From positions 434,001-498,000 of the forward strand of contig BQJK01000001.1 of assembly GCA_021604665.1 (NCBI GenBank): DNA of 64,000 nucleotides. The letters run 5' to 3'. The notes below the pieces were generated by a model. That model had not been told where the DNA came from. It did not search any database and was given only the letters and a program-made list of their open reading frames with translations. This stretch comes from Rhodomicrobium sp. GTDB lineage: Bacteria; Pseudomonadota; Alphaproteobacteria; Rhizobiales; HXMU1428-3. Shown one piece after another: positions 1-64,000 of the stretch. The number at the start of each line of letters is the position of its first letter. Within the stretch, counting starts at the first letter, position 1. The translations under genes were made by a program, and so were the position numbers.

Positions 1-1343
1 TCATTCAGTGGCGGCAACAGATTATCATCATCAGATGAGTTATCATCCCGCCCCTCTTCATAAAGCTTCAGAAAACCATCAAATTTAATGACCGTGCCAA
101 CCGCCCGCACCTGAAACACCCCAGCATCAGATGAGGCATCAATGTCAGCTGTCGTCCGCTCCATTACAGCCGCTTCCATTTGGCTGGCAATGGTCCGCTG
201 CCAGATAAGCCGGTAAAGCGCTAGTTCATCCTTACCAAGATATTTGGCAATCATCTTGGGGCGTCGGGAAAGTTCCGTCGGGCGGATGGCCTCGTGCGCT
301 TCTTGTGCGTTTTTAGCTTTGGTCTTGTAAATGCGCGGGCTAGAGGGGATGTAGTTCTGGCCGTAATCTTCGCCTATCACCCGGCGCGCTTCATTAATCG
401 CCTCAGGGATAATCTGCACACCGTCGGTTCTCATATAGGTGATAAGACCAACCGTCTCGCCGCCAATATCAATGCCCTCATAGAGCTTTTGCGCCACTTG
501 CATGGTTTGCCGGGCAGAAAAGCCAAGCTTGCGGGCGGCATCCATTTGCATAGTAGAAGTGGCAAACGGTGCATAAGGCCGGCGCTGAACGGATTTTGCT
601 TTTACGGAAGAAATTTTAAGGGTGCTGGCCTTTAACGCATCACGAATCCGGTGCGCTTCGGCTTCATTTGATATGCCATGCTTGTCAAATTTTTTGCCAT
701 TCTCGGAATAGATGCTGGCTTGAAACGGCTGACCATCTTTATTTTTCAAGTCAGAAATAACCGACCAATATTCAATCGGTTGAAATTGTTCAATCTCTAA
801 TTCCCGATCACAAATCAGCCTTAGCGCCACAGATTGCACCCGCCCGGCAGAACGAGAACCAGGCAGCTTGCGCCATAAAACAGGGGAGAGGCTAAACCCA
901 ACAAGATAATCAAGCGCCCGCCGGGCTAGATAGGCAGAGACCAGCGGCTGATCAATCTCGCGCGGATGCGCCAATGCATCAAGAATGGCAGATTTAGTCA
1001 CAGCGTTAAACGCCACCCTCTCCACTTCTACGCCCTTCAGCACCTTCTTATCATTCAGCACTTGCAGAATATGCCAGGAAATCGCCTCACCTTCACGATC
1101 CGGGTCAGTCGCGAGAATAAGCTTATCTGCGCCTTTAACGGCGGTGGTAATTTCTTTCAGAATTTTAGCTGACTTGCTATCCGTGTCCCAATGCATATCA
1201 AAATCATTATCGGGCTCAACGGAACCATTCTTGGATGGCAGATCTCTCACATGACCATAGGAAGCAAGGACTTTATAGTCAGTCCCAAGATATTTATTGA
1301 TGGTCTTTGCTTTAGCCGCAGATTCAACAATAACAATATTCAT
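1..1343 (-). CDS. topA: DNA topoisomerase I, 3' end cut by the window edge
   Basis: Type IA topoisomerase that relaxes negative supercoils through a 5'-phosphotyrosyl intermediate. About 447 codons are present. The N-terminal TOPRIM domain starts with MNIVIVESAAKAKTI and carries the acidic motif ATDPDREGEA near residues 79-87. The catalytic tyrosine lies in GLITYMRTD near residue 303. The ATG at 1343 gives the canonical family start, so the N terminus is complete and only the C-terminal zinc-ribbon region is missing. In alphaproteobacteria topA usually follows dprA, as it does here on the same strand, with one small gene inserted on the opposite strand. Confidence 0.97.
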   Translation of the reverse strand, partial: MNIVIVESAAKAKTINKYLGTDYKVLASYGHVRDLPSKNGSVEPDNDFDMHWDTDSKSAKILKEITTAVKGADKLILATDPDREGEAISWHILQVLNDKKVLKGVEVERVAFNAVTKSAILDALAHPREIDQPLVSAYLARRALDYLVGFSLSPVLWRKLPGSRSAGRVQSVALRLICDRELEIEQFQPIEYWSVISDLKNKDGQPFQASIYSENGKKFDKHGISNEAEAHRIRDALKASTLKISSVKAKSVQRRPYAPFATSTMQMDAARKLGFSARQTMQVAQKLYEGIDIGGETVGLITYMRTDGVQIIPEAINEARRVIGEDYGQNYIPSSPRIYKTKAKNAQEAHEAIRPTELSRRPKMIAKYLGKDELALYRLIWQRTIASQMEAAVMERTTADIDASSDAGVFQVRAVGTVIKFDGFLKLYEEGRDDNSSDDDNLLPPLN

Positions 1344-1700
1344 ATTCAGCCTCTAAAAAGTAACCGGCTCGCCGCAAGTGATATATTATTCGGGAAAACA
1401 TTACCGAGAATAGGAACAAGAAAATGGTTAATTTTGCTTGAGCTGTCAAATCCCTAATTCAAAAACTCTTGATATAAGCATTTCAGCCCGCTAAGGTTGT
1501 GCAAATCAAAACCACACGCATAAAGTGTTGTTAGGTGTATCTGGCCAGTGCATCCATATGTCTCTTTAGCACTCATTCGGAAAATATTCTCATCTATTTT
1601 GATGCACCAAACATACACCCCGGTAAAGTCACAAAAACGACAGTATGCGCGCTGCAAAATAACATAGCAGGCCGAATGAGGCGCTATAGGGAGCTACATT
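1344..1700. other. intergenic region between topA and a divergent small gene
   Basis: About 357 bp separate the divergent starts of topA and the 104-residue gene. A leftward 67-codon frame exists here (1454-1657), but it has no convincing ribosome binding site and an odd Cys-rich composition, so I treat it as chance. No clear operator or RNA structure was seen. Confidence 0.4.
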
Positions 1701-2015
1701 ATGGCATCTTCTAAACGGGGTCAGTGCCCAAATGAACAAGATAAGCCCTCACCACCCGAGCCAGAAATTGAGGCATCACCTGATGAAGATATGGCAACGG
1801 CGCCGACACTCACTGAAACAGATATAGATAGTTTCGCCGCAGATAAAACAGCTCACCTTCATTATATATCTGGCATCACAAAAGAATTACAAATCATCGC
1901 GGACCAGATGGGTGAGCCATTTTTAGCCTATCTCCTGGACATGGCCACAATTGAAGCCAGCGCCAAGGCTGACCATCTCAATAACATACCGCGCTCAGGC
2001 GCAGATAATGATTAA
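1701..2015 (+). CDS. small conserved alphaproteobacterial protein, function unknown
   Basis: A 104-residue protein. The first 45 residues are Pro/Glu/Asp-rich and look disordered. The C-terminal half (about 50-95) reads as an amphipathic helical segment containing ITKELQIIADQMGEPFLAYLLDMA. This is the kind of short helical domain seen in Rhizobiales proteins of about 70-110 residues next to DNA-metabolism genes, but I cannot assign a function. An AGGGAG ribosome binding site lies 8-13 bp before the ATG. It faces away from topA and converges on dprA. Confidence 0.75.
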   Translation: MASSKRGQCPNEQDKPSPPEPEIEASPDEDMATAPTLTETDIDSFAADKTAHLHYISGITKELQIIADQMGEPFLAYLLDMATIEASAKADHLNNIPRSGADND

Positions 2016-2043
2016 GTAAGATTAGTCATCGCTGGCAACGCGG

Positions 2044-3306
2044 CTAATTCACCGCAGTACAAAGTGATACCCTCTGATCACCGTGATGCTCAATCAGTCC
2101 TTCAAGGTCCAGTTCAAGCAGAGCAATCTGCAAATCACGCGCGCTGCACCCAAGAACCCGTGTAAGACTATCGCGATCAATAGGTACAGGGCCGAGCATA
2201 TCAAGCAATCTAGCTCGAAGCCCAGCAGTCTCAGCCAGGTTCAGATCACCATTAGGGCCGCTTTCATCACAGCCTGTTTCATCACATATGGGCGATGGTA
2301 TCTCTGAATGCAGTTGGCTGGAAGAGGACATCGGGCCCGGCAATATAACCTCTGAAAATCCGGAACCATCGCCATTCGGTGACTTATAGCGCTCCATTTC
2401 TTGCAGCACATCCATCGCCTTCACCACCAATCCAGCGCCATCTTGTATTAGTTTATTTGTCCCCTGCGCACGCGGATCCAGCGGGTGTCCCGGCACAGCA
2501 AACACATCACGCCCCTGTTCACCAGCATAACGCGCCGTTGTTAGCGAGCCAGAGCGCAGCGCTGCCTCCATCACAACCGTAGCTGCTGAAATACCAGAGA
2601 TAATCCGGTTCCGCCGCGGAAAATCCTTAGCCCGCGCCTTATAGCCAAATGGCATTTCAGAAATCACCAAACCTTCAATGCCAATCTGTTTATAAAGAGC
2701 CTCATTCTGAAACGGGTAGATATGATCAATGCCGCCGCCCAGAACAGCAATAGTGCCGCTCTCTAGCGAGCCTTGATGAACGGCCGTATCAATACCCCGC
2801 GCCAGGCCAGAAACCGTTAAAAATCCACCCGCCCCGATAACCGAAGCAAATTGTGCCGTGAATTTAAGCCCCGTAGCGGAAGCATTGCGTGAGCCTACAA
2901 TTGCAATTCCAACCTGGTGGCTCAGCTCATGCCGTCCCATCACTGTTAGCACCGGCGGCGCGCCGTCAATGGCTGCAAGCCAGCGCGGATAACCAGGCTC
3001 ACCAATAGCCACAATCTCCGCGCCGTATTTCCTGGTCCGCTCAAGTTCAAACCGGGCATCATCACTGCTAAAAAGTTGAAAGCGTCGCCGGCCAAATTCA
3101 CCAGCCTCCAGCGCATAAACAGCCCGTTCAGCGCTACCAAAATGATTAAGGAGATCCCGGAAGGTCACAGGGCCAATACGCGCCGTGCGGCAGAGGCGAA
3201 GCCAATCAACCCGCTGCGCTTCGCTAAGCTGTTGGCCAGCTGGTGGTAAGCTGCTTTGAAAAAGGTCAGATTGTTTATTTCTGTCCAATCTTACTTTCCT
3301 CACCAT
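2044..3306 (-). CDS. dprA: DNA-processing protein DprA (Smf)
   Basis: DprA binds incoming single-stranded DNA during transformation and loads RecA. The 420-residue protein has an N-terminal helical/HhH-like region (EAQRVDWLRLCRTARIGP), then the Rossmann-like core with GIAIVGSRNASATG, VSGLARGIDTAVH, GGGIDHIYPFQN and RNRIISGIS. A C-terminal winged-helix domain follows (about 365-410), a common addition in alphaproteobacteria. Its start overlaps the end of plsY by 32 bp, so the two are probably co-transcribed and translationally coupled. No competence genes are visible nearby. Confidence 0.95.
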   Translation of the reverse strand: MVRKVRLDRNKQSDLFQSSLPPAGQQLSEAQRVDWLRLCRTARIGPVTFRDLLNHFGSAERAVYALEAGEFGRRRFQLFSSDDARFELERTRKYGAEIVAIGEPGYPRWLAAIDGAPPVLTVMGRHELSHQVGIAIVGSRNASATGLKFTAQFASVIGAGGFLTVSGLARGIDTAVHQGSLESGTIAVLGGGIDHIYPFQNEALYKQIGIEGLVISEMPFGYKARAKDFPRRNRIISGISAATVVMEAALRSGSLTTARYAGEQGRDVFAVPGHPLDPRAQGTNKLIQDGAGLVVKAMDVLQEMERYKSPNGDGSGFSEVILPGPMSSSSQLHSEIPSPICDETGCDESGPNGDLNLAETAGLRARLLDMLGPVPIDRDSLTRVLGCSARDLQIALLELDLEGLIEHHGDQRVSLCTAVN

Positions 3307-3865
3307 TTATCAAGCGCTCAATGTTGCTCTGATGGCGAATGATCACAAGCATAGACATCAGGAAGAACATGATGGCGTAATCCTGCCCGCCCTGAAAATA
3401 AGCAATTATCGGCGCTCCCAGGGTCGCGCCAATAGCTGAAAGTGAGGAGTAACGAAGAGCCACAGCCAGCAGCAGCCAGATGATAAGAAAGCCCAGCCCA
3501 ACAATTGGCAAAACGCCAAAGGCAACGCCGATATAAGTGGCAACCCCTTTGCCGCCTTTAAACTTCAGCCACAAGGGAAACATATGCCCTAAAAGTGCCG
3601 CGACACCAGCCAACATCCCATGTGGGGCTTCAGCCCATAAACTTGTGGCAATAACAACAGGAACAAACCCTTTTGCAATATCCCCAAGCAGGGTCAGAAA
3701 GGCAATGAACTTATTTCCGGTTCGCAGCACATTGGTCGCCCCGATATTACCAGAGCCTATGGACCTTACATCACCAAGACCCGCCAATTTAGCAAACACT
3801 AACCCAAAAGGGATCGTGCCAGAAAAGTAGCCAATCAAAGCCGCGCATATAAGTTCAACTAGCAT
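3275..3865 (-). CDS. plsY: glycerol-3-phosphate acyltransferase PlsY
   Basis: Inner-membrane enzyme that transfers the acyl group from acyl-phosphate to glycerol-3-phosphate, the first step of phospholipid synthesis. About 196 residues with five or so membrane segments and the PlsY signatures IGSGNIGATNVLRTG near residue 38 and KFKGGKGVATYIG near residue 105. The frame is open upstream to 3958, but the ATG at 3865 has a GAGGGGA ribosome binding site and gives the family's usual start (MLVELICAALIGYFSG). It precedes and overlaps dprA. Confidence 0.94.
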   Translation of the reverse strand: MLVELICAALIGYFSGTIPFGLVFAKLAGLGDVRSIGSGNIGATNVLRTGNKFIAFLTLLGDIAKGFVPVVIATSLWAEAPHGMLAGVAALLGHMFPLWLKFKGGKGVATYIGVAFGVLPIVGLGFLIIWLLLAVALRYSSLSAIGATLGAPIIAYFQGGQDYAIMFFLMSMLVIIRHQSNIERLINGEESKIGQK

Positions 3866-4098
3866 GAAGCCAACGTTTCCCCTCAATATCAAATATATTG
3901 CAAAAAATATTATTGGCATGTTTCTGCTAGCAACAATATTCAGATGGAGAATAATCAACCAGGAGAAGTATGGACAAGTAAAATGTGTAAAATCAGCAGA
4001 AAAAACCGCCGTTAAGCTAAGCCTGTTCCGTATTAAAGCCGTATAATATACCGGGACTTAAAGAATAATCAGCATGCTAAGTTAAATTCCGATAAAGC

Positions 4099-5514
4099 TT
4101 AACTGGAGGGGGGAGTTAACTTTTCGGTGAGGCTTTCAAATTCTCGGCGCAGCTCTTCATTCTTGAAAACCTGGTCAAACCCCGGTGCCTCAAGCATCTG
4201 CATCGCTTCAAAAGATGATTTGGCATCATCAATCAACGCCCGCAATTGAAAGCTCGCTTCAACAGTAGAGAAGGTGTTATCCGCAATGCGTAAATCACGG
4301 CGCGTCTGCGCCCGTGCCCGCACCATTTGCGCGCGCTGGGTTTTAAGATAATCACGGTAGAATAAAGCCACTCGCTCAGAAAATGCCTGTTCTTTTAAGT
4401 TGGCATTTAAAACCCGGCTCTGGTCATCTCTGTTCCGCTCGCGCAGCAGCCGCCTGGTATCCGCCCGGGCTTTTTTAATATTGTTCAAAATATCACTCAT
4501 ACGCTTCAGATAAACCTGATCAATTTTCTCAATCACATGGTTTTGTGCATGGAGCAGCATGGCATAAAGGGCGGCATGCATCGCAAAATAGCGCCGTGAA
4601 GTTTTAATCTCACCAGAGGCATCATCCATCAGGCTGCTAAGACGATCATCAATTTGCCGCGCCGCCTGGTAGGCCGCAACCATCTTAATCATATCGCCGC
4701 CAACAACCGAGCCAAGAAGGAGGTCTACCTGTTCAGTTGTCACCATAAGGCCAGAGCGTTGCAGTGCGGTTTGAATCTCACCCTTGGCTTTTGCGATCTC
4801 AGCTTCATTCGCCTGAATGCGTTTTTTAAGATCAACAATCTCCTCATCAATTGATGAGACCGTATCACTCAATATACCAGGCAGCAGCGCATCATCCGGC
4901 GCAGAAAGCCGTTTTTCCCGCAAGCCGGTGATCTGGTCTTCTATGGCGCTAATATTCGTGCGCGCGGCATCGAGCCGTTTTTGAATTTCGACAAGCGGCA
5001 CATCCGTGACAACATCGAGAGCTGCATCAAGCAACTCCTGCACATCTTCCATGCGCCGCTCTTTTGTTTCCCGCCAAATAGGGGGGACTATAAAATCGCT
5101 TTCGGAAGGCAGCTTATTGGCATCAACCCGTTGGGTGGCGGTGTCTGCTAAAAGTTTGGAAACCGCTTGAAACAACCGTCTGGCTTCGGCGTCATCTTTC
5201 GCTAAACCATCCTCGTCAAGTGGTGGTAAGGGCTTAGCGCCCAGCTCTGATGCCATTTCAGAGGGCCGCTCGGCCAGAGTTTCAGCCCCGGTATCAGCTA
5301 AGGCAAGCCGCGATGTATGAGGGGCTACAAATATAAGCGCCAAAACTATTAAGGTAAGAGATTGTAAAAGCGCCGCCACCCGCCGCCCAAGCTGTGTCGC
5401 AGTATCAATCTTGTTCAGCTGTTCTGTGAATATCACTTGTTTATTCCCGCTTAAATATCCATCACAACGTGATTTTATTGCTCTAACAGTCCAGACCCAT
5501 CTACCCATTACCAC
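4099..5514 (-). CDS. secreted coiled-coil protein, function unknown
   Basis: A 471-residue protein with a long basic N-terminal region, one hydrophobic segment near residues 46-65 (ALLQSLTLIVLALIFVAP) that could be a late-starting signal peptide or anchor, and then a mostly charged helical body. The region of about 165-260 (KRLDAARTNISAIEDQITGLREK and onward) has clear heptad character. There are no cysteines in the body and no recognised catalytic motif. It is probably an exported structural protein of the periplasm or envelope. A start closer to the hydrophobic segment cannot be excluded. Confidence 0.75.
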   Translation of the reverse strand: MVMGRWVWTVRAIKSRCDGYLSGNKQVIFTEQLNKIDTATQLGRRVAALLQSLTLIVLALIFVAPHTSRLALADTGAETLAERPSEMASELGAKPLPPLDEDGLAKDDAEARRLFQAVSKLLADTATQRVDANKLPSESDFIVPPIWRETKERRMEDVQELLDAALDVVTDVPLVEIQKRLDAARTNISAIEDQITGLREKRLSAPDDALLPGILSDTVSSIDEEIVDLKKRIQANEAEIAKAKGEIQTALQRSGLMVTTEQVDLLLGSVVGGDMIKMVAAYQAARQIDDRLSSLMDDASGEIKTSRRYFAMHAALYAMLLHAQNHVIEKIDQVYLKRMSDILNNIKKARADTRRLLRERNRDDQSRVLNANLKEQAFSERVALFYRDYLKTQRAQMVRARAQTRRDLRIADNTFSTVEASFQLRALIDDAKSSFEAMQMLEAPGFDQVFKNEELRREFESLTEKLTPPSS

Positions 5515-5875
5515 TCAGATGGGGCGAGATTGAGGGAAGTCAATAGCCCGAGGGTTATGCCCGCAAACAGTATATATACGGGCGAGCATCGCTAAATATA
5601 AGAAATAACTCATGACTTCGTAGTTTACTCGATGATTTTAAAAAAGCTCCAATCCCGCGATGAGAGGGGGAGAAGATGATCCTCAGAGTTGCGCCTCACC
5701 CCGAATCGCGAAAAATTGAGGTGTTAATCTGATTTAGCGATCAACAACCGCGCTCTATAGATTATCGCAGAGGGCAATCTCATAAAATATCGGCTCAGAT
5801 TGTTGAGCCAATACCCACCTCCCTCCAATCAGGCACAACAGAGAGTGCCAGCCAACAAGGAAACGGAGCTTTCTT
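5515..5875. other. intergenic region between two divergent genes
   Basis: A 361-bp divergent promoter region. It must carry promoters for the coiled-coil protein and the PEP-mutase-like enzyme, but I see no recognised operator, RNA or repeat. Confidence 0.4.
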
Positions 5876-6760
5876 TTGACACCAGCCAGAGACATAGCCG
5901 CCACCCTCGGTGTGGAATGGCAGTCAGACACCCCGCTTATAATACCTGAAGTTTGGGATGTTGCCTCCGCGCGTCTGCTGGAAAACTCTAACTATCCGGT
6001 GCTCTGCACATCAGCCTCCTCATATGCCTGGGCCCATGGCTACCGCCCTAGCGAGCGCGTTGGTTTAGAAGAGCTGCTAATCATAGCCGGGCGCATTGCC
6101 AGAGATTGCAAAACACCCCTCATCGCAGACCTTGAAGGCTGCTTTGATCGCTCCAACCAATTTGTTAAAAAGGGTGTTGTCGCCGCCTTGACCATTGGCT
6201 GCAAAGGCATCGTTATCGGTGATGGAGGCAGAGATGGCCTGCAACAAATGCTCGGCATAATAGAGGTGGCAAACCGCATCAAAAGCGCCCGCATTGCAGA
6301 GATGGAGCAAAAGAAAAAGCTGTTCCTGATTGCCAGAACTGATGTGTTCCATCTGGCTGGAATAATGGCCAACCCTTTTGAAGAGGCTATTAACCGGGCA
6401 AGCGCCTATCTCAATGCCGGGGCTGATCTAATCCATGTTTCAGGCATTCAAAACCCTGATGTGGTGGCAGAGCTTTGCGCCCGGATTAATGGCCCTGTCG
6501 CCATTACTGTGAGCTTAAGCGGCGCCCCCTCGCTGGAGCGCTACAATGATAGCGGCGTCGCAGTCATTGCGCTGGGCACCGGCCTCATGCGCGCGGCCTT
6601 CACCAACATGAAAGCAATAGCAGAAGAGCTGCTAGGCAATGGCAGTTTCAATTATCTGAACGACGCAATGACAGATAATGACTTAAGCGACCTCATCACG
6701 GCGCCAGACCAGGGCAATGCAGCTCTCCACGCGATGCTTCATAAAAGCGCATCAAGTTAA
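5876..6760 (+). CDS. isocitrate lyase/PEP mutase superfamily protein
   Basis: A 294-residue TIM-barrel enzyme of the isocitrate lyase/PEP phosphonomutase superfamily. Visible motifs are PVLCTSASSYAWAHGY (substrate loop side), ADLEGCFD (metal-coordinating acidic strand), IVIGDGG and FLIARTDVF, in family order. The isocitrate lyase signature KKCGH is absent and the gating loop looks unlike methylisocitrate lyase, so the reaction could be a C-C or C-P lyase or hydrolase step on a 2-oxo acid; the substrate is unknown. It uses a TTG start at 5876 behind AAGGAAACGGAG. It is followed by a rhodanese gene on the same strand. Confidence 0.85.
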   Translation: MTPARDIAATLGVEWQSDTPLIIPEVWDVASARLLENSNYPVLCTSASSYAWAHGYRPSERVGLEELLIIAGRIARDCKTPLIADLEGCFDRSNQFVKKGVVAALTIGCKGIVIGDGGRDGLQQMLGIIEVANRIKSARIAEMEQKKKLFLIARTDVFHLAGIMANPFEEAINRASAYLNAGADLIHVSGIQNPDVVAELCARINGPVAITVSLSGAPSLERYNDSGVAVIALGTGLMRAAFTNMKAIAEELLGNGSFNYLNDAMTDNDLSDLITAPDQGNAALHAMLHKSASS

Positions 6761-6854
6761 AATTCGCCCCCTCCATTCACTTTGCCGTAATTTCATGCGA
6801 AAAAGTGATAGGCAGATATTTATAGTCTGAACAACCAGTGGGGGAGCGTCTAGG

Positions 6855-7253
6855 ATGGCACAGGAAATCACTCTGCATGTTAAAGATATGGTGGCCAAAG
6901 CCAAAGCCACAATTAATGAACTCAGCGCAGAAGAGGCAATACGCCTGTCCGGCGAGGCCAAAACGCTGATTATTGACCTACGCGATATTAGAGAACGCCA
7001 GAGAGATGGCTACATTGCAAACTCGCTCCATGTGCCAAGAGGCATGTTAGAATTCTGGATTGATCCTGAAAGCCCCTATCATAAATCTGAATTTGTAGAA
7101 GACAGGCATTTCATCTTCCATTGTGCATCCGGGTGGCGGTCCGCACTATCGGCTAGCACCGCCCAGAATATGGGGCTCAATCCCGTATCTCATATCGATG
7201 GCGGCTTATCCGCTTGGGTAAAAGCTGGCGGCCCCATCACTAAATCTGAATAA
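6855..7253 (+). CDS. single-domain rhodanese-like sulfurtransferase
   Basis: A 132-residue cytoplasmic protein with one rhodanese domain. IIDLRDIRERQRDGYIANSLHVPRG marks the N-terminal half. The active-site loop FHCASGWRSALSA carries the catalytic cysteine near residue 104, and IDGGLSAWVKAGGP closes the fold. These proteins carry a persulfide sulfur to an acceptor; the acceptor is unknown here. The ATG follows a GGGGGAG ribosome binding site. The gene lies 68 bp upstream of a thioredoxin-fold gene, so a shared thiol/persulfide role is possible but inferred. Confidence 0.9.
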   Translation: MAQEITLHVKDMVAKAKATINELSAEEAIRLSGEAKTLIIDLRDIRERQRDGYIANSLHVPRGMLEFWIDPESPYHKSEFVEDRHFIFHCASGWRSALSASTAQNMGLNPVSHIDGGLSAWVKAGGPITKSE

Positions 7254-7320
7254 CGGTAAACAGCACCCCCATGGCAATATGGCGCGCTTGCCTACAGGGG
7301 ACAGAAGAGGAGAACAACAT

Positions 7321-7878
7321 ATGGCTGTTGAAACACCAATTTGCGACTTTGGCTGGCAAGCGCCGGACTTTTCACTAAAGGGGGTAGATGGCAAAGTTTA
7401 CAGCCCAACCGACATTAAAGGTGAAAAAGCCACCCTCATTATGTTCATCTGCAACCATTGCCCCTATGTGCGCTCCATCATAGATCGCATCGTCAGAGAC
7501 GTGAAAGAGCTACAGGCTATGGGCATGTCTGCGGTGGCCATTTGCGCGAATGATGCCACAGAATATCCTGAAGATAGTTTTGAAAATATGATCAAATTCG
7601 CGGAGCAGCATGGCTTCACCTTTCCCTATCTCCAGGATGAAAGCCAACAGGTCGCCAAAGCCTATGATGCCGTCTGTACCCCCGATTTTTTCGGCTTTGA
7701 TAAAAACCTCGGCCTACAATATAGAGGCCGCCTGGATGCCAGCCGCAAAGAAGCCGCAGCACCAGATGTTCGGCGAGATCTATTCCTTGCTATGCAGCAG
7801 GTTATAGAAACAGGCGCCGGTCCAAAAGACCAGATCCCTTCCATGGGGTGCTCAATTAAATGGAAAAACCAAAGCTAA
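7321..7878 (+). CDS. thioredoxin-fold (AhpC/TSA-like) protein
   Basis: About 185 residues of the peroxiredoxin/thioredoxin superfamily: APDFSLKGVDGKVY at the N terminus, MFICNHCPYVRSIIDR with a CxxC pair, then SYDAVCTPDFF-like sequence (AYDAVCTPDFFGFDK) with the cis-Pro region. This matches the alkyl-hydroperoxide-reductase-like thioredoxin family proteins of proteobacteria. The frame opens at 7279, but the ATG at 7321 is preceded by AGAGGAG and fits the family start (MAVETPICDFGWQAPDF). Confidence 0.9.
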   Translation: MAVETPICDFGWQAPDFSLKGVDGKVYSPTDIKGEKATLIMFICNHCPYVRSIIDRIVRDVKELQAMGMSAVAICANDATEYPEDSFENMIKFAEQHGFTFPYLQDESQQVAKAYDAVCTPDFFGFDKNLGLQYRGRLDASRKEAAAPDVRRDLFLAMQQVIETGAGPKDQIPSMGCSIKWKNQS

Positions 7879-8337
7879 TAGTGCAATGAAGACGAGCCGT
7901 CACACAATTAAGTGGATGCCATTTGAGCGGCCCGCCAATCTGGTGGCAGCTCGTCTCCTCGCGCGGTAAAATAAGCCGCCGGGGTAGGCAACATCGAAGG
8001 TTTTCATAGCTCAAAGGTCTATAAATTATGGTGCAATAAGCATCAGCTTTGAGATGAGGTGATGAAATAACACCGCCGCTTATCACTCAGACAAGCTCTG
8101 CCACCCCGTTTTAATAGAGGGCGGAGAAGCGATATTTTAAGCATAGGCTAAAATTTCTAAGCTCATCAAACCACCTCCAGATAGGAACATGAGTGCTTAT
8201 CAATAAGCTCTCAATTAGCGCCCAAGCTAGTGATGAAAGCCTCCGTTTAGACAAGTAAGAAACCGACCATCCTTTAGAGAGGCTATTCATAATGAGGATG
8301 GTAAGTCATTGGTTATGGTCAGTATTTAGCAATTGAG
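7879..8337. other. intergenic region with a long-spaced inverted repeat
   Basis: About 460 bp without a convincing gene. AGACGAGC at 7890-7897 is repeated inverted at 7949-7956, with a 51-bp loop that contains smaller GC-rich pairings. No T-run follows, so it is not a plain terminator. Confidence 0.35.
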
Positions 8338-8553
8338 GTGCGCGAGCTCCTGCGAGCAAACATGCCAAATGTAAATCCATTCAGCGAGTTGCAGAACCGG
8401 ACCGGCGGGGAAGAAAACAATAGAGCTGGCGTCAATCCAAACCGAAGTATAAGCAATGATATGACTATACAAGCTATTATGATTAGAAAAATTTACCGAA
8501 ATCTCCTGCCGGATGATAAAGAAAAACTTGCATCAAAGCGGCGAGAGAGCTAA
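8338..8553 (+). CDS. possible small protein (doubtful)
   Basis: A 71-codon frame starting with GTG behind a weak TTGAG element. The C-terminal 30 residues (MTIQAIMIRKIYRNLLPDDK...) look like a real charged helix, while the N-terminal part is low in information. It could equally start at an internal ATG near 8461. It lies upstream of the cold-shock gene. No family recognised. Confidence 0.3.
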   Translation: MRELLRANMPNVNPFSELQNRTGGEENNRAGVNPNRSISNDMTIQAIMIRKIYRNLLPDDKEKLASKRRES

Positions 8554-8718
8554 AACACCACAGCACGTGACTTAATGTTAAGCGGTCACGCATCAGAGAC
8601 ACGGTTAAGACTTCATGTGTTCAACGACATAATGACCCTTCCCGACTATCTGACTACATCTGGGCGATTATTCGTCTAATTCTGCTTACTAAAGAACTAC
8701 CGGGAAAGGATCCCTCAT

Positions 8719-8931
8719 ATGTCAACTAAAGGCACAGTAAAATTTTTCAACCACAGCAAAGGCTTTGGTTTCATCACTCCAGAAGACGGAAGCAAAGATG
8801 TATTCGTACACATCACTGCTCTTGAACGTTCTGGTATTCCACAAATCGACGAAGGTGACAAAGTTAGCTTCGAGATTGAAGATGATCCACGCGGTCGTGG
8901 CAAGCAGGCAACTAACCTGCAAATGGCTTAA
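8719..8931 (+). CDS. CspA-family cold-shock protein
   Basis: A 70-residue OB-fold protein that binds single-stranded RNA and DNA. Both nucleic-acid binding motifs are present: [11 protein letters not shown] (RNP1) and DVFVHITAL (RNP2). An AAAGGA site precedes the ATG. The gene has an upstream untranslated region of over 100 bp, as is usual for csp genes, and ends before a strong intrinsic terminator at 9004-9041. Confidence 0.96.
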
Positions 8932-9003
8932 ATCCATTGCCTTGCGGGCGAAGGTCGTGAGCTATAATTTATAGCCCCTTTTGCCAGCGTTGAACGATAC
9001 TAG

Positions 9004-9041
9004 AAAATGCCGCCGGTCAGTCAGTCCGGCGGCATTTTTTT
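9004..9041 (+). terminator. intrinsic terminator after the cold-shock gene
   Basis: A 13-bp stem (arms 9004-9016 and 9026-9038, AAAATGCCGCCGG and its complement) with a 9-nt loop, running into T residues to 9041. Confidence 0.9.
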
Positions 9042-9131
9042 ATGGCTGATGATGACCATGTAAACCAGAGCGCTTACCTATCTAATAGTCTGCGCCGGCA
9101 AATGGCAGCGAAGCCCTGAAAAAAAAGGCTA

Positions 9132-9518
9132 TTACTTCACTGAAATACAGGTACAGTCTGCGCGGCGAAATATCTCCTGTGAAACACTCCCAAACATACT
9201 CTCTTCAGAAGCCGAAGCCCCTCGGCAACCCATCACAATCGTCGAGGCGGAAAATCGCTTAGCTGCAAGCAAGATGCACTCAGCGGGCACACCGTAAACC
9301 ACTTCAATTTCAGCCGCGTCTGCAGAGCGGTGATTCAATTTCTTTTTAGCAGCTGAGACAATCGCTGCGGCCCGCGCCGCATTCTCTTCAGTTCTGGTCG
9401 CCCCTGCCACATGGATCAGCACTAAGTTTGTTTTATATTTCTCTGAAAGGTCAAGCGCGATATGCAAAGCCTTATAAGCATGCTGAGACGCATCAAACGG
9501 CACCAGAATAACTGACAT
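9132..9518 (-). CDS. universal stress protein, UspA family
   Basis: A 128-residue single Usp domain. It begins with VILVPFDASQHAYKAL and ends with the nucleotide-binding signature G-x2-G-x9-G-S (MGCRGASASEESMFGSVS), so it is likely an ATP-binding member. Cytoplasmic. Its role is usually stress survival; no specific partner is visible. Confidence 0.93.
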   Translation of the reverse strand: MSVILVPFDASQHAYKALHIALDLSEKYKTNLVLIHVAGATRTEENAARAAAIVSAAKKKLNHRSADAAEIEVVYGVPAECILLAAKRFSASTIVMGCRGASASEESMFGSVSQEIFRRADCTCISVK

Positions 9519-9717
9519 AATTCACCTCAAAGCGTTAAGACAACAGAAGTGGATGATATACCAGCCAACTTAAAAAGCCGCTAATCCCTCATGGTAATTA
9601 ATAACTTAGAGCAATTATCACAGTTAAAAAGCGCGGCTCAAAATCAAACCAATCGTTAATCCCAGAAACTGTTAACCATTTTTGCGTAAAATAACCCCAT
9701 TGAGTATGGAGTTTAAA

Positions 9718-10023
9718 ATGTATGAGTTCGTGCGTTACACCTTCATGGTTTTGCTTGGCCTTGCCAGTTTGGTTGCGATTTTTATAAGCTTTGCCCTCAC
9801 CGGTGCTATTGTTGCGCAGGAAGATGGGGCCAGCCTGGCTGAAAGCAGCATCACAATTTACTGGATCTGGGGGGCTATGGCCATAACCGGGTGCCTTTGG
9901 ATCTTTGGTAGCTTTCTCTACCGTGTCCCATTCACTATTTTATATTGGCTGCAAGACCATAAAGACCACATCACAGCTTATGGGGTGATCATGCTGCTTT
10001 GTGTGATTTTTGTAGTGAGCTAA
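9718..10023 (+). CDS. small inner-membrane protein, function unknown
   Basis: About 101 residues with three hydrophobic segments (near 9-30, 45-65 and 80-100) and short charged loops. The upstream frame opens at 9682, but ATG 9718 is preceded by GGAG and starts directly with the first membrane segment. No family recognised. The next gene, glnA, runs convergently. Confidence 0.7.
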   Translation: MYEFVRYTFMVLLGLASLVAIFISFALTGAIVAQEDGASLAESSITIYWIWGAMAITGCLWIFGSFLYRVPFTILYWLQDHKDHITAYGVIMLLCVIFVVS

Positions 10024-10093
10024 GGCGCATTTGGCGGTTACGTAGCAAAGCAGTTTCATTGCAGAATATTCCCATAAATGCTGCAACGTCCCC

Positions 10094-10130
10094 AAAAAAA
10101 GGAGCCGCTAAATTTCTTTAGCAGCTCCCT
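10094..10130 (-). terminator. intrinsic terminator of glnA
   Basis: On the minus strand GGGAGCTGCTAAA pairs with TTTAGCGGCTCC (one mismatch) and is followed by seven T residues. It lies about 50 bp past the glnA stop. Confidence 0.85.
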
Positions 10131-10180
10131 TAATAGAGTTATGTCAGAGAGCGTTAAACACTCCCTCAACCCTGTCTCGA

Positions 10181-11590
10181 TTAGACAGAGTAGTACATAT
10201 CAAATTCGATTGGGTGAGGCATAAGATCATATGCTTCAACTTCTTCCATTTTCAGCTCAATGTATCCATCGATCTGGTCATCAGTGAAAACACCACCTTT
10301 TTTGAGGAATTCACGATCACTATCAAGTGATTCAAGTGCTTCACGAAGGCTGCCAGCAACAGTTGGAATATCTTTCAACTCTTCAGGCGGCAGATCATAA
10401 AGGTTTTTATCCATAGGATCACCAGGGTTGATCTTATTCTCAATGCCATCAAGGCCAGCCATCAGCATCGCTGCAAATGCCAGATATGGGTTAGCAGCCG
10501 GATCAGGGAAGCGGATTTCAACACGCTTGCCTTTAGGGTTCGCCACATGCGGAATACGGCAAGAGGCAGACCGGTTACGAGAAGAGTAAGCAAGAAGAAC
10601 AGGCGCTTCATAGCCCGGTACCAGACGCTTGTAAGAGTTTGTGATCGGGTTAGAGAAAGCGTTAATGGCTTTCGCATGTTTCAGAATGCCACCAATATAG
10701 TGCAGGCACTCATCAGACAGATCAGCATATTGAGACCCGGCAAATTTAGGTTGCCCATCTTTCCAGATAGATTGGTGTACATGCATACCAGTGCCGTTAT
10801 CACCAAAAACTGGCTTCGGCATAAATGTCGCTGACTTGCCATAGGCCTGGGCAACATTGTGAACTGAGTATTTGTAAACCTGAACATGGTCAGCAACACG
10901 AAGAAGCGTGCTGAATTTCATGCCAAGCTCATGCTGAGCGGCAGCCACTTCGTGGTGGTGCTTCTCAACTTCAACGCCCATGTCTTTCATCACGCTAAGC
11001 ATTTCAGAGCGGATATCCTGGCAGCTATCAACAGGCGGTACAGGGAAGTAACCACCTTTAGTGCGCGGGCGGTGACCAAGGTTGCCCATTTCATATTCTG
11101 TATCCATGTTGGAAGGCAGTTCAGAGCTATCCAGCTTGAAGCCGCAGTTATATGGATCAGATGAGAAGCGCACATCATCAAAGATGAAAAATTCAGGTTC
11201 TGGGCCAAAATAGGCGGTGTCACCAACGCCAGTTTGCTTCAAATAAGCTTCAGCTTTACGCGCGATACCGCGTGGGTCGCGCTCATAATATTCACCTGTA
11301 TCAGGTTCAAGAATATCGCAGAAAATGGCGAGAGTATTCTGGGCAAAAAACGGATCGATATGCGCTGTTTCATTGTCAGGCATCAATGTCATATCTGACT
11401 GAGAAATATCTTTCCAGCCAGCGATTGAAGAGCCGTCAAACATAACGCCCTCATTAAACATGTCTTCATCAACAACGCTTACGTCCATCGTCACATGTTG
11501 AAGTTTACCGCGCGGGTCAGTAAAGCGGAGATCAACAAACTTGATGTCCTCGTCTTTAATTTTACCCATGATACTGCTTGCATCAGCCAT
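10181..11590 (-). CDS. glnA: glutamine synthetase type I
   Basis: A 469-residue dodecameric GSI enzyme that makes glutamine from glutamate, ammonia and ATP. Signatures include [12 protein letters not shown], the metal/ATP region [36 protein letters not shown] and the glutamate-binding NRSASCRIP. The adenylylation tyrosine is present in [10 protein letters not shown] near residue 397, so the enzyme is probably switched by GlnE. It follows glnB with a 110-bp gap containing a GC-rich hairpin that may set the relative expression of the two genes. Confidence 0.98.
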
Positions 11591-11645
11591 TACGGAATCC
11601 CCTTTTCACAATTTATTTTGGTTTGCTATTATCATTAACGCCCAA

Positions 11646-11668
11646 CTGCCGGGGGTGATCCCCGGCAG
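11646..11668 (-). other. GC-rich hairpin between glnB and glnA
   Basis: A perfect 9-bp stem (CTGCCGGGG with its complement, arms 11646-11654 and 11660-11668) and a 5-nt loop. No T-run follows on the minus strand, so it is more likely an mRNA-stability or partial-termination element within the glnBA transcript. Confidence 0.6.
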
Positions 11669-11700
11669 CAAGACGCAGTAAATTCGGTTTAAAGTAAAAT

Positions 11701-12078
<378 letters not shown>

Positions 12079-12105
12079 TCAGACTTTGTTGATTGCGGCC
12101 TAGAT

Positions 12106-12122
12106 TGCATCGCTTGTGCCAA
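12106..12122 (-). promoter_or_regulatory. sigma-54 (RpoN) promoter of glnB
   Basis: Read on the minus strand: TTGGCACAAGCGATGCA. The GG and GC elements are exactly 10 bp apart and the hexamer TGGCAC is perfect, fitting the -24/-12 consensus. It lies 67 bp upstream of the glnB ATG, leaving a leader of about 55 nt. Confidence 0.8.
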
Positions 12123-12249
12123 ACAGCTAGGGAGGTATAAATTGCAATAAAAACAACGGAATAAAATCAGATAGCTTGAAATTATTAAACCATTCACAAA
12201 GTAGGTGACTAAATAATAGGCATGGTGATTAAATAGTAATCAACAAAAG

Positions 12250-12266
12250 TGCGTAAAGATTGTGCA
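12250..12266 (-). promoter_or_regulatory. possible NtrC enhancer site
   Basis: TGCGTAAAGATTGTGCA has the 17-bp TGC-to-GCA span of NtrC sites and partial dyad symmetry, about 135 bp upstream of the sigma-54 promoter. The left arm departs from consensus, so this is tentative. Confidence 0.4.
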
Positions 12267-12369
12267 TTTTTCAGGGCGGCGACAGCCATAAGGAAAGCTC
12301 TTTCTATAGCGCTCGATCCATAGAATAATCTAACCCACCCTTACCGCCATATTCAGGAGATGAGATAGC

Positions 12370-13950
12370 GTGAAATTACTGCTCACACAAGAGATGTCCG
12401 AAGCAGACAGCCGCACCATCAATTCTGGCATATCTGGCGTGTTTTTAATGCGGCGGGCCGGTGAACAAGTCGCAAATGTCGTGGAAGAGTTGGGCAGGGG
12501 GCCGCACACAGTCATTTCTTTTGCCGGACCGGGTAACAATGGCGGCGATGCCATTATAGCGGCCCTGTTACTCGGGCAGCGCGGTTATCATGTTAAGCTG
12601 CTAATGCTAACTGAGTGCCGCACCTTAAAGGGTGATGCTCGCCATATGGCTGAGCTCTATAAAGCCTCAGGTCTGCCGCTTCATGAAAATATCTCAAATT
12701 GGCCAGCCAGCGAACTCGCAAATCACCTTGACCCCGGCGCCACACTTATAGATGGATTATTGGGTGCGGGGCTCGACAGGCCATTGCAGCCCCCCTTAAG
12801 CAATATCGTTATCGAAATGAATAAACATAACGGGCCTATCATTGCAGTCGATGTGCCGACCGGGGTAAATGGCAATAGCGGTTGCGCTATGGCTCAAAAT
12901 AACACTGTAATAAAGGCCACCAAAACCGTAACCTTTTTTAGGCCAAAACCCGGCCATTACCTTATGCCCGGCCGGGAGCTGTGCGGCGAGTTGCAGGTTC
13001 GAGACATCGGTATACCTAAAAGAGTATTAGATCAAATCGCCCCGAAGACAGAGCTGAATAGCCCAGGGATTTGGCAAAAAGCCGCAAATGCCGCCGCCAG
13101 AAAAGTGCAGCGCTCATCTGCTCATAAATATGACAACGGGGCTTGTCTCGTTATTGGCGGTGATGACACCATGCTGGGGGCAGCGACACTCTCTTCCAAT
13201 GCCGCATTGCGAGGCGGGGCGGGGCTGGTAACAGTTGCAATCAACCGGCCTGACCATCCGCCAGCAAAACTGTTCTCAACTGTTATGACCACCAAGCGCC
13301 CCGGTGCGGATGGGGTAAATGAAATTATACAAAACCGTAAAATATCCGCCGCGCTTATTGGCCCTGGCTGCTTGCCAGATGAAGAAACACGCGCCCTTGT
13401 AACAAGCCTAATGTCATTGGATATAGCCTTAGTGCTGGATGCGGGTGCGCTTTCAGCTTTCAAAGATCAGTCTGGAGAATTTATCAAAGCTCTAAAGCAG
13501 CGAAGCAATCAACAAACAATCCTCACCCCCCATGAAGGAGAATTTAAAAAATTGTCCAAAGGCGGTTCTGATCATAAGGAAAATAGGGAAGGTGTCAGTT
13601 TAGGTCAGAATGATGAAAAAATGCCAGAGGGCAAGCTGGCCGCGGCTCAACGGGCAGCAACGGAAACTGGCGCAGTGGTAATTCTAAAAGGGACAGATAC
13701 AGTCATCGCCGCGCCAGATGGCCGGGCCGCAATTAACAACAACGCCCCAGCAACACTCGCAACGGCCGGCACTGGTGATGTGCTTGCAGGCATGGTGCTC
13801 GCAGCTTTAGCGCGGGGATATAAGGCTTATGAAGCCGCAGCCAGAGCCGTTTATCTCCACGGGGCCGTTGCCGCTCATATCGGCCACACGCTCGTCGCTG
13901 ATGACATTATCGATAGCATTCCAATAGTTGAAGCTGACTTGGCAATATAG
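12370..13950 (+). CDS. nnr: bifunctional NAD(P)HX epimerase/dehydratase
   Basis: A 526-residue fusion that repairs hydrated NAD(P)H. The N-terminal YjeF_N epimerase domain (about 1-215) has FAGPGNNGGDAIIAA and VDVPTGVNGNSG. The C-terminal ribokinase-like ADP-dependent dehydratase (about 230-526) has LTPHEGEF and TAGTGDVLAGMVLA with the catalytic Asp. GTG start at 12370 behind GGAGATGAG. It stands divergent to glnB with about 330 bp between them; in many alphaproteobacteria nnr lies next to glnB-glnA. Confidence 0.95.
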   Translation: MKLLLTQEMSEADSRTINSGISGVFLMRRAGEQVANVVEELGRGPHTVISFAGPGNNGGDAIIAALLLGQRGYHVKLLMLTECRTLKGDARHMAELYKASGLPLHENISNWPASELANHLDPGATLIDGLLGAGLDRPLQPPLSNIVIEMNKHNGPIIAVDVPTGVNGNSGCAMAQNNTVIKATKTVTFFRPKPGHYLMPGRELCGELQVRDIGIPKRVLDQIAPKTELNSPGIWQKAANAAARKVQRSSAHKYDNGACLVIGGDDTMLGAATLSSNAALRGGAGLVTVAINRPDHPPAKLFSTVMTTKRPGADGVNEIIQNRKISAALIGPGCLPDEETRALVTSLMSLDIALVLDAGALSAFKDQSGEFIKALKQRSNQQTILTPHEGEFKKLSKGGSDHKENREGVSLGQNDEKMPEGKLAAAQRAATETGAVVILKGTDTVIAAPDGRAAINNNAPATLATAGTGDVLAGMVLAALARGYKAYEAAARAVYLHGAVAAHIGHTLVADDIIDSIPIVEADLAI

Positions 13951-14022
13951 TGAATTGGGGAGGGGCTGGCACAAAGGGGCAAGATAACAGCAACAGAGAG
14001 AGCAGCCATGCCCTCTAAATGC

Positions 14023-14775
14023 CTAGCCAATCCGCGCATAGGCTCTGGCAACAGAGGCAGCTGTTGGCTGGCTGGCTGGGTCCGCCGGAAGGGATGAGGC
14101 CATTTGGTCAATGGTTTCCTGAAGGTTCTGCACGCGGATAGAATCGCGGCTATTCAGTAGCAATTTAGCACCTGCATGGGTGTTGGCTTGATCCACCAGC
14201 TCATCATATTCTTTTTTCTCTGTCACACTAAGCTGGCTGACACTGCGCGGCTGATCAATCTGATTGATTTGATATTGAATATTCTGTAATTGCCGAATGG
14301 TGTTGATGTTGGAAGGATCATCATCCAGACGATCCTGAAAACTCTCCTGCAAGGTCGTCAGCGTTTCAATCCGCTTTTCTTGCTGCGGCGTTAGCCGTTT
14401 AGAGAGCAACTCATCAATCTTCTCACGAATACCATCAAGCGTTTCATCATTCTCAACACCCGCTGAAGGCTTGCCAATAATGGTATCAGCTTCAAGATAC
14501 AACAGCTCGCGGTCCTCAAGCTCATCAGAGCGAACGGAGCCATCACTAACTTTACTGTTGATACGGGTAATGTCTTTTTGAATTTCACCAAGGCGTTTAT
14601 TCTCAGCCGGTGTCAGCTGTACCTTATAGCCGCGTATGCGCTTAATCTCTCTATTGGAGGCGTTGACGACTTCTTGCGCGGCCTGTTGCTGCTCAGTCGC
14701 ACCCAGGTTCACACCCGCCGCAAATATAGAACTTGCAGACCCGCCACCAAATATCGAGCTAGCACTAGCTGGCAT
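14023..14775 (-). CDS. helical/coiled-coil protein, function unknown
   Basis: A 250-residue protein, almost entirely charged helix. The first 20 residues contain a short repeat (ASSIFGGG then ASSIFAAG), possibly a flexible N-terminal peptide. There is no signal peptide or membrane segment. Heptad-like stretches occur at about 35-75 and 120-160. It has the composition of Rhizobiales hypothetical proteins related to flagellar or structural helical proteins, but I cannot name it. Confidence 0.7.
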   Translation of the reverse strand: MPASASSIFGGGSASSIFAAGVNLGATEQQQAAQEVVNASNREIKRIRGYKVQLTPAENKRLGEIQKDITRINSKVSDGSVRSDELEDRELLYLEADTIIGKPSAGVENDETLDGIREKIDELLSKRLTPQQEKRIETLTTLQESFQDRLDDDPSNINTIRQLQNIQYQINQIDQPRSVSQLSVTEKKEYDELVDQANTHAGAKLLLNSRDSIRVQNLQETIDQMASSLPADPASQPTAASVARAYARIG

Positions 14776-14957
14776 TAGACTTCAAAGCCTCTTAAAAAGA
14801 CAAAGTTTTGGCCTGATAAACCCAGGTGGAGGCGAGTTTATCAATAAAGTGTTAACGGATGGTTTTTGTGGGAGGCTATGGTTTTTATAAGGAAGAGTGT
14901 GGCTCAGCCATATCAAGTATGAAGAAACCGGCAAATGGCCTCTCTCGGCCCATGATA

Positions 14958-16265
14958 TTATTTTGAAGGGCCGCGCGCAGCTTTTTGTTCGGCAAGGCGA
15001 GCCTTGGCCGCGATGATGCGCTGATAAGAGCGGCGAATACGGGCTCGGCTAATACGGCCAGCGGCAACAGCATCCAGAAGTGTTTTCTGTATCAAATCAA
15101 CATCACGCCTCCCGGCATAATGCCCGGCAGCAACTAAGAGAATGTCATTGCCCGCATTCACAGCCAAAATCAAAGCTTCAGAAAAATCAAAATATTTCCG
15201 CACAGCTCCCATGCCAAGATCATCGGTGATAACCAACCCCTTAAAGCCAAGGTCTCCGCGAAGCCGCTTAATAATCGCTTTATGAGAAAGTGAAGCAGGC
15301 CGCCCTTTCTCATCAGAAAAATCCGGATGATATAAGTGACCAACCATCACAAGGTCAGCCATCCCGGCTTTCACAAGCACGCGGTAAGGCTCCAGCTCTT
15401 GTGTTTTCCAGCTTTCAGAGAGGTCAACAAATTGCTCATGACTGTCCGTCCATGAGCTGCCATGCCCGGGGAAATGCTTGATGGCTGTCAGCATATTTTG
15501 CCCGCGGTGCGCTTTGACAAAAGCTTTTGCAAAGCGTTGCACCTTTTTAGGGTCGGCGCCATAACTCCGGGCCTTGGCCCCAATAATCGGATTGCTTGGC
15601 ACAAGGTTAAGGTCCACCACCGGGCCAAAATTCATGTTAAAGCCAACATCAGCCAATTCTGAGGCCAGCGTATTATAAGTCTTGCGAGCTTCATCTATCT
15701 TGTCATCGACCGCCACCAGCTCAGCGGCCGGGATCATGGTAAAGCCATGGCGCTCTTGAAGGCGCTGAACAAAACCACCTTCCTGATCAATGCTAATGAA
15801 CGGGGCACCATGTCTGGGGTTGGCTGTTTTCATATAGGCAACCAGCTCTTTCACTTGCTGGCGGGAGACCAGGTTCTCGCCCATGAAAATAAGACCACCA
15901 ATTTCACCAGAAGCCAGCAGCGCTCGTGCCGCTTGCGGGCCTGGTTCGCTCGGTTTGGTACCTTTAAAACCAAGCATCAGCATCTGGCCGATCATGTCTT
16001 TCAAGCTAGCCGGTTTAGCCACACCGCCAACAGCCGTCTTCTTAACTTCACTACCCTCATGCGGCACGCCGATCATCGCCTGCTCTAAGGTGCCGTCCTG
16101 TGGGGCAGGGGGCTTATCTTGCCCATCCCTAGCCGAGGCAGGCTTCATCTCCGGTGGAATAATGCTGCCAAGCTGCGCTTTCTCACCCTGCATCTGAACA
16201 ATGGGCAGCCACAGGCCAGCACCAATTAACAAGAGCAAGCAAAGTCTGAGCAATGAAACCATCAT
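14958..16265 (-). CDS. glycoside hydrolase family 3 protein (NagZ-like beta-N-acetylhexosaminidase)
   Basis: About 435 residues. An N-terminal hydrophobic segment (LLRLCLLLLIGAGLWLP) suggests export or anchoring, unlike cytoplasmic NagZ. The GH3 barrel carries IDQEGGFVQRL, the KHFPGHGSSWTDSH catalytic-loop motif and the nucleophile region VITDDLGMGAV. Likely role: trimming N-acetylglucosamine from peptidoglycan fragments, here on the periplasmic side. The frame opens at a GTG at 16289, but ATG 16265 has AGAAGG in front and leads straight into the signal segment. Confidence 0.88.
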   Translation of the reverse strand: MMVSLLRLCLLLLIGAGLWLPIVQMQGEKAQLGSIIPPEMKPASARDGQDKPPAPQDGTLEQAMIGVPHEGSEVKKTAVGGVAKPASLKDMIGQMLMLGFKGTKPSEPGPQAARALLASGEIGGLIFMGENLVSRQQVKELVAYMKTANPRHGAPFISIDQEGGFVQRLQERHGFTMIPAAELVAVDDKIDEARKTYNTLASELADVGFNMNFGPVVDLNLVPSNPIIGAKARSYGADPKKVQRFAKAFVKAHRGQNMLTAIKHFPGHGSSWTDSHEQFVDLSESWKTQELEPYRVLVKAGMADLVMVGHLYHPDFSDEKGRPASLSHKAIIKRLRGDLGFKGLVITDDLGMGAVRKYFDFSEALILAVNAGNDILLVAAGHYAGRRDVDLIQKTLLDAVAAGRISRARIRRSYQRIIAAKARLAEQKAARGPSK

Positions 16266-16933
16266 CAAAGCCTTCTGGTCGTGAAGCACGAGTGCGTAGA
16301 AATTCAGGAGGCGCAGGGTTATAAACTTTTATTCTAAGATCTGCGCCATCAGTTTAAGAACAAGCGAACCATATAAGGGTATTAAGCGGGCTAATTATGG
16401 TGAGCATCCGGCAGCGTGGTCACTTAATCACTCACCTAACATCAATATAGCCCTACTTGAATATGTACCTTCATGGTTTAAGTTGTGCTTAAAGCTTAAT
16501 CAATCAGCATATAAGTTAGAACAGCCCTAAAAAACAAGCTCAATGCCTCTCTCCCCAGCTGAAAGCCTCATAAACCCACCGATAATCACAAACCTGTCGC
16601 CATTTATCAGAAGAATAAACCCTAAGGTTGCAATGTTTGCCTAAGGCCGTATCGTTTGCCATATCTTTGAAGGCGGGGGAGCGCTTAAAGTGACATGCTT
16701 AGCTGGAATTAACATCTGGGGATCAATTCTATCTCTGCTATGCCATATGTTTAACAGAGTTATAGGAAATGCTAGACTAGGACAGCAGTCCTAACTAAAA
16801 AATCTGCGATAGCAGTTGTAAAATGATGTCTGTGCCCACAATCGTAATGGCCATAAAGCGACCAGAATGGCCAGAAAATGGGCCAATTATAGTTCGCAGA
16901 CTGCAAGCAAGCACAATGATGAGACCATGAGCA
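16266..16933. other. divergent intergenic region of about 670 bp
   Basis: Lies between the glycosidase and the TPR protein. It is A+T-richer than its flanks. A leftward 64-codon frame (16772-16966) is rich in His, Trp and Cys and looks like chance. No operator or RNA was recognised. Confidence 0.35.
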
Positions 16934-18811
16934 ATGATGACAATCACTGATCCACAAAATTACCAAAAATCAGCTCATCATCCAATTACCCATTGTACTC
17001 CTAGTGCCATAAAATCGGTGAGCACCAGAATGAGCGCCCCTCACCTTTTAAGCGGCGCGATATGTCTCGCCCTGAGTTTTGCCCTCTGTTTTGCACTGAC
17101 CGCTATCATTTCTCTGACAGTCTTGTCAGCCTCCGCCAGCGCGCAGGAAAGCGCCAACATTCTGGCTCGCAAAGGGAATGCCGCCCTGGCAAGAAATGAC
17201 AATCCCCAGGCCATCTCAAACCTCTCGGAAGCGCTCTCAATAGGCAGTGTTCCCATTTATACCCGCGCATCTATACTCAATGACCGGGCAATTGCCTATA
17301 CGCGGCAAAAAAAGTATGAGCTCGCCCTGAATGATTTCAACAGCGCCATAGAATCATTTCCAGAGTATGCCATCGCCTATAATAATCGCGGGCTGTTGTT
17401 GCAACAAATGGGCTTTTACAAAGAAGCAATCGAGGATTTTAACCGCGCCATAGCCTTGCAACCCCAGCAAGGTGCCACCTTCCATAACCGCGCCAATGCC
17501 CTGAAAAAGGCTGGCGCAGAAAAAACCGCATTCAAAGACTATGGCAAAGCGCTCACTCTGCTGGATGATAAATCAGCCCCACATCTAGCCCGCGGCATGA
17601 TTCACGCTAAACATGATCGCAGCTATGCAGCCTTAAGAGAGTTAAACCTCGCCCTGTCTCATAAGCATAACCATGCCTCAGCGCTCTATAGCCGCGGCAA
17701 AATATACCTGGCCTTGAAAGATACAGGCAACGCCATTAGCGACATAACCAAAGCTGTGGACCTCGCCCCGCAAACTATCGAATATCAAATGACCCTTGCA
17801 GAAATTTATCAGGAGAAGGGTCAATTCACCAGCGCCAGAACTGTGCTGAACGACATATTAAAAGCAGAACCTGCCAATACCAAAGCTATGGTCATGCGGG
17901 GGCGGGTTTTAAGAAGTCTGAACCGTAATGATCAGGCCCTGGAAGATCTTGATGAAGCCGTCGCTCTGGAGGGCAGCGCCGTGACCTATGCCGAGCGAGC
18001 TCTGGTTTATGCCAGTTCTAATATGCCAGAACTTTCCGCCGCTGATATGGACACTGCGATACAAAAAGCCCCAAAAACAGCACGCAGCTGGGCAGCGCTG
18101 GGCTTAGCCGCCCAACTAACTGGCTTAACAAATAATGCAGAGCGTTATTACCGAGAAGCGCTAAAGCGCGATAAAAAAGACGAGATATCATTGGCCGGCC
18201 TGGAAGAGCTTGGTTTCCTAAATCCACCAGAGGCTGCCGGTGCAACAACGGCAGAGGGTGAAGCAAAAGCCATCGCAGAAGCCAAGGCAGATGAGAGTGA
18301 CGGCTGGAGCCTGCAAGAGGCAGGCGATAATCATTATATAGCAGTGAACCCCCGCTATAATCGCCTTGAAATTCCCTTGGATCTATATGGCCCTGAAAAA
18401 CCAAAGATCCTCGAATGGACAGAGCTAAACGGCAATTACAAAGGCTTTGGCTTGCTACGTTATAATGCGGGCAGTAAATCCAAAAAAGATGCCCATGAGC
18501 AGGTTGTAGTTATCAACTTGAGAAAACAGAAAGTTCTCTCCATCGAGCCATATCGTTGGGGCGGCAAGATTGCAGAATGGACCTGGAAAACCACAGAGCT
18601 AATCGTAAAGGACCCGGACGGCATAACGAATACTCTGACTTTAAAAAAGAAGGTCAAAAAAGCCCCGGCACGGGTCGCAAAACAAAAATACTGGTCTGAT
18701 GATAATGGTGGTTTCTGGCTCTCCAATCCAAAGCCCACAAAGCGCGTTAAAAAACGTCGCCGTATCAGAAAGAAAAAACAAAAAGGCCTCTTTGGCATCT
18801 TCGGCTTCTAG
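16934..18811 (+). CDS. exported TPR-repeat protein with a basic tail
   Basis: A 625-residue protein. A hydrophobic segment ending in ASASAQE (about residues 45-72) is a likely signal peptide. It is followed by about ten tetratricopeptide repeats (residues 75-430; for example ALNDFNSAIESFPEYAIAYNNRG). A non-TPR domain (about 455-590) follows, then a strongly basic C terminus of Lys/Arg clusters ending in GLFGIFGF. It probably scaffolds an envelope complex; the basic tail could bind phospholipid or peptidoglycan polymers. An ATG at 17030 would place the signal peptide closer to the N terminus and is an equally good start. Confidence 0.85.
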   Translation: MMTITDPQNYQKSAHHPITHCTPSAIKSVSTRMSAPHLLSGAICLALSFALCFALTAIISLTVLSASASAQESANILARKGNAALARNDNPQAISNLSEALSIGSVPIYTRASILNDRAIAYTRQKKYELALNDFNSAIESFPEYAIAYNNRGLLLQQMGFYKEAIEDFNRAIALQPQQGATFHNRANALKKAGAEKTAFKDYGKALTLLDDKSAPHLARGMIHAKHDRSYAALRELNLALSHKHNHASALYSRGKIYLALKDTGNAISDITKAVDLAPQTIEYQMTLAEIYQEKGQFTSARTVLNDILKAEPANTKAMVMRGRVLRSLNRNDQALEDLDEAVALEGSAVTYAERALVYASSNMPELSAADMDTAIQKAPKTARSWAALGLAAQLTGLTNNAERYYREALKRDKKDEISLAGLEELGFLNPPEAAGATTAEGEAKAIAEAKADESDGWSLQEAGDNHYIAVNPRYNRLEIPLDLYGPEKPKILEWTELNGNYKGFGLLRYNAGSKSKKDAHEQVVVINLRKQKVLSIEPYRWGGKIAEWTWKTTELIVKDPDGITNTLTLKKKVKKAPARVAKQKYWSDDNGGFWLSNPKPTKRVKKRRRIRKKKQKGLFGIFGF

Positions 18812-19514
18812 TTCACACAGCTAACTTCAAGCAGGGATTCTCAGGTCTCTATTACTGGGCTGGCATTTCTTTGTCTCCCGTGAATGCTGCCAATATCGTC
18901 GTGCCATCCAGGCTGCTGGGCGCCTCACTTGCGAATCATGCCGATCGCAATTCTTCAGATGCTTTTACAACATCACAACATACAAGGCCGCCAAAGGCTC
19001 TTGGGTCACACAGACTGTTGCACTAGACACACATCGACAAAATAAGGTTAAGAATCAATCGCCCTACTGGGCTTTTAACACCACATGCCTCTTGCCAAAG
19101 CGGGCTAAAAGAAGGCAGTCTTACACATGAGCCCGAGCCTCGGGATTAATGATAGGCTGTTGGTTTCTGGAAGCTATAGGGGCTTCTAAGTTATCACGGG
19201 ATGTGACGCTTATCATCGGGGGGCTGGCTTTTTTCGCGCAGCGGGTGGGGGTCCGCGCGCGACATCTTGTGTATCGCGGCGCGTATTGCTGTTAGCTCTT
19301 AAGGGCCGCGGTACACAAGTTTTGAATTCTCTAGCACTTGGCTTCGTAAGTACATGGCTGCGTAAGAAACTCCTAGCCGGCGACAAGATCGGCACAAAAT
19401 AAATAAAATTCAGCGACTACACAGCAGGCCCAGTAATTGGGAGGCCTTCACCTACGGCGCTGAAATATGACAGTTAAAAAAAATATTTTATATCATGAGT
19501 GATAAAGACCAGTG
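18812..19514. other. intergenic region of about 700 bp
   Basis: No convincing gene on either strand; a leftward 60-codon frame at 19213-19395 is Arg/Pro-rich and looks like chance. It ends in the 29-bp tandem duplication described separately. Confidence 0.35.
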
Positions 19515-19572
19515 GGGGATTAAAGAGTTGCAAGGGCGAGTAAGGGGATTAAAGAGTTGCAAGGGCGAGTAA
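19515..19572 (+). repeat. perfect 29-bp tandem duplication over a translation start
   Basis: The unit GGGGATTAAAGAGTTG plus CAAGGGCGAGTAA occurs twice, head to tail, at 19515-19543 and 19544-19572 without mismatch. Each copy contains a GGGGA ribosome binding site and a TTG codon. The second TTG (19557) starts the L,D-transpeptidase gene; the first (19528) opens a frame that stops after 14 codons. Confidence 0.9.
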
Positions 19573-20198
19573 AGAGGTATCATTCAAAGAGCTCAAATGG
19601 GTTTAACGGCTGGCTGAATATAGCCCAGCTTAATAGACCCCATAAGGCGAAGCTTGAAGGTAAACGTAAATTACAGCCCTACGCCCTCCTTGCAGCTCTG
19701 GTAATTAGCATTACGCTCAGTGCAACCATCGCCGTTCAGGCCAAAAAAAATAACGGCACGCGAGATATCATCAACCGAGAGGGCACAAGGTTTTCCTCTT
19801 ACCCGCAAGGTGCCGTTGTGGTCGATACATCTGAGCGCTTATTGTATTACATGCTGAATGATGGCAAAGCCATTCGCTACCGGGTAGCAGTTGGCAAACC
19901 CAAAATGCAATGGTTTGGGCGCACTTTTGTCACTATGAAACGTAAGAACCCCGGTTGGACACCCACCGCCCGCATGCGACGCGCAGGTGCCCCGGCCTAT
20001 GTACCACCGGGACCAAAAAACCCGTTGGGGATACGTGCAATTTATCTAGGGTGGAGCGAATATCGCATCCACGGCACAATTTCTCCAAACTCAATTGGCC
20101 GCGCAGCATCTAGCGGCTGTATTAGAATGCTAAATAGAGATGTCGTTGATCTGTTTAAAAGAGTGCATATCGGCGCGCCGGTAGACGTAATTCGCTAG
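19557..20198 (+). CDS. L,D-transpeptidase (YkuD/ErfK family)
   Basis: A 213-residue enzyme that makes 3-3 peptidoglycan cross-links or attaches proteins to peptidoglycan. A basic N-terminal stretch leads to one hydrophobic segment (LLAALVISITLSATIAVQA, about 43-61), so it is exported or anchored. The YkuD domain has VVVDTSERLLYYM, IHGTIS and the catalytic SSGCIRMLNRDVVDLF. No ATG is available before the domain, so a TTG at 19557 behind GGGGA is the likely start. First of two paralogues. Confidence 0.9.
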   Translation: MQGRVKRYHSKSSNGFNGWLNIAQLNRPHKAKLEGKRKLQPYALLAALVISITLSATIAVQAKKNNGTRDIINREGTRFSSYPQGAVVVDTSERLLYYMLNDGKAIRYRVAVGKPKMQWFGRTFVTMKRKNPGWTPTARMRRAGAPAYVPPGPKNPLGIRAIYLGWSEYRIHGTISPNSIGRAASSGCIRMLNRDVVDLFKRVHIGAPVDVIR

Positions 20199-20326
20199 CT
20201 CAGAGGTTGCAACTCAGTTAAAGCTCAAAAGAGCACCTAATTTAAGATAATATTTAGCATGATCATGTATTTGCTTAACCTTAAGACCTGCTAACTGGTT
20301 TGAATTGTGAAATGAGGATATAGAAA

Positions 20327-20917
20327 ATGAAGCCACTTAAGTTTATCACTGGCGCGCTTGGCGCACTGGTTTTTACACTCTCACTGAGTTTAACAGCGAC
20401 CACCGCTTCCGCTCAGGATCTCCTATCTGCACTTTTTGGTGACGGACCATCATTTGGTTCTGGTAAGAGCAGTGTATCCTTCTCTAACCGATTCAGACCC
20501 GGCACAGTTGTTGTAAGCTTCGGCGATCGCCGCCTTTATTACATCAACCAGCGCGGTTCAGCTATTTCTTACCCAATCGCCATCCCTAAAGGTGATGCAC
20601 GCTGGTCTGGTGTCTCTCGCATCAGCCAAAAGCGCGTTAATCCATCATGGACACCAACCCCATCCATGCGCCGCGAAAATCCAAAACTGCCAGCTTTTGT
20701 ACCAGGTGGCCATCCGCGTAATCCGCTCGGCATTCGCGCCCTTTACATCGGCTCATCATTGTACCGTATCCATGGTACAGACGCTCCATGGACAATCGGC
20801 AAGGCTGTCTCTAAAGGTTGCATCCGCATGTATAACGAACATGTTGTAGACCTTTACCCACGTGTTCGCGTTGGCGCTAAAGTCATCGTCACATGGAAAA
20901 AATTCAAATCTGCTTAA
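20327..20917 (+). CDS. L,D-transpeptidase (YkuD/ErfK family), second copy
   Basis: A 196-residue paralogue of the preceding gene. A Sec signal peptide ends near ASAQD (about residue 28). The YkuD domain shows VVVSFGDRRLYYI, IHGTDAPWTIG and the catalytic SKGCIRMYNEHVVDLY. The two enzymes share the block NPLGIRA(I/L)Y(L/I)G and similar lengths. Its ribosome binding site (GAGGATATAGAAA) and Sec signal differ from the first copy. A strong terminator follows. Confidence 0.93.
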   Translation: MKPLKFITGALGALVFTLSLSLTATTASAQDLLSALFGDGPSFGSGKSSVSFSNRFRPGTVVVSFGDRRLYYINQRGSAISYPIAIPKGDARWSGVSRISQKRVNPSWTPTPSMRRENPKLPAFVPGGHPRNPLGIRALYIGSSLYRIHGTDAPWTIGKAVSKGCIRMYNEHVVDLYPRVRVGAKVIVTWKKFKSA

Positions 20918-20998
20918 AGCAAATACAACTGTCAGCCTTGGCCCATTCGCCATTAGCAACAGTTAAGATAAAAAGCAGTAAGCCAGTTGGTTAAACAT

Positions 20999-21038
20999 AA
21001 AAAGGCAGGGAGACTATAAGTCTCCCTGCCTTTTCTTT
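20999..21038 (+). terminator. intrinsic terminator after the second L,D-transpeptidase
   Basis: AAAAAGGCAGGGAGACT pairs with AGTCTCCCTGCCTTTT (loop ATA), a stem of about 15 bp followed by further T residues. A+T on both sides may make it bidirectional, also ending znuA. Confidence 0.92.
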
Positions 21039-21120
21039 TAATTCCCAAAATCTTTGCCTGAACAGCATGAAGTGAATGGTTCAAAGCTTAAACTGAAACA
21101 ATCGTTGAATTGTAGCCGCT

Positions 21121-22248
21121 TCAGTCCTTAAGGCAGTCTGAAATCTCATTTATCAATTGCCGCATCATCTTCTCATAACTATCAGCTCCAGTTTCCAGTT
21201 CCGCCCCAATAGGGTCAAGCTCAGCCAGTTTCGCATCCGTTCCTTCTATCAGTGAGGTGATGATCTTGGTGTTATATTGAGGCTCAGAAAAGACACAGGC
21301 GATGGCACCCGTTTTCAACATACGCCGAAGATCACGGGCATGGCCGGCACTTGGTGGCACATTCGGGTCAATCGTCACAGCACCGGCAAACACCATTCCA
21401 AATGGCCGGGTCAAATATTGATAAGCATCATGGAAAACCATAAAACGCCGACCGGTAAGCGGGGAGAGTTTATCACTTATCTCAGTGCTGAGCTTGCCTA
21501 GCCGCACTTTTTCCGCTGCCGCATTCTTCCGGTAAAGTTCTGCCCGCTCCGGGTCAATTTTAGAGAGCCTTTCAGCCACAGCTGTCACAATAGCATCCGC
21601 ATTGCTGACACTTAGCCAGATATGCGCGTCAACATTGTAATCATCATGGTTGTGGCCACTGTGATTATGAGAGCTATGCTCATCTTTTTTATGCCCCTGC
21701 TTTTCATGTCCTTCCTTATCATGATCATGTTCGCCGTGATCATGGTCTTCATGTTCATGCTTTTCGGCGCCAGACTTATGGTCATCTGCCGCGGGCTCAA
21801 CATGAAAAACATTAGCCTCCCGGCGATCGAGAAGTTTCAATGTGGGGATAGACATAAGGTCCAAAACCTTGCCTTTACCACCAAGTGTACTAAGGCTATT
21901 TGAAAGCGAGGTCTCCAACATCGGCCCAACACGAATGATAAGCGCCGCCTTGTTCAGCAAGCTTGCTTGTGATGGTAATAGCTGAAATCCATGTGGATTG
22001 CCGCGCCCTTTAATGAGCAATTCCGGCGCACCAGCCCCTTTCATAACAGCCGCAACAAGCCCATGCAGCGGCTTAATGGTCACCACAACAGTCGGCGCCG
22101 GGCTTTCAGCTTTAACAATGCTTGTGGGGAAGGCTGTTCCAGCGCATATCACAAAAGAGAACAACGCAGCTTTTAGCGACCAGCGAGATGAGGACAAGGA
22201 GAGCAGGGCGCGCCCGGTCTTGTTAGTCATAGGTGAAATAGTAGTCAT
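21121..22248 (-). CDS. znuA: zinc ABC transporter substrate-binding protein, ZnuA-like
   Basis: A 375-residue periplasmic binding protein of the cluster A-I metal family. A signal peptide lies at about 25-47. Likely metal ligands are in IKPLHGLVAAVM, NPHGFQL, VDAHIWLS and the C-terminal Asp/Glu region. Between the second and third sites is a loop of about 45 residues very rich in His, Asp and Glu, typical of ZnuA. No znuB/znuC genes are adjacent; the divergent neighbours are DUF1007 and NicO genes, across a Zur-like operator. Confidence 0.92.
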   Translation of the reverse strand: MTTISPMTNKTGRALLSLSSSRWSLKAALFSFVICAGTAFPTSIVKAESPAPTVVVTIKPLHGLVAAVMKGAGAPELLIKGRGNPHGFQLLPSQASLLNKAALIIRVGPMLETSLSNSLSTLGGKGKVLDLMSIPTLKLLDRREANVFHVEPAADDHKSGAEKHEHEDHDHGEHDHDKEGHEKQGHKKDEHSSHNHSGHNHDDYNVDAHIWLSVSNADAIVTAVAERLSKIDPERAELYRKNAAAEKVRLGKLSTEISDKLSPLTGRRFMVFHDAYQYLTRPFGMVFAGAVTIDPNVPPSAGHARDLRRMLKTGAIACVFSEPQYNTKIITSLIEGTDAKLAELDPIGAELETGADSYEKMMRQLINEISDCLKD

Positions 22249-22402
22249 CTTTCAGCTTTCTAACTAATAATAGGGTTGATTAATTCAGATAGGAAACAGG
22301 CAAGCCATTTGCTGTGATGTCAGTCAGCAATCAAAATGTGAATAGTGCAGCGGTAAAATATGATGCCATGTTTTAGACATACCGTATGGTCAGCCTGCTG
22401 TG

Positions 22403-22420
22403 GTTATGTTATATCATCAC
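22403..22420. promoter_or_regulatory. candidate Zur operator between znuA and the DUF1007 gene
   Basis: GTTATGTTATATCATCAC is an imperfect palindrome (14 of 18 positions symmetric) and matches the alphaproteobacterial Zur-type dyad GTTATGTTATAACATAAC at 16 of 18 positions. It lies in the 398-bp divergent region, about 155 bp from znuA and 225 bp from the DUF1007 gene, so it could repress both under zinc-replete conditions. Confidence 0.6.
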
Positions 22421-22646
22421 AACTGTTACAATGTTTCATTTGGCCGCGCAACAAAAATTACCAATGCCATAATTTTGTGAAATAATAGAGTTAGCGACAA
22501 TGACAAGGCCGCCTATTTACTATGGCAAATAAGAAAAGCCCGTAAACACCTGAGCCGCTCAACAATGTGAGGCCAAAAAACAGTATATTGCCAGACGGAT
22601 CTTCTCCACCCGAGAATTACGCCTGACCAAGGAGCACTGCTATAAT

Positions 22647-23333
22647 ATGAAACACAGAAGCCAGGAATTAGCGCGCCGTTTAAGCATACTTATGCTCATA
22701 GCGGTCGCCTGTGTTAGCGGAGCACATAAAGCCAACGCCCACCCTCATGTATTTATAAATAGTTCCACCGAGATACTGATTAATGCTGATCACGTCATAA
22801 CCGGTGTGCGCCATCGCTGGGTGTTTGACGAGCAATACGCAGCTTTCGCTCTTGTTGGAATGGATGTGAATAAAGATGGCATCTATTCAAAAGAAGAGTT
22901 AGACCCGCTGGCCAAAGAAAATCTCTCATCCCTGCACGAGTTTGATTATTTCACTTTTGCTCATCAGGAAAAAAAGCTCCTTAAATTTAAAGGGCCAGAG
23001 GATGCGGCCTTAACTTATGAGAAAAATGAATTGGTGCTCACATTCACTTTGCCACTTGAAACACCTGTGAATGCTCTTGGCAATCCGGTGAAGCTCGGCA
23101 TCTATGATCCTGAGTTTTTCATTGCCTTTTTAGAGCCAAAAAACAAGAAGCCTGTTTATCTTGTCAGTACAGCCCCCAAATCCTGCATGTTTGAAATGCG
23201 CCGCGCTTCCATGGATCAAACCGGTCTTGTTGAAAGCCGCCTTGGCCAGGCTCCTGATTTAACAAATGAAGAGAATAAAGGCGCCGGTTCATTATTTGCC
23301 CCAAGCTTTCACATAAGCTGCTTATCTAATTAA
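22647..23333 (+). CDS. DUF1007 family periplasmic protein
   Basis: A 228-residue exported protein. A signal peptide ends near AHKANA, and the mature start is HPHVFINSSTEIL with two histidines that may bind metal. MDVNKDGIYSKEELDPLA is an EF-hand-like acidic stretch near residue 75. DUF1007 proteins typically sit next to NicO-type permeases, as here, and are thought to be their periplasmic partner. Predicted to be zinc-regulated because of the nearby Zur-like site. Confidence 0.88.
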   Translation: MKHRSQELARRLSILMLIAVACVSGAHKANAHPHVFINSSTEILINADHVITGVRHRWVFDEQYAAFALVGMDVNKDGIYSKEELDPLAKENLSSLHEFDYFTFAHQEKKLLKFKGPEDAALTYEKNELVLTFTLPLETPVNALGNPVKLGIYDPEFFIAFLEPKNKKPVYLVSTAPKSCMFEMRRASMDQTGLVESRLGQAPDLTNEENKGAGSLFAPSFHISCLSN

Positions 23334-23439
23334 ATTAGCGAACAAGCCAACTCAGCGGCTGTAAGAAATAATTACAGCGCGAATGTACAAATTCAAATGT
23401 GACTGTCAGTACAGCCCCCTAAATTCATATCGATAAGAG

Positions 23440-24720
23440 ATGCAAACTGAAACGACCATGCAGAAAAGCGCTTCCCCCTCACAATATCCAGATCCAAATC
23501 TCGGCCGTGTGGCAGTAAACCGCTTCTCAAACAGCTTGCGTAGAATGCGCCACTTTGGTGTAGGGCTCTGCCTCATTGCGGCTCTGTTCACGCTCACCCT
23601 AATGGGGCCGGCTTCCCTCCAAAATATTGGCAAGATTGAGCTGATAACCACAGCCAATGCTCAGGCAGTAGAAAAATCGCCGCCCAGCAGCCGCTCCCTC
23701 GGCGGGCTGCGCAAGGCACAAGAGCTGGCGGCAAAAGAAGCGCAGGAGAAACAAGGCGGGGCTAATCTCATATCCTCCCAAACAGCAACGCAATCAGGCT
23801 CGGAAGGTCTGATAACCCGCGCTAAAAACTGGCTGCGAATAAAACAGATAGAAATTACAAAATCCCTCTCTGCCTATCTAACCAGGTTTAAAGAAACTAA
23901 TGATAGCCGCTTCGCCCTTGTCCTGCTCGGCGCAAGTTTTTTATATGGCTTGTTCCATGCCGCAGGGCCCGGTCATGGCAAGGTTGTGGTGTCGTCCTAT
24001 ATTCTTGCCAATAAAGAAACCGTCAGAAGAGGCATCATATTAGCATTTCTTTCAGCCATGGTTCAGGGCACAGTCGCGGTTTTATTAGTCGCTGTATTAG
24101 CCCTCATATTCAACGCCACTGGCAATACCATAAAAGCCTTCGGCTTTCATCTGACGCAAATCTCCTACCTTATGATCACAGCATTAGGGTTATATCTGCT
24201 AGTCTCTCTCGCCAAAAATCGCTGGCAGTTTTATCTTTCAGCCCTCACCCCCGCTGCCGCTAACATTCCAGCTTCCCTCCCAGAGGGCCAGCACCATACC
24301 CATGGCCACGATCACCATCATGAGCATGATGAGCAATGTGGATGCGGCCACAGCCACATCCCAGAGAGCCATGAGCTTCAAGGCAAGTGGGATCTAGCAA
24401 AAATAATATCGCTCATTCTCTCTGTTGGCCTCCGCCCGTGCTCCGGGGCGCTCTTCATTCTGGCATTTGCTCTGGTTAAAGGCCTGTTTTGGGTGGGCGT
24501 TCTCTCCGTCTACGCCATGGCGCTTGGCACAGCCATCACCATTTCAGCGGTGACCCTGGCAGCAGTGTCAGGGCGAGAGTTGGCCATTTTACCAACAAGC
24601 GATAGTAGTAACTGGCAGTGGATAATAGCTGATGGCCTCCGCTTCGCAGCTTCCCTCGTCATCATCGCCTTCGGTCTATTGTTATTCTATTCAACGCTCG
24701 GCCCTGTTCGCCCCTTCTAA
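23440..24720 (+). CDS. NicO/RcnA-type metal permease
   Basis: A 426-residue inner-membrane transporter of the nickel/cobalt (NicO) family. An N-terminal hydrophobic segment (about 40-62) is followed by a periplasmic linker and six to seven membrane segments. The signatures HAAGPGHGKVVVSSY (about 172-186) and GLRPCSGALFIL (about 328-339) are both present. A His/Asp-rich cytoplasmic loop with a Cys-Gly-Cys lies between them. Together with DUF1007 and the Zur-like operator, zinc is as likely a substrate as nickel or cobalt; direction of transport cannot be told. Confidence 0.88.
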   Translation: MQTETTMQKSASPSQYPDPNLGRVAVNRFSNSLRRMRHFGVGLCLIAALFTLTLMGPASLQNIGKIELITTANAQAVEKSPPSSRSLGGLRKAQELAAKEAQEKQGGANLISSQTATQSGSEGLITRAKNWLRIKQIEITKSLSAYLTRFKETNDSRFALVLLGASFLYGLFHAAGPGHGKVVVSSYILANKETVRRGIILAFLSAMVQGTVAVLLVAVLALIFNATGNTIKAFGFHLTQISYLMITALGLYLLVSLAKNRWQFYLSALTPAAANIPASLPEGQHHTHGHDHHHEHDEQCGCGHSHIPESHELQGKWDLAKIISLILSVGLRPCSGALFILAFALVKGLFWVGVLSVYAMALGTAITISAVTLAAVSGRELAILPTSDSSNWQWIIADGLRFAASLVIIAFGLLLFYSTLGPVRPF

Positions 24721-24835
24721 ACTGCAGGCCAATCAAGCCAAAGCCCCACCGCCGAAGACAGTGAAGCCAAGAATTTTTACCCGTTAACATTACCCCTTAA
24801 CCAGCAGTCAGAGTTCAACTTGATATAAAAGCCCG

Positions 24836-24850
24836 TTAATGAACTATTAA
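24836..24850 (+). promoter_or_regulatory. candidate full CtrA box
   Basis: TTAATGAACTATTAA matches the CtrA consensus TTAA-N7-TTAA exactly and lies 28 bp before the ATG of the thioredoxin-fold gene. One such match can arise by chance in A+T-rich DNA. Confidence 0.4.
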
Positions 24851-24878
24851 CACTCAAGGAATGAGGGAGTATAAGTTC

Positions 24879-25283
24879 ATGAAATGGCTGGTTTATTGTG
24901 TTTGCCTGTTAACAGGTGGTTTTATCGCCAACTACACAGCAAAACACTACAGTAACCCAATAAATGAGGGCTATGAGGTGGTAATGTTCAGCACCTCACT
25001 ATGTGACTATTGCGCCATTTTTAATGAAGAGATCGGCAAACCTTACGCTGAAAATGAGCTCTCCAAAAAGGCCCCGTTGATCCGCGTTAATCTCGATGAA
25101 TATGGCACCGGCCCTTACCATTTAAAAAAGCCGCTGCAATATGCACCAACGTTTGTCATCATGTCAGGTGATAAAGAAATAGCCCGCATGCGCGGCCATA
25201 TGGACCGTTTCACCTTCTTGGCTTTTGTCAGAGATACGGTATATCCGCTCAACCAGGTCGCATTTTCCTGGGGCAATCCTTGA
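24879..25283 (+). CDS. membrane-anchored thioredoxin-fold protein
   Basis: About 134 residues. An N-terminal signal-anchor (MKWLVYCVCLLTGGFIANYT) is followed by a short thioredoxin-like domain with a CDYC redox pair (about residues 44-47), VNLDEYG and a cis-Pro-like YAPTFVIMSG. It is probably a periplasm-facing thiol oxidoreductase. The frame opens at 24861, but ATG 24879 has GAGGGAG in front. A candidate CtrA box lies just upstream. Confidence 0.8.
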   Translation: MKWLVYCVCLLTGGFIANYTAKHYSNPINEGYEVVMFSTSLCDYCAIFNEEIGKPYAENELSKKAPLIRVNLDEYGTGPYHLKKPLQYAPTFVIMSGDKEIARMRGHMDRFTFLAFVRDTVYPLNQVAFSWGNP

Positions 25284-25352
25284 TTTGAGCCCCTTTTCCA
25301 GCTACCCATGAGCTAAATGAACCTTAAAAGTTCAGCTCAGAGGGAATGGAAA

Positions 25353-26450
25353 ATGACCACCATAAATCGCCGTAAGTTTCTAGGGGCCGGAGCTGCGCTC
25401 GGCGGGGCCCTGGCTGCCACAAACATGCCAGCCCCGGCGATCGCCAAAGGCACAAGAGAATTACGTTTGGTAATGTCATGGCCCAAAAACTTCCCCGGCC
25501 TGGCCAGCCCCCCGCAGCGCTTTGCAAAACGCTTCGAGCTGGCAACCGAAGGGCGCTATAAAATTCGCATATATGGCGCGCCAAATAAAATAGCTCACCC
25601 GCTAAAATGCCTGGATGCGGTACAACAGGGCGCCGCCCATATGTATCATTCCTCTGAATATTATTATACCGGCAAAAACCCCGCCTATGCCTTCTTCACC
25701 TCTGTCCCCTTCGGCCTCACCGCCGCTGAAATGGATGGCTGGTTGCAATTTGGTGGTGGCCAACAATTATGGGATGAACTGGCTGGCCAGTTCGGTATTA
25801 AACCTTTTGCCTGCGGGCAGACGGGCTCTCAAATGGGCGGCTGGGCCAAAAAACCATTGCTCACTCTTGATGATTTTAAAGGCCTGAGCATTCGCATACC
25901 AGGGCTCGGCGGCGATGTGCTGCGCGCGCTGGGGGCAGCTCCTGTTAGCCTTGCAGGCAATGAGATCATGCCCGCTTTGCAATCGGGGCGTATTGAGGCA
26001 ACAGAATGGGTCGGCCCTTATAACGATCTGGCTTTTGGCTTTCATAAAATCACCAAGCATTACCATTACCCGGGTTTCCATGAGCCAGGCCCAACCCTTT
26101 GCCTTGGTGTCGGCCGCAAAATCTATGATGAAATGACCAAGCAGGATCAGGCCATTTTAGAAGCGTGCGCCTTAACTGAGAATAATCTCGATCTAGCTGA
26201 GTATATGGCAAATAACGCCAGAGCACTGGATATACTCGTTAAAAGGCATAAAGTTCAGCTACATGAATTTTCAGATGAGTTCTATAAAGAGGCCGGGAAA
26301 GCTGCTAAAGATGTTGTAGCGAAAGCAGGCAGTGGCGATGACCTCTCAAAACGCATATATGAGAGCTATTCAAACTTCCGCAAACTCAGTATGCAATGGT
26401 CAAAATATTCAGATCAAGCCTATATGAACAAACGAGAAATGGCTGAGTAA
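25353..26450 (+). CDS. dctP: TRAP transporter solute-binding protein (DctP type), Tat-exported
   Basis: About 365 residues of the extracytoplasmic binding component of a TRAP transporter. The N terminus INRRKFLGAGAALGGALAA is a twin-arginine signal. The mature protein shows VMSWPKNFPGLASPPQRFA, the family arginine region SIRIPGLGGDVLRALGA and ATEWVGPYND. It resembles the TakP/2-oxoacid-binding subgroup, so a 2-oxo acid or similar monocarboxylate is a plausible ligand. ATG 25353 (GAGGGA in front) places the twin-arginine motif at residue 5. First of dctPQM. Confidence 0.93.
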   Translation: MTTINRRKFLGAGAALGGALAATNMPAPAIAKGTRELRLVMSWPKNFPGLASPPQRFAKRFELATEGRYKIRIYGAPNKIAHPLKCLDAVQQGAAHMYHSSEYYYTGKNPAYAFFTSVPFGLTAAEMDGWLQFGGGQQLWDELAGQFGIKPFACGQTGSQMGGWAKKPLLTLDDFKGLSIRIPGLGGDVLRALGAAPVSLAGNEIMPALQSGRIEATEWVGPYNDLAFGFHKITKHYHYPGFHEPGPTLCLGVGRKIYDEMTKQDQAILEACALTENNLDLAEYMANNARALDILVKRHKVQLHEFSDEFYKEAGKAAKDVVAKAGSGDDLSKRIYESYSNFRKLSMQWSKYSDQAYMNKREMAE

Positions 26451-26519
26451 CCACCAATATTGTAGCCAGTGTGACCATCTCGGCTGATAGAGCCGGAACG
26501 AGATAGAAAGATCACAGCA

Positions 26520-27104
26520 ATGCAGCAGATGCTAAGGCGCATCATCGTCAAAATCGACCGGCTAAATTATTGGATTGGTGAAAAGGCTATCTGGTTCACA
26601 CTAGTAATGATCCTTGCCCAGTTCGCCGTTGTCACTCTCTCTAAAGTCTTTGGCTACTCCTTCACACCGCTTGATGAAAGCGTCTGGTATTTTAACGGCC
26701 TGATCTTCATGTTTGGTGCCGCCTATACCCAGCTAAATGATCGCCATGTACGGGTCGATATTTTTTACAGAGAGGCCAGCCCCCACTTTCGCGCCTGGGT
26801 TGATATGTTTGGTGCACTGGTCTTTCTCCTCCCGGTCACCTTCATGACCTTCGGCCTTTCCTGGAATTTTGTGCTCGATAGCTGGTATAATTTCAACGCC
26901 GGCCATTGGGTGATAGAGCGGGCAGAAGGAAGCACTTCGAGCTTACCTCTACTCTCTGCATTCAAAACAGTGATATGGGCTTATAGCTTCCTCCTTGCGC
27001 TCGCGGCCATCTCCCTTGCAGCCAAATCTGCACTGTTTCTGTTTGGCAATGATGAACGCTATGACCCAACTAGGCGGCTGAATGCTGCCAAGCTGGTTAG
27101 ATAG
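26520..27104 (+). CDS. dctQ: TRAP transporter small membrane subunit (DctQ type)
   Basis: A 194-residue inner-membrane protein with four membrane segments. The conserved DctQ stretch DRHVRVDIFYREASPHFRAWVD lies between the second and third. It pairs with the large DctM subunit, which begins 16 bp after its stop. The operon order dctP-dctQ-dctM is intact. Confidence 0.92.
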   Translation: MQQMLRRIIVKIDRLNYWIGEKAIWFTLVMILAQFAVVTLSKVFGYSFTPLDESVWYFNGLIFMFGAAYTQLNDRHVRVDIFYREASPHFRAWVDMFGALVFLLPVTFMTFGLSWNFVLDSWYNFNAGHWVIERAEGSTSSLPLLSAFKTVIWAYSFLLALAAISLAAKSALFLFGNDERYDPTRRLNAAKLVR

Positions 27105-27120
27105 GGGAGGGGCATAAGAG

Positions 27121-28740
27121 ATGGAATGGCTAACCCCAGAGTGGCTTTGCCTCATTATGTTTTTCACTGTGCTGGTGTTTTTAGGCTTTGGCTTTCCCGT
27201 CGCCTTTACACTGGCTGGTACTTCCATCCTCTTTGCCTTTATTAGCCTGTCTCTTGGTTTCATAGATACAGGGCTGCTCGCAGCCGTACCGCAGCAAATA
27301 TTTGCCATTATGACCAGTAAAATACTGGTCGCCGTGCCGCCCTTTATTTTTATGGGCGTGATGCTGGAGCGTTCAAAAATTGCTGAAGAGCTATTGGAGA
27401 ATATGGGGCGGGTATTTGGCACCAGACCGGGCGGTTTGTTGTTTTCCGTTACCATAGTGGGTGTGCTACTGGCTGCCTCCACCGGCATTGTCGGGGCAAC
27501 AGTTGTCACCATGGGCCTGCTCTCCCTGCCAACAATGATGCGCCATAACTATAACCGGCCGCTGGCCCTCGGGACCATTGCCGCCTCTGGTACATTGGGT
27601 CAGATCATCCCGCCGTCAATTGTCCTTATTCTGCTTGGTGATCAGCTCTCAAATGCCTATACAGCCGCCAATACAGAAATGGGTAATTTCGCAGCTGACA
27701 CTGTTTCGGTAAATGACCTTTTTGCCGGTGCGATGCTCCCAGGTCTGTTGCTGGTCAGCCTTTATCTGCTCTATCAGTTCATTGTCACCCGACGCTGGCC
27801 TGAAACAGCTCCCCCCATCCCCGCGCAGGATTTAGGGGAAATAGACGGCCCCTTATGGAAGCATATAACCGGCATTCTCGTTGCGCCGCTGCTGCTTATC
27901 ATTGCTGTGCTGGGGTCAATTCTTCTCGGTCTGGCCTCCCCGTCCGAGGTTGCCTCCATTGGCGCTGTTGGCGCAACGTTGCTGGCCGCCCGCCGCTTGC
28001 AGCCAGGCCTCTCACGCTTCATCATTTTAACAGCGCTAAGTTTCTTTGCTCTGGTGCTGCTTAGCTTCCTGATAAATCTGCGCATAGATCGCTCAGATGT
28101 CGCGACGGAAAATTACATCGCCTTTGCCGCCGCTATCCTGTTGGTCGCCTTTCTGGCTTACGGCCTGTTTGCCGCCATTAAAGAGTGCTTCATCGCCCGC
28201 GATACGGAAGGGCGGCGCATCCTCGTTGAAGTTATGCGCTCAACCCTTGAAATCTCAACTATGGTGTTCGTCATTCTCATTGGGGCGTCTTTATTCTCGC
28301 TAATGTTCATTGGGCTTCGCGGCGATGAGGTGGTGGCAGATTTCCTCCAGCAACTACCCGGCGGAACATTAACCGCCGTGCTTATTGTGATGCTGGTGAT
28401 GTTCGTCATGGGGTTCTTTCTTGATTTTCTTGAAATCATCTTCATCACCGTGCCCATTGTTGGCCCTGTGTTATTGCAGATGGAAGTCGCCCCCGGCGTA
28501 TTGATGAGCCCGGTATGGCTCGGCGTGATGATGGCAATTAACCTGCAAACATCTTTCCTCACGCCGCCCTTTGGCTTCTCGCTATTTTACCTGCGCGGTG
28601 TCGCCCCGGCAGAGATAAAAACAACCGAGATCTATAAGGGTGTGATTCCCTTTGTGTTGATCCAGTTGCTGGTGCTCATTGCCCTTTGGCTCTTCCCCGC
28701 CATAGCAACAACCCTGCCTCAGTATCTTTATGGCTACTAA
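27121..28740 (+). CDS. dctM: TRAP transporter large membrane subunit (DctM type)
   Basis: A 539-residue membrane protein, longer than the common DctM of about 430. The extra length is a central hydrophobic insertion (about 250-380) that adds membrane segments; large subunits of this size occur with TakP-type binding proteins. Conserved parts are FGFPVAFTLAG, the Gly-rich AASTGIVGATVVTMGLLSLP, GTLGQIIPPSIVLILLGD and FLTPPFGFSLFYLRG. It catalyses Na+-driven uptake with DctP and DctQ. AGGGGAGGGG precedes the ATG. Confidence 0.92.
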   Translation: MEWLTPEWLCLIMFFTVLVFLGFGFPVAFTLAGTSILFAFISLSLGFIDTGLLAAVPQQIFAIMTSKILVAVPPFIFMGVMLERSKIAEELLENMGRVFGTRPGGLLFSVTIVGVLLAASTGIVGATVVTMGLLSLPTMMRHNYNRPLALGTIAASGTLGQIIPPSIVLILLGDQLSNAYTAANTEMGNFAADTVSVNDLFAGAMLPGLLLVSLYLLYQFIVTRRWPETAPPIPAQDLGEIDGPLWKHITGILVAPLLLIIAVLGSILLGLASPSEVASIGAVGATLLAARRLQPGLSRFIILTALSFFALVLLSFLINLRIDRSDVATENYIAFAAAILLVAFLAYGLFAAIKECFIARDTEGRRILVEVMRSTLEISTMVFVILIGASLFSLMFIGLRGDEVVADFLQQLPGGTLTAVLIVMLVMFVMGFFLDFLEIIFITVPIVGPVLLQMEVAPGVLMSPVWLGVMMAINLQTSFLTPPFGFSLFYLRGVAPAEIKTTEIYKGVIPFVLIQLLVLIALWLFPAIATTLPQYLYGY

Positions 28741-28795
28741 ACCCAGTTAAATGGGCCGCGCGTCAGCTTGTCGCAGAAAATTGTGTGTTTCTAGT

Positions 28796-28816
28796 TGCAA
28801 ATCATTCTTAATTGCA
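28796..28816. promoter_or_regulatory. candidate Fur-family (Fur/Mur) operator
   Basis: An inverted repeat TGCAA (28796-28800) and TTGCA (28812-28816) around an A+T-rich core (ATCATTCTTAA). It resembles the TGCAAAT-type dyads bound by Fur/Mur in alphaproteobacteria and lies about 120 bp upstream of the putative metal exporter. Confidence 0.45.
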
Positions 28817-28933
28817 TATCTTATAGTAGAGCAGGGAGTAATGCGCCCAAAAACTGTTACGCGCATGATATTTCCAGCTCGGGTAAGTAAGCCGCTCATC
28901 AGGTGCCAGCAATAACCGAAATGGTAAATAACT

Positions 28934-30163
28934 ATGACCGAACTGGTATTAGCGAAAAGTAGATATGCCTTGGAATGGATGGAGGAGAAGCAACTTTTCC
29001 ACCCTGGTAGGCTGTTGCTGCTCGCACTCCTGATTATGCTGGTCTCCAGCGCAGAACTTCGCCCCATCATCCTTGGCGCCATTAAAGATGCTTATTTAGC
29101 CGTAACAGTATTTGTTGGCGCAACCCTCGCAATTTTCTACCTTATAGAGCGCAGTTTCGGTCTTGATCTCGGCCGCAAGATGGCTTCAGCTGGTTATTGG
29201 CAATCCCCAATCGCGGCGTTTCTTGGCGCTCTCCCCGGTTGCGGCGGCGCGATCATCGTGGTCACCCAATACACCAAAGGATATATATCCTTTGGTTCAG
29301 TGGTCGCTGTGCTGATCGCAACTATGGGTGATGCCGCCTTCCTGCTTCTGGCGCGAGAACCTGTCACAGGAGCAATCGTGTTAAGCGCCGGGCTTGTCAT
29401 CGGCAGCATTGCCGGTTGGTTTGTGGATTGGTTTCACGGCTCAGAATTCCTTAGAGCAGACCCCAAAAAAAACGACAATAATAGTGCCTTACCCCTCTGC
29501 CTTGAAGAAATGACACCAGAACAACAGGCAAAGCTGGGTGACAAACGCCCCGCCATTTACCGCCTGTTTGAAAATCTCTGGGTGCTCATGATCATCCCGT
29601 CAACCATCATCGGTTTAGCGCTTGCCTTTCTTGTGGACGTAGATAGCTGGTTCGGCCCTTTGGCCAACTATGAGCCAACCCTCTGGATTGGCGCCGCTGG
29701 TGGTTTGTTCTGTCTGTTCCTTTGGGCAATCAACAGCCATGACCAAGGTCATGTTGGCCAAGACCTGGCAGATATAAACGGCAAAACCTCCATGAAGCGC
29801 CGTGTTGTCAGCGACACAAACTTCGTCACCACCTGGGTTGTGTTTGGCTTTCTGGCTTATGAGCTGGCTGTGCATTTCATGGGCGCTGGTATCGAGCAAC
29901 TCTTCGTCACCTGGGCCCCGCTTGTGCCGCTGGTTGCTATCCTTATTGGCTTCATTCCAGGCTGCGGCCCGCAAATTGTGGTCACAACACTTTATCTCAA
30001 TGGTGTTGTGCCGCTTGCCGGGCTGGTCGGCAATGCCATCGCCAATGATGGTGATGCGCTCTTCCCAGCCATTGCCCTCGCGCCAAAAGCGGCTTTCCTG
30101 GCCACCATCTACTCCTCGGTGCCAGCCTTTATCGTCGCCTATGCCATCTACTTCCTTATGTAG
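28934..30163 (+). CDS. putative heavy-metal (manganese) exporter, ArsP_2-like
   Basis: A 409-residue membrane protein with about ten membrane segments. It has two related halves, each with a Gly-Cys motif: ALPGCGGAIIVVTQYT (about 95-110) and FIPGCGPQIVVTTLYL (about 338-353). This internal duplication is the hallmark of the family annotated as putative manganese transporter or 10-TM heavy-metal exporter. The substrate is inferred from the family and from the nearby Fur/Mur-like operator. The ribosome binding site is weak. Confidence 0.8.
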   Translation: MTELVLAKSRYALEWMEEKQLFHPGRLLLLALLIMLVSSAELRPIILGAIKDAYLAVTVFVGATLAIFYLIERSFGLDLGRKMASAGYWQSPIAAFLGALPGCGGAIIVVTQYTKGYISFGSVVAVLIATMGDAAFLLLAREPVTGAIVLSAGLVIGSIAGWFVDWFHGSEFLRADPKKNDNNSALPLCLEEMTPEQQAKLGDKRPAIYRLFENLWVLMIIPSTIIGLALAFLVDVDSWFGPLANYEPTLWIGAAGGLFCLFLWAINSHDQGHVGQDLADINGKTSMKRRVVSDTNFVTTWVVFGFLAYELAVHFMGAGIEQLFVTWAPLVPLVAILIGFIPGCGPQIVVTTLYLNGVVPLAGLVGNAIANDGDALFPAIALAPKAAFLATIYSSVPAFIVAYAIYFLM

Positions 30164-30578
30164 CAGCCTATCTTGTTATGTAACTGTAAGACAGGCTAAC
30201 TCTCACCGAGCGAGTGACGTATAATTAAGAGGGGCGTATAATTAATATGACTGCCAGCCCATACAGTCCGCTCGCCCGAGCTCTGTCGTCGTTATTTAAT
30301 CTGAGTTATTGAGCCCCATTGCCAATAAAATAAGGGAAAACTCCCCATAACCGCCCCCAATAGGCGCAAATGGCCGCAGCACCATTAGATAATGCTTGGG
30401 TTTTGATTTTTCTTTCGATAGGTTGCAAAAGCAATCACAGCCTTTCCATATGCTGATTACTCAATGTAAACGCGAACATCTTATATGGCGACAATCCGAT
30501 TAGGATACGCCGCTATCAGCGCCGCAACGCACACAAAATAGCTAACACTCTAAATATCAAGACCCAATAGACACGCAC
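30164..30578. other. intergenic region upstream of hemH
   Basis: About 415 bp. CGTATAATTAA occurs twice as a direct repeat near 30219 and 30236, each resembling a -10 element. No Irr or Fur consensus and no RNA structure was recognised. Confidence 0.35.
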
Positions 30579-31622
30579 ATGAATGACCCAATGAAACATG
30601 CCCCAAAAGGGCACCCTCAAATTAAACCTCGTAAAGTTGGTGTTTTGCTAGTTAATCTTGGCACACCAGACGCGACAGATTATTGGTCCATGCGCCGCTA
30701 TCTGAAAGAGTTTCTCGAAGACCCCCGCGTCATCGAGGCCAACCGGGCTCTCTGGTGGTTCATTCTCAATGTTATTATTTTGACAAAGCGCCCAACAGCT
30801 TCCGGCAAGGCGTATAAAAAAATATGGAATAAAGAAAAAAACGAAAGCCCCTTAAAAACCATCAGCCGCAGCCAGAGTGAAAAAGTTGCCAAAGAGCTTG
30901 CTGGCTATGATGATGTGGTTGTGGACTGGGCCATGCGCTACGGTAACCCCTCAACTCAATCAAAACTTGAGGCACTGCAACAGGCGGGCTGCGATCGCAT
31001 CCTCCTATTCCCGCTTTACCCGCAATACGCCGCCGCCACCACGGCAACCGCCTGCGATAAAGCCTTCGAAGCATTGAAAGAGATGCGCTGGCAACCAAGC
31101 ATACGCGTGGTGCCGCCTTACTACGAGAATGCTGATTATATTGAAGCCTTGGCCGATTCTATTCAGGACCATATCGCAGAAATAGAATGGACACCTGAAG
31201 TTGTTATCGCTTCATTTCATGGTCTGCCAAAACGCTATTTTGAGGCCGGCGACCCCTATCATTGCCATTGCGCTAAAACCACCCGCCTGCTGCGTGAACG
31301 GCTACGCTGGGGTGAAGACAAACTCAAGCTCACCTTCCAGTCGCGCTTCGGCAAGGAAGAATGGTTACAGCCCTACACCGACGAAACAATCGAGCAGTTA
31401 GCAAAAAATGGCGTTAAGAAGCTAGCCGTGGTTTGCCCCGGCTTTGCCGCCGATTGCGTCGAGACATTGGAAGAGATTGCCCTAGAGGCTGGTGAGGTCT
31501 TTCTGGAAAATGGTGGTGAGAAATTCACCCTTATCCCATGCCTTAATGACAGCCAGGACAGCATCCGTGTTTTGAATGGCGTCATTAAAAATGAGCTTAA
31601 AGGCTGGGTCAAAGGCCTCTAA
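30579..31622 (+). CDS. hemH: ferrochelatase
   Basis: A 347-residue enzyme that inserts Fe2+ into protoporphyrin IX, the last step of protoheme synthesis, at the inner face of the membrane. Family motifs: VLLVNLGTPDATDYWSMRRYL, the active-site His in ASFHGLPKRYF, GDPYHCHC and CPGFAADCVETLEEIA with the catalytic Glu. Length is normal. The Shine-Dalgarno is poor at the chosen ATG. Confidence 0.96.
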   Translation: MNDPMKHAPKGHPQIKPRKVGVLLVNLGTPDATDYWSMRRYLKEFLEDPRVIEANRALWWFILNVIILTKRPTASGKAYKKIWNKEKNESPLKTISRSQSEKVAKELAGYDDVVVDWAMRYGNPSTQSKLEALQQAGCDRILLFPLYPQYAAATTATACDKAFEALKEMRWQPSIRVVPPYYENADYIEALADSIQDHIAEIEWTPEVVIASFHGLPKRYFEAGDPYHCHCAKTTRLLRERLRWGEDKLKLTFQSRFGKEEWLQPYTDETIEQLAKNGVKKLAVVCPGFAADCVETLEEIALEAGEVFLENGGEKFTLIPCLNDSQDSIRVLNGVIKNELKGWVKGL

Positions 31623-31812
31623 CTTACAGAAAATTAAGTTAAAACAGGTAAATCAACTCAAGATTGTCATAATTCTGACCGGCTGGCAGACTTTGATATG
31701 GCAATCGGAGCTGATCTATGGTCATGCCATAACGACGTTCAATTCAGCCAGTATAAAGCATAACGAGGCCAGCCTGCATCTCTGGTAGGCTTAAGTCAAA
31801 GGACAGACAATT

Positions 31813-32730
31813 ATGGGCATTGATATTTTTCTAATCGCGCTGGTGCTACTTGTGCTCGCTGTTATTTATTCTGGTGTGGTCATTGTTCCCCAAGGTTACA
31901 ATTACACCATTGAGCGTTTTGGCCGTTATACAAAATCACTCAACCCCGGCCTCTCTCTCATTGTTCCGTTCGTCGAGCAAATCGGCAACAAGGTCAACAT
32001 GATGGAGCGCGTGCTGGATGTCCCAAGCCAGGAAATCATCACCAAAGATAATGCCATGGTCCGGGTTGATGGCGTCAATTTCTTTCAAGTGCTGGATGCC
32101 GCCCGCTCGACCTATCAGGTCAATTATCTTGAAAATGCCATCCTCAACCTGACCATGACCAACATCAGAACGGTAATGGGCTCAATGGATTTGGATGAGC
32201 TACTCTCCAACAGAGATGATATCAACGCGCGCCTGCTGCAGATTGTCGATGAGGCAACCAACCCGTGGGGCGTCAAAGTCACTCGTATAGAGATAAAAGA
32301 TATCGTACCGCCGCGCGACCTTGTAGATGCCATGGCCCGGCAAATGAAAGCCGAACGTGAAAAACGCGCCAATATCCTCGAAGCTGAAGGCCATCGCCAA
32401 TCTGAAATTTTAAAAGCTGAAGGCGAAAAGCGGGCCGCAGTCCTTGAAGCTGAAGGCCGCAAGGAAGCCGCCTTCCGCGATGCCGAAGCCAGAGAACGCG
32501 CTGCTGAAGCTGAAGCCAAAGCCACCAGCATGGTCTCTGAAGCGATTGCCTCTGGTGATATTCAAGCGGTGAATTATTTTGTCGCCACTAAATATGTCGA
32601 TGCCCTGAAGGACATTGCCGCAGCGCCAAATCAAAAACTGGTCATGATGCCACTGGAAGCCTCATCAGTTATCGGCTCCATTGCTGGTATCGCGGAACTG
32701 GCCAAAGAAACACTCGGCGAAAAAAAGTAA
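31813..32730 (+). CDS. SPFH/band-7 membrane protein (QmcA/stomatin-like)
   Basis: A 305-residue protein with an N-terminal membrane segment (about 4-24), then the SPFH domain ([39 protein letters not shown]) and a long Ala/Glu-rich coiled coil (about 170-250). Such proteins form large membrane-microdomain assemblies and often work with the NfeD partner encoded next. AAAGGA precedes the ATG. The pair is probably an operon, with a 115-bp gap. Confidence 0.93.
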
Positions 32731-32845
32731 AATCGATTAAATAAACAACTGCGAAACATGCGGCGACAATAGATAGATCATACCGCCCGCCCCTACGGCA
32801 TAAGCTAAGCGGGGTAGACCAAAATTAAAGGAAGAACAGGCCGTC

Positions 32846-33304
32846 ATGAGTAATATACTGCATTACTTCACTGAGTTTGGCGGTTGGAGTTGGCTAATCT
32901 TGGGGGCGCTACTACTGCTACTCGAAGTGCTGGTCCCCGGCATCTTCATGTTATGGGTTGGCATTGCCGCCATTATCACAGGGCTAGTCGCCCTCACATT
33001 TGCCATCGGTATTAAAGTGCAATTGGTCACATTCGCCATCGCGGCCATAGCTGCAGTGCTGATCGGGATCAAACTCTTTAAAAGCGATAGAGAGCAATCG
33101 GATCAACCGCTTTTAAACCGTTTGGGCGATCAGCTCATCGGCCAGACCTACACAGTCATCGAACCCATCACGCAAGGGCAGGGCAAGATAACTATCGGCG
33201 ATAGCCGCTGGAGCGTTAAAGGCCCTGATACTGAAATCGGTAAAATCGTCCGTGTCACCGGCGTTGATGGCAATAAGCTCATCGTTGAGCCGGTCGAAAA
33301 TTAA
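32846..33304 (+). CDS. NfeD-family membrane protein
   Basis: A 152-residue short NfeD: three to four membrane segments (about 14-85), then a C-terminal OB-fold domain (LNRLGDQLIGQTYTVIEP...GKITIGDSRWSVKG...VRVTGVDGNKLIVEP). It is the standard partner of the SPFH protein upstream. AAAGGAAG lies in front of the ATG. Confidence 0.92.
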   Translation: MSNILHYFTEFGGWSWLILGALLLLLEVLVPGIFMLWVGIAAIITGLVALTFAIGIKVQLVTFAIAAIAAVLIGIKLFKSDREQSDQPLLNRLGDQLIGQTYTVIEPITQGQGKITIGDSRWSVKGPDTEIGKIVRVTGVDGNKLIVEPVEN

Positions 33305-33494
33305 GATATCACCCCTTGCGACCCAAGCCTTTATGGCCATGAAGCCCCTCCCTCACGCAATAGCATCTACATAGCTTGCCGTAGAGCAGGCTAGGGCATG
33401 TTGTAACGCTCATGGAGAAGGTTAAAACTTGAAAGTTGTCACCTTGGGGAGGTGCGAAGACTATAGAGCTAGCTGATCAGGCAGAAACAGTCTT

Positions 33495-34349
33495 TCAGCC
33501 GGTTTCAATCGGCAACCCATGATCCGCGCCCCATTCAGCCCAAGAGCCATCATAGAGCGAATGCTCTTCATGACCAATCTGGGAAAGGGCAAGGAAAGGC
33601 ACAGCCGCCGTTATGCCAGAGCCACAGGTGGTAATGATCGGTTTAGAAAGATCAACCCCGGCGTCTGTGAACACAGCTTTAATGCCATCAGCATCCTTCA
33701 TAGTGCCATCTTCATTGAGAAGCTCTGTGCGCGGCACGCTCATTGAACCAGGGATATGACCAGGCCGCACACCCGGGCGAGGCTCTGGGGCCGTCCCGCA
33801 GAAACGGTCTTTTGGCCGGGCGTCAACAATCTGCGCATTTCCGGTTTTAACAGCTTCCAGCACTTTCGCACGGGTTGCGATGATGTCGTGATTAATCCGC
33901 GCAGTGAAATGCCGCTCAATCCTGGGCCGGTGAGGGTATTCATCAACCGGCCGGTCTTCATCGGTCCATTTTTTCATGCCGCCATCAAGCACATAAACAT
34001 CACTCACACCCATGGCACGGAACATCCACCAGGCGCGGGCAGCACTGAAAAGATCAAGATGATCATAAACAACAATGGTCATGCCATCACCGACGCCAAG
34101 GCGCCGCATCTTGGCTGAAAACTTAATCGGGTTAGGAAGCATGTGCGGCAGATGAGTGGTGATATCGCAAATATCATCAATGTCAAAAAACAGCGCATTG
34201 GGGATATGCTCATCAAGATACTGTCTGCGCGCGTCAGTCTTCACACTGGGGATGTACCAGGTCGCATCAAACACAACAAGGTGAGGATCACCCAATTGTT
34301 CATTAAGCCAATCAGTGCCAACCAACCATGATTTTTGCGTCGAATTCAT
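33495..34349 (-). CDS. sseA: 3-mercaptopyruvate/thiosulfate sulfurtransferase
   Basis: About 284 residues with two rhodanese domains. The N-terminal domain (VVFDATWYIPSVKTDARRQY) is inactive; the C-terminal domain carries the active-site loop TTCGSGITAAV near residue 232. CG[S/T]G[V/I]T is the mercaptopyruvate sulfurtransferase form of the loop. The frame extends six codons to a TTG, but ATG 34349 behind GGGGA fits better. Next gene on this strand is a cysteine-synthase-like enzyme. Confidence 0.92.
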   Translation of the reverse strand: MNSTQKSWLVGTDWLNEQLGDPHLVVFDATWYIPSVKTDARRQYLDEHIPNALFFDIDDICDITTHLPHMLPNPIKFSAKMRRLGVGDGMTIVVYDHLDLFSAARAWWMFRAMGVSDVYVLDGGMKKWTDEDRPVDEYPHRPRIERHFTARINHDIIATRAKVLEAVKTGNAQIVDARPKDRFCGTAPEPRPGVRPGHIPGSMSVPRTELLNEDGTMKDADGIKAVFTDAGVDLSKPIITTCGSGITAAVPFLALSQIGHEEHSLYDGSWAEWGADHGLPIETG

Positions 34350-34493
34350 TTGCCGTTTTGTCCCCAAAGATACACAAAGTCTGTAACAACTAGACGAACG
34401 TTTATTTCCAACTAGGTCAAGTAAGAACTGGAAAAAAAAGACCTTTTTCTCTCATTTTTACGAGGATGTGATCTTTGAATTATAATATTAACC

Positions 34494-35534
34494 CTAATCG
34501 ACAAACACCAGCGGTAGTTTGCTCTTGTTCGCTTCAAGCCACAGCGGTAACGGCAAGGCTTTGGACTTTAAAAATGTCGGGTTGAAAATCTTGCTTGCAT
34601 AGCGGGTGCCATAATCACAAAGAATGGTCACAATAGTTTTACCCGGCCCCAGCTCACGGCCAAGTGCTATGGCGCCGGCAATGTTAATGCCGCTTGAACC
34701 ACCCAGACACAAACCCTCTTCCTGGGTTAGCTGGTAAATCAGGTTAAGCGCTTCATCGTCAGGAATTTGGTAGCCAAGATCAACTACAATATCTTTGAGG
34801 TTCTCGGTTACCCGGCCTTGCCCAATACCTTCAGTAATCGAATCACCGCTGGACTTCAGCTCACCATTGATAAAATGATTATAGATCGCTGAGCCGTAAG
34901 GGTCAGCAATGGCAATTTTCACGGCCTCAGATTGATCTTTCAGGTAAAGCGACACGCCGCCAAGTGTGCCTCCCGTCCCTACAGCCGAGACGAAGCCATC
35001 AATCTTGCCCTCGGTTTGCTGCCAGATTTCAGGGCCAGTCATATCAATATGGGCCTGCCGGTTATCAACATTATCAAACTGATTGGCCCAGATAGCACCA
35101 TTAGGAAGCTCTTTCGCCAAAGCCTCAGCCAACCGGCCTGAATATTTAATATAGTTATTCGGGTTCTTATAAGGGACCGCCGGCACTTCAATGAGCTCAG
35201 CGCCAAGCATGCGGATCGCCTGCTTCTTCTCTTCAGACTGGGTCTCAGGGATAACAATAACTGATTTATAGCCAAGCGCTTGCCCAATAACAGTCAGACC
35301 AATGCCTGTATTACCCGCTGTGCCCTCGACAATCGTGCCACCAGGGCGCAATTCGCCGCGCTTTTCAGCGCCCCTAATAATAGAGAGAGCCGCCCGGTCC
35401 TTCACAGATTGTCCGGGATTCATAAATTCAGCTTTTCCTAAAATGGTACAACCGGTGATCTCTGAGGCACGGCGCAGCTTAATTAATGGCGTGTCACCAA
35501 CAGCCGCAGCCGCATCAGATTTATAGAAAGTCAT
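34494..35534 (-). CDS. cysteine synthase-like PLP enzyme
   Basis: A 346-residue fold-type II PLP enzyme related to CysK/CBS. The PLP lysine is in NPGQSVKDRAA (about residue 45), the substrate loop is GTAGNTGIGL (TSGNTG in classical CysK) and the phosphate cradle is SAVGTGGTLGG. The C-terminal extension and the TAGNTG loop match the longer cysteine-synthase A variants of alphaproteobacteria. The preferred sulfur donor or acceptor is uncertain. Confidence 0.9.
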   Translation of the reverse strand: MTFYKSDAAAAVGDTPLIKLRRASEITGCTILGKAEFMNPGQSVKDRAALSIIRGAEKRGELRPGGTIVEGTAGNTGIGLTVIGQALGYKSVIVIPETQSEEKKQAIRMLGAELIEVPAVPYKNPNNYIKYSGRLAEALAKELPNGAIWANQFDNVDNRQAHIDMTGPEIWQQTEGKIDGFVSAVGTGGTLGGVSLYLKDQSEAVKIAIADPYGSAIYNHFINGELKSSGDSITEGIGQGRVTENLKDIVVDLGYQIPDDEALNLIYQLTQEEGLCLGGSSGINIAGAIALGRELGPGKTIVTILCDYGTRYASKIFNPTFLKSKALPLPLWLEANKSKLPLVFVD

Positions 35535-35766
35535 ATCAAAGCCCGCTAGTTCAAAAATGGAAAAGGGTGAGGGAAGGAGAGGGAAATCACCCTAACTCAG
35601 GGTAAAAGACCCTATATCAATCATTTTCAAGACACAACGCCTTATCTATTAAAGCGGCGCAGAACTGCTGAACTCATCAGACTGAACCAGCTCTACAGGT
35701 AAATGGCATGTCGGTTGCTACTCTAAACGGTAACAAACGTATTTGTTTCAAAGTAGGAATAGCAAG

Positions 35767-35916
35767 ATGATCAACTTAAGCAACCTGGCGGTATATACTG
35801 GGATCCTGTGGTTAGCAGCCTCTTTATGGCTCTCCTGGGGTGGGGAGCAATATGTGATCTGGATGGCGCTGATACCCGCTGTATACATCTGTCTTCTGCA
35901 ATTTATACGTGAATAG
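35767..35916 (+). CDS. 49-residue membrane protein, function unknown
   Basis: A short frame with AGGA 10 bp before the ATG and a strong terminator 50 bp after the stop. Starting MINLSNLAVYTGILWLAASL, it has two hydrophobic segments separated by SWGGEQYV, and ends in QFIRE. Its own ribosome binding site and terminator make it a convincing independent small gene. No family recognised. Confidence 0.65.
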   Translation: MINLSNLAVYTGILWLAASLWLSWGGEQYVIWMALIPAVYICLLQFIRE

Positions 35917-35963
35917 ATTTCTTACAAACAATCAATAAATCCCTGATACACCGATCCACCTTG

Positions 35964-35993
35964 AGACGACGCAAAATTGCGTCGTCTTTTTTA
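35964..35993 (+). terminator. intrinsic terminator of the 49-residue membrane protein gene
   Basis: A perfect 10-bp stem (GACGACGCAA and its complement, arms 35965-35974 and 35977-35986) followed by seven T residues. Confidence 0.9.
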
Positions 35994-36301
35994 TGTAAAA
36001 TAGGGCTTGTTTTTATCTGGTAATATGTGCAAAAAGGGCCCCTACATAAAGCGGCACTCACCAAAGCATCTGAATACAAGGCTGGTAACTCAGCAAAGCA
36101 TGAATTCAGACTTAAAGAATGCCACCAAGCTTTATGCGCCCCGGCCACAAATAGCCGGGACAATTGGTGACATGGCATAATCCTCATTCAAAAGGTTATG
36201 CTCACCAAAATCTGATTTCATAAAGGTCAGCTCACTGCTGATCAAAACAATGGAATTGGAAAGCGCCCCTGGAAGTTAAAACTTTCTAACCGGGCTATTA
36301 T

Positions 36302-36386
<85 letters not shown>

Positions 36387-36495
36387 TTTTATAGAAAACG
36401 CCATGAAGCGACCGCCGGCATACGGCAAGGCGGCGCTGCGATGAATGAAAGCACCCTGGATGGCGAGGGGGCAATAAGAAACAGGTTCTTAAGGC

Positions 36496-37866
36496 ATGCA
36501 GGTAACTGAAACAACAAATAGCGGCTTAAAGCGCGAGCTCAAAATCGTAATCGGCGCAGATGAGCTTGACGGTAAGTTGGAAGCCCGCCTTGAAGACCTG
36601 AAAGACAAAGTACAAATCAAAGGCTTTCGCCCTGGTAAAGTACCTGTAAATCATCTCCGCAAAATGTATGGCCGCTCTGTAATGGCTGAAGTGCTACAGG
36701 AAACTGTAACAGAATCCAGCCGCAAAGCCATTGAAGAGCGCGATGAGCGCCCAGCATTCGACCCTGAGATTGCTCTTACAGAAGACAAAGCTGAAATTGA
36801 TCAAATCATGGATGGCAAGGCTGATCTTGCCTATACCGTGTCATTTGAGATCCTGCCAAAATTCGATCTGGCTGACTTCAGCACCTATGAATTTGAAAAA
36901 CTCGTCGCCGAAGTTGACGAAAAAGAACATGAACGCGGCATCAAGCAAGTGCTTGAAGCGCGAATTGATTATGAAGCCGTTGAGCGCCCAGCTGAAGATA
37001 AAGACCGCGTTACGATTGATTTCGTCGGTAGTATCGATGGTGAAAAATTCGATGGTGGCAGTGCAGAAGATACACCTGTTATCCTCGGTGCCGGTCAATT
37101 TATCCCCGGGTTTGAAGAAGGCCTGACAGGCGCAAAAGCTGGCGAAGAAAAAGAAATCAACTGCTCATTCCCAGAAGAATACCCAGTTGAAACTCTGGCC
37201 GGTAAAGATGCTGTCTTTGAAGTTAAGGTCAAAGAAGTCGCCGCTCCAAAAACACCAGAAATCACTGATGAATTTGCTGAAAGCCTGGGCGTTGAAAATG
37301 CTGAAAAGCTTAAAGAAGTCATCAAAGAGCGCTTGCAGGAAGAGCTTAACGGTGTCAGCCGCAATCGGTTGAAAAAAGATCTGCTTGATAAGCTCGAAGA
37401 AACACATACTTTTGAACTCCCTGAAAAGCTGGTTGAGAGTGAGTTTGATGCGATTTGGGGGCAAATGACCTCTGAAATGGCCAGCAAAAACACCAGCTTT
37501 GAAGCTGAAGGCACAACAGAAGAAGAAGAGCGCAAAAAATATAAAGAGATCGCAGAGCGCCGCGTGCGTCTCGGTCTTGTTGTCTCTGAAGTTGGCTCAG
37601 AAAACGAGCTGAAAATATCTGATGAAGAAGTTCAGCAAGCCCTTATCAACAAAGCCAGCCAGTTTCCCGGCCAGGAACGCCAGGTTCTGACCTATTATCA
37701 GCAAAACCCACAGGCACTTGCAGAATTGCGCGCCCCTCTGTTCGAGGAAAAAGTGGTCGATTACATCATTGAAATGTCAAAGATCAATGAAAAGACCGTC
37801 AGCGTTGAAGAGCTGACCAATTTCAATGATGAAGAAGATGATGCAGAGCCAAAAGCTTCTGAGTGA
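36496..37866 (+). CDS. tig: trigger factor
   Basis: A 456-residue ribosome-bound chaperone and prolyl isomerase. The N-terminal ribosome-binding domain has the signature GFRPGKVP (about 43-50). The FKBP domain (about 160-245) shows RVTIDFVGSIDGEKFDGG and FIPGFEEGL. A long helical C-terminal domain ends in an acidic tail. It lies upstream of clpP, clpX and lon, the usual quality-control cluster. Confidence 0.97.
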   Translation: MQVTETTNSGLKRELKIVIGADELDGKLEARLEDLKDKVQIKGFRPGKVPVNHLRKMYGRSVMAEVLQETVTESSRKAIEERDERPAFDPEIALTEDKAEIDQIMDGKADLAYTVSFEILPKFDLADFSTYEFEKLVAEVDEKEHERGIKQVLEARIDYEAVERPAEDKDRVTIDFVGSIDGEKFDGGSAEDTPVILGAGQFIPGFEEGLTGAKAGEEKEINCSFPEEYPVETLAGKDAVFEVKVKEVAAPKTPEITDEFAESLGVENAEKLKEVIKERLQEELNGVSRNRLKKDLLDKLEETHTFELPEKLVESEFDAIWGQMTSEMASKNTSFEAEGTTEEEERKKYKEIAERRVRLGLVVSEVGSENELKISDEEVQQALINKASQFPGQERQVLTYYQQNPQALAELRAPLFEEKVVDYIIEMSKINEKTVSVEELTNFNDEEDDAEPKASE

Positions 37867-37905
37867 TCAGGCTTAGGCCAGCCAGGCCAAAGGTATGCAA
37901 GAATA

Positions 37906-37938
37906 TATAACGGCCCAACATTAAGATGGGCCGTTATA
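37906..37938 (+). terminator. stem-loop after tig, probable terminator
   Basis: A perfect 11-bp stem (TATAACGGCCC and its complement) with an 11-nt loop about 40 bp past the tig stop. No T-run follows, so it may be a weak terminator or a stability element. Confidence 0.5.
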
Positions 37939-38314
37939 ACAGCCATAACAGTATAATCATCAGCACTGCTGCGCCGTTATCAGGTCAGAAAAGTCAATAA
38001 GGCGAAAGCTGGCGGTATCCCTCCCCGTTCAGGGGGCATTCAGCGTAAATTAACCCCATTAAACTAAGTAATAGGACCGGCTCAGAAGAATCGGCTAAGT
38101 AAGGCGCGTGCAGGGTAAAAATATTTAACGCCGCCATAGTATTGCCCATCACATTGCCATATACACAAAGGGGCGAAGTCCGACCCGGCATATGGCCAAA
38201 GAGGGTAGTGGGCAAGTGCCAGAATATGCGCTAATGAGCAAACGCAATCTTCTAAGTCAGCTTGGAAGATTAAACCAGTATAGATTACAAGATTTTAAAT
38301 CAGGGGAGCCTTTT
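37939..38314. other. tig-clpP intergenic region
   Basis: About 375 bp. It presumably contains the clpP promoter. The reading frame of clpP is open upstream to 38192, but those codons look non-coding. No clean heat-shock consensus was found. Confidence 0.35.
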
Positions 38315-38959
38315 ATGGGTGATCAAATTGAGACTGTCATGAATACGCTAGTGCCAATGGTCGTAGAACAGACCAATCGCGGCGAGCGGGCTTATGATAT
38401 TTATTCACGCCTTCTCAAAGAGCGAATCATCTTCGTCACCGGCCCGGTTGAAGATTATATGGCCTCTCTGATCACAGCTCAGCTGCTTTTCCTGGAAGCT
38501 GAAAATCCCAAAAAAGAAATTTCGATGTATATCAACTCCCCTGGCGGCGTTGTCACATCAGGCATGGCCATCTATGACACCATGCAATTCATTCGCCCAC
38601 CAGTTGCAACACTCTGCATTGGTCAGGCTGCCAGCATGGGTTCACTACTTCTCACAGCTGGCCATCCCGGCATGCGTTATGCGCTACCAAATGCACGCAT
38701 CATGGTTCACCAGCCTTCTGGTGGTTTCCAGGGCCAGGCCAGCGATATCGAGCGCCACGCCAAGGAAATCCTCGATCTACGCCATCGCTTGAATAATGTT
38801 TACGTAAAACATACCGGCCAGAAGCTTGAAAAAATCGAAGAATCCCTGGAGCGCGACACATTTATGACCTCGGAAATGGCCAAAGAATTTGGCCTGATCG
38901 ATGAGGTTATCGAACAACGGGCAACTGATCCTGATGAAAGCAACGACGAGGAAAAATAA
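38315..38959 (+). CDS. clpP: ATP-dependent Clp protease proteolytic subunit
   Basis: About 214 residues. The catalytic serine is in [10 protein letters not shown], the histidine in IMVHQPSGG and the aspartate further on in the DTFMTS region. It forms a 14-mer that degrades substrates fed by ClpX or ClpA. The frame is open for 41 more codons upstream, but ATG 38315 follows AGGGGAG and gives the usual short propeptide ([20 protein letters not shown]). Confidence 0.97.
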
Positions 38960-39000
38960 GCTCGTAGTTTATTTATCAGCTCTTTAAAATAAAAATTGCT

Positions 39001-39036
39001 AAAACGCTCGCCTCATCAACCAGGTGGGCGTTTTTA
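39001..39036 (+). terminator. intrinsic terminator of clpP
   Basis: AAAACGCTCGCCT pairs with AGGTGGGCGTTTT (with G-T pairs), loop of about 10 nt, then T-rich sequence. About 40 bp after the stop. Confidence 0.85.
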
Positions 39037-39825
39037 TTTTGCCCTCGCCTTTGTCTTTGCTTTTGCCATTTAATCAGGAGGCACCATAGTGCTCTTGTAT
39101 TGGCACAACCCAGCCCCAAACTGAAACAAAGCAGAAATGGCGCGGCTGAGATCTGTATTAAAGCGAGCTGTGAAGGAAGGTAAAACCCCACGCCCTGGTC
39201 GAACTATAACCCCTTGCCCCTATCAATCGAATTAATTTGATCAGGCACTGCCCCATGCTTCGGGCTGGCAAATTTGAGTGGATTACCACAGGCGGTAACA
39301 AACTGCGCGGAAATAGAGAACACACCAATCACCTTGCCCAAGCCACTAATAAGGCTCTAGGACCATGTATATTGCAAAAACCCGCAATTCCATAATATAA
39401 GGGATCGCCCGATTAGTGGATAAGGTAGCGCAGTCCAAATGGAAGGGTGAGCAAAACTTAGCTTGATAAAAGCCCGGTTAGCATGTTGAATTTTGTTAGT
39501 GAGTTGCACAAAATTTGCTAGTTTTGATGCACAAACTCATTTTAGCTCACTACAACGGGCGAAATAGGGGAGAAATAAACCAACTAATTTATGATAGTTC
39601 AGGTTTATTTTAGCCAGTAAGAAGGCCATTGCAGGCGCGTGTATGCGGCTAAATTTACCCAAACAAGGGCTAGAGATAGCCAAACAGGGTGGGACAGCCA
39701 AACATCGTCATTAAACGGCCTGATTTAAGAGATGAGTTCATATAATTGTGTAGAGAGTTTTTTAAGGCTTTGGATAGACTATATTAAAATAGTCGGGATA
39801 CCAAAAAATCAAAACGGGTTAAAGC
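39037..39825. other. clpP-clpX intergenic region, about 790 bp
   Basis: Unusually long for these neighbours. Most of it has no recognisable feature; a leftward 71-codon frame at 38976-39191 looks like chance. Around 39497-39552 there is a dyad with internal direct repeats (separate entry). Confidence 0.4.
39497..39552. repeat. dyad with internal direct repeats upstream of clpX
   Basis: TAGTGAG (39497-39503) is repeated inverted as CTCACTA (39546-39552). Between them TGCACAAA occurs twice in the same orientation (39505-39512 and 39528-39535), 23 bp apart. It could be a cooperative protein-binding site about 270 bp upstream of clpX. Confidence 0.4.
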
Positions 39826-41085
39826 ATGAGCGGAAGCGAAACAAAAAATACACTCTATTGTTCTTTCTGTGGCAAGAGCCAGCATGAAGTTCGCAAACTG
39901 ATTGCCGGACCCACAGTATTCATTTGTGATGAGTGTGTTGAATTATGTATGGATATCATACGTGAGGAAAACAAAACTTCCCTCGTAAAGTCCAATGATG
40001 GTGTGCCAACCCCAACAGAAATCTGCAAGGTCCTTGACGATTATGTAATCGGCCAGGCCCATGCAAAGCGGGTTCTCTCCGTTGCGGTTCACAACCATTA
40101 TAAACGCCTCAATCACGGCCAGAAAAATGGCGACGTCGAATTAGCAAAATCAAACATTCTGTTAATCGGCCCAACCGGCTGCGGTAAAACGCTGCTGGCA
40201 CAAACATTGGCCCGCATTCTGGATGTACCTTTCACAATGGCAGATGCCACCACGCTCACAGAAGCAGGCTATGTCGGTGAAGACGTTGAAAATATCATAC
40301 TGAAGCTTCTCCAGTCAGCTGATTACAATGTTGAGCGCGCACAGCGCGGCATCGTCTATATAGATGAGGTCGATAAAATCAGCCGCAAGGCAGACAACCC
40401 CTCAATAACCAGGGATGTCTCAGGCGAAGGTGTGCAGCAAGCGCTGTTGAAAATTATGGAAGGCACAGTAGCCAGTGTGCCACCCCAAGGGGGCCGTAAG
40501 CATCCGCAGCAAGAATTCCTGCAGGTTGATACAACCAACATCCTGTTCATATGCGGCGGCGCTTTTGCCGGCTTGGAAAAAATCATCGCAGACCGCGGAC
40601 GTACAACATCAATCGGCTTTGGCGCTAGCGTCATCGCGGAAGATGAGCGCCGCACAGGTGAATTGTTAAAAATCGTCGAGCCTGAAGATCTGCTGCGTTT
40701 CGGTCTTATCCCCGAGTTTATCGGCCGTGTGCCGGTACTGGCAACGCTGGAAGACCTGGACGAAGAAGCGTTGGTTCAAATTTTGACCGAACCGAAAAAC
40801 GCGCTCGTCAAACAGTATCAGCGCCTGTTTGAGATGGAAGATTTGCAATTGACCTTCTCAGAAGAGGCACTGCATGGCATTGCCCGCCGCGCAATTGAGC
40901 GGAAAACAGGGGCCCGGGGCCTACGCTCAATCATGGAAGGCATCCTGCTGGACACTATGTTCGAGCTGCCTGAGCTAGATGGCGTCGAAGAGATTGTCAT
41001 CAGCCCTGAAGTTGTTGAAGGCCAGGCTAAACCGCTTAAAATCTATGCTGAACGCTCCGCTGATGAGGTGACAACCAGCGCTTGA
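39826..41085 (+). CDS. clpX: ATP-dependent Clp protease ATP-binding subunit ClpX
   Basis: A 419-residue AAA+ unfoldase. The N-terminal zinc-binding domain has four cysteines ([11 protein letters not shown]...[10 protein letters not shown]). Walker A is GPTGCGKT, Walker B is [10 protein letters not shown], the ClpP-docking IGF loop is TSIGFGA, and sensor II is in [12 protein letters not shown]. In alphaproteobacteria ClpXP also controls cell-cycle regulators such as CtrA. Confidence 0.98.
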
Positions 41086-41151
41086 TGAAAGCTAGACTGA
41101 GTGAAAATAGGGCAGTCGCCCATAGCAATCACTCAGATATACTATAAAAGA

Positions 41152-41190
41152 GAGGGGCGCAGGGTCTTTAAAAGAGCCGCGCCCCTTTTC
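41152..41190 (+). terminator. intrinsic terminator of clpX
   Basis: AGGGGCGC pairs with GCGCCCCT, with further inner pairing around CTTTAAAAG, and is followed by TTTTCT. Confidence 0.85.
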
Positions 41191-41689
41191 TATATGGCAT
41201 CTCTTAAGGCAATTGCCCGATCTTTAAATAGCCCCCTTCAAATTTAGAGTTATGCCCTTATCTATAATCTATGAGAAAGCTCAAATGACGGGAATAATCC
41301 CTCTTTAAAGGCAAATTCAGGGAAAACCTTGAATAGCTGGAGTAAATGCCCATTTAAAGACACATCACCGCGTTTAATAAAATATGGACGCTTAGATGTA
41401 GATCTGGATCAACCAACAATAACGATAATGTGGAATAAGAGCACAAAATCCAGAGCTGTTACGCTGGTGAAAGCCAACCCATGTTAACATTCCCGTTAAG
41501 GGTTATAACGAATGACAGAACAGGGAATTAAGAAGAACACTGCCTAAAAAAATAACTCGGCAGCAACCACATTTAAGGGTTGGAATCCGGAAGCGATTAC
41601 TTATATGCTGCCAGATTGTTCTCACCCGGTTCTGGGTAAAATAAAGATGACTACGGCCCATCCGGGCCGGAGGAAAGGCCAGGAATAAG
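41191..41689. other. clpX-lon intergenic region and lon leader
   Basis: About 500 bp, containing the heat-shock-type promoter listed separately and then a long leader to lon. GGCCCATCCGGGCC near 41657 forms a short hairpin just before the lon ribosome binding site. Confidence 0.4.
41328..41356 (+). promoter_or_regulatory. candidate sigma-32 (RpoH) promoter of lon
   Basis: CTTGAA (41328-41333), a 15-bp spacer, then CCCATTTA (41349-41356) agrees well with the heat-shock consensus CTTGAA...CCCCATNT. It would give a leader of about 325 nt before lon. Confidence 0.5.
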
Positions 41690-44122
41690 ATGACCGATAC
41701 ACCCGAGAAAAAGCCAGAAGAAGCGCAAGACGGAGTTTATCCGGTACTGCCGCTCAGAGATATTGTGGTCTTCCCCTATATGATAGTTCCCCTCTTCGTT
41801 GGGCGGGAAAAATCTATCAATGCGCTAGAAGAGGTGATGCGCACAGACAAGCAAATCCTTCTCGTCGCACAAAAAAATGCAGGTGACGATGATCCTGAAC
41901 CCGATCAGATTTATAAAACCGGCACGCTGGCAACAGTTCTGCAATTGCTAAAATTGCCCGATGGCACTGTCAAAGTGCTCGTCGAAGGCTCAAGCCGCGC
42001 TATTGTTAAAGACTATAAAGAGAACGATAACTACTTCGAGGCAGAAATTGAGGCCGTCGATGAAGGCGTTGGCGATAGCGATGAAATTGAAGCGCTGGCG
42101 CGGTCTGCAATCACCCAATTTGAAAGCTACGTGAAGCTGAACAAGAAAATCTCACCAGAGGTAATCGGTTCAGTTAATCAGATTGATGATTATTCAAAAC
42201 TGGCAGATACTATTGCCTCTCATCTGGCTGTTAAAATTTCCGAAAAACAGGAAATTCTGGAAATCACATCCATTTCCGACCGGTTGGAGCGTGTCTTCAC
42301 ATTCATGGAAAGTGAAATTTCTGTTCTCCAGGTTGAGAAGAAAATCCGCTCTCGTGTGAAACGTCAGATGGAAAAAACTCAACGCGAATATTATCTGAAC
42401 GAGCAAATGAAGGCCATTCAGAAGGAACTTGGCGACAGCGATGACGGCCGGGATGACATTGCTGAATTCGAAGAAAAAATCGAAGAAACCAAGCTCACTA
42501 AAGAAGCCCGTGAAAAAGCACTGGCCGAGCTGAAAAAGCTGCGCCAGATGAGCCCGATGTCTGCTGAAGCCACAGTTGTTCGCAACTATCTTGAATGGCT
42601 ATTAAACATTCCATGGGGCACAAAAGGTCGCATTAAGCGTGATTTGGATGAAGCCCAGAACGTGCTTGATGAAGAGCATTACGGCCTCGAGAAGGTTAAG
42701 GAGCGCATCCTTGAGTATCTTGCTGTGCAACAACGGACAAACAAACTGAAAGGCCCAATTCTTTGCCTAGTTGGCCCCCCCGGCGTTGGTAAAACATCGC
42801 TAGGTAAGTCAATCGCCAAAGCAACAGGCCGTGAGTTCGTTCGCATGTCTCTTGGCGGCGTCCGTGATGAAGCCGAGATCCGTGGCCACCGCCGCACCTA
42901 TATTGGCTCGATGCCTGGTAAGGTCATTCAGTCCATGAAAAAAGCCAAGAAGACCAATCCCTTATTCCTTCTCGATGAGATCGATAAAATGGGTCAGGAC
43001 TTCCGCGGTGATCCGGCATCAGCGCTACTTGAAGTGCTTGATCCAGAGCAAAATGCCACCTTTGCAGATCATTACCTGGAGGTTGATTATGACCTCTCTA
43101 ATGTAATGTTCGTAACAACTGCCAACTCACTAAATATCCCGCCAGCCCTTATGGACCGGATGGAGATCATTCGCTTGGCCGGTTATACGGAAGATGAAAA
43201 GGTAGAAATTGCCCGCCGTCATTTAATCCCCTCACAAATTCAGTCTCATGGGCTTGAAGAGAATGAGTGGAGCATTGATGATGAGGCGCTTAAAACCGTC
43301 ATAAGAAGCTACACCCGTGAAGCTGGTGTCCGTAATCTCGAGCGTGAGATTGCCAATCTGGCCCGTAAAGCGGTCAAAGAGATTATGACCAAAGAAGACG
43401 TCACAAGCGTCACAGTCACGGCTGAAAATCTCGGCGACTATCTGGGTGTCACCAAATTCCGCTTCGGTGAAACTGAAGGCGAAGATATGGTCGGTGTTGT
43501 CACTGGCCTGGCCTGGACCGAAGTTGGCGGTGAGCTGCTAACTGTTGAAGGTGTGATGATGCCAGGCAAGGGCAAAATGTCCGTCACTGGTAATCTGCGC
43601 GATGTGATGAAAGAATCAATTCAGGCCGCCTCCGCCTATGTGCGGTCACGTTGTATTGATTTTGGCATAGAGCCACCGCTTTTCGAGCGCAAGGACATCC
43701 ACGTCCACGTGCCTGAAGGGGCAACACCTAAGGATGGTCCATCAGCTGGTGTCGCCATGATCACGGCGATCATCTCAATCATGACCGGTATCCCGATCAG
43801 GAAAGATGTTGCCATGACAGGTGAGATTACCCTGCGCGGCCGGGTTCTGCCGATTGGCGGCCTGAAGGAGAAACTCCTCGCTGCGTTGCGCGGCGGTATC
43901 AAAAAGGTCATCATTCCGGAAGAGAATGTAAAAGACCTGGTTGAGATCCCTGATAATGTGAAAAACGGGCTGGAAATCATCCCCGTTTCACGCATGGAAG
44001 AGGTGGTCCGCATCGCATTAACTGAGATGCCAACCGCCATTGAATGGGATGAAAATGCGGAAGATAAATCCGCACCCGTCACAAATGAAGACGGCTCAAC
44101 AACCATTGTAACGGCGCATTAA
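41690..44122 (+). CDS. lon: ATP-dependent protease Lon
   Basis: An 810-residue AAA+ protease. An N-terminal LON substrate-binding domain (YPVLPLRDIVVFPYMIVPLFVGREKS) precedes the ATPase with Walker A GPPGVGKTSLGKSIA and Walker B LFLLDEIDKMG. The C-terminal protease has the Ser-Lys dyad in PKDGPSAGVAM (Ser near 684) and GGLKEKLLAA (Lys near 727). A GGAGGAAAGG site precedes the ATG. Length is normal. Confidence 0.98.
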   Translation: MTDTPEKKPEEAQDGVYPVLPLRDIVVFPYMIVPLFVGREKSINALEEVMRTDKQILLVAQKNAGDDDPEPDQIYKTGTLATVLQLLKLPDGTVKVLVEGSSRAIVKDYKENDNYFEAEIEAVDEGVGDSDEIEALARSAITQFESYVKLNKKISPEVIGSVNQIDDYSKLADTIASHLAVKISEKQEILEITSISDRLERVFTFMESEISVLQVEKKIRSRVKRQMEKTQREYYLNEQMKAIQKELGDSDDGRDDIAEFEEKIEETKLTKEAREKALAELKKLRQMSPMSAEATVVRNYLEWLLNIPWGTKGRIKRDLDEAQNVLDEEHYGLEKVKERILEYLAVQQRTNKLKGPILCLVGPPGVGKTSLGKSIAKATGREFVRMSLGGVRDEAEIRGHRRTYIGSMPGKVIQSMKKAKKTNPLFLLDEIDKMGQDFRGDPASALLEVLDPEQNATFADHYLEVDYDLSNVMFVTTANSLNIPPALMDRMEIIRLAGYTEDEKVEIARRHLIPSQIQSHGLEENEWSIDDEALKTVIRSYTREAGVRNLEREIANLARKAVKEIMTKEDVTSVTVTAENLGDYLGVTKFRFGETEGEDMVGVVTGLAWTEVGGELLTVEGVMMPGKGKMSVTGNLRDVMKESIQAASAYVRSRCIDFGIEPPLFERKDIHVHVPEGATPKDGPSAGVAMITAIISIMTGIPIRKDVAMTGEITLRGRVLPIGGLKEKLLAALRGGIKKVIIPEENVKDLVEIPDNVKNGLEIIPVSRMEEVVRIALTEMPTAIEWDENAEDKSAPVTNEDGSTTIVTAH

Positions 44123-44127
44123 TCAAG

Positions 44128-44172
44128 GCGGCCCGGCAGAGAAATCCGCCGGGCCGCATTTCAGTTTTTCTA
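44128..44172 (+). terminator. intrinsic terminator of lon
   Basis: A perfect 10-bp GC-rich stem (GCGGCCCGGC and its complement, arms 44128-44137 and 44148-44157), then ATTTCAGTTTTT. Confidence 0.8.
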
Positions 44173-44322
44173 ACGGCCTCAGGTCGTGTTATACTTTTCT
44201 ATGATCTTTTAAAATGGAGGCTTGATTTTATTAGCAAGCTCACTTAATAAGATCACTCTTAACATGTTAGATACCGAATTCACGCGGTCGAGTTTAACCT
44301 TAAACTCCCGCCAGTCTATTTC

Positions 44323-44398
44323 GGGCGATTAGCTCAGTTGGGAGAGCATCTCGTTTACACCGAGAGGGTCGGCAGTTCGAGCCTGTCATCGCCCACCA
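44323..44398 (+). tRNA. tRNA-Val (anticodon TAC)
   Basis: A 76-nt tRNA with GGGCGAT acceptor arm pairing with the 3' ATCGCCC, anticodon arm TCTCG-TTTACAC-CGAGA giving TAC, T-loop TTCGAGC, and encoded CCA. The adjacent convergent integrase points to it as the prophage attachment gene. Confidence 0.97.
44365..44398. other. probable attachment site attL in the 3' half of tRNA-Val
   Basis: The integrase gene ends 100 bp from the tRNA 3' end. Tyrosine integrases of this type usually recombine in the anticodon-to-3' region and keep the tRNA intact. The matching attR copy should lie beyond the right edge of the window, so the exact core cannot be fixed here. Confidence 0.5.
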
Positions 44399-44412
44399 TC
44401 TAAAACATGAAT

Positions 44413-44454
44413 AAAACCAGTTAGTTAGTTAACTCTAGCTAGCTGGTTTTTTCT
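44413..44454 (+). terminator. stem-loop between tRNA-Val and the integrase gene
   Basis: AAAACCAG (44413-44420) pairs with CTGGTTTT (44443-44450), with extra pairing of TAG and CTA inside, and is followed by more T residues. It can stop transcription from the tRNA; the A-rich left arm gives U residues on the minus strand, so it may also end the integrase operon. Confidence 0.75.
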
Positions 44455-44497
44455 TTCCTTCTGAAAATTATAACGTACCATGTACGCTAACTCAAAA

Positions 44498-45556
44498 TTA
44501 ATCACTTAGATTTTGATCGATAAATTGCGCCGCGTTCTCGAAATATTCCGGCGTCGTCTTTGCATAGACTGATTTCGTGATCTCAATATTAGAGTGACCA
44601 AGCCACTCGCTGATAACCTCTATTGGCACATCTTTTCTCATAAGAGTGCCTGTGGTATGTCTTACTGTGTGAGGACTTACCCCTTCGATGCCAGCTTTCT
44701 CGCATGTTCGCTTGAATGCCTTCTTGATAGATTTAACCGGCTTACCGTTCCACTCGATCACATATTTTGTGAGAGCTCCAGTCTTTGCGTCTAAAAGGGC
44801 CGCTTTGGCATAGCGGGTGAGTTTTTGAATGGCTCTTCTTTTTCTTCTGGTCTTGGACATGGGGTCATAGAGATATTCGCCTCTAAGGTCGATCACGTCA
44901 CTTTCAAAATCTATCTGGTCCCACTTCATCTCAAGGATGGCGCCAGACCTTGCGCCTGTTGTAAAGGCCATAATAAAAAACAGTTTAATGTGAGGTGTTG
45001 TAGCGTGTTGTATGAACGCCTTGATTTCTTCGCTGGTCATAACGCGCTCTCGCGGCTTTGATTTGTTGGGCAACCAGACGTAGCGCGCATCATCAGCTTT
45101 AAGTCTGCGGGTTTTAATTGACCAGTTAATGAGCGTTCTTAATTGTAATAGTTCTGTCCAGACAGTTGAGGGGGCTAGGCCTAATGCAAATCTCTCTCTT
45201 GCATAATCGCGGCAACTGTCTTCAGTGATATTTTGTGGCAGCATCTCATTAAACCTTGGCGATAGTGCCTTCCAGGAATTCAGAAAGTTTTTGGGGTTCT
45301 TGCCGTCTTTGACTTTTTCAACCAGATATTGTTCAAACAGATAGCCGATCGTTTTCTCATCAACCGGCTGTATTAGTTCGGCTTTTGACGCGAATTTATC
45401 AAGTGCAGTTCTTGCAGCGCTTTCGTTTGTTTGACCGAGGGTGACCTGTTTGCGTTTTCCGCCCTCATCGTACCAGAAAGCGACCGCGCAGCCCCTATGC
45501 CTACCAAGGCGGAATTTTCCAACGTGGTGTCGTCTCCAGCGCTTTCTCTTTCCCAT
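44498..45556 (-). CDS. int: prophage tyrosine integrase
   Basis: A 352-residue tyrosine recombinase that integrates the phage at tRNA-Val. An N-terminal Arg-rich arm-binding part (MGKRKRWRRHHVGKFRLG) is followed by a core-binding domain (about 75-165) and the catalytic domain with Arg in TTGARSGAILEMKW, H-x-x-R in SPHTVRHTTG, LGHSN and the tyrosine in SVYAKT. It is the last gene of the leftward operon, and its first 184 bp overlap the excisionase gene in another frame. Confidence 0.95.
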   Translation of the reverse strand: MGKRKRWRRHHVGKFRLGRHRGCAVAFWYDEGGKRKQVTLGQTNESAARTALDKFASKAELIQPVDEKTIGYLFEQYLVEKVKDGKNPKNFLNSWKALSPRFNEMLPQNITEDSCRDYARERFALGLAPSTVWTELLQLRTLINWSIKTRRLKADDARYVWLPNKSKPRERVMTSEEIKAFIQHATTPHIKLFFIMAFTTGARSGAILEMKWDQIDFESDVIDLRGEYLYDPMSKTRRKRRAIQKLTRYAKAALLDAKTGALTKYVIEWNGKPVKSIKKAFKRTCEKAGIEGVSPHTVRHTTGTLMRKDVPIEVISEWLGHSNIEITKSVYAKTTPEYFENAAQFIDQNLSD

Positions 45557-45717
45557 CTCTCCACCTCATCAAGCCGTATTCTTTGCAGGGCGTTGCCGAC
45601 CTTGAATGCCTTTAGCTTGCCTTCCTGTATCATTTTATAAATCGTGTTGGTAGAGCAACCCCAGCGATCAGCAAGAGTTGCGGCTGTAAAAATCTGTGGT
45701 GATATTGTCTCTGCCAT
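45373..45717 (-). CDS. excisionase-like HTH protein
   Basis: A 114-residue protein. Residues 8-57 (FTAATLADRWGCSTNTIYKM...) form a MerR/excisionase-type winged helix (helix-turn-helix 17). Residues 58-114 are encoded by DNA shared with the 5' end of int in a different frame and look disordered. It is probably the recombination directionality factor. AAGGAG lies in front of its ATG, inside the end of the preceding small gene. Confidence 0.85.
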   Translation of the reverse strand: MAETISPQIFTAATLADRWGCSTNTIYKMIQEGKLKAFKVGNALQRIRLDEVERWERESAGDDTTLENSALVGIGAARSLSGTMRAENANRSPSVKQTKALQELHLINSRQKPN

Positions 45718-45719
45718 GC

Positions 45720-45899
45720 TTATTGCTCCTTAACCGGCTCTGAGATAGAAATCATCAAATCCCAGCCGTCTTCCTCACTTATTCCAAATTCGTGACATGT
45801 CACCGAGAAAGCCGCCATTTCTCCCATGCGCTGCTCGTTATCTTCCAGCGCCTCTGAAAACTCGTGGGCGTCTACGTGGTGAGTTTTTCTTTTACTCAT
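45720..45899 (-). CDS. small phage protein, function unknown
   Basis: A 59-residue acidic protein starting MSKRKTHHVDAHEFSEALED and ending SEPVKEQ. AAGGAG lies 10 bp before the ATG. It is tightly packed, with 2 bp to the excisionase start. No family recognised. Confidence 0.75.
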   Translation of the reverse strand: MSKRKTHHVDAHEFSEALEDNEQRMGEMAAFSVTCHEFGISEEDGWDLMISISEPVKEQ

Positions 45900-45902
45900 T
45901 CT

Positions 45903-46256
45903 CTATTGCTCCTTGTCTTGGGTGGGGAGGCGCTCAAAATCGTAACAATCTTGACAAAATACTTTGTCCCCTAACAACTCATGATCATCGTCTGTAAAGC
46001 CACACCCATCACACTCAACCTGCCACCTAATTTTTAAATATTCAGATTTAGGAATCGTATTTTGCGCCGCTAAGTACTTATCCATTGCAGGGACACGTTG
46101 AACAACGACCCCTTCCGTAAATTCCTCACCGCTCCCCCCGAACCAACTTATACAATATTGCTCTAGAGCATCAGTTTCGGTCGTGGCGAAAATGACTTCT
46201 CCGTTTGGCTCATCACCCCTAGCTTCTGGTTTATATATTGCGTAAGCCCGACTCAT
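45903..46256 (-). CDS. phage protein with a C-terminal zinc-ribbon-like motif
   Basis: About 117 residues. The N-terminal part (RAYAIYKPEARGDEPNGEVIFATTE...) looks like a small mixed fold. The C-terminal part carries two CxxC pairs (VECDGCGF and FCQDCYDF), consistent with a zinc ribbon. The frame opens at 46337, but ATG 46256 has AAGGA in front and overlaps the upstream stop as ATGA. Function unknown. Confidence 0.78.
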   Translation of the reverse strand: MSRAYAIYKPEARGDEPNGEVIFATTETDALEQYCISWFGGSGEEFTEGVVVQRVPAMDKYLAAQNTIPKSEYLKIRWQVECDGCGFTDDDHELLGDKVFCQDCYDFERLPTQDKEQ

Positions 46257-46429
46257 TCTTCTGCTTCCTTGTCTTTGGTGGGGAGGTGATCTGCGCACCC
46301 GCTTATTGTTCTGAGGGGTGTGAACCACCGTTGCCAAAATACGCTAGGCTCTGTCCCGCTATCTCTGTGGCGGCGGCATGATTCAGACAATGGACAATCA
46401 GGTTCTGCGCACATGGCTATGTCTGGCAT
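46253..46429 (-). CDS. small Cys-rich phage protein
   Basis: A 58-residue protein whose N terminus MPDIAMCAEPDCPLSESCRR has three spaced cysteines followed by basic residues and an aromatic stretch (VFWQRWFTPL). It resembles tiny phage proteins with a CxxxxCxxxxxC metal-knuckle pattern. Its stop overlaps the next start (ATGA), so translation is coupled. Confidence 0.75.
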   Translation of the reverse strand: MPDIAMCAEPDCPLSESCRRHRDSGTEPSVFWQRWFTPLRTISGCADHLPTKDKEAEE

Positions 46430-46475
46430 TGATCAGCTCTCTTCTTTCTGTTGTGGGAGGGGGTAGGCCGCCACA

Positions 46476-46892
46476 TTAATTGTCGAACCAGAAAACAACA
46501 CGGTACTGATCGTCAGGCTCTGCATGTAATTGAAATAAATCATATTCAATGTAATTTGCTCTGATACCAAGCTCGTCCGAATAAAATGGCTCTTTTTCAA
46601 AGATTGATGTTTTCCAAATTTCTATAAACTCAGATAGGGCCATGTTAGACGATGAATGGTTATCTGTGGGGCACTCTGAAAACTTGAGCCAAGCCAGGCG
46701 ACTAATATCACTCGGCAGACCTCTTGGATAATTATCACCGCGCCCCCTCACGTTTGCTAGTGCAGCAAAAAAATCATAATTTCTCTGGGCAAATACAGGC
46801 CTTCGTGAAGGCAAATCATCAGTGCAATAAAGGCCTAACCATTCAGTTTCATGCACCTTCTTTTCTAGGACTATGTGAATATCGCAACCCAT
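46476..46892 (-). CDS. conserved phage protein (MGCDIH family), function unknown
   Basis: A 138-residue protein with the recurrent phage pattern MGCDIHIVLE at the start, QRNYDFFAALANVRGRGD in the middle and a Trp-rich end. This family is common in tailed phages without a known role. It overlaps the end of the preceding gene at the start codon. Confidence 0.85.
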   Translation of the reverse strand: MGCDIHIVLEKKVHETEWLGLYCTDDLPSRRPVFAQRNYDFFAALANVRGRGDNYPRGLPSDISRLAWLKFSECPTDNHSSSNMALSEFIEIWKTSIFEKEPFYSDELGIRANYIEYDLFQLHAEPDDQYRVVFWFDN

Positions 46893-47188
46893 CAGCTTTC
46901 TTCTTTCTGTTGGTGTGGGAGGGGGTAGAGGTGGGAGGGGTAAATCTGAACTTCTGCCCGGTCGGTTTCATCAAATGTATAAATATTGCCTTTAGCTGTT
47001 CTCACGATCTGCCAATTACCGTTATATTTTACGTAATACGTCACTGCTGGCTTAGCATCCTCCGGCTTAATCCCTTCCTTAAAGGCAGAGAGTTCAGCTT
47101 TAAGCTCTTCATAAGCTTTGGTGTTATCTGCTATGATCCGCTCTAATTTCTCAGCGTATTCTCTCCAGTCTTTTACTGATTTGTTCAT
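46892..47188 (-). CDS. phage protein with N-terminal coiled coil, function unknown
   Basis: About 98 residues: a helix (VKDWREYAEKLERIIADNTKAYEELKAEL, split here as the helix of residues 5-35) and a small beta-rich part (TYYVKYNGNWQIVR). ATG 47188 has GGCGGGAAAG in front and the open frame upstream is used by the neighbouring HNH gene. Starts 4 bp inside the HNH gene's end. Confidence 0.7.
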   Translation of the reverse strand: MNKSVKDWREYAEKLERIIADNTKAYEELKAELSAFKEGIKPEDAKPAVTYYVKYNGNWQIVRTAKGNIYTFDETDRAEVQIYPSHLYPLPHQQKEES

Positions 47189-47592
47189 CTTTCCCGCCTT
47201 TCTACAGAACCGCTGATCTTCTTTTTCCATGGGCTTTCTCTATTTGTCTTAAACCCTGGGGAGTTTATCTTTGCCTTGGGGCCTGTTTTGGTTTGGCCTG
47301 TAAGGCGCTTGTGCTTGGCTGCGCTGGACGTGTCTTTCTTGGTTTTCTTTAAATGCTCAGAAGAGAGGACAAGCTGAATGTTTCTGGGGTCGTTAACGTC
47401 AATCCATTCATCTGTTGGCCACCAGTGAATCTTTCCTTCTTCATTGGCTTTCCAAATTTCAACGATGTGATCTTCGTGAATATTATCGTCTAGGGTCATC
47501 TTTACCTTGGAAATCCCACACTTGCCGCCCTGCTCAAACCATTTGAGCGCATATTGTTTTTTAGTAAGGGGTTTTCTTTTTGCCTTAGCCAT
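47185..47592 (-). CDS. putative HNH nuclease-like phage protein
   Basis: A 135-residue basic protein. GKCGISKVKMTLDDNIHEDHIVEIW gives the zinc/His pattern (Cys, then H-x-D-H) and WIDVNDPRNIQLVLSSEHLKKTKKD the second half with Asn and His, as in HNH endonucleases. The C-terminal third is Lys/Arg-rich. It may act in recombination or DNA processing in this operon. The second CxxC of typical HNH proteins is missing, so assignment is moderate. Confidence 0.65.
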   Translation of the reverse strand: MAKAKRKPLTKKQYALKWFEQGGKCGISKVKMTLDDNIHEDHIVEIWKANEEGKIHWWPTDEWIDVNDPRNIQLVLSSEHLKKTKKDTSSAAKHKRLTGQTKTGPKAKINSPGFKTNRESPWKKKISGSVERRER

Positions 47593-47850
47593 TCACTCCC
47601 CCTCAAGGCCTTCAATGTATTCAATGGCATCTTTTTTTGTGTGGAATGAATTTTTCAAATTAGATGCCTTGCCGAGAAGATAAATGGTGAACATCACTGC
47701 AAAGAAGACCTTATAGAAGGTGCTGCCGCCAATGTAGAATGTATCTATCGCAATAGCCGCGATCATAATGCCAAAGGTGGTCAGATCGCTAACAACGCTT
47801 TGAGCAAAACTTTCACGCATGATGATGATATTTGTATTTTTCTTATCCAT
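47593..47850 (-). CDS. small phage membrane protein
   Basis: An 85-residue protein with two hydrophobic segments (about 22-42 and 46-63) and a charged C terminus (KKDAIEYIEGLEGE). Position in the early operon argues against a holin; superinfection exclusion or membrane association is possible but unproven. GGGGGAG precedes the ATG. Confidence 0.72.
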   Translation of the reverse strand: MDKKNTNIIIMRESFAQSVVSDLTTFGIMIAAIAIDTFYIGGSTFYKVFFAVMFTIYLLGKASNLKNSFHTKKDAIEYIEGLEGE

Positions 47851-47997
47851 TCACTCCCCCTGCAAGTAAATTGCGAACAATGCAAATAATGTTGCCTGCC
47901 TCATCAGAAAATCCCGGTCCATATCTTTATTTCTGCAATCAATAATAAAGGCTGATGTTGATAGAATGCCTGCTGAGATCATTAATATGTTCGTCAT
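47851..47997 (-). CDS. 48-residue phage protein, likely membrane-associated
   Basis: Starts MTNILMISAGILSTSAFIID, with a hydrophobic first 20 residues, a charged middle (CRNKDMDRDF) and a second hydrophobic stretch (ATLFALFAIYL). Its ATG overlaps the stop of the upstream gene (ATGA) and its stop lies 1 bp from the next start. Confidence 0.65.
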   Translation of the reverse strand: MTNILMISAGILSTSAFIIDCRNKDMDRDFLMRQATLFALFAIYLQGE

Positions 47998-48524
47998 GCT
48001 GCTTTCCCGACTTCCTTCTTAAAATCATCAAGAGCCATGCCGATCTCTTCTTTTAAAACGTCTGACACACGCTGAGAAACTTTGTTAAATTCGTCTTGCT
48101 TCATTTTTTCAAAGGCAATTGAGACAGGCCTTAAAACCCAAACTTTATTACCTGAATGAACAGCAAATGAATTGACGGCAAGGTGTTCAAGAACGTCATT
48201 GAAAATGCTGGTCATCTCAATGGCCGTATCTTCTGATGAGCATACATATTTAAGATGCTCTCTATATTCCTCGCCCGCCTTGCAAAGCAGCCAAGCCCTG
48301 AAGCGATCAACTCTTTTAGTCTGGAACTCATGAGCTTCAGGCCAGTTCATCAGAGCCTTTGCCAGAGCTGCAAAGAAAAAATTGAGATGCTTTAATGACC
48401 TGTGGCCGCTTGTTTTAAACTTAAGGACAGATCCTTCAGGGCATTTTAAAAGGGCCTCGCTATCCCGCTGTGTGGCGGGTATGAGAGTTTGACCCACCCG
48501 TTTTAGCCATACCTCAAGAGCCAT
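47994..48524 (-). CDS. DUF1367-like phage protein
   Basis: About 176 residues. MALEVWLKRVGQTLIPATQRDS, PEGSVLKFKTSGHRSLKHLNFFFAAL resemble the DUF1367 family of phage recombination-region proteins. It sits directly after the ERF annealing gene and overlaps it by 11 bp, which fits a recombination role. ATG 48524 has GAGG in front; an upstream in-frame start would overlap ERF further. Confidence 0.7.
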   Translation of the reverse strand: MALEVWLKRVGQTLIPATQRDSEALLKCPEGSVLKFKTSGHRSLKHLNFFFAALAKALMNWPEAHEFQTKRVDRFRAWLLCKAGEEYREHLKYVCSSEDTAIEMTSIFNDVLEHLAVNSFAVHSGNKVWVLRPVSIAFEKMKQDEFNKVSQRVSDVLKEEIGMALDDFKKEVGKAA

Positions 48525-49329
48525 TTGCGGCCTCATCTTGCAATAGGACTTCCTTAAGCTCATCAAGGCGGCCATCAATCTTCTCAACAATGGCCTTTCT
48601 TGTTTCCTCCGGAACAATCTTTGAGTTAAGCATTGGCAGATTGTCTGTCTTTATCTGCTTAAGCTGCTCATAGGAGGTTGTGTTTTTAATTTGCATGAAT
48701 ATTTCACGGCGCCAGGCTTTAACTTCTTCTTCTGTTTTTTGAGCTCTATCGGCTGGCGTGGCAGGCTTATGCTCTACATTGTCTGCTTCAATATCGTCGC
48801 TTGTGTTTAGCAAAAGGGTTTTAGCAAGCATGTATTTGATGGCGTAAGAATAGGCTTTGCCTGGCCCTTTATCCTGATCATCATTGGCATAGCCATAGAC
48901 AATGTTTTCCAGCTTTTCGTCAGGGCAATCTGCATTGACAAATACACCCTTGACCTTCAATGCGGTTCTATTTCCATCTTGCTTAAGATCATCGACAGAC
49001 GGAAAAAATAGGACCCCATTCTGTGTCAATATGCGACGCGCTTCGCTGGCTATGTCATCATGAGTGACATACTTGTAAGAAAACTCGACCCCTGACTTCT
49101 TGCTGTTTATTTTTGCCTCAGAATCTTTGTTGATTTTACGGGCTTGGCTTTGAGCCAGCACCATGCGCTGATAGATGTTTAAATCTTTATCCCATGTCAG
49201 ACGTGACAATAGGTCGGGGCTTGTGCCTTCATCCCCTTCACAAGCGGAAGCGCTTTCCTCAGCGTCTGATGTTCCATCAACGTTATTGGCCTCTGGGCTA
49301 ACCACGTCCATGCTTCTAGTGCGTCCCAT
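48514..49329 (-). CDS. ERF-family single-strand annealing protein
   Basis: A 271-residue phage recombinase that anneals complementary single strands. The ERF core (about 50-175) shows YVTHDDIASEARRILTQNGVLFFPSV and GYANDDQDKGPGKAYSYAIKYML followed by LNTSDD. The first 45 residues are an acidic Ser-rich extension encoded within DNA shared with the upstream gene. The C-terminal part is a charged helix. GGAGAG precedes the ATG. Confidence 0.9.
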   Translation of the reverse strand: MGRTRSMDVVSPEANNVDGTSDAEESASACEGDEGTSPDLLSRLTWDKDLNIYQRMVLAQSQARKINKDSEAKINSKKSGVEFSYKYVTHDDIASEARRILTQNGVLFFPSVDDLKQDGNRTALKVKGVFVNADCPDEKLENIVYGYANDDQDKGPGKAYSYAIKYMLAKTLLLNTSDDIEADNVEHKPATPADRAQKTEEEVKAWRREIFMQIKNTTSYEQLKQIKTDNLPMLNSKIVPEETRKAIVEKIDGRLDELKEVLLQDEAANGS

Positions 49330-49556
49330 TCTTTCTCTCCAACTTCTGCCTTTAAAATTTCATCGTTGGCTAATTCGCCATGCTCATCTAGCTCACTGAC
49401 CAACCAAATCTTGGCAGGTATATAGGGCCCTCTTGACCACGCTCGCGCCTTGTAATAACCAGGCTGTGGATCGCTCTCATGTATGGGCATTTGCTCGCCT
49501 GAGAGCGCACGACGCCACCAGTCATATTGATCTGCGAGCGGGGTGGGATGCCTCAT
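49197..49556 (-). CDS. conserved phage protein, function unknown
   Basis: A 119-residue protein beginning MRHPTPLADQYDWWRRALSG with GYYKARAWSRGPYIPAKIWLV and WTWLAQRPITLMEH, a recurring pattern in alphaproteobacterial phages. Its last 133 bp overlap the ERF gene in another frame. The pattern extends into the overlap, supporting real coding on both frames. Confidence 0.75.
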   Translation of the reverse strand: MRHPTPLADQYDWWRRALSGEQMPIHESDPQPGYYKARAWSRGPYIPAKIWLVSELDEHGELANDEILKAEVGEKEWDALEAWTWLAQRPITLMEHQTLRKALPLVKGMKAQAPTYCHV

Positions 49557-49894
49557 TCCCCTGCCTCATCTCTTAATATTTCCGCGTATTTTTCAAACTC
49601 ATAAACCGCATCAACACAAACGCCTCTGATGGATTCCAAGCTGCGCTCTTTAATGCCTGGTTCTGCATCTGGCAGAGAGGCAACCAATGTTATTTGGCGG
49701 CAATGATTGAGCGCTCTTATTAGCGGAGTGCAGATGTCAACAACTTGTGATTTTTCTGCGGGCTCAAGCATAGCTATCTGCTCAGCTATGTTCTGATTGC
49801 CTGTTATGCTGTGCGGGGTTTTGGAAAGCTGATTGCGGCATTGCATAGCTAGCTCATCAGCTTTACCGCCCTGTATGACTTTAAGATCTGTCAT
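49553..49894 (-). CDS. phage protein, function unknown
   Basis: A 113-residue mainly helical protein (MTDLKVIQGGKADELAMQ...), acidic at the C terminus. It is packed between overlapping neighbours (4 bp and 14 bp). No family recognised. Confidence 0.7.
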   Translation of the reverse strand: MTDLKVIQGGKADELAMQCRNQLSKTPHSITGNQNIAEQIAMLEPAEKSQVVDICTPLIRALNHCRQITLVASLPDAEPGIKERSLESIRGVCVDAVYEFEKYAEILRDEAGE

Positions 49895-50153
49895 CGTTTG
49901 CAGCCTCCAATTTTCTAACTGGATTCTTTTCCAGCTGCCGCATGGATTTTTCAGCTTTCATGCGCAACATGTGCAGACCGTCTATCATGCTGTTCATGGC
50001 GTGGCTTGTTTCCTCAACCTGATCAGGTGGGACAATAGAGGCTATGAAATCCGGCTGGTTTACAGCCTCGATCAGTGACCATTGATTGAGGACAAGCAGG
50101 TCAATATTATCAATGATGATCTTAAGGCTGCGCTTTACATCGTCTTTGGTCAT
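49881..50153 (-). CDS. phage protein, function unknown
   Basis: A 90-residue helical protein starting MTKDDVKRSLKIIIDNIDLL. It overlaps both neighbours by 4-14 bp, so it is translationally coupled within the leftward operon. No recognised motif. Confidence 0.7.
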   Translation of the reverse strand: MTKDDVKRSLKIIIDNIDLLVLNQWSLIEAVNQPDFIASIVPPDQVEETSHAMNSMIDGLHMLRMKAEKSMRQLEKNPVRKLEAANDDRS

Positions 50154-50410
50154 GCTGCCAATCCTTCAATAAGAGGGTGTGACGTCTCGTAATGGCCAAG
50201 ATCGCGCAGGGCCTCTATCACGTTTGATGTGACATCTGTTACCGTTCCCTCTTTCAGGCTGATTTTAATAGCCTTCACAGTCCGGCCATCATCTTCAAGG
50301 CTTCTTAGCTCTTCTATGATTTCATCAAATGTGCCGAACGGTTCTTCTGGCGTGATTGTAATGGTGCCATCAGTCCAACGCTGGTAGGTGATGTAATGAT
50401 CCTGCATCAT
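50150..50410 (-). CDS. phage protein, function unknown
   Basis: An 86-residue acidic protein (MMQDHYITYQRWTDGTITIT then a helix EIIEELRSLEDDG). Its ATG overlaps the stop of the 36-residue frame upstream (ATGA). Confidence 0.7.
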   Translation of the reverse strand: MMQDHYITYQRWTDGTITITPEEPFGTFDEIIEELRSLEDDGRTVKAIKISLKEGTVTDVTSNVIEALRDLGHYETSHPLIEGLAA

Positions 50411-50517
50411 GCTCTTTCCTTCCGCTTATTCCGGAGCCTGATGATCTCAAGCGCCAATTCAATTTCAATCTCGCTAAACTCTGCTGCGATAAACTCACTT
50501 ATTAAAACTTCACTCAC
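50407..50517 (-). CDS. possible first gene of the leftward operon, 36 residues
   Basis: GTG start behind AAAGGA, a short acidic helix (SEVLISEFIAAEFSEIEIEL) with a basic end (RLRNKRKERA), and a stop overlapping the next ATG. Coupling and the ribosome binding site support it; the length makes it tentative. Confidence 0.5.
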   Translation of the reverse strand: MSEVLISEFIAAEFSEIEIELALEIIRLRNKRKERA

Positions 50518-50782
50518 TGGACTGATCCTTTGTTGTTTGGTTTGGGTGATCAGCCTCTCCTGTTAACGTCCTTTTTTAAGCAGCGGGGCTTCTGGGTCGG
50601 TTCAGCCCCGCCGCCATTTCCAAGCCTTAAGGGGGACTTTGGAAAAACTCTGTCTGGTGTCCTGGCGGCTTCCCCTCGCGTAAAAGAAAAGCCGCCAGAT
50701 ACCCCCGCTTTAAAAACCCGACCGTAAGGCCACTATTGAGCCGGGTCAGATCAACAAATTGAAACCTGTTCGCCTTGTTGAT
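50518..50782 (-). other. long structured leader of the leftward transcript
   Basis: About 265 nt between the predicted start of the leftward transcript and its first gene. It holds two perfect stems: GCGGGGCT (50583-50590) with 50604-50611, and CTGGCGGCTT (50662-50671) with 50689-50698. The rightward 65-codon frame over this stretch looks like chance. A role in antitermination or processing is possible. Confidence 0.55.
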
Positions 50783-50788
50783 GTGATA

Positions 50789-50817
50789 TGTATAATCCAT
50801 AAAATATGGAACGTCAA
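50789..50817 (-). promoter_or_regulatory. leftward early promoter (pL-like) with operator in the spacer
   Basis: Minus strand: TTGACG (50817-50812), a spacer of exactly 17 bp, TATACA (50794-50789). The spacer 50795-50811 is a copy of the 17-bp phage operator (ATCCATAAAATATGGAA). Start of transcription near 50782. Confidence 0.75.
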
Positions 50818-50823
50818 TAGATA

Positions 50824-50840
50824 TTCCACAAAATATGGAA
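50824..50840. promoter_or_regulatory. second copy of the 17-bp phage operator
   Basis: TTCCACAAAATATGGAA, one mismatch from the consensus TTCCATAAAATATGGAA, just upstream of the -35 of the leftward promoter. Centre-to-centre distance to the first copy is 29 bp, about three helical turns, which would allow cooperative binding. Confidence 0.7.
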
Positions 50841-51049
50841 AAAAAATATTTCCGTAGTAATTCATAAACTGATATGTTTGGTGAGGTTGTTGGGTGAGCG
50901 GGGTGGCTTAACAGCCATGTTCATGATATGTTCCCTCGCTGTCGTATACATAGAAGCGGGGGAAAGATGAGAGATAGTTATTTAGTGCTTATGTGCAAGC
51001 TGGCTTACTGGAGCGGCTTGTCTTTGGATTCATTGCTGCGAGTGGTGGC
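50841..51049. other. gap between the repressor gene and the leftward promoter
   Basis: A 66-codon rightward frame (50928-51128) with weak initiation signals overlaps the repressor antisense; I do not accept it as a gene. No further structure seen. Confidence 0.3.
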
Positions 51050-51334
51050 CTATGATTCCGCCACGTCTGAAAACTCAGCAAAGGAGCGGGCCATAGAAGT
51101 GCTAAGTGACTCCAGTCGACCCAAGTAAAGAAAGTCAAGTGTTGTTCCATAAACGCGATTAACTTGTAGAGCGCCATCTAGTGACATTCGTTGCCTGCCG
51201 CGCTCCCAATTGTTGTAATTGGTCACGGATATGCCAAGGCTGTCTGAGAACTCGCTCTGAGACAGTCCGGAGTGAGAGCGAAGCCACTTAAGGCGCTTTG
51301 CTATATTTTCTTTTGACCAAGGTTCGTTTTCCAT
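51050..51334 (-). CDS. compact prophage repressor, XRE-family HTH
   Basis: A 94-residue protein with one Cro/CI-type HTH (about 10-62: IAKRLKWLRSHSGLSQSEFSDSLGISVTNYNNWERGR). It is transcribed away from the Cro-like gene, the usual place of the lysogeny repressor, and the 17-bp operator lies in the divergent region. It lacks the LexA/CI-type peptidase domain, so induction probably works by another route, such as an antirepressor. Confidence 0.82.
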   Translation of the reverse strand: MENEPWSKENIAKRLKWLRSHSGLSQSEFSDSLGISVTNYNNWERGRQRMSLDGALQVNRVYGTTLDFLYLGRLESLSTSMARSFAEFSDVAES

Positions 51335-51386
51335 AACAAATGGTATTACACAAATAGCTCTTGGTTTGCATAAATGAATTATTTAT

Positions 51387-51416
51387 TTGACATATTCCAT
51401 ATTTTATGGAAATAAT
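51387..51416 (+). promoter_or_regulatory. rightward early promoter (pR-like) with operator
   Basis: TTGACA (51387-51392), 18-bp spacer, AATAAT (51411-51416). The operator TTCCATATTTTATGGAA at 51395-51411 (exact consensus on the minus strand) sits between the two elements. The predicted start falls at or next to the Cro-like ATG (51422), so that mRNA is likely leaderless. Confidence 0.7.
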
Positions 51417-51421
51417 TCATT

Positions 51422-51643
51422 ATGACAGTTAAGCAACTTATATACGACATTGGCCGCAAAGAGCTAACATCCCGCTTAGGGGTGGGTGATACAGCTATCA
51501 GCGAGGCCATAAAGCGAGGGGTGTTGCCTGCTTCTTGGTGTCCCATTGTCATGGATTTAGCTAAAGAAGCAGGGGTTGAGGTGCCTGACAGCATGTTCAA
51601 TTGGAAAATCCCAGCTAACAACGACAATCACACAGCAGCTTAA
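51422..51643 (+). CDS. Cro-like small DNA-binding protein
   Basis: A 73-residue protein with a helix-turn-helix in the pattern of Cro analogues (IGRKELTSRLGVGDTAISEAIKRGVLPASW). First gene of the rightward operon, divergent from the repressor, and probably a competitor for the same 17-bp operators. No Shine-Dalgarno is present, which fits the leaderless start. Confidence 0.8.
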   Translation: MTVKQLIYDIGRKELTSRLGVGDTAISEAIKRGVLPASWCPIVMDLAKEAGVEVPDSMFNWKIPANNDNHTAA

Positions 51644-51694
51644 TCAGTATCACCCCGCGTTTATGGGAACCTAATTTCACGACCGGGGGATAAT

Positions 51695-52204
51695 ATGCCT
51701 GAATGGACAGACAAAGAGCACGAAACGCTAAAAGACCTGCTTAAAAAGGGGTTCTCAGCTGGTGTCATTGCCGAACAGATGCCCGGCAAAACAAGAAACG
51801 CTGTGATCAGCCGCATTTATCGCACAAATCTTAAATTAAATTCCGGATATGGAACGGGCAGAAAAAGCCGCCGCGTCAAGCGCGTTTTAACGCCAAAGCA
51901 GCATAGCAGTAACAAGCCAATTTCAAAACGCATGACTGATATGGAAGACTTGCCCCTACCTAACCTGAAAATAGACCGGACGCCGGAAGAGCTGAAAGCT
52001 GTATTCGAGGCCAATGGCCGCGAAACCGTACCTCTTGAAGATCTCAGCCAGCATCAATGCAAATGGCCGCTTGAAGTGGATGGCAAACATGTTGGCTTTT
52101 GCGGGGCCCCGCGTGGCGCAGGTGCTTACTGCGAATTCCACAGAGAAATTGCAATGCCAACAGCATTAAAGCGCCGCAAGCCCGCGAAAAGAGAGGCGGC
52201 ATGA
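51695..52204 (+). CDS. phage-encoded GcrA-family cell-cycle regulator
   Basis: A 169-residue homologue of GcrA, the alphaproteobacterial sigma-70 cofactor that senses CcrM methylation at GANTC sites. The N-terminal DNA-binding part has EWTDKEHETLKDLLKKGFSA and MPGKTRNAVISRIYRTNLKL (host form: GVTRNAVIGKVHRLGL). The C-terminal sigma-interacting part keeps the cysteine pattern CKWPLEVDGKHVGFCGAP and GAYCEFHREIAM. The linker is Lys/Arg-rich. It is placed early, just after Cro, so it could redirect host transcription or cell cycle. Confidence 0.88.
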   Translation: MPEWTDKEHETLKDLLKKGFSAGVIAEQMPGKTRNAVISRIYRTNLKLNSGYGTGRKSRRVKRVLTPKQHSSNKPISKRMTDMEDLPLPNLKIDRTPEELKAVFEANGRETVPLEDLSQHQCKWPLEVDGKHVGFCGAPRGAGAYCEFHREIAMPTALKRRKPAKREAA

Positions 52205-52386
52205 GCATAGACATTAAAAAAGCATTTGAGCTCATGCATGGCAGAAACCTCACCACCACTGAGACAGCTAAAGAATTAGGCATCCCTGAGCATGAATTAG
52301 TCAATGCAATGAACGGAAGCCCTAGCGTTAGGCAGGTTGTTTTAAAGAGCCTGCGGAGAGCTGAGAATGAAAGGCGGGCCGGGTAA
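52201..52386 (+). CDS. small HTH-like phage protein
   Basis: A 61-residue protein whose start overlaps the gcrA-like stop (ATGA). MHGRNLTTTETAKELGIPEHELVNA reads like a helix-turn-helix segment. The open frame upstream (from 52099) belongs to the overlapping gene's shadow. Function unknown. Confidence 0.7.
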   Translation: MSIDIKKAFELMHGRNLTTTETAKELGIPEHELVNAMNGSPSVRQVVLKSLRRAENERRAG

Positions 52387-52916
52387 TGGGCGCACCTCAA
52401 CCAATGATTTCGAGAGACTACAGCGCACAGCGCGGGGCTGTGCCAATTATGCGGGGGCCAGTAATGGCAAAGACAAATGTTCACTATATCGGCAAACAAG
52501 AGCCGCCGAAATCAAAGCGCCGGAAAGTTAAAGCGCCACAGCCCGATATTGAGAGCGTGCAGGCATTTTTTGAGATGCCAGATGAAGACCCTCAACAGTG
52601 GAAAATCGCGGCGAGTGATGTTTATCGCGACTATGAATTTTACTGCGTCGATGAGGGCATAAAACCGGCAAAGCCATATCACTTCAGACTGGTTGCAGTT
52701 GATTATTGCGACAAGGTGAAAGAGCGAGATGGCAAGACTTATTACAGCCCCAAGCCGGAGCTTCTTGAGTACCTTGAAGACGTTAAGCCTAAGCCGGTGC
52801 ACCCCCTTAGCTTAGAGGGGTGCACCCCTTTGCAGGGGGCTTCAAAAAACGGGCCTAAAAACTTTAAAGGTCCGCTAAGCCACCTGATTGATTTTATTAG
52901 ATTATTTAAGCGGTAG
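52386..52916 (+). CDS. phage protein, function unknown
   Basis: A 176-residue protein. A disordered basic N terminus leads to a helical domain (DVYRDYEFYCVDEGIKPAKPYHFRLVAVDY, residues about 80-120), which looks like a small DNA- or protein-binding module. Its start overlaps the previous stop (TAATG). A strong hairpin lies inside its 3' part (52796-52826). An internal ATG at 52464 is an alternative start. Confidence 0.7.
   Translation: MGAPQPMISRDYSAQRGAVPIMRGPVMAKTNVHYIGKQEPPKSKRRKVKAPQPDIESVQAFFEMPDEDPQQWKIAASDVYRDYEFYCVDEGIKPAKPYHFRLVAVDYCDKVKERDGKTYYSPKPELLEYLEDVKPKPVHPLSLEGCTPLQGASKNGPKNFKGPLSHLIDFIRLFKR
52796..52826. repeat. 10-bp perfect hairpin inside a coding region
   Basis: GGTGCACCCC (52796-52805) and its exact complement (52817-52826) with an 11-nt loop, followed by more C- and G-runs to 52838. 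It may slow translation, bind a protein, or act as a processing site. Confidence 0.6.
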
Positions 52917-52929
52917 CAAGAGGTAGCGC

Positions 52930-52949
52930 AAAGGGTAGCGCTACCCTTT
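52930..52949. repeat. 20-bp perfect palindrome after the 176-residue gene
   Basis: AAAGGGTAGC directly followed by its complement GCTACCCTTT, no spacer. AGGTAGC-type repeats surround it. With no loop it is more likely a protein-binding site than an RNA hairpin; the true terminator lies 60 bp further on. Confidence 0.6.
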
Positions 52950-53006
52950 GAAGAGGGCTTAAAAAAATGACGGAATTTGAAGTGAATGAAGTGACTGAGT
53001 AGCCAA

Positions 53007-53049
53007 AGAAAAAGCCCCATGAACGTACCAGGTTCAAGAGGCTTTTTCT
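53007..53049. terminator. bidirectional intrinsic terminator
   Basis: AGAAAAAGCC (53007-53016) pairs with GGCTTTTTCT (53040-53049), with an inner GAAC/GTTC stem. The A and T runs within the stem allow termination on either strand. It probably limits read-through between the regulator genes and the replication genes. Confidence 0.75.
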
Positions 53050-53159
53050 GAATAATGACGCCTTTAGCGAGGCGTTTAAATGTCAATCGATCTCTATGAA
53101 GGAATGACCAGAATGTCTTGCCTTTATACACAAGATCTTAACAAAAGGCAAGAGCCATA

Positions 53160-53435
53160 ATGAAACCTTATTACACTCATCAACAGGGGATAGATACACC
53201 GTTTAATGACATGGTGTGTTTTCTGCTGCGCGCCGTTGAAGACCCTACAGATGTGGTTTTTGTCAAGCAATTGCGCCATATAAACCGCTTTGGCGACCTA
53301 ACAACAGCCGATAAATTCGCGATTATAGAGCTGCTTGATTGCTACGAATATTTTGACTGCCCTGGGGATCAAAATATCACCCTTTCAGAGGTTCTTGAAG
53401 GTGTGCGCAACGCCATGAAGGGCGGTGACGCATGA
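53160..53435 (+). CDS. phage protein, function unknown
   Basis: A 91-residue acidic protein (MKPYYTHQQGIDTPFNDMVC...). No recognised motif. Its stop overlaps the start of the replication gene. Confidence 0.7.
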   Translation: MKPYYTHQQGIDTPFNDMVCFLLRAVEDPTDVVFVKQLRHINRFGDLTTADKFAIIELLDCYEYFDCPGDQNITLSEVLEGVRNAMKGGDA

Positions 53436-54430
53436 GCATGATAGGCCACAATAACCCGCCTCATTCAGGCTATGTTCTGATATTCCGCCAGCTGCTTTCA
53501 CACCCTGTTGTTGGAGCTGGAAAACCAGTCACGCCACTTAAAAAAGGGCTGCCAACTTACAGCCGTTTAGAGGCTTGGATAGACCTTCTGATGATGGCTG
53601 TTTATGACAGTCAAACTGTCACTGTAAACGGCCATAAATTTGACCTTGAAAGAGGTGATCAGGTCTGCGCTATGGCCTTTCTTTCCAAGCGTTGGAACTG
53701 GTCAGACAAGACGGTTAGGGGCTTCATTGAGCGCCTTCAGAATCACGAAATGTTAGAACGCAAGGGACTTGAAAAAGGTAAAGCAAAAGACAAGCGCCCA
53801 AATCATCTAAGTGTTTGTAATTACTCGCAATATCAGGACGGGGCGCAATATAGTGATTTTGAAAAGGGCAATAGAAAGGGCAATAGAAAGGGCAATAGAA
53901 AGGTCCAAGGAGAAAGTGAGCTAAGCCGCTGTAAACAAACAATAAATATGCTTGATGATAACCCCAAAGGGCCAATAGAAGGGCAAGCAAAAGGGCAAAA
54001 GAAAGGGCCACAATATAAAACAAATATAACCAATAAAAAAGATAATATAAATATTATCCAAAAAAGCGATAACACCCAAACTGCCTTGGATGAATATAAT
54101 CAGCTTGCTGAAAATGCAGGGCTGGCAAAAGTTAAAATTCTCAACAAATCACGATTGAAAAAATTGCAATCCTGCCTGGACGAACACGGGCTTGATGGCT
54201 GGCGTGATGCTTTGCTGAAAATTGAGGGTTCAAGCTTCCTTTGTGGGGACACGACGAACTGGAAAGCCAGTTTTGATTTTCTCTTGCAGCCCTCAAGTTT
54301 TTTAAAAGTGATTGAGGGCACCTATGGCAATGGCAGAGCAAGACGCAGCCCAGACCGTGCCAAGCGCCTGAAAGAACTTCAGCAGAAATACACCGCACCA
54401 CCGCCGATCATTCGGGAGGATGCATTTTGA
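53432..54430 (+). CDS. phage replication protein with winged helix (O/DnaD-like)
   Basis: A 332-residue protein. Residues about 60-125 (GDQVCAMAFLSKRWNWSDKTVRGFIERL) form the winged helix typical of phage replication initiators. A Lys/Gly/Asn-rich linker at about 145-200 includes three copies of NRKG-type repeats from a 12-bp DNA repeat. The C-terminal half (LNKSRLKKLQSCLDEHGLDGWRDALLKIEG...) matches the DnaD/helicase-loader-like part of such proteins. It is followed at once by the primase genes. A+T-rich linker DNA could include the origin. Confidence 0.78.
   Translation: MSMIGHNNPPHSGYVLIFRQLLSHPVVGAGKPVTPLKKGLPTYSRLEAWIDLLMMAVYDSQTVTVNGHKFDLERGDQVCAMAFLSKRWNWSDKTVRGFIERLQNHEMLERKGLEKGKAKDKRPNHLSVCNYSQYQDGAQYSDFEKGNRKGNRKGNRKVQGESELSRCKQTINMLDDNPKGPIEGQAKGQKKGPQYKTNITNKKDNINIIQKSDNTQTALDEYNQLAENAGLAKVKILNKSRLKKLQSCLDEHGLDGWRDALLKIEGSSFLCGDTTNWKASFDFLLQPSSFLKVIEGTYGNGRARRSPDRAKRLKELQQKYTAPPPIIREDAF
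53866..53901 (+). repeat. three tandem 12-bp repeats in the replication gene
   Basis: GGGCAATAGAAA three times without mismatch (53866, 53878, 53890), in frame, giving repeated Gly-Asn-Arg-Lys. Near-copies (GGGCAA, GGGCC) recur to 54010. Such iterons inside an initiator gene can be origin sites, or may be only a variable linker. Confidence 0.7.
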
Positions 54431-54975
54431 AAACTCCAGAACAGCTTTGCCATGAACGGGGCATAACCCCATTGCGAGCACTCAGAACCGGCCAGAACTA
54501 CATGACCTGCCCTGAGTGCAGCCACAGGCGAAAACGACACAACAGGCGAAAGACCTGCCTTCGTGTCACGGTGGATGATCTTGGAATCAAATTCACCTGT
54601 TTTCACTGCGACCACCACGGATACGGATTTTACGATGAGGCGAGACATGGAACACGGCACAATTCAGGAACTGGACTGGGCAGAAAGCCGGGGGTTAGAC
54701 CCGGAACGCGCCGCAATGAACGGCATGACCTGCCAAAACGGCCTGATCGGGTTCCAGTACTCGTTTGGCGGCAAGACGACATTCACAAAATGGCGGAGGC
54801 CGGACAAAACCGGCTGGAAGATAGAACCTACAGGCCAGCGAATGCAGTTCTACAACGTGGATTGCCTGCAAGACCACAACCCAAGCCCCAGCGAGGTGAA
54901 AACACCGCTGATCATAACCGAGGGGGAGCTAGACGCATTATCCGTTCTTCAGGTGGGCCTCGAGTTTGTCGTTAG
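54427..54975 (+). CDS. primase zinc-binding domain in a separate frame
   Basis: A 182-codon frame with a TTG start behind GGGAGG. Only the first 70 residues look real: MTCPECSHRRKRHNRRKTCLRV...FTCFHCDHHGYGFYDE gives the four-Cys zinc-binding domain of phage primases (Cys near 28, 31, 58, 61). After about 54640 the reading is Arg/Gly/Pro-rich shadow of the next gene's frame. In relatives this domain is fused to the TOPRIM/helicase protein, which here lies in the +1 frame. Confidence 0.75.
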   Translation: MKTPEQLCHERGITPLRALRTGQNYMTCPECSHRRKRHNRRKTCLRVTVDDLGIKFTCFHCDHHGYGFYDEARHGTRHNSGTGLGRKPGVRPGTRRNERHDLPKRPDRVPVLVWRQDDIHKMAEAGQNRLEDRTYRPANAVLQRGLPARPQPKPQRGENTADHNRGGARRIIRSSGGPRVCR

Positions 54976-56134
54976 CGTTCCAACAGGCGCCGGGGTTGGT
55001 AGGTCTGAGGGCGATATTATCCCGGAAAACGATAAGCCGTTTGAGTATCTCTGGGATGTGATTGAAAAAATAGACCAGTTTCACAAGGTGATAATTTTCA
55101 CCGACAATGATGAGCCAGGGTTAATTTTACGAGATGAGCTGGCCGTTAGGATTGGCCGTAATAAATGTTTTTACGTTGCCTGCCCTGATGGCTGCAAAGA
55201 TGCAAATGATATTCTATCCAAGCATGGTGACGAGGCGCTTAGAAAATCCGTTGATGAGGCCCGACCGCTTGTTTCAGATGATATTTGCGGACTTTACGAG
55301 CTGCCACCAGAGCCCGAATTGCCCCAGATCAAAACAGGCTGGGAAGAACTAAACGCGCATTGTTTGCTAACCCGCCCGTCCTTTGTGGTGATTACCGGCG
55401 AACCGGGCACAGGCAAGAGCCAGTTTGCAAGGGCGCTGGCATTCCACTTGTCGCTAGGCATGTCACGGGAAACGTTCAAAACAGGCAGTGACGTGCTTCG
55501 GGGGTTATTTTTCACACTCGAAGACCCGGCAAAGCGGCTGCAACGAGACGCTTATCAATACATGAAAGGCATCGGGTTTCTAACATCAGACCCAGAAAAG
55601 CAAGACCGGGTTAGGGATGTGCTTTCCAAGCGCATTAAGGTTATTCGCAGAACCAACAAAGAGCTTACCTTGAAATGGGCAGCTGAGAAAATGGAGCAGG
55701 CTGTGACCCGCCATGATTGCCATTTTGTTGTTCTCGATCCGTGGAATGAGATTGAGCATGATTTCGGCAAGCAGAGCGAGACAAAATACATCGGTGACGC
55801 CATCAGAACGCTTAAGCGCTTGTGTGAAAGCTTAGGGCTGATGCTGATAGTTGTCGCCCACCCCACAAAGCCAGAAACAGGCAAAAAAACGATTGACCTC
55901 TACTCCATTGCCGGAAGTGCGAATTGGTACAACAAATCTGATCATGGCATTGTTTTAACCCGGCCTAAATTTGCTGAAAATCTTCTCAAGGTTGATGTTC
56001 AAAAGTGTAAGGATTGGGAAACTATGGGCGCTCCTGGTTCGGTTTATATGCGGTTCAACCGCGATAAGAAAGATTTTGCAGTAGTCCCCGGTGATGAGGT
56101 CGCAGAATTAAAAGAAGCATATGAGGAGGGCTGA
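54647..56134 (+). CDS. phage TOPRIM primase/helicase (T7 gp4-like)
   Basis: About 495 residues. TOPRIM motifs LIITEGELDALSV and VIIFTDNDEPG lie near 90 and 150; the RecA-like helicase has Walker A TGEPGTGKSQFA and Walker B FVVLDPWNE. It unwinds DNA and makes primers at the fork. It lacks its own zinc-binding domain, which is encoded just upstream in another frame. The frame opens at 54563; ATG 54647 has AGGCGAG in front. A TTG/ATG choice of 54635 is also possible. Confidence 0.88.
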   Translation: MEHGTIQELDWAESRGLDPERAAMNGMTCQNGLIGFQYSFGGKTTFTKWRRPDKTGWKIEPTGQRMQFYNVDCLQDHNPSPSEVKTPLIITEGELDALSVLQVGLEFVVSVPTGAGVGRSEGDIIPENDKPFEYLWDVIEKIDQFHKVIIFTDNDEPGLILRDELAVRIGRNKCFYVACPDGCKDANDILSKHGDEALRKSVDEARPLVSDDICGLYELPPEPELPQIKTGWEELNAHCLLTRPSFVVITGEPGTGKSQFARALAFHLSLGMSRETFKTGSDVLRGLFFTLEDPAKRLQRDAYQYMKGIGFLTSDPEKQDRVRDVLSKRIKVIRRTNKELTLKWAAEKMEQAVTRHDCHFVVLDPWNEIEHDFGKQSETKYIGDAIRTLKRLCESLGLMLIVVAHPTKPETGKKTIDLYSIAGSANWYNKSDHGIVLTRPKFAENLLKVDVQKCKDWETMGAPGSVYMRFNRDKKDFAVVPGDEVAELKEAYEEG

Positions 56135-56138
56135 AAAC

Positions 56139-56405
56139 ATGAGCAATGAAACGCTATGGGAGAATGAGGAGTGGTCTATTCGGCCAACCGGAATTGAACA
56201 TCCGGGCAAGATAAGATTTTTCTTCTTCAGGCCGTTTATCGAAGAGGGGCCTGCTAAGGCGTTTGAAGTCGCCATCAATAGAATGGGTGGTGACCCAGAC
56301 CTCCTCTACGACGCCTTCCTCCAGCTTGCCACCTACTGGGATCTGCAATGCAACTATGACGAACTGAGAAAAATCAGAGATGAGATGAAGGAGAAAGCAT
56401 CATGA
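56139..56405 (+). CDS. phage protein, function unknown
   Basis: An 88-residue acidic protein starting MSNETLWENEEWSIRPTGIE. GAGGAGGG precedes ATG 56139. Part of the rightward early operon. No family recognised. Confidence 0.7.
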   Translation: MSNETLWENEEWSIRPTGIEHPGKIRFFFFRPFIEEGPAKAFEVAINRMGGDPDLLYDAFLQLATYWDLQCNYDELRKIRDEMKEKAS

Positions 56406-56665
56406 CCCATGCAGCAATAATCCTAACCCTGGTAGGCCTTGCGGTTCTGGTTCTTTACCTAGCTATCTGGCTGAGAAACGCAGGTGGGAGTGAGAGGGGG
56501 AAGTTAGACACGCCCGTAAAAGCCCACAGCAGCCCCCAGATTAACGAAAGCAATATTTCTGAGGGATATGACCCGGATGATTATTCTGACCTCTCAGCGG
56601 CTAAATTTGAGGATCTTCTAACACCCCAGCAAAAAGCCAAGCTGGCAAAGGTGGGGAGAGGGTAA
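56402..56665 (+). CDS. small phage membrane protein
   Basis: An 87-residue protein with one N-terminal membrane segment (LTLVGLAVLVLYLAIWL) and an acidic soluble tail. It overlaps both neighbours by 1-4 bp. Confidence 0.7.
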   Translation: MTHAAIILTLVGLAVLVLYLAIWLRNAGGSERGKLDTPVKAHSSPQINESNISEGYDPDDYSDLSAAKFEDLLTPQQKAKLAKVGRG

Positions 56666-56886
56666 TGGGTGACGTTATAGAATTAGGCATACCGACAAAA
56701 GGGCCTATTGAGCCTGACAAAGTGCTAGAGGCTCATATAGGCGATTGCAGTGAAGTTTTGATCTTGGGGTACAACAATGAAGGCGATTTTTTTGCAGCCT
56801 CATCAACCGGAGACCTAAAAGAATCTCTCTGGCTTATTGAAACTTTCAAGGCGAAAATCATAGCTGATTATCTGGAGGCGGAATGA
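56665..56886 (+). CDS. phage protein, function unknown
   Basis: A 73-residue protein (MGDVIELGIPTKGPIEPDKV) whose second half (LILGYNNEGDFFAASSTGDLKESLWLIETF) resembles a small beta-beta-alpha module frequent in phage early regions. Function unknown. Confidence 0.7.
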   Translation: MGDVIELGIPTKGPIEPDKVLEAHIGDCSEVLILGYNNEGDFFAASSTGDLKESLWLIETFKAKIIADYLEAE

Positions 56887-57563
56887 CACAGACAAGGGTT
56901 AAGATAAAAGGGCCGCCACCGCTTCCTGACCTTGACGGCTATCCAACAGGCCAGAGGTTAAGCAAGGCAAGTCACGGCGTTTCAGTGGCAACTGCACCAA
57001 ACGAACCTAGTTACATTAATGCGCCTTTGCTCTCAGAGAGTGCGCCTAACTTTGTTTTGCCCGGTCCATTAGATAAAGCCCTCAAAGCCTATGAGAAGCA
57101 AAAACTGTTTGATTATTGGGAGGCGTATAATCTTCATCTGGGTGAAATAAGGGGGGCAAATTATGAGGGCACACCAGCCCCCAAGGGCAAGATGAGCGGA
57201 GGCAGATTGCCACCGTACATCAGAAGGAAAGATACAGCGTTTTTATATGGCTGGTTTAGTGAGATCACAGGACAGACGGATTTTACACGAAACATAGGCT
57301 TGGCAGAGTACCGTAAATGCGGCTTAGAGTTTTTTTGCAGGGTTATGAACGGCGAGGGTGACTATCAACTGGAAGATATTGGCCTCGCCATGTGCCGCCT
57401 CAATGACAAAATGGCAAAGATTGGTAGTTATATCAGTTTTTACGCCGGGGCTGTTCAATGCATTTATGAGGCGGAAAGAAAGATTAGCCAGAAGCGCAGG
57501 GAGCTAAGGTATTTAAAGCAGGCAGAGGCCGTTAAGTCTATTAAGCGCATAACAGGAGGGTGA
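56883..57563 (+). CDS. phage protein, last large gene of the early operon
   Basis: A 226-residue protein with a Pro-rich N terminus, a central PPYIRRKDTAFLYGWFSEITG and a helical, basic C terminus (AERKISQKRRELRYLKQAEA). Its place at the end of the early operon is that of late regulators such as Q, but I see no sequence evidence for that. Confidence 0.7.
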   Translation: MTQTRVKIKGPPPLPDLDGYPTGQRLSKASHGVSVATAPNEPSYINAPLLSESAPNFVLPGPLDKALKAYEKQKLFDYWEAYNLHLGEIRGANYEGTPAPKGKMSGGRLPPYIRRKDTAFLYGWFSEITGQTDFTRNIGLAEYRKCGLEFFCRVMNGEGDYQLEDIGLAMCRLNDKMAKIGSYISFYAGAVQCIYEAERKISQKRRELRYLKQAEAVKSIKRITGG

Positions 57564-57567
57564 GTAG

Positions 57568-57768
57568 ATGCATATACTTTTACTGATGGCCTTAGTGGTT
57601 ATATTTTTATTTGCAGCTCTAGCTATAGCCCAAAAAATACATCATCACGCTAGCGCACGTCAGTTTGTCAAGAGCAACAGGAAAGCCTTAAGGGCCATTG
57701 CAAATGATGATGAAGCGGCCCCAAAAGACAGGTCAAATGCTTTGATGCTGCTAGCGATGTATGGATAA
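57568..57768 (+). CDS. small phage membrane protein
   Basis: A 66-residue protein with an N-terminal membrane segment (LLLMALVVIFLFAALAIAQ) and a basic tail. It ends the rightward early operon. Confidence 0.65.
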   Translation: MHILLLMALVVIFLFAALAIAQKIHHHASARQFVKSNRKALRAIANDDEAAPKDRSNALMLLAMYG

Positions 57769-57810
57769 CTTGGAGAGTATGACTTTAGAAAAGAAAATTA
57801 ACCATAATGC

Positions 57811-57837
57811 TTGACACGAATAATTTTTCAATATACG
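57811..57837 (+). promoter_or_regulatory. promoter of the structured RNA region
   Basis: TTGACA (57811-57816), then TATACG (57832-57837) with a 15-bp spacer (an ATACGA reading gives 16). The -35 is a perfect match. Predicted start near 57844. Confidence 0.55.
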
Positions 57838-57843
57838 ATTCAG

Positions 57844-58110
57844 ACAACGCCATTTTTGCGCCTAATATTCAAAGCGAGGTTAGACTTGTTCAACAACCGG
57901 CTCATCCGGTCTGAACAATTCAGGCACTGGTGCTCCAACACCAGTGCCTATTCAAAAACCTCTGTTAACAGTTTCAGGCGGCGGCGCTGAAAGAAGAAGC
58001 GCGAGTGTTCTAGACGCTCACTCAGGGTTCGATTCCTTGGTCATCCCCAGTGTTGATGATGGCTAGTAGCCGGAGTTAATCGCCCGGCCCGCCTGAAAAT
58101 AAAAACCCCA
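57844..58110 (+). ncRNA. candidate phage structured RNA with tRNA-like arms
   Basis: Three separate foldings in order. (1) TTGTTCA (57886-57892) pairs with TGAACAA (57912-57918), and inside it ACCGG pairs with CCGGT. (2) AGGCACTGGTG (57922-57932) pairs perfectly with 57939-57949 over a 6-nt loop. (3) A D-arm-like GCGC stem (57984-58002), an anticodon-like arm GAGTG-TTCTAGA-CGCTC (58003-58019) with CTA in the anticodon position, and a T-arm CAGGG-TTCGATT-CCTTG (58023-58039). No 5' acceptor strand matches GTCATCC, so it is not a normal tRNA. Ends are uncertain. Confidence 0.35.
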
Positions 58111-58129
58111 CCTGCAAGCGGAGAAAACT

Positions 58130-58276
58130 ATGAAAAAATATACATTTGATTATGCAGTCGATGGTAAATGGAGCACAATTGAAGTTACCGCGTGTAGTCG
58201 TGCAGACGCCGAGAAATTACTGAAGCCCATTAATGAAACTACTAAAATCAGTTATCGCGGTCAGCTGTCATATTGA
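58130..58276 (+). CDS. 48-residue phage protein, function unknown
   Basis: Starts MKKYTFDYAVDGKWSTIEVT and contains a helix ACSRADAEKLLK, a typical small beta-alpha module. CGGAG lies 9 bp before the ATG. Its end overlaps the convergent 169-residue gene by 9 bp. Confidence 0.6.
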   Translation: MKKYTFDYAVDGKWSTIEVTACSRADAEKLLKPINETTKISYRGQLSY

Positions 58277-58777
58277 TGATGGCCAATCGTCAGGTCTATA
58301 GCCTGCCAGATACGCTCGCAACAATTTGAGAACGGCAGGCCCCGCGTTGCGGCTGCCGTTTTCTATTTCTGCAATGCGCGACTGTGCGGAGTAACCTAAT
58401 GCGGCTGCCAATTGTTTCTGCGTTAAACCTAGTGCGTTGCGCGCCAACAGAAAATCGTTCCTGTCAGGGTTGTCTGGCAGGACAAACTCAGCGGGGTGCC
58501 AACCGGCAGCCGCAACCGTTTTATCTGACGTCGCCGTCATATCGAGCGGGGCGTCAGGGTGAATGCGTTGTTCATCCAAATCAAACCGGCTGAAATAAAG
58601 AGACTTGCGGTCGCGGGATAAAACAGCGGCAACGGGCTGTCCGATTAAGTCATCGCGCCTCAAGAACCGCCTATAGGCGGCCTCAGCCTCAACCGGGTTG
58701 CTGGTGGGCTCTACACGCTCAATAATGCGGCCCTGTTCATTTTCTGCGTGAGAGCGCAGGTAGATTTTGTAGATCAT
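58268..58777 (-). CDS. HTH protein ending the left counter-defence-like operon (Aca-like candidate)
   Basis: A 169-residue protein with a C-terminal XRE-type HTH (about 108-150: FLLARNALGLTQKQLAAALGYSAQSRIAEIENGSR) and an N-terminal mixed domain (AAYRRFLRRDDLIGQPVAAVLS and YFSRFD). Its DNA looks richer in G+C than the genes upstream. As the last gene of a small-gene operon whose promoter holds a perfect palindrome, it is the natural candidate autorepressor. Binding is not shown. Confidence 0.8.
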   Translation of the reverse strand: MIYKIYLRSHAENEQGRIIERVEPTSNPVEAEAAYRRFLRRDDLIGQPVAAVLSRDRKSLYFSRFDLDEQRIHPDAPLDMTATSDKTVAAAGWHPAEFVLPDNPDRNDFLLARNALGLTQKQLAAALGYSAQSRIAEIENGSRNAGPAVLKLLRAYLAGYRPDDWPSSI

Positions 58778-58893
58778 GAATTTTTGCCGCCGGTCCTGAT
58801 GAATGTTGCTAATTCTTTGAACTCGAGGCCATACTGAATGGACAGGGCCTCGATAATCGCTTCAATTTTTACGCGTTTGCCGCCTACGCTCAT
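58774..58893 (-). CDS. 39-residue phage protein, function unknown
   Basis: MSVGGKRVKIEAIIEALSIQ and onward to RTGGKNS. Its ATG overlaps the stop of the upstream frame and its stop overlaps the ATG of the HTH gene, both as ATGA, so it is coupled on both sides. It looks like a short basic helical protein. Confidence 0.6.
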   Translation of the reverse strand: MSVGGKRVKIEAIIEALSIQYGLEFKELATFIRTGGKNS

Positions 58894-58997
58894 AACCATA
58901 GTGGCTGGCGGCGACCGCCATATTTAACCATACCAATTTGCGATAACACTGTTAGTGAGCCGTATTTGCAGCCAGACAGGTCTTTAATAGGGGCCAT
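58890..58997 (-). CDS. 35-residue protein resembling the N-terminal domain of HNH/AP2 homing-type nucleases
   Basis: MAPIKDLSGCKYGSLTVLSQ, then GGRRQPLWL. DL(S/T)GxxFGxLTVL is the N-terminal DNA-binding block of phage HNH and AP2-type endonucleases (usually followed by LCRCDCG). The frame stops where the cysteine knuckle would start. It is either a remnant of a nuclease gene or a small DNA-binding protein kept by the operon. Confidence 0.5.
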   Translation of the reverse strand: MAPIKDLSGCKYGSLTVLSQIGMVKYGGRRQPLWL

Positions 58998-59009
58998 TTT
59001 CGACTCACT

Positions 59010-59348
59010 TCAACCGCTATTTTTATCAATTTTATTCGATCTGAGTAGCGCGCCGCGCTTGGCGTCACATAGGCGGATTAACCGATCCGCTCTGGCCATG
59101 CAGCGCCGTGCTGAAAACGACCACGATGTGTAAACGTCATCATCCATCGTGGATTTACGCTCATCTAACTGAATTTCGACGAGCGATTTCACATAACCCA
59201 GTTGGGCACGTACAATGTCCGCCATTTCAATAGACGTTATTTCGTCGTATTCTATTTCGAGGGTATTGTACTGATTGCCGTCAATAAATATTTGATTGTT
59301 TAGATCGTCAAACTCTACAAAATCGATTAATTTGCTCTGTGTTAACAT
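59010..59348 (-). CDS. phage protein, function unknown
   Basis: A 112-residue acidic protein (MLTQSKLIDFVEFDDLNNQI) with a helical second half ending in a basic segment. Second gene of the left operon, after a terminator-like hairpin. No family recognised. Confidence 0.7.
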   Translation of the reverse strand: MLTQSKLIDFVEFDDLNNQIFIDGNQYNTLEIEYDEITSIEMADIVRAQLGYVKSLVEIQLDERKSTMDDDVYTSWSFSARRCMARADRLIRLCDAKRGALLRSNKIDKNSG

Positions 59349-59376
59349 TGATATCTCCGCAGTTTTGGCAGGAAAA

Positions 59377-59406
59377 AGAAAACCTGGCCATTGGCGCAGG
59401 TTTTCT
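59377..59406 (-). terminator. attenuator-like hairpin between the first and second genes of the left operon
   Basis: A perfect 10-bp stem (arms 59377-59386 and 59397-59406, AGAAAACCTG) followed on the minus strand by further T residues. It could stop most transcripts after the first gene, so that the downstream genes get less. Confidence 0.6.
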
Positions 59407-59418
59407 GATGACTGATGA

Positions 59419-59601
59419 TTAGAATTTTACGGAGTTGTATAGTTCTGCTTCAGATATTCCCTCAAACCAGGCGTTGTTTGCGCGATCATTAATGTTTGAT
59501 TCGTCAACATCGGGGTTTTCTGACTGTGTGCGGCTAACAACCGCGTTGATCATGTCCAGCTCTGACTGAGTGAAACCCTCTGTGTTATCTAATGTCCACA
59601 T
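59419..59601 (-). CDS. small acidic protein, first gene of the left operon (anti-CRISPR-like candidate)
   Basis: A 60-residue protein (MWTLDNTEGFTQSELDMINA then a long acidic helix to NSVKF) with many Asp/Glu and Asn. GGAG lies 9 bp before ATG 59601; the frame is open upstream to 59652. Size, acidity, strong promoter and position before an HTH gene match anti-CRISPR loci, but I see no sequence match to a known Acr. It could serve another counter-defence or exclusion role. Confidence 0.7.
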   Translation of the reverse strand: MWTLDNTEGFTQSELDMINAVVSRTQSENPDVDESNINDRANNAWFEGISEAELYNSVKF

Positions 59602-59975
59602 TTTATTTTCTCCATCTATGGCCGGGAACACCCCCGGCAGGCTTTTGATCAACTGATCATGTAATTAATATAATACGCATTGCGTATAATGTCAACGCCT
59701 AAATGTAAAATATTTCAAATTAATTTTTATAGAGCCGGTGGGGTTTATTATATCCATAAGTCAGAGTAGTTTTAAGCTAAGTTAATGAAAAAACTTGAGT
59801 TACCATACCAGCATCGAAAATCCGATATTTGTGGTAACTCAAGGTGTACGGGTAAATCGCACGACTCAGATTAATAGTGGGCGAAAACCACTATTCACCG
59901 TTTCATTTAACGAATTCAACATGTTTCTCCCTCCCCAAAGGGCAACTAGGCGGCAACCACATCAGCCGCCGTTTT
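59602..59975. other. spacer between the two leftward operons
   Basis: About 374 bp. Leftward, it carries the promoter of the left operon. Rightward, it holds a putative RNA unit ending in an intrinsic terminator (next entry). The 66-codon rightward frame at 59795 has no ribosome binding site and follows the RNA hairpins, so I do not call it. Confidence 0.5.
59667..59695 (-). promoter_or_regulatory. strong leftward promoter with a palindromic operator (left operon)
   Basis: Minus strand: TTGACA (59695-59690), exactly 17 bp, TATATT (59672-59667). Within the spacer lies the perfect dyad ATACGCA-T-TGCGTAT (59673-59687). Start expected near 59660, giving a leader of about 60 nt. Confidence 0.8.
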
Positions 59976-59977
59976 TT
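59760..59977 (+). ncRNA. candidate small RNA between the two leftward operons
   Basis: Rightward, three foldings in a row: a perfect 12-bp stem CTTGAGTTACCA (59794-59805) with 59832-59843, enclosing ATCG/CGAT; an 8-bp stem AATAGTGG (59873-59880) with 59888-59895; and an intrinsic terminator GGCGGC/GCCGCC followed by TTTTTT at 59949-59977. A+T-rich TTTATTATAT near 59742 could be the promoter, but it is weak. The 5' end is a guess. The terminator overlaps the end of the converging HTH gene. Confidence 0.45.
59949..59977 (+). terminator. intrinsic terminator of the candidate small RNA
   Basis: GGCGGC (59949-59954) pairs with GCCGCC (59965-59970), loop AACCACATCA, then G and six T residues. On the minus strand no T-run follows the stem, so it acts only rightward. 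Confidence 0.8.
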
Positions 59978-60416
59978 ATTCGGCTTCATCGATAAAATCG
60001 CAGGCGCTTTCCATTAGTTGGGTTATATTATCAGGCTTATGGTCCAGCCAGATAAACCCCGCTAGCGTATAGCCATCTGATCCATACTGAACACCAGCAT
60101 CAGCTGAGAGATTATAGTCTGATTCATTATCGGGTATGACAAGGCATTGAAATCTAGGGTGGTGAGTATGGATGAGGTATTCACGGCCATCTGATCCGTC
60201 ACCAATAACCCATTTGGCATGAATTAATTGTGGCGCACTTTCGCCCATTAGGTCTAGCAAATCCTTAGCGATGCCGTCATTGACTGGCCGGTCTCCGGCT
60301 ACAATGAGCCTGATATAGCGATCAGATACATTAAGTTGCCGGGCTATTTTAGCCTGCCAGCCTACGGAAGTGCCAGCAAGGGCAACTGAGTTTTGTATAA
60401 ATTCTTCGCGGGTCAT
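59976..60416 (-). CDS. HTH protein ending the right counter-defence-like operon (Aca-like candidate)
   Basis: A 146-residue protein. The N-terminal 60 residues (VGWQAKIARQLNVSDRYIRLIVAGDRPVND) form an HTH with an Arg-rich recognition helix. The C-terminal domain (about 62-146) is acidic with YLIHTHHPRF and GYTLAGFIW. Its start lies just after a hairpin whose right arm holds the only G-rich sequence near the ATG, so its translation may be controlled. Candidate autorepressor of the upstream promoter; not shown. Confidence 0.78.
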   Translation of the reverse strand: MTREEFIQNSVALAGTSVGWQAKIARQLNVSDRYIRLIVAGDRPVNDGIAKDLLDLMGESAPQLIHAKWVIGDGSDGREYLIHTHHPRFQCLVIPDNESDYNLSADAGVQYGSDGYTLAGFIWLDHKPDNITQLMESACDFIDEAE

Positions 60417-60423
60417 AAGAAAA

Positions 60424-60450
60424 CCCCATCAACTTATTGGGTTGATGGGG
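60424..60450 (-). terminator. attenuator-like hairpin between the two genes of the right operon
   Basis: CCCCATCAAC pairs perfectly with GTTGATGGGG (arms 60424-60433 and 60441-60450), followed on the minus strand by TTTTCTT, directly before the ATG of the HTH gene. It may stop transcription or hide the ribosome binding site. Confidence 0.65.
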
Positions 60451-60462
60451 TGATGTGGGTGT

Positions 60463-60693
60463 TTATTTCACGGCGTCAACATCATCAAGTGTGATTGTGA
60501 TGGTTTCTATGCGACCATTAACGGACTTAGTAGCTTCAAAGTCATAATATCCGTTATTATTTAAATCGTCATCAAAGTCGCCCTTCATCCAGATTACTTG
60601 TGCTGTACCATCAACGGACCAATCAAGACCGAGGTCATTAATGCGAGATTCAATGGTTCTAAGTCCGTTTTCATTGATTGTGTAAGTTGTCAT
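60463..60693 (-). CDS. small acidic protein, first gene of the right operon (anti-CRISPR-like candidate)
   Basis: A 76-residue acidic protein (MTTYTINENGLRTIESRIND...GDFDDDLNNNGYYDFEATK) of predicted beta-rich fold. It starts about 50 nt after the predicted transcript start. No resemblance to a known family that I recognise. Position, size, charge and expression signals match anti-CRISPR genes; other counter-defence or antirestriction roles are possible. Confidence 0.7.
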   Translation of the reverse strand: MTTYTINENGLRTIESRINDLGLDWSVDGTAQVIWMKGDFDDDLNNNGYYDFEATKSVNGRIETITITLDDVDAVK

Positions 60694-60748
60694 TTGCTTG
60701 GTTCCTTAAGTAAACCACAGCGGGCCTGATTGCCCTGCTGATAACTAT

Positions 60749-60777
60749 AATATAGTTCCTACCTAGGAACATGTCAA
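60749..60777 (-). promoter_or_regulatory. strong leftward promoter with a palindromic operator (right operon)
   Basis: Minus strand: TTGACA (60777-60772), exactly 17 bp, TATATT (60754-60749): the same hexamers and spacing as the left operon's promoter. The spacer holds a different perfect dyad, GTTCCTA-CC-TAGGAAC (60755-60770). Start near 60742. Confidence 0.8.
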
Positions 60778-60927
60778 CACCTAAATTCAAATAATTTCAA
60801 AAATATTCAGAGGTCAAAGCCGGGCGTTGTTTGCGCAATCCCTTGCCCCCCGCTTAGAGAGGCGCACCGCCCAGGCTTTGGCACAAATCAGAGAGAACAT
60901 ATATGAAAATTTATCAGAGATACCAAA

Positions 60928-61212
60928 ATGGCACGTGGAGGAGCTAGAGAGGGCGCTGGGCGCAAGAAAGGCTCAGGCAACAAGGCGACGGCTGCCATCA
61001 AGGAATACGCTCAGAAACACTCTGAGGACGCTATAAAGGCCATTGTTAATATTATGAATGATAATGACACGCCAGCGCAGACAAAACTTGCAGCGGCCAA
61101 CTCATTGCTTGATCGCGGCCATGGCAGACCAGCGCAAGCTGTCACGAACGAAGATGGCACTAAACTATTCCCAGATAAAATTGAGGTTGTTGTTGTCAAA
61201 GCTAAGGGTTGA
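60928..61212 (+). CDS. terminase small subunit-like protein
   Basis: A 94-residue basic protein beginning MARGGAREGAGRKKGSGN, the opening of many small terminase or terminase-associated DNA-binding proteins. A helical region (AIKEYAQKHSEDAIKAIVNI) follows. It lies directly before the large terminase, overlapping its start. Recognises the pac/cos site by inference. Confidence 0.78.
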   Translation: MARGGAREGAGRKKGSGNKATAAIKEYAQKHSEDAIKAIVNIMNDNDTPAQTKLAAANSLLDRGHGRPAQAVTNEDGTKLFPDKIEVVVVKAKG

Positions 61213-62518
61213 AGTCCCTGAGGCGCTACAGCCGCTTATAAAGCCAGCCCGTTACAAGGGTGCTTATGGAGGACGTGGGGGAGCTAAGTCTCATTTCTTT
61301 GCTGAGCAAATTGTACTCAAGAGCTTTGCTAATCCAACAAGAGTTGTTTGTATTCGTGAGGTTCAAAACTCGCTGAGAGAATCTGTAAGGCAACTTATTG
61401 CCGATAAGATTGAGAAATTTGGTCTTGGTGAATTCTTTCAGGTTTTGGATGCCGAGATTAGAGGCAAGAACGGTTCGCTGATTGTTTTCAAAGGTATGCA
61501 AGCCTATTCAGCTGAAAGCATTAAATCTCTTGAAGGGTTTGACGTTGCATGGGTTGAGGAAGCCCAAAGCCTATCTCATGTCTCACTCAGATTGCTACGT
61601 CCAACGATTAGAAAGCCAGGCTCAGAATTATGGTTCTCATGGAACCCAAGACATAAGCGCGATGCAGTAGACGAGCTTTTGAGAGGGCCTAAACCGCCAG
61701 AAGATAGTTGCGTTGTCCCTGTTGGCTGGAAAGATAACCCGTGGTTTCCTGATGTTTTGAAAGCTGAAATGAACCAGGACTATGCCCGTGACCCTGAAAT
61801 GGCCGACCATGTATGGGGTGGTAATTATGAGATTGTCACAGAGGGCGCCTATTACGCCAAACTTTTATTTGAAGCTGAGAAGTCTGGCCGCATCACTTCA
61901 GTCCCGTATGATCCTGGTGAGCCTGTTTATACGGCTTGGGATCTGGGCCTTGATGATAGCACTGCTGTATGGTTTGCGCAGATTTGCGGCTCTGAAGTCC
62001 GCATTATCGACTTTCTGGAAACAAGAAACAAAGCGCTTATTGAAATTGCTAAGCAAGTAAAAGAGCTGCCTTATGTCTATGCAGAGCATTATATGCCGCA
62101 TGATGTCGAGACCAGAGAAATCAGCACAGCAAAATCACGTAAAGAACATTGCGAGGGAGTAGGGCTGAGGCCAATTATTGCAGGCTCAAAAATCCCGGTT
62201 GTTGACGGAATCAACGCGGCCCGAACGCTTATTCCAAAATGCGTATTTGATGCCATCAAGTGTGAGCGCGGCATTGAGGCCTTGCAAGCCTACAGGACGG
62301 AAAAAAACGAAGAGAAGGACGTTTTTGGCGCGAAACCGCTGCACGACTGGTCAAGTCACGCAGCCGATGCATTCAGAGAATTAGCGGTTAACCTGTTTGA
62401 TGTGAAGAAAGCCAAGAGCCAGCGAACAGCCTCACTCGTTGAATATGATGTGATGACTTACCACGACGATTACAGATCGGGCACCACAGCAGGCGTGGAT
62501 GATTATAACCCATGGTAA
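61193..62518 (+). CDS. terminase large subunit
   Basis: About 441 residues, the DNA-packaging motor. The Walker A-type loop is GGRGGAKSHF, Walker B is DVAWVEEAQSL, WFSWNPRHKRDAVDE is the coupling region, and the RNase H-like nuclease begins YTAWDLGLDDSTAVWFAQ. It matches the PBSX/Terminase_3-type family. The frame opens at 61058, but the protein begins MSKLRVEVPEALQPLIKPARY from a TTG at 61193 behind GAGG; two further TTGs at 61187 and 61190 are alternatives. Confidence 0.92.
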   Translation: MSKLRVEVPEALQPLIKPARYKGAYGGRGGAKSHFFAEQIVLKSFANPTRVVCIREVQNSLRESVRQLIADKIEKFGLGEFFQVLDAEIRGKNGSLIVFKGMQAYSAESIKSLEGFDVAWVEEAQSLSHVSLRLLRPTIRKPGSELWFSWNPRHKRDAVDELLRGPKPPEDSCVVPVGWKDNPWFPDVLKAEMNQDYARDPEMADHVWGGNYEIVTEGAYYAKLLFEAEKSGRITSVPYDPGEPVYTAWDLGLDDSTAVWFAQICGSEVRIIDFLETRNKALIEIAKQVKELPYVYAEHYMPHDVETREISTAKSRKEHCEGVGLRPIIAGSKIPVVDGINAARTLIPKCVFDAIKCERGIEALQAYRTEKNEEKDVFGAKPLHDWSSHAADAFRELAVNLFDVKKAKSQRTASLVEYDVMTYHDDYRSGTTAGVDDYNPW

Positions 62519-63087
62519 CAGTCAAGCCGATTAACAAAATAGCGGTGCATTACATTTGCACACACCTCAGAGAGATTGATAAGCGGGAAATATACCCGCT
62601 GTTTTTCTTTGATGACCCCGAACATTTAACAGCCGCAACCATGTGGGCGCTTGAGCATGGCAAGGGTCGCATCATTTGGGCTAACGGACTGCCAGCGGCT
62701 TTGATTGGCGTGCATCCAGAGGCAAACGGCCCGTCTTGTTGGCGCGTGTTTGCCTTTGGCACAGACAACTGGAAATCTGCCGCCTATCTCTGCATGAGAG
62801 AGCTAAGAAAGCTGGCCCGTGAGGTTATCCGGGAGACGGGCGCTATGCGTATGCACTGTGACAGTCTTGAGGAACACACAGAAGCCCATAGCTGGATTGA
62901 GCGGATGGGCGGCGAGGTTGAAAGCGTGATGCCACATTATGGCAAGAATGGCGAGACCTATCGCCGATATGTTTGGCTGAGGGATAGATCAGCATTCATG
63001 AGTGATCCTAATTGGAAGGAATATGCAGCATGTGCGGAGGCGGAGGAAACAAAGTCGAACCACTTGAGCCACATTCGGGCTCGGTGA
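62512..63087 (+). CDS. GNAT-like phage virion-region protein
   Basis: A 191-residue protein. LTAATMWALEHGKGRIIWANGLPAALIGVHPE, FAFGTDNWKSAAYLCMRELRKLA, and MRMHCDSLEEHTEAHSWIERMGGEVESVM follow the pattern of the small acetyltransferase-like proteins found beside portal genes in T7-like podoviruses (the gp13-like group). It overlaps terminase by 7 bp, and its last 58 bp overlap the first of four tiny genes. Confidence 0.8.
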   Translation: MVTVKPINKIAVHYICTHLREIDKREIYPLFFFDDPEHLTAATMWALEHGKGRIIWANGLPAALIGVHPEANGPSCWRVFAFGTDNWKSAAYLCMRELRKLAREVIRETGAMRMHCDSLEEHTEAHSWIERMGGEVESVMPHYGKNGETYRRYVWLRDRSAFMSDPNWKEYAACAEAEETKSNHLSHIRAR

Positions 63088-63197
63088 CATTTAATTCAAC
63101 ACCTGCGCAGCCAGATTCTGGCAAGCGGCGTGAAGCCATGCGGCAGAGCGGTTACAGGCCACAGCGCCAGCGCGCAACTATGCTGACAGGAGAATAA
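63030..63197 (+). CDS. tiny MCGGGG protein, paralogue 1 of 4
   Basis: A 55-residue protein starting MCGGGGNKVEPLEP and ending RATMLTGE. AAGGAAT lies in front of the ATG. It shares the Met-Cys-Gly-rich start and the (R/K)(A/T)ATMLT end with the three following genes. The RxxTMLTG end resembles short phage proteins near portal genes that carry RGRASTILTGG-type tails. Function unknown. Confidence 0.75.
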   Translation: MCGGGGNKVEPLEPHSGSVTFNSTPAQPDSGKRREAMRQSGYRPQRQRATMLTGE

Positions 63198-63199
63198 TC

Positions 63200-63373
63200 A
63201 TGTGTTTCGGAGGTGGTGGTGGCGGCAAAGCGCCAGAGCAAACAACAGAGGCGCCTGTGCAACAGCAGCCTGCTGAAAAAACGACAATGCGCGAAAGCAC
63301 CCGCGCCAGATACACGCCAAAACCTAAAACAGCAACCATGCTGACTGGCGGCACACAGGAAGGCGGGTTTTAA
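63200..63373 (+). CDS. tiny MCFGGGG protein, paralogue 2 of 4
   Basis: A 57-residue protein starting MCFGGGGGGKAPEQ, with a Pro/Gln middle and ending KTATMLTGGTQEGGF. GGAG precedes the ATG. Confidence 0.75.
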   Translation: MCFGGGGGGKAPEQTTEAPVQQQPAEKTTMRESTRARYTPKPKTATMLTGGTQEGGF

Positions 63374-63376
63374 ATC

Positions 63377-63553
63377 ATGTGCGGATCAAAATCAAGCCCG
63401 GCTGAAACACCAACACCACCACCGACCACAAATCTAGTGGCGGTTAAACCGACAGACGGCACAGAGCCACGGCGTCACCATATGCGGCGCATGGGTGGTC
63501 ACATGCCGCGAACAGCAACAATGCTAACACAAACACCGGAAGGAATAAGCTAA
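63377..63553 (+). CDS. tiny MCGSKSS protein, paralogue 3 of 4
   Basis: A 58-residue protein starting MCGSKSSPAETPTPPP and ending RTATMLTQTPEGIS. Arg/His-rich before the end (RRHHMRRMGGH). The start lies 3 bp after the previous stop. Confidence 0.75.
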   Translation: MCGSKSSPAETPTPPPTTNLVAVKPTDGTEPRRHHMRRMGGHMPRTATMLTQTPEGIS

Positions 63554-63762
63554 TGTGTGGAGGAGGAGGATCTCAACCAGCTCAACCAGCGCCTGAAAGA
63601 CCAAAAGCCCCGCCAAGTGAGCGGGAGGCTAAGGGCGCATCTATCCAAGATAGCCAGCGCGATGCACGATTAAGAGCAGCGTCAGGCCGCAAGGCCACCA
63701 TATTAACCAGTACGCTTGGCGCTGGCGACCCCACAACAGCTAAGCCACGGCTAGGCGTTTAA
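63553..63762 (+). CDS. tiny MCGGGG protein, paralogue 4 of 4
   Basis: A 69-residue protein starting MCGGGGSQPAQPAPERP and ending with RKATILTSTLG plus 12 residues. It overlaps the previous stop (TAATG) and lies 1 bp before the portal gene start. Confidence 0.75.
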   Translation: MCGGGGSQPAQPAPERPKAPPSEREAKGASIQDSQRDARLRAASGRKATILTSTLGAGDPTTAKPRLGV

Positions 63763-63763
63763 T

Positions 63764-64000
63764 ATGCAATGCAAAGCGCTTAAGAAACGGTACGATGCTT
63801 TAAAGACTTCTACCGAACGTGTGAATTGGGAATCCCATTGCGAAGAGCTGGCCCGCGTTATCATGCCAAAGAGGCAGGGCTTTGTTGGCACAATGACGCC
63901 GGGGACAAAGCGGCAAGAGCGCTTACTCTCATCCTTTGGTATTTGGGTGAACGAAACACTGGCTGGCGGGCTGCATGGCTTTGCAACTAATCCAAGTGCC
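63764..64000 (+). CDS. T7-like portal (head-tail connector), 3' end outside the window
   Basis: The first 79 codons: MQCKALKKRYDALKTSTERVNWESH, LARVIMPKRQGF, then RQERLLSSFGIWVNETLAGGLHGFATNPSA. This is the N terminus of the podovirus head-to-tail connecting protein. It opens the structural module that continues off the window. Confidence 0.88.
   Translation, partial: MQCKALKKRYDALKTSTERVNWESHCEELARVIMPKRQGFVGTMTPGTKRQERLLSSFGIWVNETLAGGLHGFATNPSA

Follow-up and report, generated by a model that had tools for sequence, protein, structure and literature searches.

Two leftward operons of the same design lie within the 64,000-nucleotide stretch of Rhodomicrobium sp. DNA analysed here (the window), and the question they raise is what they do for a prophage that matches the CRISPR array of its own host. 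We lean towards reading them as two prophage acr-aca-type operons, predicted to be self-repressed, that encode candidate inhibitors of the host type II-C Cas9. This reading is based on the anatomy of the operons, the ends of the prophage, an intact-looking Cas9 whose array has spacers against the prophage, and the unit 1 operator, which recurs with relatives of its HTH domain.

Features of the two units, the surrounding prophage and its protospacers, in window coordinates
Feature	Position	Strand	Basis or remark
attL, tRNA-Val 3' end	44361..44398	+	identical 38 bases again at window-relative 85034-85071
Prophage integrase	44498..45556	-	phrog_1, E 5.8e-56
Protospacer of spacer 28	44946..44975	-	0 mismatches, within integrase gene
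Weak protospacer of spacer 22	49270..49299	-	4 mismatches
CI-like regulator of prophage	51050-51334		
Weak protospacer of spacer 20	52035..52065	-	4 mismatches
Weak protospacer of spacer 24	56182..56212	-	7 mismatches
169-aa HTH protein, predicted autorepressor of unit 1	58268..58777	-	Pfam, model
41-aa (or 39-aa) ORF	58774..58899	-	sequence; stop overlaps start of 169-aa gene (ATGA)
112-aa acidic gene	59010..59348	-	ORF list and searches
Terminator-like hairpin 3' of 60-aa gene, plus T-run	59377..59406	-	read by eye
60-aa acidic first gene, candidate inhibitor	59419..59601	-	family of 19 proteins including itself
Unit 1 promoter TTGACA-17 bp-TATATT	59667..59695	-	pattern search and sequence
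Unit 1 TATATT	59672-59667	-	
Unit 1 palindrome ATACGCA-A-TGCGTAT, predicted operator of 169-aa protein	59673..59687	.	in spacer
Unit 1 TTGACA	59695-59690	-	
Terminator 3' of unit 2	59788..59843	-	by eye; 12-bp stem CTTGAGTTACCA...TGGTAACTCAAG, six T after
146-aa HTH-like protein, predicted autorepressor of unit 2	59976..60416	-	phrog_3626, model
Terminator-like hairpin between 76-aa and HTH genes	60423..60451	-	SD-like GATGGGG in 3' arm
76-aa acidic first gene, candidate inhibitor	60463..60693	-	ORF list and searches
Second palindrome AACTATA-T-TATAGTT	60743..60757	.	read from sequence; covers unit 2 -10
Unit 2 promoter TTGACA-17 bp-TATATT	60749..60777	-	pattern search and sequence
Unit 2 TATATT	60754-60749	-	
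Unit 2 palindrome GTTCCTA-GG-TAGGAAC, predicted operator	60755..60770	.	in spacer
Unit 2 TTGACA	60777-60772	-	
Weak protospacer of spacer 13	60849..60878	-	6 mismatches, closely upstream of unit 2
Genes like terminase small and large subunit	60928..62518	+	divergent from unit 2

The shared design described in the first-pass annotation held up in every element: identical promoter hexamers, perfect palindromes that differ between the units (15 bp in unit 1, 16 bp in unit 2) and fill the 17-bp spacers, small and very acidic first genes (60 and 76 aa, pI 4.05 each, charge -9.5), terminator-like hairpins behind them and HTH genes last. The exact pattern TTGACA-N17-TATATT occurs twice in the whole genome (2,912,937 bases), both times at these units, and a reversed-pattern control over the same bases gave 0 matches. 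Because palindromic 19-mers (arms of at least 7, loop of at most 3) make up only 0.16% of the window (200 of 127,962), the presence of palindromes in both spacers is not chance. Unit 1 encodes proteins of 60, 112, 41 and 169 aa; its genes lie 70 and 110 bp apart at the first two junctions and overlap at the third. Unit 2 encodes proteins of 76 and 146 aa from genes 46 bp apart, and its hairpin overlaps the sole Shine-Dalgarno-like bases of the 146-aa gene. Sequence searches found no relatives of the 112-aa or the 76-aa protein. The 169-aa protein carries HTH_3 at its C-terminus (Pfam, E 3.8e-10). For the 146-aa protein, the HTH assignment comes from an N-terminal PHROG match (phrog_3626, E 1e-5) and a structure model with helices within residues 3-57; its C-terminal part is conserved, and its Pfam HTH_3 score is 14.3 bits, under the cut-off of 23.

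This anatomy resembles that of acr-aca operons, for which published criteria specify short genes (<200 aa) on one strand with gaps below 150 bp (PMC6739104). Both units have genes of such sizes, orientation and spacing, and in both the small genes precede the HTH gene. As in operons associated with Aca1-Aca10, described in PMC9410906, short co-directional genes in a mobile element end in an HTH gene and follow a strong sigma-70 promoter; known Aca operators sit within the core promoter, and both core promoters here contain an inverted repeat. The mobile element is an integrated prophage (window-relative 44,399-85,071), recognizable by its integrase, 38-bp att duplication, replication genes and terminase-like genes (small, 94 aa, phrog_641, E 2.9e-4; large, phrog_3717, E 5.2e-57).

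The strongest reason to look for inhibitors in this prophage comes from the host. Its Cas9 (1114 aa) matches TIGR01865 across residues 4-1109 (E 3.2e-187), its Cas1 is of type II (E 1.2e-69), a 116-aa ORF reads as Cas2-like from position and size, and an anti-repeat upstream of cas9 pairs at 18 of 18 bases (G-U allowed), giving a tracrRNA candidate. The system thus looks complete and intact, and its gene content indicates type II-C. The array (L119:7524-9416) has 29 identical repeats and 28 spacers, 27 of them distinct. Spacers 23, 25 and 28 match the prophage without mismatch and spacer 26 with one, so that four of the 27 distinct spacers match at 0-1 mismatch; spacers 20, 22, 13 and 24 match more weakly (4, 4, 6 and 7 mismatches), bringing the count to eight at up to seven mismatches. 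As controls, one of 400 host 30-mers matched the prophage at seven mismatches and none lower, and 280 shuffled spacers reached a minimum of eight mismatches against all stretches compared. Two of the four close matches were re-checked genome-wide: spacers 28 and 23 each have two copies in the genome, one in the array and the other in the prophage. A mixed assembly may have brought array and prophage together in one genome. A complete-looking CRISPR-Cas system with spacers matching its own genome is a recognized indicator of Acrs; here the host array targets a resident prophage, and such a lysogen would be expected to need an inhibitor.

That inhibitor could be another prophage gene. The units could instead be autorepressed moron operons whose cargo serves antirestriction, superinfection exclusion or host takeover, with the spacers tolerated owing to a silent Cas9 or array, or to an anti-CRISPR encoded by a different prophage gene. 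We consider this account possible though clearly less probable, since it must accommodate an intact-looking Cas9 system with four near-perfect protospacers in the prophage, and since no other loci in the inspected part of the prophage look as clearly acr-aca-like as units 1 and 2. In its favour, the close matches do not establish a PAM: three of the four have NNNNGC as 3' flank, and that of spacer 25 does not. In PMC9410906, only 386 of 2599 aca-like homologs (15%) are reported close to Acrs, whether known, candidate or putative. Nor did sequence searches, which the first-pass annotation had proposed, link any gene of either unit to a known Acr; they covered Pfam, PHROGs, PADLOC, NCBIfam and the chains of solved structures in the PDB. 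The 146-aa profile met AcrIIC2 only at E 0.52-0.77, across ~20 positions, and the 169-aa family profile met Aca10 (7xi5) only at E 0.032, over the HTH; the 146-aa profile met no Aca chain among solved structures at E <=1, and the fold matches of both HTH proteins are to generic HTH.

Comparative evidence bears on the prediction that each HTH protein represses its own promoter, and it supports this for unit 1 only. Allowing up to two mismatches, ATACGCA-n-TGCGTAT has four matches in 57 non-redundant regions upstream of HTH-relative operons (each <=600 bp, 32.7 kb in total) and none in 343.9 kb elsewhere; among 60 permuted half-sites searched in the same way, 56 gave no match and four gave one. 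Against this, only four of the 57 HTH relatives carry the operator, and with three mismatches allowed the counts are 5 upstream and 7 elsewhere. In each of L027, L047, L052 and L062 the operator is flanked by a TTG-type -35 and a TAT-type -10, and one or two small genes come before the HTH gene. Cargo is conserved along with the regulator in L052, a Paracoccus prophage whose first gene is homologous to the 60-aa gene (E 1.6e-7; a Paracoccus homiensis protein); likewise, the longest contig is 1405 bases both for a 60-aa protein 73% identical to that of unit 1 and for a relative with 74% identity to the 169-aa protein, perhaps the same contig. Different small first genes occupy this place in L027, L047 and L062. 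Operator and HTH-domain relatives stay together as the cargo changes, as is reported for acr-aca loci (PMC9765179). Spacer palindromes with small genes and 169-aa-type HTH genes also occur at L071, L077, L089 and L100 and, by eye, in Paracoccus phage Pkon1; upstream of the whole HTH family, spacer palindromes (arms >=6) show no clear enrichment (4 of 75 promoter-like sites versus 7 of 238 elsewhere). For unit 2, gene context is available for a single chromosomal relative of the 146-aa protein, L107, which is preceded by a 230-aa RHH-like gene rather than a small gene. Guilt by association, also proposed in the first-pass annotation, links the unit 1 operator to its HTH relatives, whereas no comparative support was found for unit 2.

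Some of these neighbourhoods suggest a different role. HTH relatives adjoin replication genes in Rhizobium phage 16-3 and Ruegeria phage V16, and another promoter-spacer palindrome, TTCCATATTTTATGGAA, lies at 51387 in the repressor region of this prophage, as might be expected if the HTH proteins were Cro/CI-like life-cycle regulators and the small genes ordinary early genes. We regard this as improbable: the prophage encodes a CI-like regulator of its own, and each unit palindrome is present as a single copy in the prophage at up to three mismatches, with no wider regulon seen. Slightly less probable still are type II toxin-antitoxin modules, in which a small toxin gene precedes an HTH antitoxin that represses their promoter. 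HigA2 and MqsA share the HTH fold and self-repressed operon order, but the first genes here are strongly acidic, vary among phages that share the operator and HTH family, and matched no toxin family in Pfam, PHROGs, PADLOC or NCBIfam; a hairpin that reduces antitoxin output would also be odd for such a pair.

We propose that the acr-aca-type units work as follows. The near-consensus promoters would fire strongly on phage entry or in the lysogen, producing the small acidic 60- and 76-aa proteins. The 112-aa protein and the N-terminal domain of the 169-aa protein may act alongside them. These products could block Cas9, allowing the self-targeted lysogen to survive. Meanwhile, the hairpin behind the first gene would end most transcripts and limit HTH protein. 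This protein could then occupy the palindrome in the promoter spacer, exclude RNA polymerase and, by autorepression, keep expression of the unit low and steady.

The Acr/Aca-type architecture suggested in the first-pass annotation gains from the prophage location, the operator recurrence and cargo exchange of unit 1 and, above all, the self-targeting array, leaving the interpretation as a whole partly supported. Its further claim, 'counter-defence genes of a new kind', outruns the evidence; if the units are anti-CRISPR, they would add new families to the acr-aca operons, a kind already known. There are differences from described examples. The HTH proteins (146 and 169 aa) are larger than the Acas in Table 1 of PMC9410906 (60-79 aa; Aca2, 125 aa), a hairpin separates cargo from regulator in each unit, and neither cargo nor HTH proteins could be assigned to a named Acr or Aca family from the libraries searched. 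AcrIIC1-5 are type II-C anti-CRISPRs. The candidate inhibitors would target the same Cas9 subtype, but the 60-, 76- and 112-aa proteins match no Acr chain among solved structures.

Several implications follow. With spacers against its own prophage and a Cas9 that looks intact, this lysogen makes the case for new Cas9 inhibitors directly testable, and the host Cas9, repeats and tracrRNA candidate provide the matching target. More broadly, an HTH family with a readable operator is a new bait for guilt-by-association searches, and the small genes beside the same operator/HTH pair in different phages are each anti-defence candidates. The approach is not new, type II-C Acr-Aca loci having been inferred from self-targeting genomes before (PMC6739104). 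A narrow literature search, which leaves absence unproven, found no prior work on type II-C anti-CRISPRs in Alphaproteobacteria or Paracoccus or on self-targeting Rhizobiales.

Finally, the 169-aa protein may be more than a regulator. Its N-terminal ~98 residues (strands 3-9 and 18-25, helix 28-39, strands 49-55 and 58-64) are common to 18 aligned relatives, one of which (P0024) lacks its start, whereas the HTH part (helices 106-157 in the structure model) is variable. Unlike the Acr-Aca fusions AcrIIA1 and AcrIF24, the HTH here is C-terminal to this shared domain. Tentatively, and with slightly less conviction than for the moron alternative, we suggest that the 60-aa family comprises new type II-C Cas9 inhibitors and that the 169-aa protein is a second, fused one, joining a conserved Cas9-blocking domain to exchangeable autorepressor HTH modules; regulator and weapon would then be swapped as domains as well as genes. 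Several of the 19 proteins in the 60-aa family are first genes in phage operons.

We propose that unit 1 is very likely an autorepressed cassette of the acr–aca type, in which anti-CRISPR (acr) genes share an operon with a helix-turn-helix (HTH) autorepressor (Aca). Unit 2, grouped with its neighbor for its like layout and position rather than on comparative evidence, is predicted to be a cassette of the same type, a likely reading held less firmly than that for unit 1. According to one study (PMC9410906), each bacterial acr–aca family analyzed has an inverted repeat within the core promoter and is repressed by its cognate Aca; both units fit this rule in having an inverted repeat within the core promoter.

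The elements of the two units described in the first-pass annotation are in place (Table). The promoter hexamers at their spacing (TTGACA-N17-TATATT) have two exact copies in the entire 2.9-Mb genome, both of them the unit promoters. Palindromes with arms of at least seven bases make up 200 of the 127,962 19-mers of the window (0.16%), a rarity that rules out chance as the origin of two palindrome-filled spacers. Operators of a prophage-wide regulon can also be rejected, as each palindrome has only one copy in the prophage at three or fewer mismatches. The 60- and 76-aa first proteins each have a pI of 4.05 and a charge of about −9.5, an ATGA overlap joins the 41- and 169-aa genes of unit 1, and an additional palindrome covers the −10 element of unit 2. 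The hairpin 5′ of the 146-aa gene could terminate transcripts and also mask the ribosome-binding site of the gene. Aca2 is known to act through an RNA operator, and we considered the same role for this RNA hairpin; its arms are unlike the promoter palindrome. The 35-aa ORF in unit 1 resembles the beginning of phage AP2/HNH endonucleases and is possibly a remnant.

Positions and composition of the features discussed
Feature	Sequence	Position	Strand	Detail
Unit 1	window	58268–59695	−	promoter; genes of 60, 112, 41 and 169 aa (the last for the HTH protein); hairpin after the 60-aa gene
Unit 2	window	59788–60777	−	promoter; genes of 76 and 146 aa (the second for the HTH protein) with a hairpin between them; terminator
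35-aa ORF	window	58890–58997	−	DLSGCKYGSLTVL...; between 112- and 41-aa genes
Hairpin	window	60423–60451		5′ of 146-aa gene
CI-like gene	window	51050–51334		
Promoter-like site	window	51387	+	spacer palindrome TTCCATATTTTATGGAA
Protospacer, spacer 23	prophage	83,838 (window-relative)		close match
Protospacer, spacer 25	prophage	83,707 (window-relative)		close match
Protospacer, spacer 26	prophage	68,134 (window-relative)		close match
Protospacer, spacer 28	prophage			close match, within integrase
tRNA-Val repeat	prophage	85,034–85,071 (window-relative)		last 38 bases of tRNA
CRISPR array	L119	7524–9416		
N-terminal domain alone	L015	5989–6315		108 aa
N-terminal domain, other C-terminal part	L022	7902–8447		Brevundimonas plasmid
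170-aa protein	L109	1501–2013		60-aa family as its N-terminal part
Long operon	L041	1145–4204		same HTH family at end

We lean slightly toward the view that at least one gene of these units encodes the inhibitor that lets this self-targeted lysogen live. Cas1 is found in the genome, and a host stretch (L119) carries a 1114-aa Cas9 and a type II Cas1, together with a 116-aa ORF in a Cas2-like position and, upstream of cas9, an anti-repeat in which 18 of 18 bases pair (G-U allowed). We call the system type II-C from its gene content (cas9, cas1 and cas2 only) and Cas9 size; an Rfam search of the stretch gave no match, tracrRNA included. Its array has 29 identical repeats and 28 spacers, of which 27 are distinct (spacers 9 and 18 are identical). 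The best prophage matches of these 27 have 0, 0, 0, 1, 4, 4, 6 and 7 mismatches, with at least nine for the rest. Among 400 host 30-mers compared with the prophage as a control, one reached seven mismatches and none fewer, and for 280 shuffled spacers the minimum was never below eight. The 3′ flank NNNNGC is present at the close protospacers of spacers 23, 26 and 28 and differs at that of spacer 25, so this flank only suggests a protospacer-adjacent motif. The prophage-matching spacers (13, 20, 22–26 and 28 of 28) lie toward the cas-side end of the array. Self-targeting spacers are a strong indicator of anti-CRISPR genes, and many acr–aca loci occur without them, as stated in PMC6739104. No PglZ gene was found in the host, and N6_Mtase gave one match, barely above the cut-off.

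Viral contigs allow the unit 1 operator to be followed beyond this prophage. There, 150 of 163 stretches encode an HTH relative, and the best 80 of the 150 were used; promoter and operator scans cover 78 of these (L050 and L055, where the match begins at the locus edge, were left out), and 57 of the 78 were kept as non-redundant for the operator count. In this count, which is a control rather than an independent sample, the motif having first been sought in the same loci, the unit 1 palindrome with at most two mismatches has four matches in the 57 upstream regions and none in the other 344 kb. Permuted half-sites give at most one match; at three or fewer mismatches the palindrome has five upstream matches versus seven elsewhere. 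In the viral loci L027, L047 and L062 and in a Paracoccus prophage (L052), the operator lies between −35 and −10, followed by one or two small genes and an HTH gene at the operon end. Other palindromes occupy the same promoter position at L071, L077, L089, L100 and L041/L042 (2.9 kb upstream) and, by eye, in Paracoccus phage Pkon1. For the whole HTH family, palindrome-bearing promoter-like sites amount to 4/75 within 1500 bp upstream versus 7/238 elsewhere, an enrichment that by eye is not significant; three of the seven (L041, L042 and L076) lie on the same strand, 2.0–2.9 kb upstream. The longer L041 operon, with a spacer-palindrome promoter, contains a DnaJ-domain gene and, by eye, a methyltransferase-like gene.

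The genes under this operator vary. The first gene of the Paracoccus operon is homologous to the 60-aa protein (37% identity), whereas those of L027, L047 and L062 differ from the 60-aa family. For acr–aca loci, the AcaFinder report (PMC9765179) describes a constant regulator beside interchangeable cargo, and the loci with this operator and an HTH relative show the same pattern. A search with the 60-aa protein and its Paracoccus relative gave 19 proteins, both queries included, which were aligned. Five viral loci (L110–L114) carry a relative, L113 being the Paracoccus locus again. The sequence upstream is common to L111 and L112: a palindrome (TGCCACG-G-CGTGGCA) lies in the promoter spacer next to a TTGACC −35, divergent from a gene read as terminase; at L110 and L114 no spacer palindrome was seen by eye. 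No HTH gene of the unit 1 family adjoins the relatives at L111 and L114, so members of the 60-aa family also occur apart from this regulator. The family was found neither in phage records (Paracoccus query) nor in plasmids (query P0049, a family member), and 385 genomes of the class gave one match besides the genome itself, inside a 170-aa protein. This protein, from another genome of the class, is encoded near a gene resembling, by eye, the first gene of L041. Searches of phages and viral contigs gave no relative of the 112-aa protein.

The 169-aa query returned 33 proteins, its own included, and 18 of them, again with its own, were aligned. None of the 23 invariant columns of these 18 lies beyond residue 104; all belong to the N-terminal domain, and the HTH part is variable; the structural model has a mean pLDDT of 87. 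The N-terminal domain occurs as a stand-alone protein on L015 and, with a different C-terminal part, on a Brevundimonas plasmid near TraL, TraJ and relaxase genes. The HTH part without this domain is present in many phages, and 75 of 78 HTH-only proteins have 59–87 aa with the start set at the nearest ATG. As each part exists on its own, the 169-aa protein joins two modules. On L015, a 129-kb contig, the domain lies near a DUF4942/methyltransferase-like gene. Plasmid-transfer and methyltransferase-type neighborhoods are frequent seats of anti-defense genes. The profile of the 169-aa family matched 52 stretches of genome contigs by pattern, none of which was confirmed. Foldseek searches with the 169- and 146-aa models gave no match at E 0.001, the HTH part filling the lists, and neither protein had a relative in 60 further genomes from the genus and order of the host.

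For unit 2, searches of phages and viral contigs found nothing related to the 76-aa protein (best E value in phages, 0.2), and the 146-aa family was absent from viral contigs and phage records. The 13 aligned sequences of the 146-aa family, the window's included, are well conserved; the model is good in the HTH and poor in the C-terminal part (block pLDDT 45–62). Among 397 genomes of the order, four besides the genome itself gave short partial matches only. Genome contigs yielded one locus, L107, from a metagenome-assembled genome of Novosphingobium; this sole chromosomal relative with a visible gene neighborhood is preceded by a 230-aa RHH-like gene. The units had been put forward as counter-defense genes of a new kind; the novelty appears to hold for their protein families, whereas the kind is already known.

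Both units lie between the replication genes and the divergent terminase genes of the prophage. Its integrase adjoins tRNA-Val, and the repeat of the last 38 bases of this tRNA gives the prophage a length of ~40.7 kb, extending past the window. The promoter-like site beside the CI-like gene, with its own spacer palindrome, is possibly an operator of the prophage repressor.
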